Assembly (NCBI GenBank): GCA_025455865.1
Contig: JALOLS010000015.1
Span: forward strand, 1 to 37,233
Direction of reading: 5' to 3'
From: Thermoleophilia bacterium
GTDB lineage: Bacteria; Actinomycetota; Thermoleophilia; Miltoncostaeales; Miltoncostaeaceae
Length of the DNA stretch: 37,233 bases
A program made the position numbers and the translations under genes. The notes under the pieces were generated by a model that saw only the letters and a list, made by a program, of their open reading frames with translations, did not search any database and was not told where the DNA came from. Below, piece by piece: positions 1-37,233 of the stretch (position 1 is the first letter of the stretch; every line of letters begins with the position of its first letter).

Positions 1-585
1 GCCTCTCTGATGATGTTCAAGACCCTGGACGTCTCCCAGCTGGGCAACGGCGCGATCGCGGGCCTGGTGGCCATCACCGCCCCGTGTGCGTTCGTCGATC
101 CCTGGGCCGCCGTCGTGATCGGCGTCATCGCCGGCTTCCTGGTCCCCCCGATCGTGGTCGCGGTCGACCGGATCCGCGTCGACGACCCGATCGGAGCCAT
201 CCCCGCCCACGGCATCTCCGGCATCTGGGGCACCCTCGCCCTCGGCCTGTTCGCGGTCGGTGACCGCATCCCCGACACCTCGAGCGAGGGGCTGTTCTAC
301 GGTGGTGGCGCGGGCCAGCTCTGGGTGCAGTTCTACGGGATCGCGGCGACGATCGGCTTCACCTTCACCGCCTGTCTCATCGTCTTCGCCCTGATCAAGT
401 ACACCGTGGGCCTGCGCGTCAGCGAGGAGCACGAGCTGCAGGGCCTCGACATCTCCGAGCACGGCATGTACGGCTACCCGGAGCGGTTCATCGACGTCCC
501 GGGCGCCACGCCGGAGGAGATCCCGGCCTCCGGGTTCGGCGCGCCGTCCCCCGCCGGCGCCACGCGCCCGGCCACGGCCTCCTAG
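1..585 (+). CDS. amt: Ammonium transporter (Amt family), C-terminal part
   Basis: The reading frame is open from the first base, so the 5' end lies outside the window; the internal ATG at 10 is probably not the true start. The visible part is a set of hydrophobic helices with the family signature PAHGISGIWGTLALGLFA, which holds the second pore histidine of Amt/MEP/Rh channels. A polar cytoplasmic tail of about 50 residues follows. Amt proteins move ammonium across the inner membrane and are blocked by a PII protein that inserts its T-loop into the pore. The PII gene lies 21 bases downstream, the usual amt-glnK arrangement, so co-transcription is expected. The tail is rich in Pro, Gly and Ala and is not conserved in the family. 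Confidence 0.93.
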   Translation, partial: ASLMMFKTLDVSQLGNGAIAGLVAITAPCAFVDPWAAVVIGVIAGFLVPPIVVAVDRIRVDDPIGAIPAHGISGIWGTLALGLFAVGDRIPDTSSEGLFYGGGAGQLWVQFYGIAATIGFTFTACLIVFALIKYTVGLRVSEEHELQGLDISEHGMYGYPERFIDVPGATPEEIPASGFGAPSPAGATRPATAS

Positions 586-606
586 GCGCAGAAAGGCACC
601 GACACC

Positions 607-978
607 GTGAAGAAGATCGAAGCATTCATCCGCCACGAGGCGTTCGAGGAGATCCGCGACCGCCTGGCGCACATGGGCCTGCCGTCCATGAGCATCAGCG
701 AGGTCAAGGGCTCCGGGCGCCAGCAGGGCTACACCGAGAGCTACCGCGGGGCCAAGACGACCATCTTCCTGCGCCCCAAGCTCAAGCTGGAGATCGTCGT
801 CGACGACTCGGACGTGGAACGGACCGTGGACACCATCCTCGAGTACGCCCACACCGGCGAGCCCGGCGACGGGAAGATCTTCATCCTGAACGTCGAGGAC
901 GCCATCCGGGTCCGGACCGGCGAGCGCGGCGCCATCGTGCTCGCCCCGCACCCCGAGGGGTCGGCGGCCGGCTCCTAG
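607..978 (+). CDS. glnK: PII nitrogen regulatory protein (GlnB/GlnK)
   Basis: This 123-residue protein has the PII length and fold signatures: MKKIEAFI at the N-terminus, the T-loop start GSGRQQGYTESYRGA (residues 35-49), PKLKLEIVV, and the B-loop TGEPGDGKIF. PII trimers bind ATP/ADP and 2-oxoglutarate and report nitrogen and energy state to Amt and other targets. The GTG start has a GAAAGG ribosome binding site at 591-596. Its place behind amt argues for a GlnK role. Counted from the start, position 51, the tyrosine that is uridylylated in enterobacteria and adenylylated in actinobacteria, is threonine here, and position 50 is lysine. The ATP-site residues (Q39, the lysine of PK and the lysine of DGK) are kept, so ligand sensing is probably intact without T-loop nucleotidylylation. 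Confidence 0.95.
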   Translation: MKKIEAFIRHEAFEEIRDRLAHMGLPSMSISEVKGSGRQQGYTESYRGAKTTIFLRPKLKLEIVVDDSDVERTVDTILEYAHTGEPGDGKIFILNVEDAIRVRTGERGAIVLAPHPEGSAAGS

Positions 979-1000
979 CCCGCTCGCACCTCCCTGTGTG

Positions 1001-1015
1001 ACCGGCGGCGCCGGT
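1001..1015 (+). terminator. Hairpin after the amt-glnK operon
   Basis: A perfect inverted repeat, ACCGGC-GGC-GCCGGT, lies 22 bases after the PII stop codon. It has no U-tract, as is common in very GC-rich actinobacteria. It is the only clear structure in 979-1127. Confidence 0.5.
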
Positions 1016-1127
1016 TCCCCTCGTGGGCGCCGGCGCCGCCGCCGTTCCGGCCTCAAGACCCCCCGGACGGGGCGGGTGGACTGGACGGCTGGGGGATGGC
1101 GCCCCGCGCGCGGCGGGGTCAAGGTGT

Positions 1128-1148
1128 CGGTGGACGGACGATCCACCG
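1128..1148 (+). promoter_or_regulatory. Inverted repeat before the small secreted protein gene
   Basis: CGGTGGA, seven spacer bases and TCCACCG form a perfect 7-bp inverted repeat. It ends a few bases before the GGAGG ribosome binding site (1154-1158) of the gene starting at 1165. It could be an mRNA leader hairpin or a protein operator; the sequence does not decide between them. Confidence 0.35.
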
Positions 1149-1164
1149 GGCACGGAGGCTCCCG

Positions 1165-1485
1165 ATGCGCACGATCACCGCCGCAGGCGCCCTCGCGGCG
1201 CTCATCCTGACCCTCCCGGCCGCGGGCACCGGCGCGCCGGGCCCGGCCGAGGCCGTGCGGGCCGCCGAGCCGGGCGCCCGGATCGGCGCGGTGCGCATCG
1301 CCCGTTCCGACCCGCGCTTCGCCGCGGCGGCCCTGCGCCTGCCCGGCGCCGGCGCCCGGGTGGCCGTGCTCGCCCGCAGCGCGAGGGGCTGGCGGGTGCT
1401 GGACCTGGGCCCCCGCACCGTCGGGTGCGGGCTCATGGGCGACCGCGCGCTCCGGGAGCTCGGCCTGGCCTGCCCGGCCCCCTGA
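1165..1485 (+). CDS. Small secreted protein of unknown function
   Basis: This encodes 106 residues. The start at 1165 is chosen over upstream in-frame codons because a GGAGG site lies 6 bases before it and a signal peptide begins there (Arg, then an Ala/Leu-rich core to about residue 26). The mature part ends with a short block reading GWRVLDLGPRTVGCG followed by RELGLACPAP. Its two cysteines could form a disulfide outside the cell. From memory, short secreted actinobacterial proteins often end in a similar Trp-Arg-Val ... Gly-Cys ... Leu-Gly-Leu-x-Cys-Pro block, but no function is known to me. The gene stands alone between the PII operon and a convergent phosphatase gene. Confidence 0.65.
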   Translation: MRTITAAGALAALILTLPAAGTGAPGPAEAVRAAEPGARIGAVRIARSDPRFAAAALRLPGAGARVAVLARSARGWRVLDLGPRTVGCGLMGDRALRELGLACPAP

Positions 1486-1495
1486 GAACAGCCGA

Positions 1496-1515
1496 GGGCC
1501 CCGTCGCCGGGGCCC
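1496..1515. terminator. Bidirectional GC-rich hairpin between convergent genes
   Basis: GGGCCCCG, a four-base loop TCGC and CGGGGCCC make a perfect 8-bp stem. It sits between the stop of the small secreted protein gene (1485) and the stop of the 5'-nucleotidase gene on the other strand (1544), so it can serve both. Confidence 0.65.
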
Positions 1516-1543
1516 CCGGGGTGCTGCGGCAGTGCGGGTGGGG

Positions 1544-4500
1544 CTACGGCAGGATGGTGATCCGCCGCGCCGGGGCGCCCGTCGCGTAGTCCGGGTTGGA
1601 CGCGGGGATCGTCGGGCGCACCGTGCCGCCCAGGTTCTGGCCGGGCAGGGAGAGCATGTACTCGACCCAGGCCTGCTCGTAGGTGGCGGGCAGGCCGACC
1701 TTGTCCGGGTTGGCGAACAGCCACGGGTAGCCGTCGCCGCCGATGGGCGGGTTGTTGGTGGTGAAGTTGTTGGTCACCACCGAGACGTTCGGCGCGCCGG
1801 GCTGGACGACGCCCCCGGTCACGATCACCGCGCCGTCGGTCCCGTCCGGGTTCACCAGCCGCAGCTCGCGCACCCGCGAGCCCTCCTGGGTCACGGCGCC
1901 CGCGGCGTCGATCACCTGGGCCGGCTGGGTCGTGTCGAGGGTCACCTTCATCCCGGCCACCTGCATGAAGCGGCCGTTCGGCGCAGGCAGCGCGGAGGCC
2001 GACCGCTCGAAGATGCGCCTGAGGTCGGCGGGGGGGACCTGCCGCACGACGATCATGCTGTTGGTCAGGAACGCCAGCACGTCGAGCGTGTTCCTGCGCG
2101 AGATGGTCCCCGGGGCGCTCGCCGGCACGGCGTTGCCGGCGTTCTGACGGATGCCCCCGCCGTTCTGGATGGCGATGACCGGGTTGGCCGGGCCGCGGGC
2201 CGGAAGCCCCCGCTCGGGGCCGTACCGGTCGTAGGAGTCCAGGTAGCCGTCGGTGATGAGGTTGCCCGAGTTGGTCTCCCGGTCGCGGACCCCGGGGGAC
2301 TGGGCGGTGTTGAGCACCACCTCGCTGTTGAGGATCGGCGTCGAGAGGGCGGCGAGCCCGGCGGTGACGGGGTCCACCACGCTCCTGGTGATGCCGGCGT
2401 CCGGCGTCACCTGGTCGGTCACGCCGAACCTGGCGAGCACCCCGTCGGCCTGCACCGCGGGGATCACGCGCTTGGGACCCGAGGGCCCGGTGAGCACCTC
2501 CGCGACCTCGCCGGCGGCGTCGAACCGCACGTCGATGCGGCCGAGGTACTTGTAGTTTCCGGCGGTGGTGACCAGCGGGACCGAGCGACCGTCGGCGTCG
2601 GCCTGCGTGGCCGGGTAGGGCCCGACCACCGGCTGGGTCTCGCCGGGCAGCAGCGGGTCGTCGGCCCCGGCCAGCAGCTCGTCGCCGCCGCCGGCGACGG
2701 CCACGTCGACGCCGCGCAGGCGCCCGATCAGCTCACGGTCGTTGGTGATGGCCTGCAGGTGGCTCACGAAGACGATCTTCCTCATGCCGTACATCGTGCG
2801 CAGGCGGTCGATCTCGGCCTGCACGGCGACGGCGGTCGACGCGGTGTCCGGGGTCACCGTGACGTTCCGCGGCGAGGAGATCGTCGGCAGGGCCGGCGTG
2901 GTGGCGCCGACCACGCCGAACCGCTGGCCGGTGGTGGGGTCCAGATGGATCATCGAGCGCGCGACCACGCGGCCGGCGGTCGACTCGCCGATGATCAGCC
3001 CGTCGGCGTCGATGAGGTCCGCGAACCCGGGCTCACCGCCGAAGCCGAGGTTCGCCGAGAGGAAGGGCTGGGTGAGCGCCCCGTCCGGCTGCCGGAACGC
3101 CCTGATGTAGCGCTCCAGGAAGTCCGGCCCGAAGTCGAACTCGTGGTTGCCCAGGATGTGGGCGTCGTAGGCGATCTGGCGCTGGGCGATCGCGTCGTAG
3201 ACCGGGGAGTCCGGCGCGGCCGGGGGGAGGCTCAGGGCCAGGACGCTGCTGGCCAGGAACGAGTCGCCGGCGTAGACGTTCAGCACCGAGTTGCGGGCGC
3301 CGCGGGCGCCGGCGATCTCCCGGTCGGTGACCGCCTTGTAGGCCGCCACGCCACCGGTGTTGACGTTCACGCGGACCGGCGACGGCGGTGCCGGAACCGG
3401 CTGCACGGGGTCGACCGGCGCGTTGACGATCGGCAGCAGCGAGGACTCGCCGTCATTGGAGTGCAGCAGGCTGAGCGTCGTCGCCTCGCCCGGGGCCCGG
3501 CCCTCGTAGACCGTGACCGTGCCGCTGACCTCGTTGGAGACGATCACCAGCGGCTTGCCGGTCGGGCTCCGGCGTGCGGAGACGAACTGGAGGCCCTCGG
3601 GGCCGAGGTCCCTCGAGGCCGGGTCGGTGACCGCCTTGGTGAAGTCGCGGTTGTTCGCCCACTGGACGAACTGGGGCGAGGAGGGGTCGGACACGTCGTA
3701 GGCGACGAAGCCGCCGATGCGCTCCAGGCCCACGAAGGCGTAGGTGCGGCCGTCGATGCGGCCGGTCGTCGCGCCCTCGGGCTCCGGGCCCTTGTTGTCG
3801 GAGCGCGAGTCGAAGGCGTTGTCGTTGTTGCTGGCGTTGAAGTTGCCCGGGTGGACCTTCGCCGCCAGCTGCTCGAGGTCGTCGCCCGAGTCGGCGACCC
3901 GCATGCCGGTCTCGGCGTCCCAGACGCTGAACGAGCGGGTGCCGAACGAGTAGATGTGCCGGTACCTGCCGTCGGGGCCCTTGCCCTCGGTGGTCACCAC
4001 GTTCAGGCGTCCGAGCCTGGCGTTGTCGCGCAGCACGTCGAAGCCGGCGGGCAGGTCGGCGGCGGGAAGGCTCCGGAGCCGCTCCTCGTCGCTGAACGCC
4101 TCGTAGTCGCGGGCGTCACCCTCGTTGGCGGTGACGTGGTACTCGCGTCCGCCGGCCCGGAACGTCGCGATGGCATCGGGCATCGGCAGGCCGCGGACGG
4201 GCCAGTTGGCGATGTTCACGAGGCTGTCGCGGTCGCTTGCGTCCAGCGCATTGCCCGGCAGGTCGTGGTCCTTGAACCCGAGCGGCCGGATCGAGCGCAC
4301 CTTGGCCGAGCGGATGTGGATCTCGGCGACGGCGTTGTTCTCCTGCAGCGTCACGAACGCGCGGTCGCCATCCGGCGAGACCGCGATGTACTCGGGCTCG
4401 AGGTCCTGCGAGGGCCGCTGCCCCGGCTTGCCGATCCGCACGCCCGCGGGCAGGCGGCCCGGGCGGTCGAAGTGCCGGAAGTCCGCGGTGCGGACGATCA

Positions 4501-5131
4501 TGCGCCCGTTCCGCTTCCACCAGCCGACGGCCTTGTGGTCGTCGTCCATGCCGCCCCACAGCCAGCCGACGCGGATGACGCTGACCGAGCCCTCCGGGTC
4601 GGTGGCGTAGTCCTGGCTCGGCTGGCCCTCGTTGGCGACCAGGATGTGCTCGCCGTCGGGCGTGAAGGTGAGCATGTCGGGGAGGGCGCCCACGGTGACG
4701 CGGCCCAGGAACCGCCCGCTCCGGGAGAGGAAGACGACGCTTCCCGGCTCGGTCTCGACCGGGGCGGCGACGGCGACGGCGACCAGGCCGTGCCGGACGG
4801 CGACGCTCGTCGGGCTGCCGGCGATCCCGAGGTCGGCGAGGCGGACCCTGGTGATGCGCTGGGGGGAGGCGGGGTTGCGGGCGTCGACCACGTCGAGGCT
4901 GGCGTCGGTGCTGTTCACGACGAACAGGCGCCCGCGCTCGAAGGCGGCGATCTCGGCCGCCGTGACGGCGTCGTCGCCGCCGATGGCCGCGCGGTCGACC
5001 AGTCCGGTGTCGTAGGTGCCGATGGGGCTGAAGGCGACCCGGGGGGCGTCGTCGGCGAACGCGGACGGCGTCAGGGCCGCGCCGGCGGCGAGCGCGGCGG
5101 CGACCCAGCGGGTGGGGAAGCGGGGTGGCAT
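1544..5131 (-). CDS. Secreted choice-of-anchor I / 5'-nucleotidase-family fusion protein
   Basis: This is a 1195-residue exported protein. A signal peptide covers residues 1-26 (ending SAFA). Residues about 30-545 form a choice-of-anchor I region, a beta-propeller-like module with blocks such as YIAVSPDGDRAFVTLQENNAV and GPEGLQFVSA. From about 545 a metallophosphoesterase domain begins (LLHSNDGES, then AGDSFL and LGNHEFDFG near 660), followed by a 5'-nucleotidase C-terminal domain (NSGNLITDGYLDSYDRY, IAIQNGGGIRQNAG near 990). Such proteins release phosphate from nucleotides or other phosphoesters outside the cell. Two usual metal sites differ: NDxH reads NDGES, and GGHxH reads GGGDEL. Activity is therefore likely by family but not certain. 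The ATG is preceded by AGGAGG at 5143-5148. A PHO-box-like array lies upstream. Confidence 0.9.
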   Translation of the reverse strand: MPPRFPTRWVAAALAAGAALTPSAFADDAPRVAFSPIGTYDTGLVDRAAIGGDDAVTAAEIAAFERGRLFVVNSTDASLDVVDARNPASPQRITRVRLADLGIAGSPTSVAVRHGLVAVAVAAPVETEPGSVVFLSRSGRFLGRVTVGALPDMLTFTPDGEHILVANEGQPSQDYATDPEGSVSVIRVGWLWGGMDDDHKAVGWWKRNGRMIVRTADFRHFDRPGRLPAGVRIGKPGQRPSQDLEPEYIAVSPDGDRAFVTLQENNAVAEIHIRSAKVRSIRPLGFKDHDLPGNALDASDRDSLVNIANWPVRGLPMPDAIATFRAGGREYHVTANEGDARDYEAFSDEERLRSLPAADLPAGFDVLRDNARLGRLNVVTTEGKGPDGRYRHIYSFGTRSFSVWDAETGMRVADSGDDLEQLAAKVHPGNFNASNNDNAFDSRSDNKGPEPEGATTGRIDGRTYAFVGLERIGGFVAYDVSDPSSPQFVQWANNRDFTKAVTDPASRDLGPEGLQFVSARRSPTGKPLVIVSNEVSGTVTVYEGRAPGEATTLSLLHSNDGESSLLPIVNAPVDPVQPVPAPPSPVRVNVNTGGVAAYKAVTDREIAGARGARNSVLNVYAGDSFLASSVLALSLPPAAPDSPVYDAIAQRQIAYDAHILGNHEFDFGPDFLERYIRAFRQPDGALTQPFLSANLGFGGEPGFADLIDADGLIIGESTAGRVVARSMIHLDPTTGQRFGVVGATTPALPTISSPRNVTVTPDTASTAVAVQAEIDRLRTMYGMRKIVFVSHLQAITNDRELIGRLRGVDVAVAGGGDELLAGADDPLLPGETQPVVGPYPATQADADGRSVPLVTTAGNYKYLGRIDVRFDAAGEVAEVLTGPSGPKRVIPAVQADGVLARFGVTDQVTPDAGITRSVVDPVTAGLAALSTPILNSEVVLNTAQSPGVRDRETNSGNLITDGYLDSYDRYGPERGLPARGPANPVIAIQNGGGIRQNAGNAVPASAPGTISRRNTLDVLAFLTNSMIVVRQVPPADLRRIFERSASALPAPNGRFMQVAGMKVTLDTTQPAQVIDAAGAVTQEGSRVRELRLVNPDGTDGAVIVTGGVVQPGAPNVSVVTNNFTTNNPPIGGDGYPWLFANPDKVGLPATYEQAWVEYMLSLPGQNLGGTVRPTIPASNPDYATGAPARRITILP

Positions 5132-5260
5132 GCGGGGTGGATCCTCCTCGGGGGGGCGGGGCGGCGCGTCCGGGGGCGGGCGCGACCGCCAGAGCGTGGT
5201 GGAGCCCGCCGCCGGGCCGAGGGGATCCGGCCCCGTGTGTCCGTCGTCGTTACGGCCACG

Positions 5261-5275
5261 CCCGCATCATGCGGG
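5261..5275. terminator. Perfect inverted repeat after the histidine kinase gene
   Basis: CCCGCA-TCA-TGCGGG lies between the kinase stop codon and the phosphatase start. It has no T-run. It could be a terminator for the two-component operon or part of the phosphatase promoter region. Confidence 0.35.
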
Positions 5276-5308
5276 GCGGCCTGTAACCCGTGTGTCAGCC
5301 GTGTGAAC
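5276..5308 (-). promoter_or_regulatory. Candidate PHO box: three 11-bp direct repeat units
   Basis: Read on the minus strand, three consecutive 11-mers occur: GTTCACACGGC (5308-5298), TGACACACGGG (5297-5287) and TTACAGGCCGC (5286-5276). All share CA at positions 4-5, and the first fits the actinobacterial PHO-box consensus G(G/T)TCAYYYRG well except at one pyrimidine position. The array starts inside the kinase gene; the second unit begins with its TGA stop. It lies about 145-180 bases upstream of the phosphatase start. Function is inferred from repeat geometry and from the phosphatase downstream. Confidence 0.45.
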
Positions 5309-6797
5309 GCACGGCGAGGTCCCCGAGGGGCGCCGGGGCGTCGGGGGCCTCGCGCGGGAGGACCAGGGTGAAGCGGGCCCCGCCGCCCTCGGCCGGGCCG
5401 ACGGTGAGATCGCCCCCGAGGGCCCGGGCGAGCTGGCGGGAGATCGCCAGGCCCAGGCCGCTCCCCTGCCGCCCGTCGGGGGCGGGCAGGGAGTGGAACG
5501 GCTCGAAGACCGCCTCGCGCTCCTCGGTGGGCACGCCGGGGCCGGTGTCGCTCACGGTGATGAGCACCCCGCCGTTCGGCCGCGAGCGCGCCCGGAGCAC
5601 CACCCGCCCCCCGGGCGGCGTCCAGCGCAGGGCGTTGTCGAGCAGGTTGGCGACGATCTGCTGCATCCGGGCCGCGTCGGTCACGATCCCGACGAGCTCC
5701 GGCACGTCGCGCTCCCAGGTCACCCCGGCCGCGGCGGAGGCGGTGGCCAGGGCGTCGTGGGCGCGCAGGAGCGGTGCGGCCGGCTCCACCGAGCCGACCT
5801 CCAGCCGGAAGCGCCGGGCGTCCAGCTTGGCCAGGTCGATCAGGTCGCTCACCAGCAGGTCCAGGCGCGCCGCCTCGTCCTCGATGGCCCCCAGCGAGCG
5901 CGGCACCTCCGGCTGCGGGACGACCCCGTCGGCGAGCGCCGCGGCGTGGCCGCGGATCGCGGTGAGCGGGGTCCTGAGGTCGTGGGTCACCCGCATGAGG
6001 AAGTCGCGCGAGAGCTGGTCGCGCCGGGCGAGCTCGCGGACCATCGCGTTGAACGCGTGGGCGACCTCGTCGAGCTCCTTCGGCCCGCCGGTCACCACCT
6101 CGGTGCCGAGGTCCCCGCCGGCCACCCGGCCCGCGGCGGTCTCGAGGTCGCGCAGGGGGCGGGTGGCCCGCCGGGTGGTCCACAGCACCAGCACCACCGC
6201 GGCGAGCAGCCCGATCCCGGCGGCGAGCATGACCGGCGGGAGGATGTCGCGCCAGTTCGAGGCCACCTCGGCCGTCGGCCGGGTCATCACCACCGCCCCC
6301 AGGTACCGGCCGGCGACCACCACCGGCGCCGCCGCGGCGATGATCCCCGCCGATCCGGCGTCGGGCGGGTCGAACTCGATCCGCTGGACCCCCTCGCCGA
6401 TCAGGACCTCCTCGCTGATCTGCGCGGCCGCGGCCGGCGGCAGGCCCCCGGTGGGGTCCTCGGCCCCCGGGGAGAGGGGGATGCCCACGTAGTAGAGCCG
6501 GGTGCCCTCCCCCGCGAGCTCCTCCAGGTTGGGGATGCGCGGCGCCTGGAACGCGCGCCCCTGCTCGGCCGCCCGCTGGGCCTGCACGCTGACCAGGCCG
6601 GCCACCGCCCGGGCCTGCCGGTCGAGCTCGGCCCGGGCCGTGTCCTCGGCCTCGGACCGGATCAGCCCGATCGCCACGGCGGTGAACAGCAGCGAGGCGG
6701 CCACCAGGCCGGCGACCGCGCCGAGGGCGACGCGGCCCGAGAGCGTCCGCCAGGGCGGCATCCGCCGCCGCGGGGCGGCGGGGCCCGCCCCGGTCAC
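5295..6797 (-). CDS. Sensor histidine kinase (HAMP, HisKA, HATPase)
   Basis: This 500-residue membrane kinase starts at GTG 6797, which overlaps the regulator's TGA as GTGA, so translation is coupled. TM1 is at about residues 22-46 and TM2 at about 205-228; the extracytoplasmic sensor of about 155 residues between them has no recognised fold. A HAMP linker follows (RPLRDLETAAGRVAGGDL), then the HisKA box VTHDLRTPLTAI with the phosphoacceptor His near 270. The ATPase has an N-box (IVANLLDNALRW) and glycine boxes (VSDTGPGVP, GSGLGLAIS). It should phosphorylate the adjacent OmpR-type regulator. The signal is unknown. A PHO-box-like array at the end of this gene hints at a PhoR-like role, but MprB- or CssS-like envelope sensing is also possible. 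Confidence 0.92.
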   Translation of the reverse strand: MTGAGPAAPRRRMPPWRTLSGRVALGAVAGLVAASLLFTAVAIGLIRSEAEDTARAELDRQARAVAGLVSVQAQRAAEQGRAFQAPRIPNLEELAGEGTRLYYVGIPLSPGAEDPTGGLPPAAAAQISEEVLIGEGVQRIEFDPPDAGSAGIIAAAAPVVVAGRYLGAVVMTRPTAEVASNWRDILPPVMLAAGIGLLAAVVLVLWTTRRATRPLRDLETAAGRVAGGDLGTEVVTGGPKELDEVAHAFNAMVRELARRDQLSRDFLMRVTHDLRTPLTAIRGHAAALADGVVPQPEVPRSLGAIEDEAARLDLLVSDLIDLAKLDARRFRLEVGSVEPAAPLLRAHDALATASAAAGVTWERDVPELVGIVTDAARMQQIVANLLDNALRWTPPGGRVVLRARSRPNGGVLITVSDTGPGVPTEEREAVFEPFHSLPAPDGRQGSGLGLAISRQLARALGGDLTVGPAEGGGARFTLVLPREAPDAPAPLGDLAVRSHG

Positions 6798-7498
6798 CGC
6801 CGGGCCGGCACCTTGTACCCGGTCCCCCAGACGGTCTGGACCGGGCAGGCCTCGCCCAGCTTGCGCCGCAGCTGGCGCACGTGCACGTCGATGGTGCGGC
6901 TGTCGCCGAGGAACGTGTAGCCCCAGACCCGCTCGAGCAGCTGCTCACGGGTGAGCACCAGGCCGCGGTTCTCGACCAGCGTGGCCAGGAGGTCGAACTC
7001 CTTCGGCGTCAGGGCCACCTGGTCGGCATCGACGTAGACCTCGCGGGGGCCGACCTCGATCCGCAGGCGGTCCAGCTCATACACCGGCGCCGCGGCGCCG
7101 TCGACCGGCGCCTGCGCGGCCTCGGCCCTCCGGAGCACCGCGCGCACCCGGGCCACCAGCTCGCGCGGGTCGAACGGCTTGGTCATGTAGTCGTCGGCGC
7201 CGAGCTCCAGGCCGACCACCTTGTCCACCGGGTCGTCGCGGGCGGTGAGCATGATGATCGGCATCGACCCGCCCTGGCGCAGGCGCCGGGTGACCTCGAA
7301 GCCGTCCAGCCCGGGCAGCATCAGGTCGAGGACCACCAGCGCCGGCCGTTCGCGCTCGGCCGCCTCCAGGCCCTCGTCCCCGCGCGCCGCGAGGGTCACC
7401 CGGAAGCCGGCGGCCTCGAGGTACATGCGGGCGAACGAGGCGATGTTGGGCTCGTCCTCGACGACGAGCACGTGGGGGCGGTCGTCCCGGGTCGCCAT
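6794..7498 (-). CDS. OmpR/PhoB-family response regulator
   Basis: This 234-residue regulator has a receiver at 8-125 and a winged-helix DNA-binding domain at about 140-232. Receiver residues are complete: acidic pair E14-D15, phospho-acceptor D58 in VVLDLMLPG, T85 in MLTARD, and K107 in MTKPFD. The output domain shows LTPKEFDLLATLVENRG and DSRTIDVHVRQLRRKLG, the recognition-helix region of the family, and ends GTGYKVP. It is the first gene of a two-gene operon with the kinase downstream. The ATG at 7498 has no ribosome binding site but has a TAGCAT -10-like hexamer six bases upstream, so the operon may begin as a leaderless transcript. Confidence 0.95.
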   Translation of the reverse strand: MATRDDRPHVLVVEDEPNIASFARMYLEAAGFRVTLAARGDEGLEAAERERPALVVLDLMLPGLDGFEVTRRLRQGGSMPIIMLTARDDPVDKVVGLELGADDYMTKPFDPRELVARVRAVLRRAEAAQAPVDGAAAPVYELDRLRIEVGPREVYVDADQVALTPKEFDLLATLVENRGLVLTREQLLERVWGYTFLGDSRTIDVHVRQLRRKLGEACPVQTVWGTGYKVPARR

Positions 7499-7504
7499 GC
7501 CGGG

Positions 7505-7510
7505 ATGCTA
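7505..7510 (-). promoter_or_regulatory. -10 element TAGCAT, leaderless promoter of the regulator-kinase operon
   Basis: TAGCAT on the minus strand is followed by six bases and then the ATG at 7498. That spacing puts the transcription start at or next to the start codon. No Shine-Dalgarno sequence is present. Confidence 0.55.
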
Positions 7511-7532
7511 CGCCGCGGCCCGGCGCGCCGGG

Positions 7533-8087
7533 CTACCGGCTCCGGGAGGAGCCCTGCACGGGCGGGAGCAGGTCCTGCGGCTCCGGCGGATCCGGCCAGG
7601 TGACGGTCGGGCCGCCGTTCAGCACGAGCTGCCCGATCCCCTCGAGCAGGAACCGCCCCCGGCCGGCGGCCGAGGCCACCAGCTTGGGGCCGGCGATGCG
7701 GACGCGAAGGCGCGAGCCCGCGATGTAGAACCGCCCGGTGGCGCGGGGCAGGCGCAGGGTGCCGGTGCGTCCCAGGCTGCGCTTGCGCCCGGCGAGGGTC
7801 ACCTTGCCGTCGCCCTCGAGGTCCTGCACCAGCAGGCTGCCGCGGCCCTGGATGAGGCCGAACACCACGAGCGACCCCTCGATGCTGACCGCGCCGGCGC
7901 CCTGCGCCTGCAGCCGGCCGCCGGGGGCGGTCACCTGCGGGGTGACCGTGGTGGTGCGGGGCGCGCTCACGCTCGAGGGCGGGGTCGCCGAGTGGGCCGC
8001 CGTCGCCGCGCCGGCCGCCAGCGCGAGGGCGGCCGCGATCACGGCGGCGGGGCGGAGCGGGCGGCGCGGGGTGTGGGGGGAGTGCAC
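7533..8087 (-). CDS. Secreted beta-rich protein of unknown function
   Basis: From the GTG at 8087 this gives 184 residues; a TTG at 8096 is an in-frame alternative and neither has a ribosome binding site. The N-terminus is a signal peptide (RRPLRPAAVIAAALALAAGAA, cleavage near residue 30). The mature protein has short alternating stretches such as VSIEGSLVVFGLIQGRGSLLVQDLEG, GRFYIAGSRLRVRIAG and GRGRFLLEGIGQLVLNGG, which read like a right-handed beta solenoid or a beta sandwich. From memory, proteins of this type recur in soil actinobacteria, but I know of no function. It ends just before the two-component regulator, with a CCGGCGCGCCGG palindrome in between. It is probably its own transcription unit. 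Confidence 0.6.
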   Translation of the reverse strand: MHSPHTPRRPLRPAAVIAAALALAAGAATAAHSATPPSSVSAPRTTTVTPQVTAPGGRLQAQGAGAVSIEGSLVVFGLIQGRGSLLVQDLEGDGKVTLAGRKRSLGRTGTLRLPRATGRFYIAGSRLRVRIAGPKLVASAAGRGRFLLEGIGQLVLNGGPTVTWPDPPEPQDLLPPVQGSSRSR

Positions 8088-8167
8088 CTTGGTCAAGTGA
8101 GGAGGGCGCCGTCTCGCGGCGCCGTCCCCCAATCCTCCGCCCGGCGGATGATCGAGGAGGTCCCGGA

Positions 8168-8207
8168 CGGTAAAGCCTGTTGGTGGGAAATGTTGGCGTT
8201 CGGTAAA
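8168..8207 (-). promoter_or_regulatory. Repeated TTTACCG heptamers in an AT-richer patch (promoter/operator)
   Basis: On the minus strand TTTACCG occurs at 8207-8201 and again at 8174-8168, 33 bases apart, about three helical turns. The patch between them is locally AT-rich (ACATTTCCCACCAACAG), unusual for this sequence. It lies 80-120 bases before the secreted protein gene that starts at 8087 and just after the stop of the zinc-ribbon gene. Confidence 0.35.
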
Positions 8208-8226
8208 CCCGGAACCCCCGGGCCCC

Positions 8227-8637
8227 TCACGGGTCGAGCTTGACGCCCTCCTCGACCTTGACCGGCCGCTGCGCCGGGGCCTCGAGCCGCACGCCCTCCT
8301 CCACCTTCGGTCCCGCGGGGGCGGGGGCCGCGGCGGCCCCGCCGGCCGGCGCGTCCTGGGGCACCGGGCGCGGGCCGTCCTCCAGGTAGGCCCAGATGAG
8401 CTCTCCGCACTGCGGGCAGGCGGGCAGCGCGGCGCGGTTGCGGATCTGGAACTGGCATGCCACGCAGCCGAACAGGCCGGCCACCCGCTGGCCGGCGTGG
8501 AAGCACGGCTTGCCGATGCGCCGCTCGGCCGCCTCGGCGCCCTGGGCCGGCGACATGCCACGCCCGCCCGCCCCGGCGCCCGGCCCGGGCTGGCGCCCGA
8601 CCTTCCCACCCTGTCGCTGCGGCGGCAACGTGCTCAT
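8227..8637 (-). CDS. Zinc-ribbon protein with duplicated acidic tail motif
   Basis: This 136-residue soluble protein starts at ATG 8637 with an AGGAGG site just upstream. The N-terminal 30 residues are Gly/Pro/Arg-rich and look disordered. The core is a zinc ribbon at about residues 43-80, with CVAC and CPQC pairs about 15 residues apart (FGCVACQFQIRNR, ALPACPQCGELIWAYLE) and an earlier Cys-His (KPCFHAGQ). The C-terminus carries KVEEGVRLE and, after a short spacer, KVEEGVKLDP at the very end, a short-linear-motif duplication. Zinc ribbons of this size bind nucleic acid or partner proteins; the partner is unknown. The gene diverges from nadE across a shared promoter palindrome. Confidence 0.75.
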   Translation of the reverse strand: MSTLPPQRQGGKVGRQPGPGAGAGGRGMSPAQGAEAAERRIGKPCFHAGQRVAGLFGCVACQFQIRNRAALPACPQCGELIWAYLEDGPRPVPQDAPAGGAAAAPAPAGPKVEEGVRLEAPAQRPVKVEEGVKLDP

Positions 8638-8667
8638 GACCTCGGTCCTCCTGGCCCCGGTCGGGGC

Positions 8668-8694
8668 GTATCCTCACGAACCGGGCGAGGATAC
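8668..8694. promoter_or_regulatory. Symmetric divergent promoter/operator (GTATCCTC...GAGGATAC)
   Basis: A perfect 8-bp inverted repeat with an 11-base centre lies between the divergent zinc-ribbon gene (start 8637) and nadE (start 8738). Each arm read outward ends GGATAC, which resembles a -10 hexamer. It would place start sites about 25-37 bases before each gene. The same sequence could be a dyad operator. Confidence 0.45.
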
Positions 8695-8737
8695 CGCGCG
8701 CCGCCCGGCGGGCGAGTGGACGCCGGAGGTGGCACGG

Positions 8738-10450
8738 GTGCTGCGGGTCGCGCTGGCCCAGCTGAACACGGTCGTGGGCGACGTGGAGGGCAACCTGGCC
8801 CTGGTCCGCGACGCCGTGCGGCGCGGTGCCGAGGCCGGGGCGGCGCTCACGCTGGTGCCCGAGCTGGCGCTCACCGGCTATCCGCCCGAGGACCTGCTGC
8901 TGCGGCGCGCCTTCGCCGACGCCTCGCGCGCGGCCCTCGAGGAGGTCGCCCGGGAGGTGCGCGAGGGCGCCGCGCTGGTCGGGTTCGCCGACGCCGGCGA
9001 CGACCTGCACAACGCCGCCGCCGTGCTCGCCGACGGCCGGGTCCAGGCGGTCTACCACAAGCGCTTCCTGCCCAACTACGGCGTGTTCGACGAGGCGCGC
9101 TACTTCGCCGCCGGCACCGCGCCGCTGGTGGTCGAGGTGCTGGGCGCGCGGGTGGGCGTGTGCGTGTGCGAGGACATCTGGTACCCGACGCCGGTCGCCG
9201 GCGACCTGGCCCGCGCCCGCCTGGACCTGATCGCCTGCATCTCGTCCTCCCCCTACCACCTCGGCAAGGCCGGTGCGCGCGAGCGCATGCTCCAGACCCG
9301 GGCGGCCGACTGCGCCGCCGCCCTGGCCTTCTGCAACCAGGTCGGCGGTCAGGACGAGCTGGTCTTCGACGGCCGCTCGGCGGTCATCGACGCCACGGGC
9401 GAGGTGGTGGCCCGCTCCCCCGCCTTCCGCGCCGACCTGCTGGTCTGCGACCTGGATCCCGGGCAGGGCGCCCGCCGCCGCCTGCGCGAGCCGCTCGCCC
9501 GCCTGCTGCCGCCGGCCGAGACCGCGCCGGTCCCCGTGGAGGCCCGCCCGCCCCGGGCCGCCCCCGCCCCCGCCCGGCGGATCGAGCCCCCGCCCGCCCC
9601 CGAGGCCGAGCTCTGGGGGGCGCTGGTGACCGGGCTCCGCGACTACGTCGACAAGAACGGCTTCCCCGGCGTGGTCATCGGCCTCTCGGGCGGGATCGAC
9701 TCGGCGCTCACGGCGGCCATCGCGGTGGACGCCCTCGGGCCCGACCGGGTCATGGGCGTGACGATGCCCTCGGTGTTCTCGGCTGCGATCAGCGCCGAGG
9801 ACGCCTCCGCGCTCGCCGGGGCGCTCGGCATCCGGTTCGCCGAGATCCCGATCGCGCCGGTGGTCGACGCCTTCGAGGCCGGGCTGGCCCCGGTCTTCGC
9901 CGGCCGAGGGCGCGACGTGACCGAGGAGAACCTGCAGGCGCGAGTTCGTGGCACCCTCCTGATGGCGGTCTCCAACAAGCTGGGCCTCATGGTCCTGGCA
10001 ACCGGGAACAAGAGCGAGATGTCGGTCGGCTACTCCACGATCTACGGCGACATGGTGGGCGGCTTCGCCCCGCTTCGCGACGTCGCGAAGACCTGGGTGC
10101 AGCGCCTGGCCCGCTGGCGCAACCGGGAGGCCGGCCGGGAGCTGATCCCCGGGCGCACCATCACCCGGCCCCCGTCGGCCGAGCTGCGGCCGGATCAGGC
10201 GGACACCGACTCGCTTCCGCCCTACGACCTGCTCGACCGGATCATCGAGGGGTACGTGGAGGACGACCTCACCCCGCGCGAGATGGCCGCCCTGGGCCTT
10301 CCGCAGGAGGTCTGCGAGCGCGTGGTGCGGATGGTCGACCGGGCCGAGTACAAGCGCCGGCAGGGGCCGCCGGGCATCAAGACGACCCCGCGCGCGTTCG
10401 GCCGCGACCGCCGCATGCCCATCACCAACCGCCATGACCCGGCGCGTTAG
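8738..10450 (+). CDS. nadE: Glutamine-dependent NAD(+) synthetase
   Basis: This 570-residue cytoplasmic enzyme converts nicotinate adenine dinucleotide to NAD+ using glutamine and ATP. Residues 1-250 are a nitrilase-type glutaminase with the triad E42 (VPELALTGYP), K near 108 (YHKRFLPNYG) and C144 (CVCEDIWYP). A Pro/Ala linker (about 255-285) leads to the ATP-pyrophosphatase domain with the P-loop SGGIDS and ATGNKSEMSVGYSTIYGD. The length fits the shorter two-domain NadE type. The GTG at 8738 is chosen because GGAGG lies 8 bases upstream and the protein then begins directly with the first nitrilase strand (LRVALAQLN). The stop lies inside the next gene, so nadE, the protease and the SDR gene are probably co-transcribed. 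Confidence 0.95.
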   Translation: MLRVALAQLNTVVGDVEGNLALVRDAVRRGAEAGAALTLVPELALTGYPPEDLLLRRAFADASRAALEEVAREVREGAALVGFADAGDDLHNAAAVLADGRVQAVYHKRFLPNYGVFDEARYFAAGTAPLVVEVLGARVGVCVCEDIWYPTPVAGDLARARLDLIACISSSPYHLGKAGARERMLQTRAADCAAALAFCNQVGGQDELVFDGRSAVIDATGEVVARSPAFRADLLVCDLDPGQGARRRLREPLARLLPPAETAPVPVEARPPRAAPAPARRIEPPPAPEAELWGALVTGLRDYVDKNGFPGVVIGLSGGIDSALTAAIAVDALGPDRVMGVTMPSVFSAAISAEDASALAGALGIRFAEIPIAPVVDAFEAGLAPVFAGRGRDVTEENLQARVRGTLLMAVSNKLGLMVLATGNKSEMSVGYSTIYGDMVGGFAPLRDVAKTWVQRLARWRNREAGRELIPGRTITRPPSAELRPDQADTDSLPPYDLLDRIIEGYVEDDLTPREMAALGLPQEVCERVVRMVDRAEYKRRQGPPGIKTTPRAFGRDRRMPITNRHDPAR

Positions 10451-12146
10451 GGGCCTCGCCGCGGCGCTCGGCGCCGCCGCGCTGGTCGTCCCGGCGGCCG
10501 CGCACGCGGCCCCGGTGCTCGGCGCGCTGGGCGACGCCGGGCCGCGCCTCATGGTGACCTTCGCCGACCGCCCGGACGCGGGGGATGCGAACGCGCGGCT
10601 GGCCGGCCTGGGCGAGGTGCGGCCGGTCGTGCCCGAGGCCGGGGTGTGGTCCGTCGCCCCCGCGACGCCGGATCGCGCCCGCGCGGCGGCCCTCGCGCGC
10701 GCCGGCGTGGAGCACGCCGAGTGGTCGCTCGCCCGGCGGAGCGCGGACCTGGTGCGGGCGGGCGCCGAGCCGCCTCCGCCCACCCCGCTGGTGAGCCCGC
10801 CCGCGGCCACCGACCCGTTGAGCACGCCGGCCCAGCAGTGGGGCCTCTACGGCCCGCAGGGGCCGTTCTGGCGCCTGGCCCTCACCGGGAGCGCCGCCCG
10901 GCCGCGGATCGCGATCCTCGACGGGGGGATCGCCGTCGGCCACGAGGAGTGGCGGGGCTCCGACTCCCCGCTCGTGGCGCCGCGGTCGACCTACGCCGAC
11001 ACCGCCGACGCCGACGACTGGGGCCGGACCGGGCACGGGACCCATGTGGCGGGGATCGCCGCCGCGCCGGCCAACGGCGTCGGGATCCTCGGCGTGGCGC
11101 CCGCCGCGGGCGGGGCCGCGGAGGTGATCCCGGTGCAGATCGCCGACCGCGACGGCCGCTCGACCGACGAGACGATGATGAAGGGCATCCGCTGGGCCGT
11201 CCGCAACGGCGCCCGGGTCATCAACATCTCCGCGGGGGGCCCGGGCTACTCACAGGCCTTCCAGGACACGGTGAACTGGGCGTACGCGCGCGGCGCGCTG
11301 ATCGTGTCGAGCGTCGGCAACGAGGGCGGCGAGGGGAACGTCCTGAACTACCCGGCCGCGTACGACCACGTGATCGGCGTCGCCGCCCAGTGCGACGGCG
11401 AGGTCACCGCGCCGGACTGCCCGACCGCCTACGGCCTGGCCCGGTTCAGCAACCACAATCGCTCGGTCGACCTCGTCGCCCCCGGGGTGAACATGCTCTC
11501 CTCGGTCCCCCGGCGGGTGTCCGACCGGGCGGTGCTGCCCGGCTACGCCCTCAAGGACGGCACCTCGATGTCGGCCCCCTACGTGGCCGGGGTCGCGGCG
11601 CTGGTGTTCGGCGCGAACCCCGGGGCGAGCCCGTACCAGGTGGCCCGGCAGCTCCTGAACACCGCGACCGACCTGGGGCCCGGCGGGCGGGACGACCGCA
11701 CCGGGCACGGGCTGGTCAACCCCGAGGCGGCGGTGACCCTGACGCTCCCGCGCGACGACGTGGAGGAGGTCAACGACGACGTGCCGAACGTCGCGCGGGC
11801 CGGGGCGCTGCGCGCCGCCGAGCTCCCGGCGCGCATCGAGGCGACGGTCGACCGCGAGAACGACCCACGCGACCTCTACCCGATCACCCTGCGCGCCGGG
11901 CAGCGGATCGCCGCCACGGTCACCTCGCCCCGCGGCGCCCTGGCCCTGGCCCTCTGGCGGCCCGGCACCCTCACGGTGGGCGGTCGTGAGCGGCGGGCGC
12001 GCCCGTCGGATCGCGTGGCCGCCTCCGAGCGCCGCGGCGCCCGGGCCCAGTCGATCGTCCACACGGCCCGCGCCCCCGGCCGGTACTACATCGAGGTGGC
12101 CGCCCGGGCCGGCGCGCCCGGCTACCTGCTCACGGTGCGCACATGA
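10434..12146 (+). CDS. Secreted subtilisin-like serine protease (S8)
   Basis: This 570-residue protease starts inside nadE (17-base overlap). The signal peptide is residues 1-26 (ending AHA). A pro-region follows (about 30-110). The catalytic domain spans about 140-430: Asp in AILDGGIAVGHEEW, His in GRTGHGTHVAGIAA, the oxyanion Asn in SSVGNEGGEGN, and Ser in KDGTSMSAPYVAGVAAL. All triad residues are present, so an active extracellular peptidase is expected. From about 440 a beta-sandwich resembling the bacterial pre-peptidase C-terminal domain follows (DLYPITLRAGQRIAATV, then PGRYYIEVAARAG). Co-transcription with nadE and an SDR gene does not suggest a shared pathway. Confidence 0.92.
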   Translation: MTRRVRGLAAALGAAALVVPAAAHAAPVLGALGDAGPRLMVTFADRPDAGDANARLAGLGEVRPVVPEAGVWSVAPATPDRARAAALARAGVEHAEWSLARRSADLVRAGAEPPPPTPLVSPPAATDPLSTPAQQWGLYGPQGPFWRLALTGSAARPRIAILDGGIAVGHEEWRGSDSPLVAPRSTYADTADADDWGRTGHGTHVAGIAAAPANGVGILGVAPAAGGAAEVIPVQIADRDGRSTDETMMKGIRWAVRNGARVINISAGGPGYSQAFQDTVNWAYARGALIVSSVGNEGGEGNVLNYPAAYDHVIGVAAQCDGEVTAPDCPTAYGLARFSNHNRSVDLVAPGVNMLSSVPRRVSDRAVLPGYALKDGTSMSAPYVAGVAALVFGANPGASPYQVARQLLNTATDLGPGGRDDRTGHGLVNPEAAVTLTLPRDDVEEVNDDVPNVARAGALRAAELPARIEATVDRENDPRDLYPITLRAGQRIAATVTSPRGALALALWRPGTLTVGGRERRARPSDRVAASERRGARAQSIVHTARAPGRYYIEVAARAGAPGYLLTVRT

Positions 12147-12838
12147 GCGGGGGCGGGCCGGTCATGCTCATCACCGGGGCGTCGAGCGGCATCGGCGAGG
12201 CCGTGGCCCGTCAGGCCGCCGCCGCGGGCCACCGCCTGGTGCTCGCCGCCCGCTCCGAGGACCGCCTCCGGGCCCTGGCCGCCGCGGCCGGCGGCCCCGA
12301 CCGCGCCCTCGCGGTCCGCTGCGACGTGACCGAGTGGGCGGACCAGGAGCGCGCGGTCGCCGCGGCCCTCGAGGCCTTCGGGCGGATCGACTGCGTCGTC
12401 GCCAACGCCGGGTTCGGGGCCAAGCGGGGGTTCCTCCTGGAGAGCCCGGAGCACTGGCGCGACATGGTGCTCACGAACGTCTACGGCGCGGCGCTGACCG
12501 TCCGGGCCACCCACGCGGCCCTCACCGCCAGCCGCGGCCACCTGATGCTGATGGGCTCGGTGGCCGGGCGGCAGGTGGCGCCCGGCTCGCTCTACTCCTG
12601 CACCAAGTGGGCCGTCTCGGCCATGGCCGAGGCCGCCCGCCGTGAGCTCAACGGGACCGGGGTGCGGGTGACCCTGATCGCCCCGGGCACGGTCGACACG
12701 CCGTTCTACGACGACCCGGTGGGCGGGCATCCCCTCCGGCCCGACGACGTCGCCCGCGCGGTCCTGTGGGCCGCCGCGCAGCCGCCGCACATGGACGTCA
12801 ACGAGATCCTGATCCGCCCGACCGAGCAGCTCTTCTAG
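12143..12838 (+). CDS. Short-chain dehydrogenase/reductase
   Basis: This 231-residue Rossmann-fold oxidoreductase overlaps the protease stop as ATGA. The NAD(P)-binding motif is TGASSGIG at residues 11-18, NAG follows mid-domain, and the catalytic set is Ser in MGSVAG with Tyr and Lys in YSCTK. The Arg in LAARSEDRL just after the second strand favours NADPH. It belongs to the classical SDR group close to YdfG/DltE-like enzymes. The substrate cannot be told from sequence. It ends the nadE-protease-SDR run. Confidence 0.9.
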   Translation: MSGGGPVMLITGASSGIGEAVARQAAAAGHRLVLAARSEDRLRALAAAAGGPDRALAVRCDVTEWADQERAVAAALEAFGRIDCVVANAGFGAKRGFLLESPEHWRDMVLTNVYGAALTVRATHAALTASRGHLMLMGSVAGRQVAPGSLYSCTKWAVSAMAEAARRELNGTGVRVTLIAPGTVDTPFYDDPVGGHPLRPDDVARAVLWAAAQPPHMDVNEILIRPTEQLF

Positions 12839-12904
12839 CCGTTCCGGGAGGTTCCGGCGCCCGGGCGTGCGGGCCGTGGAAGCGTTCGGTTCGGAAAGTG
12901 TGAG

Positions 12905-12923
12905 GGGCCCTGTGCGGGGGCCC
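12905..12923 (+). terminator. Weak hairpin after the SDR gene
   Basis: GGGCCC, a 7-base loop and GGGCCC form a 6-bp stem 66 bases after the SDR stop. No U-tract follows. The rest of 12839-12983 shows only the GAGGAG ribosome binding site (12971-12976) of the next gene. Confidence 0.3.
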
Positions 12924-12983
12924 GCCGGGTGCCGAGACTGCGGGAGGAGGTCCCTTCGCGTCCCCCACCCGAGGAGCCCCGTG

Positions 12984-13688
12984 ATGCGTCGCACCACCGT
13001 CGCCCTGACCGCCGCGCTGTGCCTTCCCGCGGTCGCCCTGCCCGCGGTCGCCGCCGCCACCGGATCCCCGCGCGGGCCGGCCTACGGGGCGCCGGACGCC
13101 CCCGTCGTCAAGGTCATCCGCGGGGTCGCGACCGCCGACGCGACCACCGCCGGCGTCCAGCTGGCGATCTCCGGCCGTGGGTGGAAGGGGCCGTGGGGGG
13201 CGCCGCTCACCGTCACCTTCGGCCAGAGCACCCGCTTCGCCGGCCAGGCCACCAAGGCCGAGGACATCGACAAGGGCGACCGCGTCCAGGTGGTGGTCCT
13301 GGTCCCGCGCCGGCCCACGCGGGCGCCGCTCCCGGCGGCGGAGACCGTGGTCGACCAGGGCCCGGCCCGCACGACCCCCGCCGGCGCGCCCTGGCTCGGC
13401 AAGCCCCGCTGGTTCCTCATCGGCGGCCCGGTCACCGCGGTGGCCGGCGACTCGGTGACCGTGAAGGCCCGGGTCGCCAACCGGACCGCCCGCGGCGCGA
13501 TCCGCCGGGCCGGCACCCGGTTCGTGACCGTGAGGGTCGACGCCACCACCCGCATCCGGGAGCGCGGCGTGGGCCGGATCCCGCTCTCGGAGGTCGTGGT
13601 GGGCGACCGGGTCCGGGTCACCTGGCGCGCCCCGCGCTGGACGCCGCTGGCCGACCTGCCGGCCGCGCGGCGCATCCAGGTCCGGTAG
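12984..13688 (+). CDS. Secreted protein with two DUF5666-like beta domains
   Basis: This encodes 234 residues. ATG 12984 follows GAGGAG at 12971-12976; a GTG directly before it is an alternative. A signal peptide covers about 1-24. The mature protein has two similar units: one with FGQSTRFAGQATKAEDIDKGDRVQVVV and one with VDATTRIRERGVGRIPLSEVVVGDRVRVTW. Each shows a threonine-rich strand, a charged stretch and a GDRV(Q/R)V strand, the pattern of DUF5666 OB-like repeats in secreted bacterial proteins. The function is unknown. It is followed by a strong hairpin, so it is probably monocistronic. Confidence 0.7.
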   Translation: MRRTTVALTAALCLPAVALPAVAAATGSPRGPAYGAPDAPVVKVIRGVATADATTAGVQLAISGRGWKGPWGAPLTVTFGQSTRFAGQATKAEDIDKGDRVQVVVLVPRRPTRAPLPAAETVVDQGPARTTPAGAPWLGKPRWFLIGGPVTAVAGDSVTVKARVANRTARGAIRRAGTRFVTVRVDATTRIRERGVGRIPLSEVVVGDRVRVTWRAPRWTPLADLPAARRIQVR

Positions 13689-13706
13689 GCCCCCGGGGAC
13701 GGTCCT

Positions 13707-13735
13707 CGGGCGGGGGGCGCGGCGCCCCCCGCCCG
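13707..13735 (+). terminator. Strong 13-bp hairpin terminator
   Basis: CGGGCGGGGGGCG, loop CGG and CGCCCCCCGCCCG form a perfect 13-bp stem starting 19 bases after the stop of the DUF5666-like gene. It separates that gene from the LolA/ABC operon. Confidence 0.75.
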
Positions 13736-13799
13736 GCCCGCCGCGGGTCCGCGGCGTCCCGGGCGCCCGTGGGAGGGCCGCGTCGGGCCTGACCCGTGC

Positions 13800-13805
13800 C
13801 ACAAT
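13800..13805 (+). promoter_or_regulatory. -10 element CACAAT, likely leaderless start of the LolA/ABC operon
   Basis: CACAAT is followed by eight bases and the ATG at 13814, with no ribosome binding site in between. Confidence 0.45.
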
Positions 13806-13813
13806 CGCCCGCG

Positions 13814-14764
13814 ATGCCCGACCCGTGGCCGCTCTCCGCCGCCTCGCGCTGGCCCGTCGTGGCGGTGGCGACCGGTCTCCTGCTCGCCGGTGCCGCCGTC
13901 TGGGGCGGTGGCGGCACCGCCGCGCCGCCCCCGCGTGAGCCCACCGCCACCGTCCGCGAGCGCCTGGGGGCGCCCGAGGTCGGGAGCGGCCTCTCGGGGG
14001 TGGTCCGGGTGCGGCAGTCGCTGCTCCCCGAGGCCCTCGCGCGGGCGGCCGCCCTGCCCGGGACGGACGTGCGGGGCCGCTTCTGGGTCCGCTCGGCCGA
14101 CGCCTGGCGGCTGGAGCTCCAGGGCACCGGCCACGACTTCCAGGTGGTCCGCAGCGGCCCGGAGATCCAGATCTACGACGACGCCCGGCAGCGCCTGATC
14201 ACGGTTCCGGTGGCCCTGCTGCCGGACGGGCTGGCGGCGGTCGGCCCCACCCGGGTCGCCCAGGGGCGGCCGACGACGATCGCCGGGCGGCCGGCCCACG
14301 TGCTCCGCTACCGGCCGCTGGGCCGCGACGTGCTGCTGCGCGAGGTCGAGGTCGGCGTCGACGCCGCGACCGGGGTGCCGCTCGCGCTGCGGGTCTTCGC
14401 CCGCGACCGGGAGGAGCCGGTGGTCGACGCGCAGGCCCGGTCGGCCGACGAGCAGAGCGTGCCGGCCGAGCGCGTGCGGCTCGAGCCGCCGGCCGGCGCC
14501 ACGACCGTCCCGCTCGGTGCGCTCGGCCTGGCCGCCCGCCTGGGCACCGGCCCGCTGCGGACCGTCGGTCGCGGGTGGGAGCGGGTGCTGGTCCTCGACG
14601 GCGGCCTCCCCGGCGGGGCGCCGGGCCAGGACGAGCAGGGCGACGGGACGGCGGTGCTGCGCACCCCGATCGCCAGCCTGGTCACCCTGAGCGCGGGCGG
14701 GCGGCAGGCGACCGGTGCCGGGCTCCTGCCGCCCGAGCGCGTGGCGGAGGCGATGGGCCGGTGA
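13814..14764 (+). CDS. LolA/RseB-like exported protein, partner of ABC exporter
   Basis: This 316-residue protein has one N-terminal membrane segment (about 14-35) that may be a signal anchor. The rest is a beta-rich domain with a LolA/RseB-type pattern: SGVVRVRQSL, RGRFWVRSADAWRLELQG, QIYDDARQRLITVPV, GRPAHVLRYRPLG and VGVDAATGVPLALRVFARD. LolA-fold proteins bind acyl chains of lipids or lipoproteins; in actinobacteria such genes often stand directly before an ABC-2 exporter, as here. ATG 13814 is preferred to GTG 13796 because of the -10-like hexamer between them. The stop overlaps the ATPase start as GTGA. It may hand a lipid or lipoprotein to the exporter, or act as a sensor. Confidence 0.75.
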   Translation: MPDPWPLSAASRWPVVAVATGLLLAGAAVWGGGGTAAPPPREPTATVRERLGAPEVGSGLSGVVRVRQSLLPEALARAAALPGTDVRGRFWVRSADAWRLELQGTGHDFQVVRSGPEIQIYDDARQRLITVPVALLPDGLAAVGPTRVAQGRPTTIAGRPAHVLRYRPLGRDVLLREVEVGVDAATGVPLALRVFARDREEPVVDAQARSADEQSVPAERVRLEPPAGATTVPLGALGLAARLGTGPLRTVGRGWERVLVLDGGLPGGAPGQDEQGDGTAVLRTPIASLVTLSAGGRQATGAGLLPPERVAEAMGR

Positions 14765-15705
14765 GCGCGCCCCCGACGCCGGCGGGCGACGGCACCGTGC
14801 TGGAGGCCCGGGGCCTGGTCAAGCGCTTCCGTGACTTCACCGCGGTCGACGGCATGGACCTCACGGTCCTGCGGGGCGACGTGTACGGCTTCCTCGGGCC
14901 CAACGGCTCGGGCAAGAGCACGACGATCCGCATGGTGCTCGGCCTGGTGCGCCCCACCGCGGGCACCGTGCGGGTGCTCGGGCGCGACCCCCACGTCGAC
15001 GGGCAGGACGCGCTGCAGGGCGTCGCCGGGTTCGTGGAGTCGCCGGGCATGTACCCGTATCTCTCGGCCGAGGCCAACCTGCGCCTGCTCGGGGCGCTCG
15101 ACCGCAACCCCGACCCGCCCGTCGACCGGGTGCTGGAGCAGGTCGAGCTCTCGCGCCGGCGGGGCGACAAGGTGGGCACGTTCAGCCAGGGCATGAAGCA
15201 GCGCCTGGCGATCGCGGGCGCCCTGCTGCGCGAGCCGGAGCTGCTCATCCTGGACGAGCCGACCAACGGGCTGGATCCCGGGGGCATGCGCGAGGTGCGC
15301 GACCTGGTGCGCGACCTCGCCGACCACGGCATCACCATCCTGCTCTCGAGCCACCTGCTCTCGGAGGTCGAGCAGCTGTGCAACCGGGGCGTGGTGGTGG
15401 CGCGCGGGCGCGCGGTGGCCGAGGGCACGCTGGCCGAGCTCGCCGGCCCCGAGGGGCGCTACGCGCTCGAGACCACCGACCACGCCGCCGCGGTGCGGGT
15501 GCTCACCGGGCTCGACGGCGTGACCTCCGCGGTGGCCGACGCCGAGCACGGCGGGCGCATCGTGCTGGTCTGCGACCCCGAGCGCATCGCCGAGGTCGGC
15601 TTCGCGCTCATGCGGGCCGGGGTCGGCATCCGGGCGCTGGTCCCCCGCCGGCAGTCCCTGGAGGACCGCTTCCTCGAGCTGGTGGAGGGCCGTGCTACGC
15701 CTTGA
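14761..15705 (+). CDS. ABC transporter ATP-binding protein (ABC-2 exporter)
   Basis: This 314-residue ATPase is of the BcrA/DrrA exporter type. Walker A is GPNGSGKST, the signature is FSQGMKQRL, Walker B is LLILDEPTNGLDP, and the H-loop is SSHLLSE. A C-terminal extension of about 90 residues, from about residue 225, is typical of this subfamily (drug, lipid or antibiotic export). GTG 14761 overlaps the previous stop as GTGA. Its own stop lies 14 bases inside the permease gene, so the pair is made together. The substrate is unknown. Confidence 0.93.
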   Translation: MSAPPTPAGDGTVLEARGLVKRFRDFTAVDGMDLTVLRGDVYGFLGPNGSGKSTTIRMVLGLVRPTAGTVRVLGRDPHVDGQDALQGVAGFVESPGMYPYLSAEANLRLLGALDRNPDPPVDRVLEQVELSRRRGDKVGTFSQGMKQRLAIAGALLREPELLILDEPTNGLDPGGMREVRDLVRDLADHGITILLSSHLLSEVEQLCNRGVVVARGRAVAEGTLAELAGPEGRYALETTDHAAAVRVLTGLDGVTSAVADAEHGGRIVLVCDPERIAEVGFALMRAGVGIRALVPRRQSLEDRFLELVEGRATP

Positions 15706-16492
15706 GCTCCTGAAGCTGCGCGCGCTCCGGCGCACCTACCTCGGCATCGGGGGCGCGGCGATCATCCCGGTGGTGCTGCTGATCGCGCTCGAGGTGGGCG
15801 AGGGCGGCCCGCCCGACGAGGTCCCCTTCGCCCGGTCGGTGGCCGAGGTCGGCTTCGCGATCCCGCTGTTCGCGCTGGCCTTCGCGAGCTTCTTCCTGCT
15901 GCCGCTCCTGGCCTCGCTGGTGGCCGGCGACGCGATCTCCGGGGAGATCCAGGGCGCGACGCTGAAGACGCTGCTCACCCGCTCGGTCAGCCGCAGCCAG
16001 GTGTTCGTGGCCAAGCTCGGGGCGGTGGCGGTCTACGCGCTGGTGCTCCTGGCCGCGCAGGCGGTCGTGGGGACCCTGGCCGGGGTCATCGTGCTCGGCA
16101 CCGACCCGCTGCCGACGCTCTCGGGCACCACGGCGGGACCCGGCGAGGCGCTCGTGCGCATCGCGCTGGCGTTCGCGGTGGCGTCGATCACCCTCATGGC
16201 CATCGCCAGCTTCACCGTCATGCTCTCCACCCTCACCCAGAACACCGTCGCCGCCATCGGCGGGACGGTGGTGCTCATCGTGGTGCTGCAGGTCATGAGC
16301 ACCTTCGAGTCGCTCAGCTTCCTGCGCCCGTACCTGGTCACCGAGCAGACCAACGCGTGGTTCGGGGTCATCCGCGACCCGGTGGACTGGTGGCCGATGG
16401 TCCGGGCGGCCATCGTGAACGTGTGCTGGGCGGTCCCGTGCCTGGTGCTGGCCTGGCGGGTGTTCGTGTGGCGGGACGTGCTCGGGGGATGA
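15692..16492 (+). CDS. ABC-2 type permease
   Basis: This 266-residue integral membrane protein has six predicted helices: about 18-38, 52-75, 112-138, 158-180, 184-205 and 240-262. A short cytoplasmic N-terminus starts MLRLELLKLRALRRTYLG, and the motif GEIQGATLKTLLTRSVSR lies between TM2 and TM3, both usual in ABC-2 permeases of the bacitracin/NatB kind. It forms the membrane half of the exporter with the preceding ATPase. The GTG start lies inside the ATPase gene; the stop overlaps the next gene as ATGA. Confidence 0.92.
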   Translation: MLRLELLKLRALRRTYLGIGGAAIIPVVLLIALEVGEGGPPDEVPFARSVAEVGFAIPLFALAFASFFLLPLLASLVAGDAISGEIQGATLKTLLTRSVSRSQVFVAKLGAVAVYALVLLAAQAVVGTLAGVIVLGTDPLPTLSGTTAGPGEALVRIALAFAVASITLMAIASFTVMLSTLTQNTVAAIGGTVVLIVVLQVMSTFESLSFLRPYLVTEQTNAWFGVIRDPVDWWPMVRAAIVNVCWAVPCLVLAWRVFVWRDVLGG

Positions 16493-17625
16493 GCCGCGTG
16501 GACGAGCCGCTTCGGCTGCGGATGGACCTCGACCTCCGGGCGCCCGACCAGGCGTCGGTGGGCGTCGCGCAGGCCGGCGAGCGCACCGAGCCCGCGCGCC
16601 TGCAGCAGGCCGCGATCCTCCTCGCCTGCGACCTCGGTCGGGCGGCGCTCGACGGCCTGGGGGCGGCGGACCGCGCCCGGGCCGGGGCCGCCCTGGAGGC
16701 GCTCGGCCCCGACGAGGTGGCCGGGCTCCTGCGCGGCCGGGGCATCGACGGGGTCGTGGTGTCGGACCTCCCGGCCGGCGCCCAGGTCGGCGCGCGGGGG
16801 CTCTGCGCGCGCCTGGTGCTCCACCCGGGCACCCCGCCCCTGGAGGCCCTGACCTCGGTGGACCTCATCGGCATGGACGCCGACGACGCCGCACGCCGGG
16901 CGTGGCTCGCCCGGGCCCCCCTCATGGTCCCGCGCCTGCTCACCCGCGCCGGGGTGGCCGACCCCGGGGTGCTCGCCCGGGCCCTGGTCGCCCTGCGGGC
17001 GCTGGGGCGCGCGGCGCGGACCACGCCCGAGCGGCTCGGGGACCCGCGCCTGGCCCGTCTCATCGCCGAGGAGGCCCTGGCCGGCGAGCCGGTCGCCCTG
17101 ACCCGCGAGCTCCACCGTGCCCAGGCCGCCGCGGCCACGGCCGCCGGCGCCGCCGCGGAGGGCGCGGGGCACACGGCGCCCCTGCCGCGTGCGGCCCCCG
17201 CCCCGCCCCCGCCGTCGGAGCGGGCCACCGAGCCGCTCCCGCAGGCGGCGGTCCGGCCCCCGGCCGAGCCCGCCGCCCCCGCGACCGCGCCCATGCCGGC
17301 GGCGGCCCGCGAGCCGCGCCGCGGCCTGGCCGACCACGCCCCCGCCGTGGCCGTCGCCGCCCTGGCCGCCGCCGCGCTCGCGCTCGCGCTGCTCGTCGCC
17401 GTGCTGGTCGCCCCGGGGGCGTTCGGCCTGGCCCGCGAGAGCGGGGTGGCCGAGGTGCGCACCGAGCTGGCCGACGCCCGGCGGGCGGTCGAGCGGGCGG
17501 AGCAGGCCCTGCGCTCGTCCGACTTGGACCGGGTGCAGGTGGAGCTGATCCAGCTCACCGCCCGCATCGAGCAGGTCGAGCAGGACGTGGCGCAGGTGTG
17601 CGGGGTGCTGCCGCTGGTCTGCTGA
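16489..17625 (+). CDS. Membrane-anchored coiled-coil protein of unknown function
   Basis: This encodes 378 residues and I do not recognise a family. Residues 1-215 are an Ala/Leu-rich helical cytoplasmic region with no known motif (LQQAAILLACDLGRAALDGL, VVVSDLPAGAQVGARGLCARLVLHPG). Residues about 216-280 are a Pro/Ala-rich linker. One strong transmembrane helix lies at about 284-315, followed by a coiled coil of about 50 residues (VRTELADARRAVERAEQAL, VELIQLTARIEQVEQDVAQ) and a final GVLPLVC. The layout predicts a cytoplasmic domain, a single membrane pass and an outside coiled coil. ATG 16489 overlaps the permease stop, so it is the fourth gene of the LolA-ABC operon and may be an accessory subunit. 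Confidence 0.7.
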   Translation: MSRVDEPLRLRMDLDLRAPDQASVGVAQAGERTEPARLQQAAILLACDLGRAALDGLGAADRARAGAALEALGPDEVAGLLRGRGIDGVVVSDLPAGAQVGARGLCARLVLHPGTPPLEALTSVDLIGMDADDAARRAWLARAPLMVPRLLTRAGVADPGVLARALVALRALGRAARTTPERLGDPRLARLIAEEALAGEPVALTRELHRAQAAAATAAGAAAEGAGHTAPLPRAAPAPPPPSERATEPLPQAAVRPPAEPAAPATAPMPAAAREPRRGLADHAPAVAVAALAAAALALALLVAVLVAPGAFGLARESGVAEVRTELADARRAVERAEQALRSSDLDRVQVELIQLTARIEQVEQDVAQVCGVLPLVC

Positions 17626-17643
17626 GGGGCTTGCGCGAGCGGT

Positions 17644-17649
17644 TACCCT
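17644..17649 (+). promoter_or_regulatory. -10 element TACCCT before the AcuC operon
   Basis: TACCCT lies 30 bases before the GTG at 17680. A purine-rich ribosome binding site (GGGGAGGGGAGAGG) fills the space between them, so this would be a leadered transcript. Confidence 0.35.
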
Positions 17650-17679
17650 GCGATCTCCGGCACGGGGAGGGGAGAGGTC

Positions 17680-18048
17680 GTGGAGCACACCGACGTGGTG
17701 CGGATCGTCCCGGTGGACCCGGCGACGGGGCGGGACCTTGATGAGGGCTTCTACGCGGTGCTGGCCACCGGCCCGGACGGGGTCCGGCTGCGCCATGCGG
17801 CACCCACGCTCGACCGCCTGCGCCGGGTGGCCGCCGAGGGAGGCGAGCCGCCGGCGGTCCTGCCCGCCCGCCCCGACCCCGCCGCCGAGCTCATGCGGGA
17901 CCTGGCCGGGGCCATGCAGGCGGGCTGGAGCCGGGCCCAGGGCCCGGGGGCGAGCGGCCCCGACGTGATCGGCGAGGCGCTGCGCGCCTTCCTGCAGAGC
18001 CCGTCCATGCGCCGGATCGTGGGCGACGACGTCGACGAGGCCCCGTGA
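17680..18048 (+). CDS. Small conserved-looking protein upstream of acuC
   Basis: This 122-residue soluble protein starts at GTG 17680 behind a strong purine-rich ribosome binding site. I do not recognise a domain. The first 60 residues look like a small beta domain (DVVRIVPVDPATGRDLDEGF, YAVLATGPDGVRLRHAAP), followed by two helices (ELMRDLAGAMQAGWSRA, DVIGEALRAFLQSPSMRRIV). Its stop overlaps the acuC start as GTGA, so it is made with the deacetylase and may be a partner or regulator of it. Confidence 0.65.
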   Translation: MEHTDVVRIVPVDPATGRDLDEGFYAVLATGPDGVRLRHAAPTLDRLRRVAAEGGEPPAVLPARPDPAAELMRDLAGAMQAGWSRAQGPGASGPDVIGEALRAFLQSPSMRRIVGDDVDEAP

Positions 18049-19199
18049 CCCGTACCGGGTTCGTCGATCGCAGCGGTCTCGAGGCGTACGACCTCGGCGA
18101 CGACCACCCCCTCTCCCCGGCCAACCGTGAGCTGGCCGCCGAGCTCATCCGCGCCTACGGCCTGCTCGACCTGCCCGACGTCGAGGTGCTGCACGCACGC
18201 GTGGCCTCCGACCAGGAGATCGCCCGCGTCCACGCCGAGGCGTACGTGCGCGCGGTGCGCCGCTACGGCGAGGAGCCGGAGCTCGCCGCCACCTGGGAGG
18301 CGGCCAACTGGGGGTTGTCCAAGGGCGGCGACACCCCCGCCTTCCGGGGCATGCACGACGCCGCCGCGGCGGTCTGCGGCGCGTCGCTCACCGCGGCGAT
18401 GGCCGTGTGGAACGGCGACGTCACCCAGGTCTTCTCGGTCGCCGGGGGCCTCCACCACGCCTTCGCCAACCGCGCGGGCGGCTTCTGCGTCTACAACGAC
18501 GCGGCGGTGGCCATCGCGGCGCTGCTCGATGCCGGCGCCGAGCGGGTGGCCTACGTGGACGTGGACGTCCACCACGGGGACGGCACGCAGTTCATCTTCT
18601 ATGAGGACCCGCGGGTGCTCACCTGCTCGGTGCACGAGAGCGGGCGCTACCTGTTCCCGGGCACCGGCGGCATCGCCGAGCGGGGCGCCGGGGCGGGCAT
18701 GGGCAGCGCGCTGAACGTGCCGCTGCCCGCCCACTCGGGCACCACGCCCTACCTGCGGGCGATCGAGGACGTCATCGCCCCCGCCGTGCGCCGCTTCCGG
18801 CCCGACGTGGTGGTGACCCAGAACGGCGTCGACCCGCACCATCAGGATCCCCTGGCCCACCTGCAGGTCACCATGGACGCGTTCCCGCGCCTGTACCGCA
18901 CGCTGCACGACCTGGCCCGCGACGCCGCGGCCGGGCGCTGGGTGGCCCTCGGCGGCGGCGGCTACAACGTCGACGTGCTCCCGCGGGCGTGGACGATGCT
19001 GTTCGCCGAGATGGTCGGGACGACGCTGGAGGACGACGTGCCCGAGGAGTGGCTGGTGATCGCCGAGGCGCGGACCGGACGGCCCCTCACCTCCCGGTTG
19101 TCCGCCGACCCGGAGCCCGAGGTCCCGGTCGAGGAGCGCATGCGCGCCGACGCCGAGGCCCACCAGGTCATCGACCAGGCGCGCGCGCTGGTCGCGTGA
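18045..19199 (+). CDS. acuC: AcuC-type histone deacetylase-family protein
   Basis: This 384-residue protein belongs to the arginase/deacetylase fold. The active site is complete: the His pair in AGGLHHAF, the zinc ligands in YVDVDVHHGDGTQ, the third zinc Asp in TQNGVDPHHQDPLAHL, and GGGGYN before the catalytic Tyr. AcuC removes acetyl groups from lysines, notably on acetyl-CoA synthetase, and so reactivates acetate use; a role in acetate or acyl-CoA metabolism is the default reading. GTG 18045 overlaps the upstream small gene and the stop overlaps the HD-domain gene (both GTGA). A C-terminal tail of about 50 residues (PEVPVEERMRADAEAHQVID) is not part of the core fold. Confidence 0.92.
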   Translation: MTRTGFVDRSGLEAYDLGDDHPLSPANRELAAELIRAYGLLDLPDVEVLHARVASDQEIARVHAEAYVRAVRRYGEEPELAATWEAANWGLSKGGDTPAFRGMHDAAAAVCGASLTAAMAVWNGDVTQVFSVAGGLHHAFANRAGGFCVYNDAAVAIAALLDAGAERVAYVDVDVHHGDGTQFIFYEDPRVLTCSVHESGRYLFPGTGGIAERGAGAGMGSALNVPLPAHSGTTPYLRAIEDVIAPAVRRFRPDVVVTQNGVDPHHQDPLAHLQVTMDAFPRLYRTLHDLARDAAAGRWVALGGGGYNVDVLPRAWTMLFAEMVGTTLEDDVPEEWLVIAEARTGRPLTSRLSADPEPEVPVEERMRADAEAHQVIDQARALVA

Positions 19200-19786
19200 G
19201 CCCGGGCGGGAGCACCGAGCGGTGGCGGCGGGCCGGGGAGCCCGTCGCGGCCCATGACCTGGCGCACGCGCTGCTCGGGCCGCGCCGCTACGCCCACACC
19301 CGGGGCGTCGCCCAGCAGGCCGCGCGCCTCGCGCGCCTGACCCGGCTCGACCGGGCCGGGCGGGCCCGCCTGCTCGCCGCCGCCTGGCTGCACGACGTGG
19401 GCTACGGCCTGGGTGGGGGCTTCCACCCCCTGCTCGGCGCGCGGGCCCTGCGGCGGGCCGGCCACGAGGACCTCGCCCGCATCGTGGCTCACCACTCCGG
19501 CGCGGCGGTGCGGGCGGCCCTGCTCGGGATGCCCCCGCTCGCGGCCGAGTTCCCCACGCCCCAGGGGCCCGACCGCCGGCTGCTCGGCCTGCTCGACGTG
19601 GCCGACCTGACCACCGGGCCCGAGGGCGATCGCATGACCCCGGCGGCGCGGCTGCGCGACCTGGCGTCCCGGCGGGGGGCCGGCGACCCCCGGGTGCGCG
19701 TGCTGGTGGCCGCCGTCGCCGCCCTGGCCGAGGATCCGCCCACCCGGGAGCTCGTGGAGCGGATCTCGCCCGGCGTGGCGGTCTGA
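19196..19786 (+). CDS. HD-domain phosphohydrolase-like protein
   Basis: This 196-residue protein is translationally coupled to acuC (GTGA overlap). The HD signature is present: His in RRYAHTRGVAQQA, the His-Asp pair in AAWLHDVGYG, a later HHSG, and Asp in LLDVADLTTG. These residues bind two metals in HD hydrolases acting on nucleotides, cyclic dinucleotides or (p)ppGpp. No GYP extension or synthetase domain is seen, so the substrate is open. Similar short HD proteins are often annotated only as HD domain-containing. Confidence 0.85.
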   Translation: MSPGGSTERWRRAGEPVAAHDLAHALLGPRRYAHTRGVAQQAARLARLTRLDRAGRARLLAAAWLHDVGYGLGGGFHPLLGARALRRAGHEDLARIVAHHSGAAVRAALLGMPPLAAEFPTPQGPDRRLLGLLDVADLTTGPEGDRMTPAARLRDLASRRGAGDPRVRVLVAAVAALAEDPPTRELVERISPGVAV

Positions 19787-19951
19787 CCCGGCCGGGCTTC
19801 CGGTCCGGGACGTGGGCAATTCGTCCCTTGAAGGCACGGGAAACGCCGTTCCGAGTGGCATTTCCCCCGCCGCTGGCGGATGATTCATACGGTCCTTCGG
19901 CACCGCACCGTCCGCGGAGCCGACCCCCCCGAACCATTGGAGCGATCGAGC
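19787..19951 (+). promoter_or_regulatory. AT-richer promoter region before the recombinase-like gene
   Basis: This 165-base gap holds the most AT-rich patch nearby (GGGCAATTCGTCCCTTGAAG, GATGATTCATACGGTCC). GGGACG and CGTCCC form a 6-bp inverted repeat around 19816-19836. TACGGT near 19888 could be a -10 element with a leader of about 60 bases. Exact promoter elements are not certain. Confidence 0.3.
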
Positions 19952-20554
19952 ATGGCGCGAGGTGCGACCGAGCAGTCCGTCGGATCCGGCGAGCTCCTCA
20001 CCCCCGACCAGGCGCGTGAGCTCATCCGCGCCGCCTCGGGGCGGGCTCCCACCGGCATCCGCAACCGTGCGCTGATCACCGTCCTGTACCGGGCCGGGCT
20101 GCGGCCGAACGAGGCCCTCTCGCTGACCCCGGGCGACGTCGACCTCGAGGCCGGCACGATCACCGTGGCCGGGACCGGGACCCGCGCCGGGCGCCTGGCC
20201 GCGATCGACCCGGGCGCCGGCCAGGTGGTCGGCCGCTGGATGGAGCGCCGGACCCGGCTGGACCTGGCCGAGGCCGAGCACCTGTTCTGCACCCTGCGCG
20301 GCCAGCCGCTGCACGCCTCCTACCTGCGCGAGCTGCTCCCGCGGCTGGCCCAGCGGGCGGGCGTCGAGCAGCGGGTGCATGCGATGGGGCTGCGGTACCA
20401 GTGCGCGGCCGAGCTCGCCTCCGAGGGCGTGCCGACCGAGGTCATCGAGGCCCAGCTCGGGGTGGTCCCCCCCGGGCCGGCCCGCCGCTACATGCCGCAG
20501 GTGACCCCGCAGGACCTCGTTGCGCACATCCGGGCCCGGGAGTGGAGCCTGTAG
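19952..20554 (+). CDS. Degenerate tyrosine recombinase-family protein
   Basis: This 200-residue protein consists only of the catalytic domain of a tyrosine recombinase; the N-terminal SAM-like arm-binding domain is missing. ATG 19952 has GGAGC 8 bases before it. The fold is clear: LTPDQARELIRAA, IRNRALITVLYRAGLRPNEALSLTPGD, CAAELASEGVPTEVIEAQLG, and a final RRYMPQ. Active-site residues are only partly kept. R51 (RI), R148 (RII) and Y180 (nucleophile) are present, but the His of the HxxR box is M145, the His of the LGH box is V171, and the protein contains no lysine at all. It is therefore probably not a competent integrase. It may be a repurposed DNA-binding protein. No att-like repeats or other mobile genes flank it. 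Confidence 0.8.
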   Translation: MARGATEQSVGSGELLTPDQARELIRAASGRAPTGIRNRALITVLYRAGLRPNEALSLTPGDVDLEAGTITVAGTGTRAGRLAAIDPGAGQVVGRWMERRTRLDLAEAEHLFCTLRGQPLHASYLRELLPRLAQRAGVEQRVHAMGLRYQCAAELASEGVPTEVIEAQLGVVPPGPARRYMPQVTPQDLVAHIRAREWSL

Positions 20555-20563
20555 CACGCCGGC

Positions 20564-20588
20564 CCCCCGGGGGCGCCGCCCCCGGGGG
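20564..20588 (+). terminator. 11-bp hairpin terminator
   Basis: CCCCCGGGGGC, loop GCC and GCCCCCGGGGG form a perfect stem starting 10 bases after the recombinase-like gene's stop, followed by TCTG. Confidence 0.7.
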
Positions 20589-20631
20589 TCTGCCGGCCAC
20601 CCGGTCCCGCCATCCGGACCGGGAGCGGCGA

Positions 20632-20637
20632 TAGCGT
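20632..20637 (+). promoter_or_regulatory. -10 element TAGCGT, likely leaderless
   Basis: TAGCGT is followed by eight bases and the ATG at 20646 (or five bases to GTG 20643). There is no clear ribosome binding site. Confidence 0.45.
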
Positions 20638-20645
20638 CAGGGGTG

Positions 20646-21680
20646 ATGGACCGAGCCCTCCGCGCCGCCCTGCCGGGCGTCCTCGCCCTCGCCGCCCTGG
20701 TCCCGGCGGCGGAGGCCGCGACGCCGCTCGAGCCGGGCGCCGGCGTGGTGGCGACCCGCGTCGCGGTCGACCCCCAGGGGGGCGCCGCGGTGCTCTACCC
20801 GCTGCGCGCCGGGGTGCGGGTGCAGCGGGACCAGGGCGGCGCGCCGGAGGCCGCGCCGGTCCGGCGCGGCGCGATCGTCGAGGGCTTCGCGGCCGGCCCC
20901 GAGGGCACCCTCGCGGTGCTCCACCGCACCGGCGTCCGCTGCTCGGGGCCGCTGCTGGTCCTGCGCCGGCGGGACGGCACCTGGGCCGGGGAGCCGGTCC
21001 CGGGTCCGGCGGTGAGCGGCGCGGCGCTCACCGCCACCCCCGAGGGCGGCCTCGGGGTGGTCACCGTGGACTGCGCGGGCCGGCTCGCCGTGGCCCTGCG
21101 CGGGCCCACCGGGGGCTGGCTGCGCGAGGAGACCGGGCTGCGGGTGCGCCCCGGCGCGCCGGTCGCCCTCGCGGTGGGCGCCGCCGGCGCGGCGGTCGCC
21201 GGGGCGAGCGGGAGCCCCGCCGCCGTCGCGGTACGGGCCGCTCCCGGGGTCTGGCAGCGCCTGCCGCTGCCGGGCGGCGGCCTCAGACAGGGGGAGGTCG
21301 TCTCGGCGCTCGCCGTGGGCCTCGACCCCGCCGGCCTCCCGGTCGCCCTGGTCGCCCGGGGCCCGCGGCGGGCGGCCGACCCGGCCGCCGACGTCCTCGG
21401 GGCCACCGAGCGCCTCGCGCGGCGGTATGAGTCCGGGGCCTGGCTGCCGCTCGCCGGCGCGGGCCCGCCGGTCGCGCTCGCCTCCGCCGGGCAGGCCATC
21501 GGCCTGGTCCAGGCGTCCGGGACGGTGGACGTCATCGCGCCGGCCGGCACCGCCCGCGTGCGGGTGGGCCGCGGCCTGCCGTCCATCGGGCCGGACGGGA
21601 CCCTGGCGTGGGTCACCCGCTCCCGGCGGCCGGCGCTCGCGGTGGTCCGGGGGCCGGTCGCCCCCGCGCCCGGGCCCTGA
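20646..21680 (+). CDS. Secreted propeller-like protein of unknown function
   Basis: This encodes 344 residues with a signal peptide (residues 1-24, ending AEA). The mature protein is built from repeating short strands of about 40-45 residues, each with a G-x-hydrophobic pattern (VATRVAVDPQGGAAVLYPL, IVEGFAAGPEGTLAVLHRTG, SGAALTATPEGGLGVVTVD, VVSALAVGLDPAGLPVALVA), as in beta-propellers. No catalytic motif is visible. Secreted propeller-like proteins of this kind occur in soil actinobacteria without assigned roles. A start at GTG 20643 would add one residue. The gene is convergent with transketolase. Confidence 0.65.
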   Translation: MDRALRAALPGVLALAALVPAAEAATPLEPGAGVVATRVAVDPQGGAAVLYPLRAGVRVQRDQGGAPEAAPVRRGAIVEGFAAGPEGTLAVLHRTGVRCSGPLLVLRRRDGTWAGEPVPGPAVSGAALTATPEGGLGVVTVDCAGRLAVALRGPTGGWLREETGLRVRPGAPVALAVGAAGAAVAGASGSPAAVAVRAAPGVWQRLPLPGGGLRQGEVVSALAVGLDPAGLPVALVARGPRRAADPAADVLGATERLARRYESGAWLPLAGAGPPVALASAGQAIGLVQASGTVDVIAPAGTARVRVGRGLPSIGPDGTLAWVTRSRRPALAVVRGPVAPAPGP

Positions 21681-21687
21681 CCCGGGC
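21668..21687. terminator. Hairpin between convergent propeller and tkt genes
   Basis: GCCCGGG, six bases (which include the stop codon at 21678-21680) and CCCGGGC form a 7-bp stem in the 13-base gap between the two stop codons. Confidence 0.45.
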
Positions 21688-21693
21688 GACGGC

Positions 21694-23679
21694 TCATGCC
21701 CTCCCGAGCACCCGCCGGGCGGCGTCGGCCACGGCCTCGGGGGTGATCCCGAGGCGGCGCATGACCTCGGGGCCCGGGGCCGACGCGCCGAAGCGGTCGA
21801 TGGCCACGATCTCGCCGGCCGTCCCGGTCCAGCGGTCCCAGCCGAAGGGGGAGAGGGCCTCCACCGCCACCCGGGCGGTGATGCCGGGGGGCAGCACCGT
21901 GTCGCGGTAGGCGCGGTCCTGGCGCGCGAAGAGCTCCCACGAGGGCATGCTGACCACCCGTGCCGCCACCCCCTCGGCGGCGAGGGCCTCACGGGCGGCG
22001 AGGGCCACCTGCAGCTCCGACCCGGTCGCCATGAGGATGCAGTCGTCGCCCGGCTCGAGCACGTAGGCGCCGCGGGCCACGTCGGCCGGCCCGTCGATGG
22101 CCGGCAGGCCCTGGCGGGTGAGCACCAGGAGCGTCGGGCCGTCGGTGCGCTCCACCGCCACCCGCCAGGCCGCCGCCGTCTCGTTGGGGTCACCGGGGCG
22201 GATGACCACCATGCCGGGGATGGCCCTCAGGCTCGCGACCTGCTCGACGGGCTGGTGGGTGGGGCCGTCCTCGCCCAGGCCGACCGAGTCGTGGGTGAAG
22301 ACGTGGATCACCCCGAGGTGCATCATCGACGCCATGCGGATCGGGTTGCGCATGTAGTCGGAGAACGTGAGGAACGTCGACCCGAAGGGCCGCAGCCCGC
22401 CGTGGGCGGCCATGCCGTTGACGATCGCGCCCATCGCGTGCTCGCGCACCCCGAAGTGCAGGTTGCGCCCGGCGAACGACCCCGGGGTGACGTCGCCGCC
22501 GCCGGTGATGGTGGTGTTGGTGGAGCTCGCGAGGTCGGCCGCGCCGCCCACCAGCTCCGGCACCCGGGCGGCGATGGCGTTCAGCGCGGCGCCGGAGGCG
22601 ACCCGGGTGGCGAGCTTCTCCCCCGCGGGCCAGCGGGGGAGGTCGTCGAACGCGCCGGCGGGAAGCCGGCCCGCCAGGGTCCGGACCATCTCGGCCGCGA
22701 GGTCCGGATGGTCGTCGGCGTAGGCGGCCATCCGCTCGTCCCAGGCCGCCACCAGCGCCCGGCCCCGCCCGCGGAGCTCCTCCCGCCAGGCCGCGACCTC
22801 GTCCGGGATGCGGAACTGCGCGTCCTCGGGCCAGCCGTAGGCGCGCTTGGTGAGCCGGACCTCCTCCTCGCCGAGCGGCGATCCGTGCGCCTTGGAGGAG
22901 TCCTGCTTGTTCGGCGACCCGAAGCCGATGTGGGTGCGGCAGGCGACGAGCGTCGGCCGCCCGTCGGGCTCGGCCGCGGCGGCGAGCACCCGGTCGATCT
23001 CGGCCAGGTCGTTGCCGTCGTCGATCCGCATGACCCGCCAGCCGTAGGCGGCGAAGCGCGCGGGCACGTCCTCGCGGAACGAGAGCGCCGTGGGCCCGTC
23101 CAGGCTCACGTGGTTGTCGTCGTACACGGCGATGAGGCGCTCCAGGCCGAGGAAGCCGGCCAGCGACGCCGCCTCGTGGCTGATGCCCTCCATGAGGTCG
23201 CCGTCCGAGCAGATCGTCCACGTGCGGTGGTCGACCACCTCGTGGCCGGGGCGGTTGTAGCGCTCGGCCAGCATCCGCTCGGCCAGGGCCAGCCCGACGG
23301 CGTTCGCGAACCCCTGCCCGAGCGGCCCGGTGGTCACCTCGACCCCGGGCGTCTCACCGCGCTCCGGGTGGCCCGGGGTGGCGCTCCCCCACTGCCGGAA
23401 GCGCTCCAGCTCGGCGAGCGGCAGGTCGTAGCCGGTCACGTGGAGCATCGCGTAGAGCAGCATCGACGCGTGCCCGGCCGAGAGCACGAAGCGGTCCCGG
23501 TCGGGCCAGGCGGGGTCGGCCGGCGCGTGGCGCATGGGGCCGGTCCACAGCCGCCAGGCCAGCGGCGCGAGGCCCATCGGAGCGCCCGGGTGGCCCGAGT
23601 TCGCCTTCTGCACGGCGTCGATCGCCAGCGTGCGGACGGTGGTGATGCACAGCTCGGGGGACGCGAGGGCCGCGGGCAC
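21694..23679 (-). CDS. tkt: Transketolase
   Basis: This 661-residue cytoplasmic enzyme moves two-carbon units between sugar phosphates in the pentose phosphate pathway, using thiamine diphosphate. Key blocks are in order: [17 protein letters not shown] near the start, [17 protein letters not shown], the thiamine diphosphate motif [15 protein letters not shown] with the following DDNHVSLDG, then the pyrimidine-binding domain ([34 protein letters not shown]) and a C-terminal domain ([20 protein letters not shown]). Length matches the family. The start is GTG 23679 with an AAAGG-like site; a TAGACT -10 element lies at 23722-23717. No other pentose phosphate gene is adjacent. Confidence 0.97.
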
Positions 23680-23716
23680 GTCGGGGGCCTTTCGGGCGGG
23701 GGCGGGACCGCGGGGC

Positions 23717-23722
23717 AGTCTA
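23717..23722 (-). promoter_or_regulatory. -10 element TAGACT of tkt
   Basis: TAGACT on the minus strand would give a leader of about 30 bases before the GTG at 23679. The rest of the tkt-guaB gap holds a direct repeat of CGGCCGCGCCCT (23757-23768 and 23799-23810) of unknown meaning. Confidence 0.4.
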
Positions 23723-23809
23723 GTGCCGGCCCTGCCGCACCGGCGCCCGGATGACCCGGCCGCGCCCTGAGAGACGGGACACGGCCTCCCGACCGACTCG
23801 GCCGCGCCC

Positions 23810-25249
23810 TTACATGTCCACGTCGTGGGGGTGGCTCTCCCTGAGCCCCGCCACGGTGATCCGCACGAACCGCGCGTTGTCCTGGAACTCCCGGACCGTC
23901 GTCGCGTCGGTGTAGCTCATGGCCGACCGCAGGCCCCCGACGAGCTGGTGCACGAGCATCGCGGCGTCGCCGGCGAGCGGGACCACCGCCTCCACGCCCT
24001 CGGCGACCACGGGGACGAACTCGGTCTCCTCGATCCCCTCGGCGGCCATCCGGGCCTTGGCGGCGGCCTCTGAGGCCATGCCGCGGAACACCTTGACCCG
24101 CTTGCCGTTGCGGGTGACCGCCACACCCGGGCTCTCCGTGGCCCGCGCGAAGAGGTTGCCGACCATCACGGTCTCGGCGCCGGCCGCGATCGCCTTGGCC
24201 ACGTCGCCGCCGGCGCGCACGCCGCCGTCGGCGATGAGCGGGACGTCATGCGGGGCGAGCGCCTCGGCGCAGGCCAGCACGGCCGAGAGCTGCGGGACCC
24301 CGACCCCGGCGACCACCCGGGTGGTGCAGGCCGACCCCGGGCCCACCCCGACCTTGACGGCGTCCGCGCCGGCCAGGGCCAGGTCGCGCGCACCCTCCGG
24401 GGTCGCCACGTTGCCGGCCACCAGGTCGACGTCGCCGACCCACTCACGCACCCGGTCGATGGCCCGGATGGCCTGCTCCTGGTGGCCGTGGGCGATGTCG
24501 AGCACCAGCACGTCGACCCCGGCCTCGGCCAGCGCGCGGGCGCGGTCCAGGTAGTCGCCGCGCACCCCGATGGCGGCGCCCACGGCCAGGCGCCCGCGGC
24601 CGTCCTTGGTCGCCTCGGGCCGCTCGCGGCGCTGCAGGAGGTCGCGCAGGGTGATGAGCCCGGCCAGGCGGTCGTCGGCGTCGATGAGTGGGAGCTTCTC
24701 CACCCGGGCGTCCCGCAGCAGCACGGCGGCCTCGTCGGCCCCGGTCCCCGGGGGGGCCGAGACCAGGCGGTCCCGCGGGGTCATGAGGCCGCGCACCGGG
24801 GCGGCGTCGTCGTCGCGCAGGAGCATGTCGCGGCGGGTCAGGATGCCCGCGACCCGGCCGTCGTCGCCGACCACGACCAGCCCGCCGACGCCCAGGCGGT
24901 CGGCGACCTCCCGCGCCTCGCCGAGCGTCGCCGAGTCCGGGATGGTGTGCGGGTCGCTGATGACCAGGGCCTCGGCCCGCTTGACCCGGGCCACCTCCGC
25001 CACCTGCTGCTCGACGGTGAGGAACCGGTGGATGACCCCGAGGCCCCCGGCGCGGGCCATGGCGATGGCCATGCGCGCCTCGGTGACGGTGTCCATGTTG
25101 GCCGAGACCACCGGCGCGGCCAGGCGCAGGCGCCGGGTGAGGCGGCTCGAGGCGTCCACGGCGCTCCGGCTGTGCACGCCGCTGCGCTGCGGCACCAGGA
25201 GCACGTCGTCGTAGGACAGGCCGAGGGGCAGGTCGTCGAGGCGGGCCAC
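23810..25249 (-). CDS. guaB: IMP dehydrogenase / GMP reductase family enzyme with CBS pair
   Basis: This 479-residue TIM-barrel enzyme has two inserted CBS domains (about 95-205). The catalytic loop is [11 protein letters not shown] with C308 and T310, and the phosphate-binding segment [13 protein letters not shown] is present. IMPDH oxidises IMP to XMP for GMP synthesis; GMP reductase does the reverse salvage step from GMP to IMP. The N-terminal half ([26 protein letters not shown]) and the end ([17 protein letters not shown]) look like IMPDH. The flap reads RGMASE (E394) and I cannot find the Arg-Tyr pair IMPDH needs for hydrolysis, whereas Glu at that place is used by GMP reductases. The GTG at 25249 is chosen by the TATGCT element 8 bases upstream. 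The family call is firm; the reaction is less so. Confidence 0.85.
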
Positions 25250-25257
25250 GACGTCGG

Positions 25258-25263
25258 AGCATA
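25258..25263 (-). promoter_or_regulatory. -10 element TATGCT, likely leaderless promoter of the guaB-family gene
   Basis: TATGCT on the minus strand is followed by eight bases and GTG 25249. It diverges from the lipoprotein promoter at 25313-25318. Confidence 0.5.
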
Positions 25264-25312
25264 GCCCCCGGCTCCCCGGCCCCCCGTGACGCGCCGGCCG
25301 GCCGGGTGGCGG

Positions 25313-25318
25313 TAGCAT
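25313..25318 (+). promoter_or_regulatory. -10 element TAGCAT, likely leaderless promoter of the lipoprotein gene
   Basis: TAGCAT is followed by seven bases and ATG 25326, without a ribosome binding site. Confidence 0.55.
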
Positions 25319-25325
25319 CGCGCGG

Positions 25326-25796
25326 ATGCCGCGCCGGCTCATCGTCCTCGGCGCCCTGGCGCTCGCGCTCGCCCTCGCCGGCTGCGGCGGGTCGCTCGGG
25401 CCGGCCACCACGCCCCTCGCCCCCGGCACCACGGTCTCGGCCGAGCGCTACCTGGCCGACACCGCCGAGGCCGCCGACGCGGCCCGCGACGCCCGGGCCG
25501 CGCTGGTGCGCCTGCCGCCCGCGCCGACCCCGGCCGAGCTGCGGGCCGTCGCGGCCCCCCTCACCGCGGCGGCCGGCCGCGTCCGCCTGGCCCGCGACCG
25601 CCTGGCCGCGGCGCGCCTGGAGGATCAGCGTCTCGACGCCCAGCGCCGGCGGGCGGTCGCCGCCTACGTGCCCTTCTCCACCGCACTCGACCGCATGGCC
25701 GCCGCCGCCCGCCGGGGCGATCCCGAGGGCGCCGCGGTCGCGAGCGCCGCGCTGGCCGGCGCCGCCGCGGCCCTGCGGGAGGTGGGCGGGCGCTGA
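25326..25796 (+). CDS. Putative lipoprotein, alpha-helical
   Basis: This 156-residue protein has a lipoprotein signal peptide (RR near the start, Leu/Ala core, lipobox LALAGC with Cys20). After a short flexible stretch the mature part is almost all helix, rich in Ala and Arg (ERYLADTAEAADAARDARAALVRL, VRLARDRLAAARLEDQRLDAQRRRAVAAYV), and resembles a three- or four-helix bundle. It should sit on the outer face of the membrane. No enzymatic motif is visible and I do not recognise a family. Confidence 0.7.
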   Translation: MPRRLIVLGALALALALAGCGGSLGPATTPLAPGTTVSAERYLADTAEAADAARDARAALVRLPPAPTPAELRAVAAPLTAAAGRVRLARDRLAAARLEDQRLDAQRRRAVAAYVPFSTALDRMAAAARRGDPEGAAVASAALAGAAAALREVGGR

Positions 25797-25948
25797 CGCG
25801 GGCCGCCGCGGCGGCGCCCGGAACCTCCAGGAACCGCCCGAACGCCCGTACAGCCTCGCGCCGGGGCTGCCGATGAGGGGTGCGACGGCATGCGCACGCC
25901 GCAGCCGCCATCCGTGACCCACGCACCGCCAGGGAGGGCGACGAAGCG

Positions 25949-26593
25949 TTGAGTGATGCCGCCGTCGCCGTGCTGGTCGCCTCGGGCTCGCCGGCCTATG
26001 CCGCCGGGCTCGCCGGCTTCCTGCGCGAGCCGCCCCTGGAGCCGGTGGTCGCCCACACCACCGGCCAGGCGCTCGCGCTGGCCGCCGCCCGCCCGCCCCT
26101 GCTGGCCGTGGTGGACGAGCGGCTCGCCGACGGGCCGGGACTCGACCTGGTCGGGACCATCCGCGAGGCCCATCCATCCGCGCGGGTGCTGGTGGCGACC
26201 TGGGACGGGTCGAGCGCCGCCCAGGTCGAGGCGCTCGCCGCCGGGGCGGTCGGGGTCGTCCTCGCCACCTGGACCCGCGAGGCGGTGCTCGAGGCGGTCG
26301 CCGACGCCCTGCGCGGGGTGGTCCGCTTCGACGTGGAGGTCGTCCGCTCCCTCGGCGCCCTGGCCCGGCAGAGCGTGGCCCAGCACGGGGTGCTGACCGA
26401 TCAGGAGCGGGTGGTCCTGCGCCTCATGCGCCAGGGCCTCACCTACAAGGAGATCGCGCTGCGTCTCGGGGTGTCCTGGCACACCGTGCGCACCCACGCG
26501 CAGTCCATCCTGCGCAAGCTCGGCGTGCACTCGCGACGGGAGCTCGGCGGCTTCGGCGCGGCCGAGGGCCTGGCGCTGGCGGTGGCCGGGTGA
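25949..26593 (+). CDS. Atypical response regulator with LuxR-type HTH
   Basis: This 214-residue protein has a NarL-like layout: receiver-like domain at 1-125 and LuxR HTH at about 148-205 (LTDQERVVLRLMRQGLTYKEIALRLGVSWHTVRTHAQSILRKLGV). TTG 25949 is chosen because AGGGAGGG lies before it and the first receiver strand then starts at once. The receiver is degenerate: the acidic pair after strand 1 is S12-G13 and the conserved Lys is lost (VVLATW), although D56 (VVDERLADG) and T84 remain. Normal phosphorylation is therefore doubtful. No kinase gene is adjacent. It overlaps a small membrane protein gene (GTGA), which might be its sensor partner. Confidence 0.85.
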   Translation: MSDAAVAVLVASGSPAYAAGLAGFLREPPLEPVVAHTTGQALALAAARPPLLAVVDERLADGPGLDLVGTIREAHPSARVLVATWDGSSAAQVEALAAGAVGVVLATWTREAVLEAVADALRGVVRFDVEVVRSLGALARQSVAQHGVLTDQERVVLRLMRQGLTYKEIALRLGVSWHTVRTHAQSILRKLGVHSRRELGGFGAAEGLALAVAG

Positions 26594-26880
26594 GCACCGC
26601 GGCCCCGCCCGCCGCCGTCGCCCTGGCCCCCCGCGCCCGCCGGCCCCGGGTCCGCCGGGCGGCGGCCCCCGCCGGCCTCGCCCTGCTCCTGGCCGGCGGC
26701 GCCCTCTGCGTGCGGGTCGCCGTGCTGGCGGCGGCGGCCGGAGGGCGCGTCGAGCCGTCGTGGCTGTTCACCGCCGCCGCGCTGGTGCTCGCCGGGGTCG
26801 CGCTGGTGCTGGTCGCGCTGCCGAGGATCGCCCCGGACGACGGGGCGGACGAGCCCGAGCCCCCACCCCCTCGGGGCTAG
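26590..26880 (+). CDS. Small two-helix membrane protein
   Basis: This 96-residue protein starts at GTG 26590, overlapping the regulator's stop as GTGA. After a basic N-terminus (RARRPRVRRAA) there are two transmembrane helices, about 28-50 and 58-80, then an acidic Pro/Glu tail. No family is recognised. Coupling with an atypical LuxR-type regulator suggests a functional link, but this is inference. Confidence 0.6.
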   Translation: MSTAAPPAAVALAPRARRPRVRRAAAPAGLALLLAGGALCVRVAVLAAAAGGRVEPSWLFTAAALVLAGVALVLVALPRIAPDDGADEPEPPPPRG

Positions 26881-26889
26881 GGACCCGGT

Positions 26890-26924
26890 GCGGCGGGGGC
26901 CTTCGGGAGGCAGGCCCCCGCCGC
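26890..26924 (+). terminator. 12-bp hairpin terminator after the regulator operon
   Basis: GCGGCGGGGGCC, an 11-base loop and GGCCCCCGCCGC form a perfect stem 10 bases after the stop of the small membrane protein gene. It ends just before the promoter of the lyase gene. Confidence 0.7.
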
Positions 26925-26932
26925 GTCCGGGA

Positions 26933-26938
26933 TATCCT
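26933..26938 (+). promoter_or_regulatory. -10 element TATCCT, likely leaderless promoter of the lyase gene
   Basis: TATCCT is followed by seven bases and GTG 26946, with no ribosome binding site. Confidence 0.5.
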
Positions 26939-26945
26939 CCGTCGC

Positions 26946-27890
26946 GTGTCCCGGCCGGTGCGCCTCCGCCGCTCCTGCCACGCCGTCCCCGGCGCGAGCG
27001 CGCGCATGGTCGAGAAGGCACGCGACATCCCGGCCGACCTGGTCTTCCTGGACCTGGAGGACTCCGTGGCGCCCGCGGCCAAGGCGGACGCGCGGGCCCT
27101 GGTGGCCGCCGCGCTCGGCGGCCCGCCCTTCCGCGCGGCGACGCTCGCGGTGCGGGTGAACCGGGTGGGCGGGCCCTGGTGCCACCGGGACCTGATCGAG
27201 GGCGTGGGCGCGGCGCCCGGGCGGGTGGACGTGGTGATCCTCCCCAAGGTCGCCTCGCCGGGCGAGGTGGCCTTCGCGGACCACCTCCTGGCCGGGATCG
27301 AGCAGGACGCCGGCATCGCCCCGGGCGCCATCGGGCTGGAGGTGCAGATCGAGGACCCCGCCGGCCTGGTGGCCGCGGAGGCGCTCGCCGCCTGCTGCCC
27401 CCGGCGCATGGAGGCGCTGGTGTTCGGGCCGGGCGACTTCGCGGCGGCGGCGGGCATGCCGACGACCTCGATCGGCGGGGAGGTCCCCGGCTACCCGGGC
27501 GACGCGCTCCACCACGCGCTCTCGCGGATCCTGGTCGCCGCCCGCGCGGCCGGCCTCCAGGCGGTCGACGGGCCCTTCGCCGGCATCCACGATCCCGACG
27601 GCCTGCGCGCCTCGGCCCGGCGCGCGCGGGCGCTGGGCTACGACGGCAAGTGGAGCGTCCACCCCGCACAGGTCCCCGTCCTGAACGAGGTGTTCGGCGT
27701 CGCACCGGAGGACCTGGAGCGGGCCCGGGCCGTCCTGGCCGCCGTCGGTGCGGCCGAGGAGCAGGGCCGCGGCGCCGCCGTCCACGCCGGCGAGATGATC
27801 GACGAGGCCACGCGGCGGATGGCCGCCCAGGTGGTCGAGCGCGCGCGCCTGGCCGGCTACCCCGAGCGTCCCACCGCGGCGGCGACGTAG
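26946..27890 (+). CDS. CitE-like CoA-ester lyase (HpcH/HpaI family)
   Basis: This 314-residue enzyme is of the CitE/malyl-CoA lyase group. Signs are RRSCHAVPGASARMVEKA at the N-terminus, VFLDLEDSVAP, VVILPKVASP, the metal-binding Glu in GLEVQIEDPAG, Asp in LVFGPGDFAAAAGM, and KWSVHPAQVPVLNEVF near the end. Such enzymes cleave or make malyl-CoA, citramalyl-CoA or related CoA esters with Mg2+; stand-alone CitE-like proteins without CitD/CitF are not citrate lyase subunits in the classical sense. The GTG start is set by the -10 element. The last 34 bases overlap the convergent cupredoxin gene. Confidence 0.88.
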   Translation: MSRPVRLRRSCHAVPGASARMVEKARDIPADLVFLDLEDSVAPAAKADARALVAAALGGPPFRAATLAVRVNRVGGPWCHRDLIEGVGAAPGRVDVVILPKVASPGEVAFADHLLAGIEQDAGIAPGAIGLEVQIEDPAGLVAAEALAACCPRRMEALVFGPGDFAAAAGMPTTSIGGEVPGYPGDALHHALSRILVAARAAGLQAVDGPFAGIHDPDGLRASARRARALGYDGKWSVHPAQVPVLNEVFGVAPEDLERARAVLAAVGAAEEQGRGAAVHAGEMIDEATRRMAAQVVERARLAGYPERPTAAAT

Positions 27891-29587
27891 CCCGCGACGG
27901 TGTCGATCTCGGCGTCGGTCAGGGTGCCCGCGAAGGAGGGCATCGGCGCCTCGCCGCGGATCATCTGGCGCCGGACCCTGTCCCGGTCCGGGCGCCGGTC
28001 GTCCAGGTCCGGGCCCACCGTGCCCGTGGTCCCGGCGTCGCGGAGCCGGTGGCAGCCGCCGCAGTTGGCGCGGAAGAGGCCCTGGCCGGTCACCGGGGCG
28101 GGGGGCGGCGGCGGGGCGGGGCCGGCGCCCACGGTCAGCGCCCCGGTCATCCCGGCCGCCTCGTGGCCGGCCACCGTGCACAGGAACGTGTAGACGCCGG
28201 GGGCGAGGTCGGCGGTGACCCCCGACGTGCCGCCGCCGCCCACCGTCGGCCCCTGGGCGATGATGCCCCCCGGGCCCCGCAGGGCGATGTTGTGCTCCAG
28301 CGGGCTCGCGTTGGCCAGGGTGATGGTCACGGGGCCGGCCGGGGCGGAGAGGGCGCCCGGGGTCAGCCCGAACATGCCGCTGGTCACGAGGGCGAGCGGG
28401 CCCCCGGGCGGCGCCGGTGCCGGGGGCACCTGCGGCGGGCCCGGGAGCCCGGTCCCGGGCGGTGGCACCGGATCGGGCCCGGCGGGCGGCACGGGGCCGG
28501 TGACCACGGTCAGGGTCAGGCGCATCCCGGCGCCCTCATGGCCGGCGACGGCGCAGAGGACGGTGTAGTCGCCCGGGGCGAGGTCGGCGCTGACCGAGGT
28601 GGTGCCGCCGCTCCCGACGACCGGGCCCTCGACGGCGACCCCGGGGCCGCGCAGGGCCACGTTGTGCTCGAGCGGGGTGGTGTTGGTGAGCCACACGGTG
28701 ACGCGCCCGGCCCGGACGGTCGCGTGGGCGCGGTCGAACGCGAGGAGCGACGCGGTGGTCAGGCGGACCTCACCGCCCGCCGGGGCGTCCGGGGCATCGG
28801 CCGGCCCGGCGGGGGCGGGCGCGTCCGGCCCCGCCGCGGGCTCCGGGCCCCGCGGGGCCGCGGCGCTCACCACCAGGCGGGCCTGCATCCCGGCGCCCTC
28901 GTGGCCGGGCACCGCGCACACCACCCGGTAGGTCCCGGGGGCCAGGCGGGCGGTGAGGGTGCTGGTCTGGCCCTGGCCGACCACCGGGCCGTCCACGTCC
29001 ACCCCGGGCCCGCGCAGGGCGACGTTGTGCTGGAGCGGCGTGGTGTTCTTCAGCCGCAGGGTCACCCGCCCCGCCCGCGCCCGGATCAGGGTCCGGTCGA
29101 ACCGGAGCATCTGCGCGGTGGAGAGGTCCACGACCGCCGCCGCGGCCCCCCGGGCCGGCCGTTCGGCGGCCACGCGCAGGCGCGCCACGACCGGCCCGTG
29201 CCGGCGCCCGTGCGCCAGGCACCGCACCTCGTAGCGGCCCGCGGCGAGGCGGGCGCCCATCCTCGCCCGCCGCCCGGGGGCCACGCGCACCGGCGCGCCC
29301 ACGGGGCCCCCGCCCACGCGCACGAGCACCAGGCGGTGCGCCATGCGACCCGCGTTCGCCACCACGACCGCGCCCCCCGCCGGCACCGGGCCGGTCCGCA
29401 CGCTCGACGACCACTCGCGCACCACCACCGTCGCCGGCGCGGGCGCGGAGTGCGCCCGGTGGACATGGCCGGCGGGCGCCGGCGGCCCGGTCGCCACCGC
29501 GAGCAGGCGGCCGGCGAGGCCGAGGGATGCGGCGGCCGCGAGCGCGACCAGGGCGGCCGCGAGGGCCGGGCGCACGTGTGAGGGCAC
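27857..29587 (-). CDS. Tandem cupredoxin / cytochrome c fusion protein
   Basis: This encodes 576 residues. GTG 29587 is preceded by GGAGG (29596-29592); GTG 29575 is an alternative. An N-terminal hydrophobic segment (about 7-33) is a signal peptide or anchor. Four cupredoxin-like units follow. The first (about 50-140) is decayed: H84 and C123 remain but the Met is gone. The next three are complete type 1 copper sites with the C-x4-H-x4-M pattern: H187/C224/H229/M234, H308/C345/H350/M355 and H432/C470/H475/M480. Pro-rich linkers separate them. A cytochrome c domain ends the protein: CGGCH at 509-513 and a likely Met ligand in EAPMPSF (M549). This predicts an exported electron-transfer protein with up to three coppers and one heme. 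Partner enzymes are not nearby. Confidence 0.9.
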   Translation of the reverse strand: MPSHVRPALAAALVALAAAASLGLAGRLLAVATGPPAPAGHVHRAHSAPAPATVVVREWSSSVRTGPVPAGGAVVVANAGRMAHRLVLVRVGGGPVGAPVRVAPGRRARMGARLAAGRYEVRCLAHGRRHGPVVARLRVAAERPARGAAAAVVDLSTAQMLRFDRTLIRARAGRVTLRLKNTTPLQHNVALRGPGVDVDGPVVGQGQTSTLTARLAPGTYRVVCAVPGHEGAGMQARLVVSAAAPRGPEPAAGPDAPAPAGPADAPDAPAGGEVRLTTASLLAFDRAHATVRAGRVTVWLTNTTPLEHNVALRGPGVAVEGPVVGSGGTTSVSADLAPGDYTVLCAVAGHEGAGMRLTLTVVTGPVPPAGPDPVPPPGTGLPGPPQVPPAPAPPGGPLALVTSGMFGLTPGALSAPAGPVTITLANASPLEHNIALRGPGGIIAQGPTVGGGGTSGVTADLAPGVYTFLCTVAGHEAAGMTGALTVGAGPAPPPPPAPVTGQGLFRANCGGCHRLRDAGTTGTVGPDLDDRRPDRDRVRRQMIRGEAPMPSFAGTLTDAEIDTVAGYVAAAVGRSG

Positions 29588-29681
29588 GGGACCTCCGGAT
29601 TGCGGGGCACGTGTCACCCCGGTCGGCCGTCCCCCCGGGCCCCTTGAGGACCGGCGCCGGCCGGTGCGGGCCGCGCCCGCG

Positions 29682-29687
29682 TAGGAT
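29682..29687 (+). promoter_or_regulatory. -10 element TAGGAT, likely leaderless promoter of the HAD gene
   Basis: TAGGAT is followed by nine bases and GTG 29697. There is no ribosome binding site. Confidence 0.5.
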
Positions 29688-29696
29688 CCGGGCCCC

Positions 29697-30356
29697 GTGA
29701 GCCACTCCAAGCCGAAGCGCTCGGCCCGGATGCGGGCCCGCGCCGTGGGCGGCCGCCGGCGCACCCGGCGCCTGGGGCTCGACCTGGGCGGCGTGCTCAT
29801 CCGGCCGTTCCTGCCGGGCACGGCCAAGCGGGTCGCCCGGCGCACCGGCCGCGACCGCGCCGAGGTGCGCGCGCTGCTCGGCCGCGACTTCCGGATGCCC
29901 TACTTCGCGGGCCGGCTGCCCGAGGATGCCATCTGGGACCGCCTGGAGATCGCGCCCAAGGCCGGACGGCGGCTGCTGCGCCTCGACCCGCTCCCGGCGA
30001 TGGGGCGCCTTCCGGAGTGGGCGGCGATGGCCGACATCTGGATCGTGTCCAACCACCGGCACGAGTGGGTGGACCCGGTGCTCGCGGCCGAGGGGGTCAC
30101 CGATCTCGCCGCCCGCATCCTCATCTCCAGCCGGACCGGCCTGGTCAAGCCCGACCACGCCGCCCTGGAGCCGCTCATCGCGGACGGCACCGACCCCGAG
30201 GACGTCCTGTTCGTCGACGACCAGGCCCGCAACGTGGAGGCGGCCCGGGACATGGGCATGCGCGCGGTGCTGGCCGACGACGACGGGGACTGGACGCTGG
30301 CCGTCGACGCCTGGCTCCTCGGCGAGGCCCACGAGGACCACGACGAGGAGGACTGA
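29697..30356 (+). CDS. HAD-superfamily hydrolase
   Basis: This encodes 219 residues. A basic N-terminus of about 22 residues (SKPKRSARMRARAVGGRRR) precedes the HAD core. Motif I is LGLDLGGVLI, with the nucleophile Asp but Gly in place of the usual second Asp; motif II is Ser in IVSNHR; motif III is Lys in GLVKPDHAAL; motif IV is FVDDQARNVEAA. This pattern is typical of the subfamily around epoxide-hydrolase N-terminal domains and YihX-like phosphatases, where the missing second Asp can reduce phosphatase activity. The substrate is unknown. It ends 7 bases from a convergent gene. Confidence 0.85.
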   Translation: MSHSKPKRSARMRARAVGGRRRTRRLGLDLGGVLIRPFLPGTAKRVARRTGRDRAEVRALLGRDFRMPYFAGRLPEDAIWDRLEIAPKAGRRLLRLDPLPAMGRLPEWAAMADIWIVSNHRHEWVDPVLAAEGVTDLAARILISSRTGLVKPDHAALEPLIADGTDPEDVLFVDDQARNVEAARDMGMRAVLADDDGDWTLAVDAWLLGEAHEDHDEED

Positions 30357-30363
30357 CGGGGTC

Positions 30364-30867
30364 CTACCCGGGGCGGGGCGCCTCCGCGCCGGCGTCGTCC
30401 CCGGGACCGCCCTGGAGGCGCCCGAAGACCCCCCGGGCCCCGTCGATCAGCTCCGGGTCCAGGGCGCGCCCGATGCCTTCCAGGTGGGCGAAGGAGCGGC
30501 TGGCCTCCTGGAGGTCGTCCAGCGCCTTCTCGGCCTGGTGGAGCTGCTCCAGGGCCCGCCCGGCGGTGTGCAGGTGGGCGAAGGCGCGGCTGGCCTCCTG
30601 GATGGCCCCCGGGTCGAGCGCCGCGGACAGGCGCTGGATGCGCTCGAAGGCCTCGCGCGCCTCGGCGATCAGCGCGGGGTCGAACGCCGACCGGACCGCG
30701 TCCAGCCGGTCCAGCGCCTCGCGGGCGGACTCGATCTGGTCGAGCGCGCGGCCGATGGCCTGCAGGCGGTCCAGGGCCTCGCGCGCCGAGCGGAGGCGTT
30801 CCAGGGCGGCCGGCGCGTCGCTCAGGCGGCGGGCGAGGTCCTCGCGGTCGGTGATCGGGTCGGTCAC
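30364..30867 (-). CDS. Helical repeat protein of unknown function
   Basis: This 167-residue protein is built almost wholly of a degenerate helical repeat of about 20-22 residues, each starting like AREALDRL: AREALDRLQAIGRALDQIES, AREALDRLDAVRSAFDPALI, AREAFERIQRLSAALDPGAI, then ASRAFAHLHTAGRALEQLH and AEKALDDLQEASRSFAHLEG. FDPALI/LDPGAI/LDPELI recur at the helix ends. It has no signal peptide or membrane helix. The GTG at 30867 lies 7 bases after the deacetylase stop, so the two are probably co-transcribed. It looks like a coiled-coil or helical-hairpin scaffold; I do not recognise a family. Confidence 0.7.
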   Translation of the reverse strand: MTDPITDREDLARRLSDAPAALERLRSAREALDRLQAIGRALDQIESAREALDRLDAVRSAFDPALIAEAREAFERIQRLSAALDPGAIQEASRAFAHLHTAGRALEQLHQAEKALDDLQEASRSFAHLEGIGRALDPELIDGARGVFGRLQGGPGDDAGAEAPRPG

Positions 30868-30874
30868 GGGATGC

Positions 30875-31780
30875 TCAGTTGTAGGAGGAGCCGCGCTCGT
30901 CGACGACGTCGGAGGCCCGTGGCGGGTCGCTCACCAGCAGGTCGCCGGCGGTGGTGAACTCGAACCCCCGGGCCCGCAGGCCGCGGACGATCTCGGGGAG
31001 CGCCTCGAGCGTCTGGCTGCGGTCCCCGCCCCCGTCGTGCAGGAGGATGACCGAGCCGGGCCCGGCCTTCTGGACCGCCTCGGCCGCGATGGCCTGGGCG
31101 CCAGGCCGGCGCCAGTCGCCGGTGTCGACGTCCCACAGCAGCGTGACCAGCCGCTCGCGCTTGATCTGGGCGAGCACGCGGGGGTCGATGGCCCCGTAGG
31201 GCGGGCGGAACAGCCGCGGCGCGACCCCGGACGCGTCGCCCAGGGCCTGCGCGGTCCGGGTGATCTCCTCCCGGGCCCGGGCCGGGTCGAGCCTGGTCAG
31301 GTCCGGGTGGGTCCAGGTGTGCACCGCGACCTCGTGGCCGGCGTCCACGATCCGCTGCAGGTCGCCCGGCCGGGCCTCGATCATGCGGCCGAGCACGAAG
31401 AAGGTGGCCGGGACCTGCAGCCGCTCGAGCTCGTCCAGGATGCGCCCGGTGTACTCGTCGGGACCGTCGTCGAAGGTGAGCGCGACGGCCGGCCGGGTCC
31501 CGCCGCCCGAGAGCACCCCCTGGCCCTTGGCGGCCATGCGGACCAGCTCCATGTCGCGCGGGCCGAGGTCGACGTCCTGGCCGGCCGCGGGCGCGGTCCT
31601 GGTGCTGCGCACCGGGGCGGCCGCCGCCTCCTGGGCTGCATCGTCGTCCCCGCCGCCGCGGGTGAGCGCGGCGGCGGCGAGCGCCAGCACCACGACCCCC
31701 ACCATCAGCAGGAGCCAGGGGGGCAGGCGCCGGGAGGGCGGTCGGCGGGCCGGCCGCCGCCGGGGGTCCGGGCGGGTCAC
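30875..31780 (-). CDS. Polysaccharide deacetylase (NodB domain), membrane-anchored
   Basis: This encodes 301 residues. A basic N-terminus leads into one membrane helix (about 22-42), so the catalytic domain faces outside. The NodB motifs are complete: TFDDGPD (catalytic and metal Asp), HTWTHPDL (metal His pair), RPPYG, DVDTGDW and ILLHDGG. Enzymes of this carbohydrate esterase 4 group deacetylate peptidoglycan GlcNAc/MurNAc or other GlcNAc polymers. GTG 31780 is chosen over the upstream in-frame ATG because a CAGAAT -10 element lies six bases before it. The repeat protein follows in the same operon. Confidence 0.92.
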   Translation of the reverse strand: MTRPDPRRRPARRPPSRRLPPWLLLMVGVVVLALAAAALTRGGGDDDAAQEAAAAPVRSTRTAPAAGQDVDLGPRDMELVRMAAKGQGVLSGGGTRPAVALTFDDGPDEYTGRILDELERLQVPATFFVLGRMIEARPGDLQRIVDAGHEVAVHTWTHPDLTRLDPARAREEITRTAQALGDASGVAPRLFRPPYGAIDPRVLAQIKRERLVTLLWDVDTGDWRRPGAQAIAAEAVQKAGPGSVILLHDGGGDRSQTLEALPEIVRGLRARGFEFTTAGDLLVSDPPRASDVVDERGSSYN

Positions 31781-31786
31781 CCCTGC

Positions 31787-31792
31787 ATTCTG
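31787..31792 (-). promoter_or_regulatory. -10 element CAGAAT, likely leaderless promoter of the deacetylase gene
   Basis: CAGAAT on the minus strand is followed by six bases (GCAGGG) and GTG 31780. Confidence 0.45.
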
Positions 31793-31832
31793 CACCCTCC
31801 GGCGGGCGAGGCCCACCGGGGACGGGTGCGGG

Positions 31833-32294
31833 TCAGGCCCCGGCGGCCGCGGCGATGACCGCGACCAGGATCAGGGCGCCCCACAGGACGGTGCCCACGA
31901 TGCCGGTCACGAGCCCCGCGGTGGCCATCCCGTCACCCTCCAGGCGCGGCTCGCGGCGCAGGTCGGCCCGGGCGGCCAGGGCCAGGGCGATCGCCACGAT
32001 CGACGGGACGAAGGGCACGATCACCAGGCCGCAGATGCCGCACGTGAGCGCCGCCACCGCCTTGCCGCTGGTGGGGCGGGTGGCGACCGCGACCAGGTCC
32101 GGCACGCCGGCCCGGGCGCCGGCCGGACCCGCGCCGGGCGCGGGCGGCGGCGGGAGCCCGGGAAGGGCGGGCCCGGTCTCGTCGCGGGAGACCACCCCGC
32201 GGTCGGCGACGTCGGCGGTCCAGCGCCAGCCGTCCCACCACCGGTGCTCGTGCCGTCCGGTGGGATCGACGTGCCAGGCGGGCTCGCTCACCAT
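31833..32294 (-). CDS. DUF2510 protein with two C-terminal membrane helices (DUF4190-like)
   Basis: This 153-residue protein begins with a DUF2510 module (WHVDPTGRHEHRWWDGWRWTADV), a short tryptophan-rich actinobacterial domain. A Pro/Gly/Ala linker follows, then a DUF4190-like membrane region with two helices (AVAALTCGICGLVIVPFVPSIVAIALA and GLVTGIVGTVLWGALILVAVIAA), separated by RREPRLEGDGMATAG. The function is unknown; such proteins are common small membrane proteins in actinobacteria. ATG 32294 lies 4 bases after a TAGCAT element and GTG 32291 lies 7 after it, so the leaderless rule seen elsewhere favours GTG. Confidence 0.8.
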   Translation of the reverse strand: MVSEPAWHVDPTGRHEHRWWDGWRWTADVADRGVVSRDETGPALPGLPPPPAPGAGPAGARAGVPDLVAVATRPTSGKAVAALTCGICGLVIVPFVPSIVAIALALAARADLRREPRLEGDGMATAGLVTGIVGTVLWGALILVAVIAAAAGA

Positions 32295-32298
32295 GCCG

Positions 32299-32304
32299 AT
32301 GCTA
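32299..32304 (-). promoter_or_regulatory. -10 element TAGCAT of the DUF2510 gene
   Basis: TAGCAT on the minus strand is followed by CGGC and ATG 32294, directly followed by GTG 32291. Confidence 0.5.
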
Positions 32305-32322
32305 GGGCACGTCGAGCCCTCA

Positions 32323-32352
32323 CCGGGCCGCCCCGGGGGTGGGGCGGCCCGG
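32323..32352 (-). terminator. 12-bp hairpin terminator of the Crp/Fnr gene
   Basis: CCGGGCCGCCCC, loop GGGGGT and GGGGCGGCCCGG form a perfect stem 65 bases past the stop of the Crp/Fnr-type gene and before the DUF2510 promoter. Confidence 0.7.
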
Positions 32353-32416
32353 CAGGGAGGGGCGGTCCGTGCCCCGGGACGGCGGCGGCGGAGGGTCCGT
32401 TCCCGCCCGCCCGCCG

Positions 32417-33178
32417 TCAGGCCAGCGCGGCCTCGGCGCCGTCCGCGGGCGCCATCGCCCGCTCGCGCTCGGCCTCGTGGGCGCGCACGACCTCCCACGG
32501 GATGGTGATCGAGCGGCCCTCCATCTCCACCGTGCCCTGGGCGCGGAGCTTCCCGAAGGCCGTGGTGACCGCCTCGCGCGAGGCGCCGATCAGGGATGCC
32601 CACTGGGCATGGGTCAGGTCCAGCTGCAGCCGCACGCCGGACGGCGTCGCGGTGCCGAAGCGCTCGGCGAGCTGGTGCAGGCGCGCGCGCAGCCGGTCCT
32701 CGACGCGCATCTCGCTCACCAGCGCGACGGTCTCGCGCAGCACGGCGATGCGGTCGGTCAGGAGCTGGGCCAGGTTGAGCCCGAAGCGCGGATAGCGGGC
32801 GATGAGGGTCTCGACCGCGTGACCCGGGAGGGGGGTGACCGCGGCGGTCTCCAGCGCGGCGGCCGTCGGCGGGGGCGCCTCGCCCAGCGTCGAGTAGACC
32901 GCGCCGGCGTCGAGGAGCGTGATCATGATCTCGTGGCCGGGGCCGGTGCGCTCGAACAGCGCCACGCGACCTTCGCGCACGATGTAGAGGTGGTTCGTCC
33001 GGGTCAGCGCCGCGGGGATCTCCGCGTCGCGGGGCCAGCGGACGACGGGCAGCCGCAGGTCCAGCATCGCGAGGTCGCGATCGGGCAGACCTGAGAACAG
33101 GTCCATCTGGGCGAGCGGGGGGCGCCATGCGGGTGAGGCGGGGCGCAGGGGCTGGACGGGGGTCGCGAGAGTGGCCAT
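32417..33178 (-). CDS. Crp/Fnr-family transcriptional regulator
   Basis: This 253-residue regulator has a cyclic-nucleotide-binding fold at about 25-140 (LFSGLPDRDLAML, NHLYIVREGRVALFERTGPGHEI, LLDAGAVYSTLGE) and a winged HTH at about 160-235 (VEDRLRARLHQLAERFG, LTHAQWASLIGASREAVTTAFGKLRAQGTV). The cNMP pocket motif is not canonical, so cAMP binding is uncertain. There is no cysteine, which rules out an Fnr-type iron-sulfur cluster. No ribosome binding site precedes ATG 33178. It diverges from the DtxR-family gene across 137 bases, so cross-regulation is possible. Confidence 0.92.
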   Translation of the reverse strand: MATLATPVQPLRPASPAWRPPLAQMDLFSGLPDRDLAMLDLRLPVVRWPRDAEIPAALTRTNHLYIVREGRVALFERTGPGHEIMITLLDAGAVYSTLGEAPPPTAAALETAAVTPLPGHAVETLIARYPRFGLNLAQLLTDRIAVLRETVALVSEMRVEDRLRARLHQLAERFGTATPSGVRLQLDLTHAQWASLIGASREAVTTAFGKLRAQGTVEMEGRSITIPWEVVRAHEAERERAMAPADGAEAALA

Positions 33179-33200
33179 GCGATGAGCGTCGCAGCCAGTT

Positions 33201-33229
33201 GTTATGGGGCCGTGATCGAGGGCGCAAAA
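33201..33229 (-). promoter_or_regulatory. Candidate sigma-70-type promoter of the Crp/Fnr gene
   Basis: On the minus strand, TTTTGC (33229-33224) and CATAAC (33206-33201) are 17 bases apart, as expected for -35 and -10 boxes. The start site would be about 16 bases before ATG 33178. The patch is locally AT-rich. Confidence 0.4.
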
Positions 33230-33303
33230 GTTCGGTGTTCCAGCAGACCCGCGCCGCTTGGCGCCCGGCGGCCGCTCCGTCCGGCCCGCGCGGGCGGCGC
33301 GAC

Positions 33304-33309
33304 TAGGAT
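33304..33309 (+). promoter_or_regulatory. -10 element TAGGAT, likely leaderless promoter of the DtxR-family gene
   Basis: TAGGAT is followed by six bases and GTG 33316, with no ribosome binding site. Confidence 0.55.
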
Positions 33310-33315
33310 CGCAGG

Positions 33316-34011
33316 GTGGCCGAGCACCCCGCCGAGCCCCGGCCCAGCCCGGCCGTCCAGGACTACCTCAAGGCGGTCTACGGCCTGGTCGAGCAGGACC
33401 CGGATGGCCCGGTGACGACCTCCCGGGTGGCCGAGGCCCTCGGCGTCACCCCGGCGTCGGCGTCGAACATGCTCAAGCGCCTGGGCCGGATGGGCTACGT
33501 GAGCCCGGTCGAGCGCGGGGTCGAGCTGACCGGCCGCGGCCGGCGGGCGGCGCTCGAGGTCGTGCGCCACCACCGCCTGCTCGAGACGTACCTCGCCACG
33601 GCGCTCGGGGTGCCCTGGGACCAGGTCCACGACGAGGCCGAGGTGCTCGAGCACCACATCTCCGAGGCCCTCGAGGCGCGGATCGCCGCCGCGCTCGGCC
33701 ATCCCGACCGCGACCCCCACGGGGACCCCATCCCGACCGCCGCAGGCCATGTGGCCCCGGTGAGCCCCGACCTCATGTGCGACCTGCCCGACGGGGCCCG
33801 CGCCGCGGTGGCCCGGGTGAGCGACCGGGACCCGGCGCTGCTGCGGTTCCTGGCCGAGCGCGGGATCGTCCCCGACGCGCTGGTCGAGGTGGTCGGCCGC
33901 GAGCCCTTCGGCGGGCCCATCGCGCTGCGCGTGGGGGGCCGGACGGTCCGGGTGCCCCCGGACGCCGCGCGGGCGGTCAACGTGCGCCCGGCCGCCCCCG
34001 CCGCCCCCTGA
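33316..34011 (+). CDS. DtxR/MntR-family metal-dependent repressor
   Basis: This 231-residue regulator has an N-terminal winged HTH (residues 12-75, TTSRVAEALGVTPASASNMLKRLGRMGYV), a dimerisation/metal domain (76-145) and an SH3-like C-terminal domain (about 155-225), the full DtxR/IdeR length. Metal ligands seen by alignment to DtxR are H86, E90, H105, E112 and H113. Two key positions differ from DtxR: Met10 is D16 and Cys102 is E109, as in manganese-sensing MntR. This suggests manganese or mixed specificity. When metal-bound, such proteins repress uptake genes. No transporter gene is adjacent. The gene diverges from a Crp/Fnr regulator. Confidence 0.92.
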   Translation: MAEHPAEPRPSPAVQDYLKAVYGLVEQDPDGPVTTSRVAEALGVTPASASNMLKRLGRMGYVSPVERGVELTGRGRRAALEVVRHHRLLETYLATALGVPWDQVHDEAEVLEHHISEALEARIAAALGHPDRDPHGDPIPTAAGHVAPVSPDLMCDLPDGARAAVARVSDRDPALLRFLAERGIVPDALVEVVGREPFGGPIALRVGGRTVRVPPDAARAVNVRPAAPAAP

Positions 34012-34023
34012 CCGGCGCGCCGG
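34012..34023. terminator. CCGGCGCGCCGG palindrome between convergent stops
   Basis: A perfect 12-bp palindrome fills the gap between the stop of the DtxR-family gene (34011) and the stop of the four-cysteine protein gene (34026). The same 12-mer lies at 7520-7531 beside the stop codon at 7533. Confidence 0.35.
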
Positions 34024-34025
34024 CC

Positions 34026-34454
34026 TCACTCCGGGGGCGTGTAGGGCACGGCCTGCTCGATCAGGTCCTCGACCGTGGTGTCGGTGCTCTGGAGGAAGAA
34101 CGGGGTGAGCAGGTTGAGCGTGTGGCGGCAGGCCGGGCAGATGGGGAGCGGGGGCGGGGGCGGAAGCCCGGGGGTCTCGCCCCGGAGGGAGTAGCCCTTG
34201 CCCGCGTAGCGCCGGCAGGCCCCGCAGTCGTCGCCCCTGGTGTCCAGCCGCACCAGGTCCACGCCCGCGCCGGCGATCTGGCGCACCCACGCCTCGTGCC
34301 GCGTGGCGTACGCCTCGGCCGCCTCGGCCAGCGACCGGCGCACCGCCGGGTCCCAGCCCTCGCGCAGCGCGGTGGCGAACGGCTCGGGGGGGTCGGCCAC
34401 GTGGCGGAACCGCTCGGTCCACGCGTCGATCTCGGCCTGCCAGTCGCGCCCCAC
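34026..34454 (-). CDS. Four-cysteine protein, possible Mu gpF-like C-terminal motif
   Basis: This 142-residue protein has a helical N-terminal half (WQAEIDAWTERFRHV, RSLAEAAEAYATRHEAWVRQ) and a C-terminal part with two CxxC pairs: RGDDCGACRRYAGKGYSLRG and PLPICPACRHTLN. The spacing can bind zinc. The order Asp-x-Cys-x2-Cys, Ala-Gly-Lys-x-Tyr-Ser-Leu, then Pro-rich stretch and Cys is reminiscent of the C-terminal motif of Mu gpF-type phage head proteins, but the match is from memory and the protein is much shorter. GTG 34454 follows the MqnA/MqnD-family gene by 14 bases, so they are likely co-transcribed. Confidence 0.65.
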   Translation of the reverse strand: MGRDWQAEIDAWTERFRHVADPPEPFATALREGWDPAVRRSLAEAAEAYATRHEAWVRQIAGAGVDLVRLDTRGDDCGACRRYAGKGYSLRGETPGLPPPPPLPICPACRHTLNLLTPFFLQSTDTTVEDLIEQAVPYTPPE

Positions 34455-34468
34455 CGCGCCCCCCGGCG

Positions 34469-35299
34469 TCAGTCCTCGACGAAGTCGACCGGCACCTCGC
34501 GGTCGACCAGGCCGGCCTCCTTGCCGCGGCGAAGCAGCTCGGCCACCGCCAGGCGCCCGTCCTCGCCGTAGTCCAGGGTCCGGTCGTTGACGTACATCCC
34601 GACGAAGCGGTCGTTCAGGTCCGCGTTGAGGCCGCGGCCGTAGCGGGCGGCGTGGGCCAGCGCGGCCTCCCGGTGCTCCAGGCCGTAGCGGATGCTCTCG
34701 CGCAGCAGGTGGGACAGGCGGACGATCACGTCATCGCCCAGGTCGCGGCGGACCGCGTTCGCCCCGAGCGGGAGGGGCAGGCCCCCGGTGAGCTCGTCCC
34801 ACCACTCGCCGAGGTCGAGGACCTTCACCAGACCCTGGTCCGGGTAGGTGAGCTGGCCCTCGTGGATGACCAGGCCGGCGTCGGCCTCCCCGGACTCGAC
34901 GACGTCGAGGACCCGGTCGAACGGCACCAGGTGGGGATCGGCGATGCGGCCGACCGCGAGCTGCAGCTCGAGGAAGGCGCTGGTCAGCGCGCCGGGGACC
35001 GCCACCCGCAGGGAGGGCAGCCGCGCCGGGTCGAGCTCCTCGCGGGCGACCACGATGGGCCCGTAGCGCTCGCCCATCGAGGCCCCGTGGGGCAGCAGCC
35101 GGTACCGGTCGGCGACCTTCGCGTAGGCGTGGACCGAGATCGCGGTGATCTCGAGCCGCCCCTCCATCGCCCAGCGGTTCAGGGTCTCGATGTCGCGCAG
35201 CAGGTGCTCGAAGCGGAACCCGTCGGCCGGGATCAGCTCCTCGGCGAGCGCGTAGAACATGAACGCGTCGTCGGGGTCGGGGCTGTGGCCCAGCCGCAT
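34469..35299 (-). CDS. MqnA/MqnD/SBP-family protein
   Basis: This encodes 276 residues of a periplasmic-binding-protein fold without a signal peptide. The start MRLGHSPDPDDAFMFYALAEE and the blocks DIETLNRWAMEGRLEITAISVHAYA and GASMGERYGPIVVAREEL are typical of the MqnD-like family, in which the Asp-Asp/Asp-Ala-Phe motif binds the substrate. MqnD makes 1,4-dihydroxy-6-naphthoate in the futalosine route to menaquinone; MqnA is the related dehydratase. No other mqn gene is in the window, so the exact step is uncertain. ATG 35299 matches the family start; GTG 35329 or TTG 35314 in frame would add 10 or 5 residues. A TACGAT -10-like element lies at 35360-35355. Confidence 0.85.
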   Translation of the reverse strand: MRLGHSPDPDDAFMFYALAEELIPADGFRFEHLLRDIETLNRWAMEGRLEITAISVHAYAKVADRYRLLPHGASMGERYGPIVVAREELDPARLPSLRVAVPGALTSAFLELQLAVGRIADPHLVPFDRVLDVVESGEADAGLVIHEGQLTYPDQGLVKVLDLGEWWDELTGGLPLPLGANAVRRDLGDDVIVRLSHLLRESIRYGLEHREAALAHAARYGRGLNADLNDRFVGMYVNDRTLDYGEDGRLAVAELLRRGKEAGLVDREVPVDFVED

Positions 35300-35393
35300 C
35301 AGGCGTTCGCTCAACGGTGTGGTCCTCACGGGATCGGGAGCGTGCAGGCCCGCGATCGTAGTCCCGCCGGGGCCCGGCGGCCGCGCCTGCGGG

Positions 35394-35399
35394 CATGAT
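35394..35399 (+). promoter_or_regulatory. -10 element CATGAT, likely leaderless promoter of the channel gene
   Basis: CATGAT is followed by nine bases and ATG 35409, without a ribosome binding site. Confidence 0.45.
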
Positions 35400-35408
35400 C
35401 CGTGGCGC

Positions 35409-36404
35409 ATGGGGACACCTGGCACCCGGTCAATCCTGCGCCGGTTCCGGCTGCCGCTCCTCCTCCTGGTGGCCGCGCTGGCCTACGGCACCATCGGCTA
35501 CGTGGTGGTCGAGGGCTGGAACGTCCTCGACGCCGTCTACATGACGGTGACCACCCTGACCACGGTCGGGTTCCGCGAGGTCAACCCCCTGGACCGGGCG
35601 GGGGAGATCTTCACGATCAGCCTGCTCGCCGTGGGCCTCGGCGCGGTGTTCGCGGCCATCGCCACGTTCACCGACCTGGTGGTGTCCGGCGAGCTCCAGG
35701 GCACCATCCGCCAGCGGCGTACGCTGCGGCGCATCGACCGCCTGAGCGACCACTACATCATCTGCGCGTTCGGGCGCGTGGGGCGCGCGGTCGCCGACGA
35801 GCTGCGGGCCAACGGCGAGCCGTTCATGGTCATCGAGACCGACGAGGCCGTGGGCGCGCGCCTGGAGCGCCGCGGCATCCCGTACCTCATCGGCGACCCG
35901 AGCGACGAGGACGTGCTGGCCCAGGCCGGCATCCACCGGGCCCGCGGGCTGGTGTGCGCGGTGGACTCCGACGCGGTCAACGTGTTCATCACCCTCACCG
36001 CCCGCCAGATCAAGCCCTCGCTGGTGATCGTGGCCCGGGCGTCCGACCCGCGCTCGCGCGACCGGCTGGAGCGGGCCGGGGCCGACCGGGTGGTCTCGCC
36101 CTATGACCTGTCCGGGCGGCGGATGGCGGCCCTCACGCTGCGCCCGGCCGTGGTGGACTTCGTCGAGCTGGTGCGGGGGGGCGAGGACATGGTGCTCGAG
36201 GAGATCCAGGTCCGCTCAGGCTCGGTGCTCGACGGGGTGCGCCTGGGTGAGGCGTGCGCCCGCCACGAGGGGGTCAGCGCCCTCGCGCTCAAGCGCGGCG
36301 ACGCTCCGCTGGCCCCCGCGCCCGACCTCGAGCAGGTGCTCGGGCCGGGGGACTTCGTGGTGGTGCTCGGCCCCACCGCGTCGGTCAACCGGATGGCCGG
36401 ATGA
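35409..36404 (+). CDS. Two-helix potassium channel with RCK (TrkA-N/TrkA-C) domains
   Basis: This 331-residue channel subunit has TM1 at about 15-34, a pore loop at about 40-58 and TM2 at about 64-88. A cytoplasmic RCK domain follows with a Rossmann motif (HYIICAFGRVGRAVADEL) and Asp/Glu at the end of strand 2 (MVIETDE), then a TrkA-C domain from about 245 (EEIQVRSGSVLDGVRLGEA). Channels of this MthK-like plan are gated by ligands bound to the RCK ring. The selectivity filter reads T52-V53-G54-F55-R56 rather than TVGYG, so the last glycine is Arg. Selectivity for K+ is therefore inferred from family. The final 20 bases overlap a convergent thioesterase gene. Confidence 0.9.
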   Translation: MGTPGTRSILRRFRLPLLLLVAALAYGTIGYVVVEGWNVLDAVYMTVTTLTTVGFREVNPLDRAGEIFTISLLAVGLGAVFAAIATFTDLVVSGELQGTIRQRRTLRRIDRLSDHYIICAFGRVGRAVADELRANGEPFMVIETDEAVGARLERRGIPYLIGDPSDEDVLAQAGIHRARGLVCAVDSDAVNVFITLTARQIKPSLVIVARASDPRSRDRLERAGADRVVSPYDLSGRRMAALTLRPAVVDFVELVRGGEDMVLEEIQVRSGSVLDGVRLGEACARHEGVSALALKRGDAPLAPAPDLEQVLGPGDFVVVLGPTASVNRMAG

Positions 36405-36804
36405 CGCACATCCCCTCGCCCTCCGCGGCGAGGACCTCCCCGGGGAGCTCGATCCGCACCACCGCGCGGTAGCCGCGCTCGGAGCGCTGGATGAGCCGCC
36501 CGCGCAGGGCCAGGGTGGCGTCCAGGGGGATGGGCCGCCGGAGCCAGTAGCGGACCTTCGCGGTCATGCCCCAGACGCCGTGGGGGGCGCCGGCGTAGAC
36601 CAGCATCTCGTCCACCAGGAGCCCCACCACCCCCCCGTGCAGGCGGTCGGGGTAGCCCTGCAGGCGGTCCTCGGCCCGGAAGGTGGCCACCGCGTCGGTG
36701 CCGTCGCGGAAGATGTGCAGGCCCAGGCCGGAGGGGTTGCCCGATCCGCAGACGAAGCAGCCCGGGCACGACGGAGGGTTCAGCAGCGGGAGGTCGCCGG
36801 TCAC
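36385..36804 (-). CDS. PaaI-type hotdog thioesterase
   Basis: This 139-residue hotdog-fold protein has the motif LHGGVVGLLVDEML, which matches the catalytic HGG...DE pattern of PaaI-like acyl-CoA thioesterases. An N-terminal cysteine cluster (SCPGCFVCGSGNPSGLGLH) is common in actinobacterial members and may bind metal. It likely hydrolyses an acyl-CoA in the cytoplasm; the substrate is unknown. GTG 36804 is set by the CAAACT element 8 bases upstream. It is convergent and overlapping with the potassium channel gene. Confidence 0.88.
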   Translation of the reverse strand: MTGDLPLLNPPSCPGCFVCGSGNPSGLGLHIFRDGTDAVATFRAEDRLQGYPDRLHGGVVGLLVDEMLVYAGAPHGVWGMTAKVRYWLRRPIPLDATLALRGRLIQRSERGYRAVVRIELPGEVLAAEGEGMCVIRPSG

Positions 36805-36812
36805 GGACGGGC

Positions 36813-36818
36813 AGTTTG
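36813..36818 (-). promoter_or_regulatory. -10 element CAAACT, likely leaderless promoter of the thioesterase gene
   Basis: CAAACT on the minus strand is followed by eight bases and GTG 36804. It is back to back with the GAGGAT element of the next gene. Confidence 0.4.
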
Positions 36819-36839
36819 CCCGGTGTCCGGCCGGCGTGC

Positions 36840-36845
36840 GAGGAT
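36840..36845 (+). promoter_or_regulatory. -10 element GAGGAT of the alkyltransferase gene
   Basis: GAGGAT is followed by seven bases and GTG 36853, with no ribosome binding site. Confidence 0.4.
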
Positions 36846-36852
36846 GCCCGGC

Positions 36853-37233
36853 GTGAGCGCCCTGCCCGAGCCCGTGGCCTACGCGCGCCGCGACACCCTC
36901 CACGGACCCTGGTGGTTCGCCTGGTCGCCGCGGGGCGTCGTGGCGACCGCCGAGGGGGAGTGGGACGAGGCCGGCTTCCGGGCGCTCGTCGCCGGCCGCA
37001 CGGGCGCCGAGCCGGCTCCCGGCGACCCGGGCGACGCGCCCCGGGCGATCGACTGGTCGCTCATGCCCGGTGGCTTCCGGGGCCAGGTGCTGCGGGCCTG
37101 CGCCGAGATCCCGCCCGGCGAGGTGCGCTCCACCGGCGAGCTCGCCGACGCCGCCGGCCGTCCCCGCGCGGCCCGCGCGGTGGGCACCGCCATGGCCACC
37201 AACCCGGTCCCGCTGGTGGTCCCCTGCCACCGG
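36853..37233 (+). CDS. Methylated-DNA-protein-cysteine methyltransferase, 3'-truncated by window
   Basis: The visible 127 residues run off the window end. The N-terminal half is a poorly conserved domain; from about residue 78 the catalytic domain begins: FRGQVLRACAEIPPGEVRSTGELADAAGRPRAARAVGTAM (helix-turn-helix with the Arg finger region) and VPLVVPCHR, which holds the acceptor Cys that takes the alkyl group from O6-alkylguanine. It is a suicide DNA-repair protein of the Ogt/AGT family. The remaining part (about 30-40 residues) is beyond the window. Confidence 0.9.
   Translation, partial: MSALPEPVAYARRDTLHGPWWFAWSPRGVVATAEGEWDEAGFRALVAGRTGAEPAPGDPGDAPRAIDWSLMPGGFRGQVLRACAEIPPGEVRSTGELADAAGRPRAARAVGTAMATNPVPLVVPCHR

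Follow-up and report, generated by a model that had tools for sequence, protein, structure and literature searches.

The multi-cupredoxin gene and its surroundings

The window, the 37,233-nucleotide stretch of Thermoleophilia DNA analysed here (GC 77%), carries on its minus strand an open reading frame for a protein with four cupredoxin units, one of them degenerate, and a C-terminal cytochrome c domain. The features are listed below with the evidence for each.

26946..27890, plus strand: convergent neighbour of the HpcH/HpaI aldolase family, with no evident functional link (Pfam)
27857..29587, minus strand: whole open reading frame, 576 amino acids, GTG start; multi-cupredoxin cytochrome c protein, single-gene unit (ORF reading and Pfam)
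27866..28093, minus strand: class I c-type cytochrome domain, residues 499-574, C509-G-G-C512-H513 with M549 (in APMPSF) as likely axial ligand (Pfam, NCBIfam, structure match)
28121..28396, minus strand: type 1 copper unit 3, residues 398-489, H432, C470, H475, M480 (Pfam, unit HMM, alignment, AlphaFold2)
28499..28774, minus strand: type 1 copper unit 2, residues 272-363, H308, C345, H350, M355 (same evidence as unit 3)
28859..29149, minus strand: type 1 copper unit 1, residues 147-243, H187, C224, H229, M234 (same evidence as unit 3)
29168..29440, minus strand: decayed cupredoxin unit 0, residues 50-140, H84 and C123 kept, C-x4-H-x4-M lost (alignment, unit HMM, models)
29450..29467, minus strand: His-rich linker H41-V-H43-R-A-H46 (sequence reading)
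29513..29566, minus strand: N-terminal hydrophobic helix, residues 8-25, signal peptide or membrane anchor (helix in model)
29592..29596, minus strand: Shine-Dalgarno-like GGAGG, 4 nt before the GTG (read directly)
29697..30356, plus strand: divergent neighbour, HAD-like hydrolase, with no evident functional link (Pfam)

The gene lies where the first-pass annotation had placed it, and its GC contents of 0.81/0.64/0.98 at the three codon positions form the pattern of a real gene. Its end overlaps that of the aldolase gene by 34 nt. It stands alone between the aldolase and hydrolase genes, with no operon partner, and neither the genes around it in the window nor those flanking the paralogues described below offer a functional clue. 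No match was found among plasmid records. The N-terminal hydrophobic stretch contains no lipobox Cys; where the His-rich linker follows it, the paralogue on contig C136 reads HHGHAAH. At 32417-34011, 3-4 kb away, lie two regulators identified by eye, one Crp/Fnr-like and the other a DtxR-like metal regulator, with no link shown to the array gene.

Three complete type 1 copper units and a heme domain

Units 1-3 each contain the His-Cys-His-Met ligand set within a predicted cupredoxin sandwich of the plastocyanin/azurin family. The first-pass annotation had claimed three copies with all four ligands and near-identical spacing, followed by a CGGCH heme site with a downstream Met, and both claims hold: His-to-Cys distances are 37, 37, and 38 residues, every loop reads C-x4-H-x4-M, and C509, C512, H513, and M549 are all in place. 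The pattern H-x36/37-C-x4-H-x4-M occurs three times in the real protein but averages 0.0002 occurrences per sequence across 20,000 shuffled versions of it, so the repeated motif is not a product of chance. PF00127 (Copper-bind) matches three stretches (7.5e-21) and PF13442 matches the heme domain (1.7e-11), each above its curated Pfam cut-off, which yields the architecture of multiple cupredoxins plus one cytochrome c in a single protein that had been proposed for checking.

Structure prediction, likewise proposed as a check, gave the cupredoxin sandwich fold for all four units. The full-length AlphaFold2 model has a mean pLDDT of 78.2 and a pTM of 0.33; the four beta-sandwiches lie mostly at pLDDT ~84-96 and the longer linkers below 50. 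In the predicted topology of every intact unit, the Cys ends one strand and the His and Met sit in the loop preceding the last strand. Linkers of ~30-35 residues, rich in Pro and Ala, join the three copper domains, and a 12-residue Pro-rich linker joins the heme domain to the array. The low-confidence linkers and the pTM of 0.33 point to the absence of a fixed domain arrangement, so the domains would form a flexible string. The best Foldseek matches are multi-cupredoxin proteins, namely three-domain NirK and multicopper oxidases, at TM-scores of 0.14-0.25 and rmsd >12 Å; judged from the models, these share the kind of domain and not the arrangement.

Helices are predicted in the heme domain at residues 501-508, 525-531, 535-544, and 558-573 (moderate confidence in AlphaFold2). 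Its closest solved relative is the SorU cytochrome subunit of a sulfite dehydrogenase (PDB 4pw9), yet the match to the SorU family (NF052248) reaches 69.4 of the 100 bits required. The molybdenum sulfite dehydrogenase family PF00174 is absent from the bacterium's own genome, leaving no SorT-type partner, and assignment as a SorU subunit was rejected. Elsewhere in this genome (L054:1871-3265, contig C38), a SorU-like cytochrome c domain is fused to a Cys-rich domain of ~350 residues.

Unit 0 had been described as a fourth unit that keeps His and Cys and has lost Met. This description is correct: H84 and C123 are the only members of the type 1 ligand set present, and the normal C-x4-H spacing is also missing, with H126 at C-x2 and H130 at C-x6. 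The unit matches the unit HMM weakly (4e-4) and is a beta-sandwich of good to high confidence in the full-length model; modelled alone with one relative, it resembles amicyanin, CuA domains, and the EfeO cupredoxin. Because its counterpart in the C136 paralogue has a complete set (H84/C135/H140/M145, numbered on a 486-aa reading), the copper site of unit 0 has probably been lost in the window gene.

Could the chain itself be an enzyme? The first-pass annotation saw no oxidase or reductase domain, and we find no such active site in the 576 residues: ligands for type 2/3 copper and for CuA are missing, so the protein is neither an oxidase nor a nitrite reductase. A multicopper oxidase needs four HxH-type motifs, and the single HxH here lies in a linker. 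TIGR02376 (NirK) gives no match at E<=1, and the units have no spare conserved His for a type 2 site. The C-x3-C loop of a CuA oxidase subunit II is absent, the six Cys being four single residues plus the heme CxxC. Identity as a copper-resistance cupredoxin of the CopI or EfeO type was also rejected, with scores of 20.6 of 280 and 72.7 of 270 bits, far under the NCBIfam cut-offs.

Paralogues and the age of the array

Three paralogous arrays, counting that of the window, are present in this genome. The C136 paralogue (C136:13115-14572, ~485 aa) shares the architecture of the window protein, combining a unit 0 that has kept its site with two further copper units and the cytochrome. The C106 paralogue has four units and no cytochrome in the part recovered, its contig beginning inside the gene; two of its units have C-x4-H-x4-M loops, one an amicyanin-like C-x2-H-x2-M, and one a plastocyanin-like C-x2-H-x4-M. 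The heme domain is thus present in two of the three. A small single-cupredoxin gene adjoins the C106 array gene.

The first-pass annotation took the similarity of the units for recent internal duplication, and this claim fails. Units 1 and 2 of the window protein are 62% identical, units 2 and 3 54%, and units 1 and 3 49%, and synonymous sites between them are near saturation (dS 0.52-0.62, with 63-69% of codons identical at conserved residues and GC3 of 0.99-1.0). Unit 1 is as close to unit 1 of a paralogue (66%) as to its own neighbour, unit 2, and unit 3 is 59% identical to that paralogue's unit 2. With units as alike between paralogues as within one protein, and dS near saturation, the array probably predates the divergence of the paralogues. 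The unit tree pairs units 1 and 2 (support 89/90), and their duplication alone may be specific to the window gene. A collapsed-repeat assembly artefact is unlikely, as 38-51% of residues differ between units. Most units with C-x4-H-x4-M loops are 43-70% identical to one another, and the full ligand set is kept in the three window units and in the units of the two paralogues. Retention of the ligands in three of four units despite near-saturated synonymous divergence implies selection on all three.

Distribution and comparison with known proteins

Genomes were sampled as 61 relatives, 399 drawn from the class, and 396 in a broader draw from the phylum. A few candidate ORFs were scored per genome and the scans were class-centred, so that rarity holds for the class and not for all life. 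Among ORFs fetched and scanned from the 61 related and 399 class genomes, arrays of at least three units occur outside the own genome only in G326 (L131) and G260 (L132). Searching the 103 genomes of that family with one of these arrays as query revealed no further array-bearing genome, and the broader phylum draw added none. Like the window protein, L131 and L132 have four cupredoxin units with a degenerate N-terminal one and Pro/Ala- or Gly/Thr-rich linkers; unlike it, they have no cytochrome, and most of their units fall outside its unit group in the tree.

Single cytochrome c-cupredoxin fusions are common in the class. Six examples of ~250 aa (L110, L113, L117, L120, L124, and L138) likewise combine a class I cytochrome with an intact type 1 cupredoxin in an exported protein without a catalytic domain, but they have one copper unit instead of three, place the heme first, and usually carry a lipobox-like Cys. 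The recurrence of these fusions indicates that pairing the two carriers is an established habit in the class. In another family of the class, a Cys-less cupredoxin-like domain is fused to the same type of cytochrome (L098:1336-1959, L135:3863-4732, and L136:3677-4351). Three other class genomes have this cytochrome c type at the C-terminus of what appear by eye to be PQQ-type beta-propeller proteins (L139:4193-6214, L140:2242-4593, and L142:2905-5157).

Some multi-domain halocyanins (TIGR03102) carry a duplicated blue copper domain. These are archaeal and contain no cytochrome, and the window protein scores 21.3 of 93.8 bits against their model, far under the cut-off. Multicopper oxidases and six-domain multicopper blue proteins also place several cupredoxin domains in one chain (PMC3600357), but they require the HxH motifs of the trinuclear site. 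In class III NirK proteins such as those of Hyphomicrobium, Ralstonia, and Thermus, which include the best Foldseek matches, redox partners are tethered to the enzyme, a cupredoxin or cytochrome c being fused to its cupredoxin domains (PMC6400189, PMC9358711). Those enzymes hold a catalytic type 2 copper in a fixed oligomer, whereas the window protein lacks the ligands for such a site and its domains have no fixed arrangement. An open-literature search for tandem cupredoxin-cytochrome proteins found no paper, returning multicopper oxidases and three-domain NirK. The parts are known; their combination is not met in any other genome or paper searched, a set made up mainly of class genomes in which archaea and other phyla are hardly sampled.

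A probable tethered string of electron carriers

What would such a chain do? The first-pass annotation had suggested a multi-centre electron wire or a copper buffer, and both ideas are plausible. Given a class I heme beside complete type 1 sites and no catalytic centre, electron transfer in the envelope is the most economical reading. We hold it reasonably likely that the protein is a multi-centre electron carrier, exported and probably tethered to the membrane, with its domains strung like beads. That it is exported, binds copper and heme, and has a redox function is inferred, as are its partners and the direction in which electrons flow. Three mononuclear type 1 copper domains on linkers, with the c-heme at the end, would make up a tethered string of carriers. 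Electrons would enter at one end, hop between domains through intra- and intermolecular collisions, and leave to an envelope acceptor, most likely the cell's own aa3 or ba3 heme-copper oxidase or its NirK-like protein. Why repeat the copper domain? Repetition would provide a tethered pool of carriers with a long reach through a thick cell wall.

The genome encodes an aa3-type oxidase operon and a ba3-type oxidase whose CuA subunit is short (types assigned by sequence reading), cytochrome c assembly proteins, a laccase-type multicopper oxidase, and, on contig C160, a NirK-like protein scoring 194 bits against a cut-off of 296. It also contains three giant ORFs of 1550-1970 aa (L164:1-5910 on C69, L163:3041-8350 on C183, and L169:3766-8418 on C59) that contain MnxG-like multicopper-oxidase segments together with several HxH/HCH motifs and may oxidise Mn(II) or another metal. 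MnxG-like matches occur in five and arrays in three of the 399 class genomes, and both occur in two, the own genome and G260. The probability of this overlap by chance is ~4e-4 if the own genome, which suggested the idea, is counted and 0.02 if it is left out; the association, with one independent genome, is a lead only.

Some observations count against a chain of carriers. The array gene has no operon partner. The four units of the C106 paralogue, with no heme in the part recovered, suggest that heme is not essential to this type of array, and units on flexible linkers might each work separately instead of forming a chain. Alternatively, the units could form a copper buffer or store that mainly holds envelope copper for the oxidases or keeps it from doing harm, with the heme incidental or serving as a Cu(II) reductant. 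Several copper sites per chain, a unit number that differs between paralogues, the His-rich linker after the anchor in both the window protein and the C136 paralogue, and a weak partial likeness to CopI and EfeO cupredoxins all fit a store. However, those likenesses are the same sub-threshold matches given above, no copper-homeostasis genes were recognised near this array gene or its paralogues in the stretches read, and two of three paralogues retain the heme domain. Moreover, type 1 sites with Met suit electron transfer, and such domains bind little copper per residue. The fused heme and complete type 1 loops favour electron transfer, and we consider a copper store unlikely.

Electron transfer could instead be dedicated, the array being a tethered donor to one enzyme, such as the NirK-like protein or a giant MnxG-like oxidase, and not a general respiratory carrier. 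Multicopper oxidases, though, normally hand electrons to O2 themselves, and no candidate enzyme lies beside an array gene in the stretches read. Both kinds of copper enzyme are encoded in the genome, NirK naturally receives electrons from azurin and cytochromes c (PMC9358711), and array and MnxG-like genomes overlap as described; yet G326 (69% complete) has an array and no MnxG-like match, while G034, G180, and G198 have the MnxG-like protein and no array match. We judge a dedicated donor quite improbable. It is also conceivable that only one or two units transfer electrons and the rest are spacers in a drifting array that loses its copper sites singly. Loss of the unit 0 site here, with retention in C136, and the Cys-less domains of the cytochrome fusions noted above are what drift would produce, but three of four units keep every ligand at near-saturated synonymous divergence, and drift of this kind seems very unlikely.

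Wider significance

Type 1 copper domains are usually single mobile carriers or parts of catalytic oxidases and reductases. A non-catalytic chain of several coppers and a c-heme would be a model for the effect of tethering and repetition on electron transfer, a genetically simple multi-copper relay comparable with multiheme wires. The three paralogues of one genome, with differing numbers of intact units and an N-terminal site that is intact in one and lost in another, would form a series for per-site effects. Taken much further, and as a speculation to which we give very little credence, the arrays could be copper-based conductive filaments in the cell wall, their tethered blue-copper sites and terminal heme carrying electrons across the thick envelope. 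They would connect reactions outside the cell, for instance the oxidation of Mn or Fe by giant MnxG-like oxidases, to the respiratory chain. If true, they would be the copper counterpart of multiheme cytochrome wires. At another locus of the same genome (L010:6029-8808, contig C141), two radical-SAM genes, NirJ/AhbD-like (heme-modifying) by eye, lie beside a small single-cupredoxin gene.
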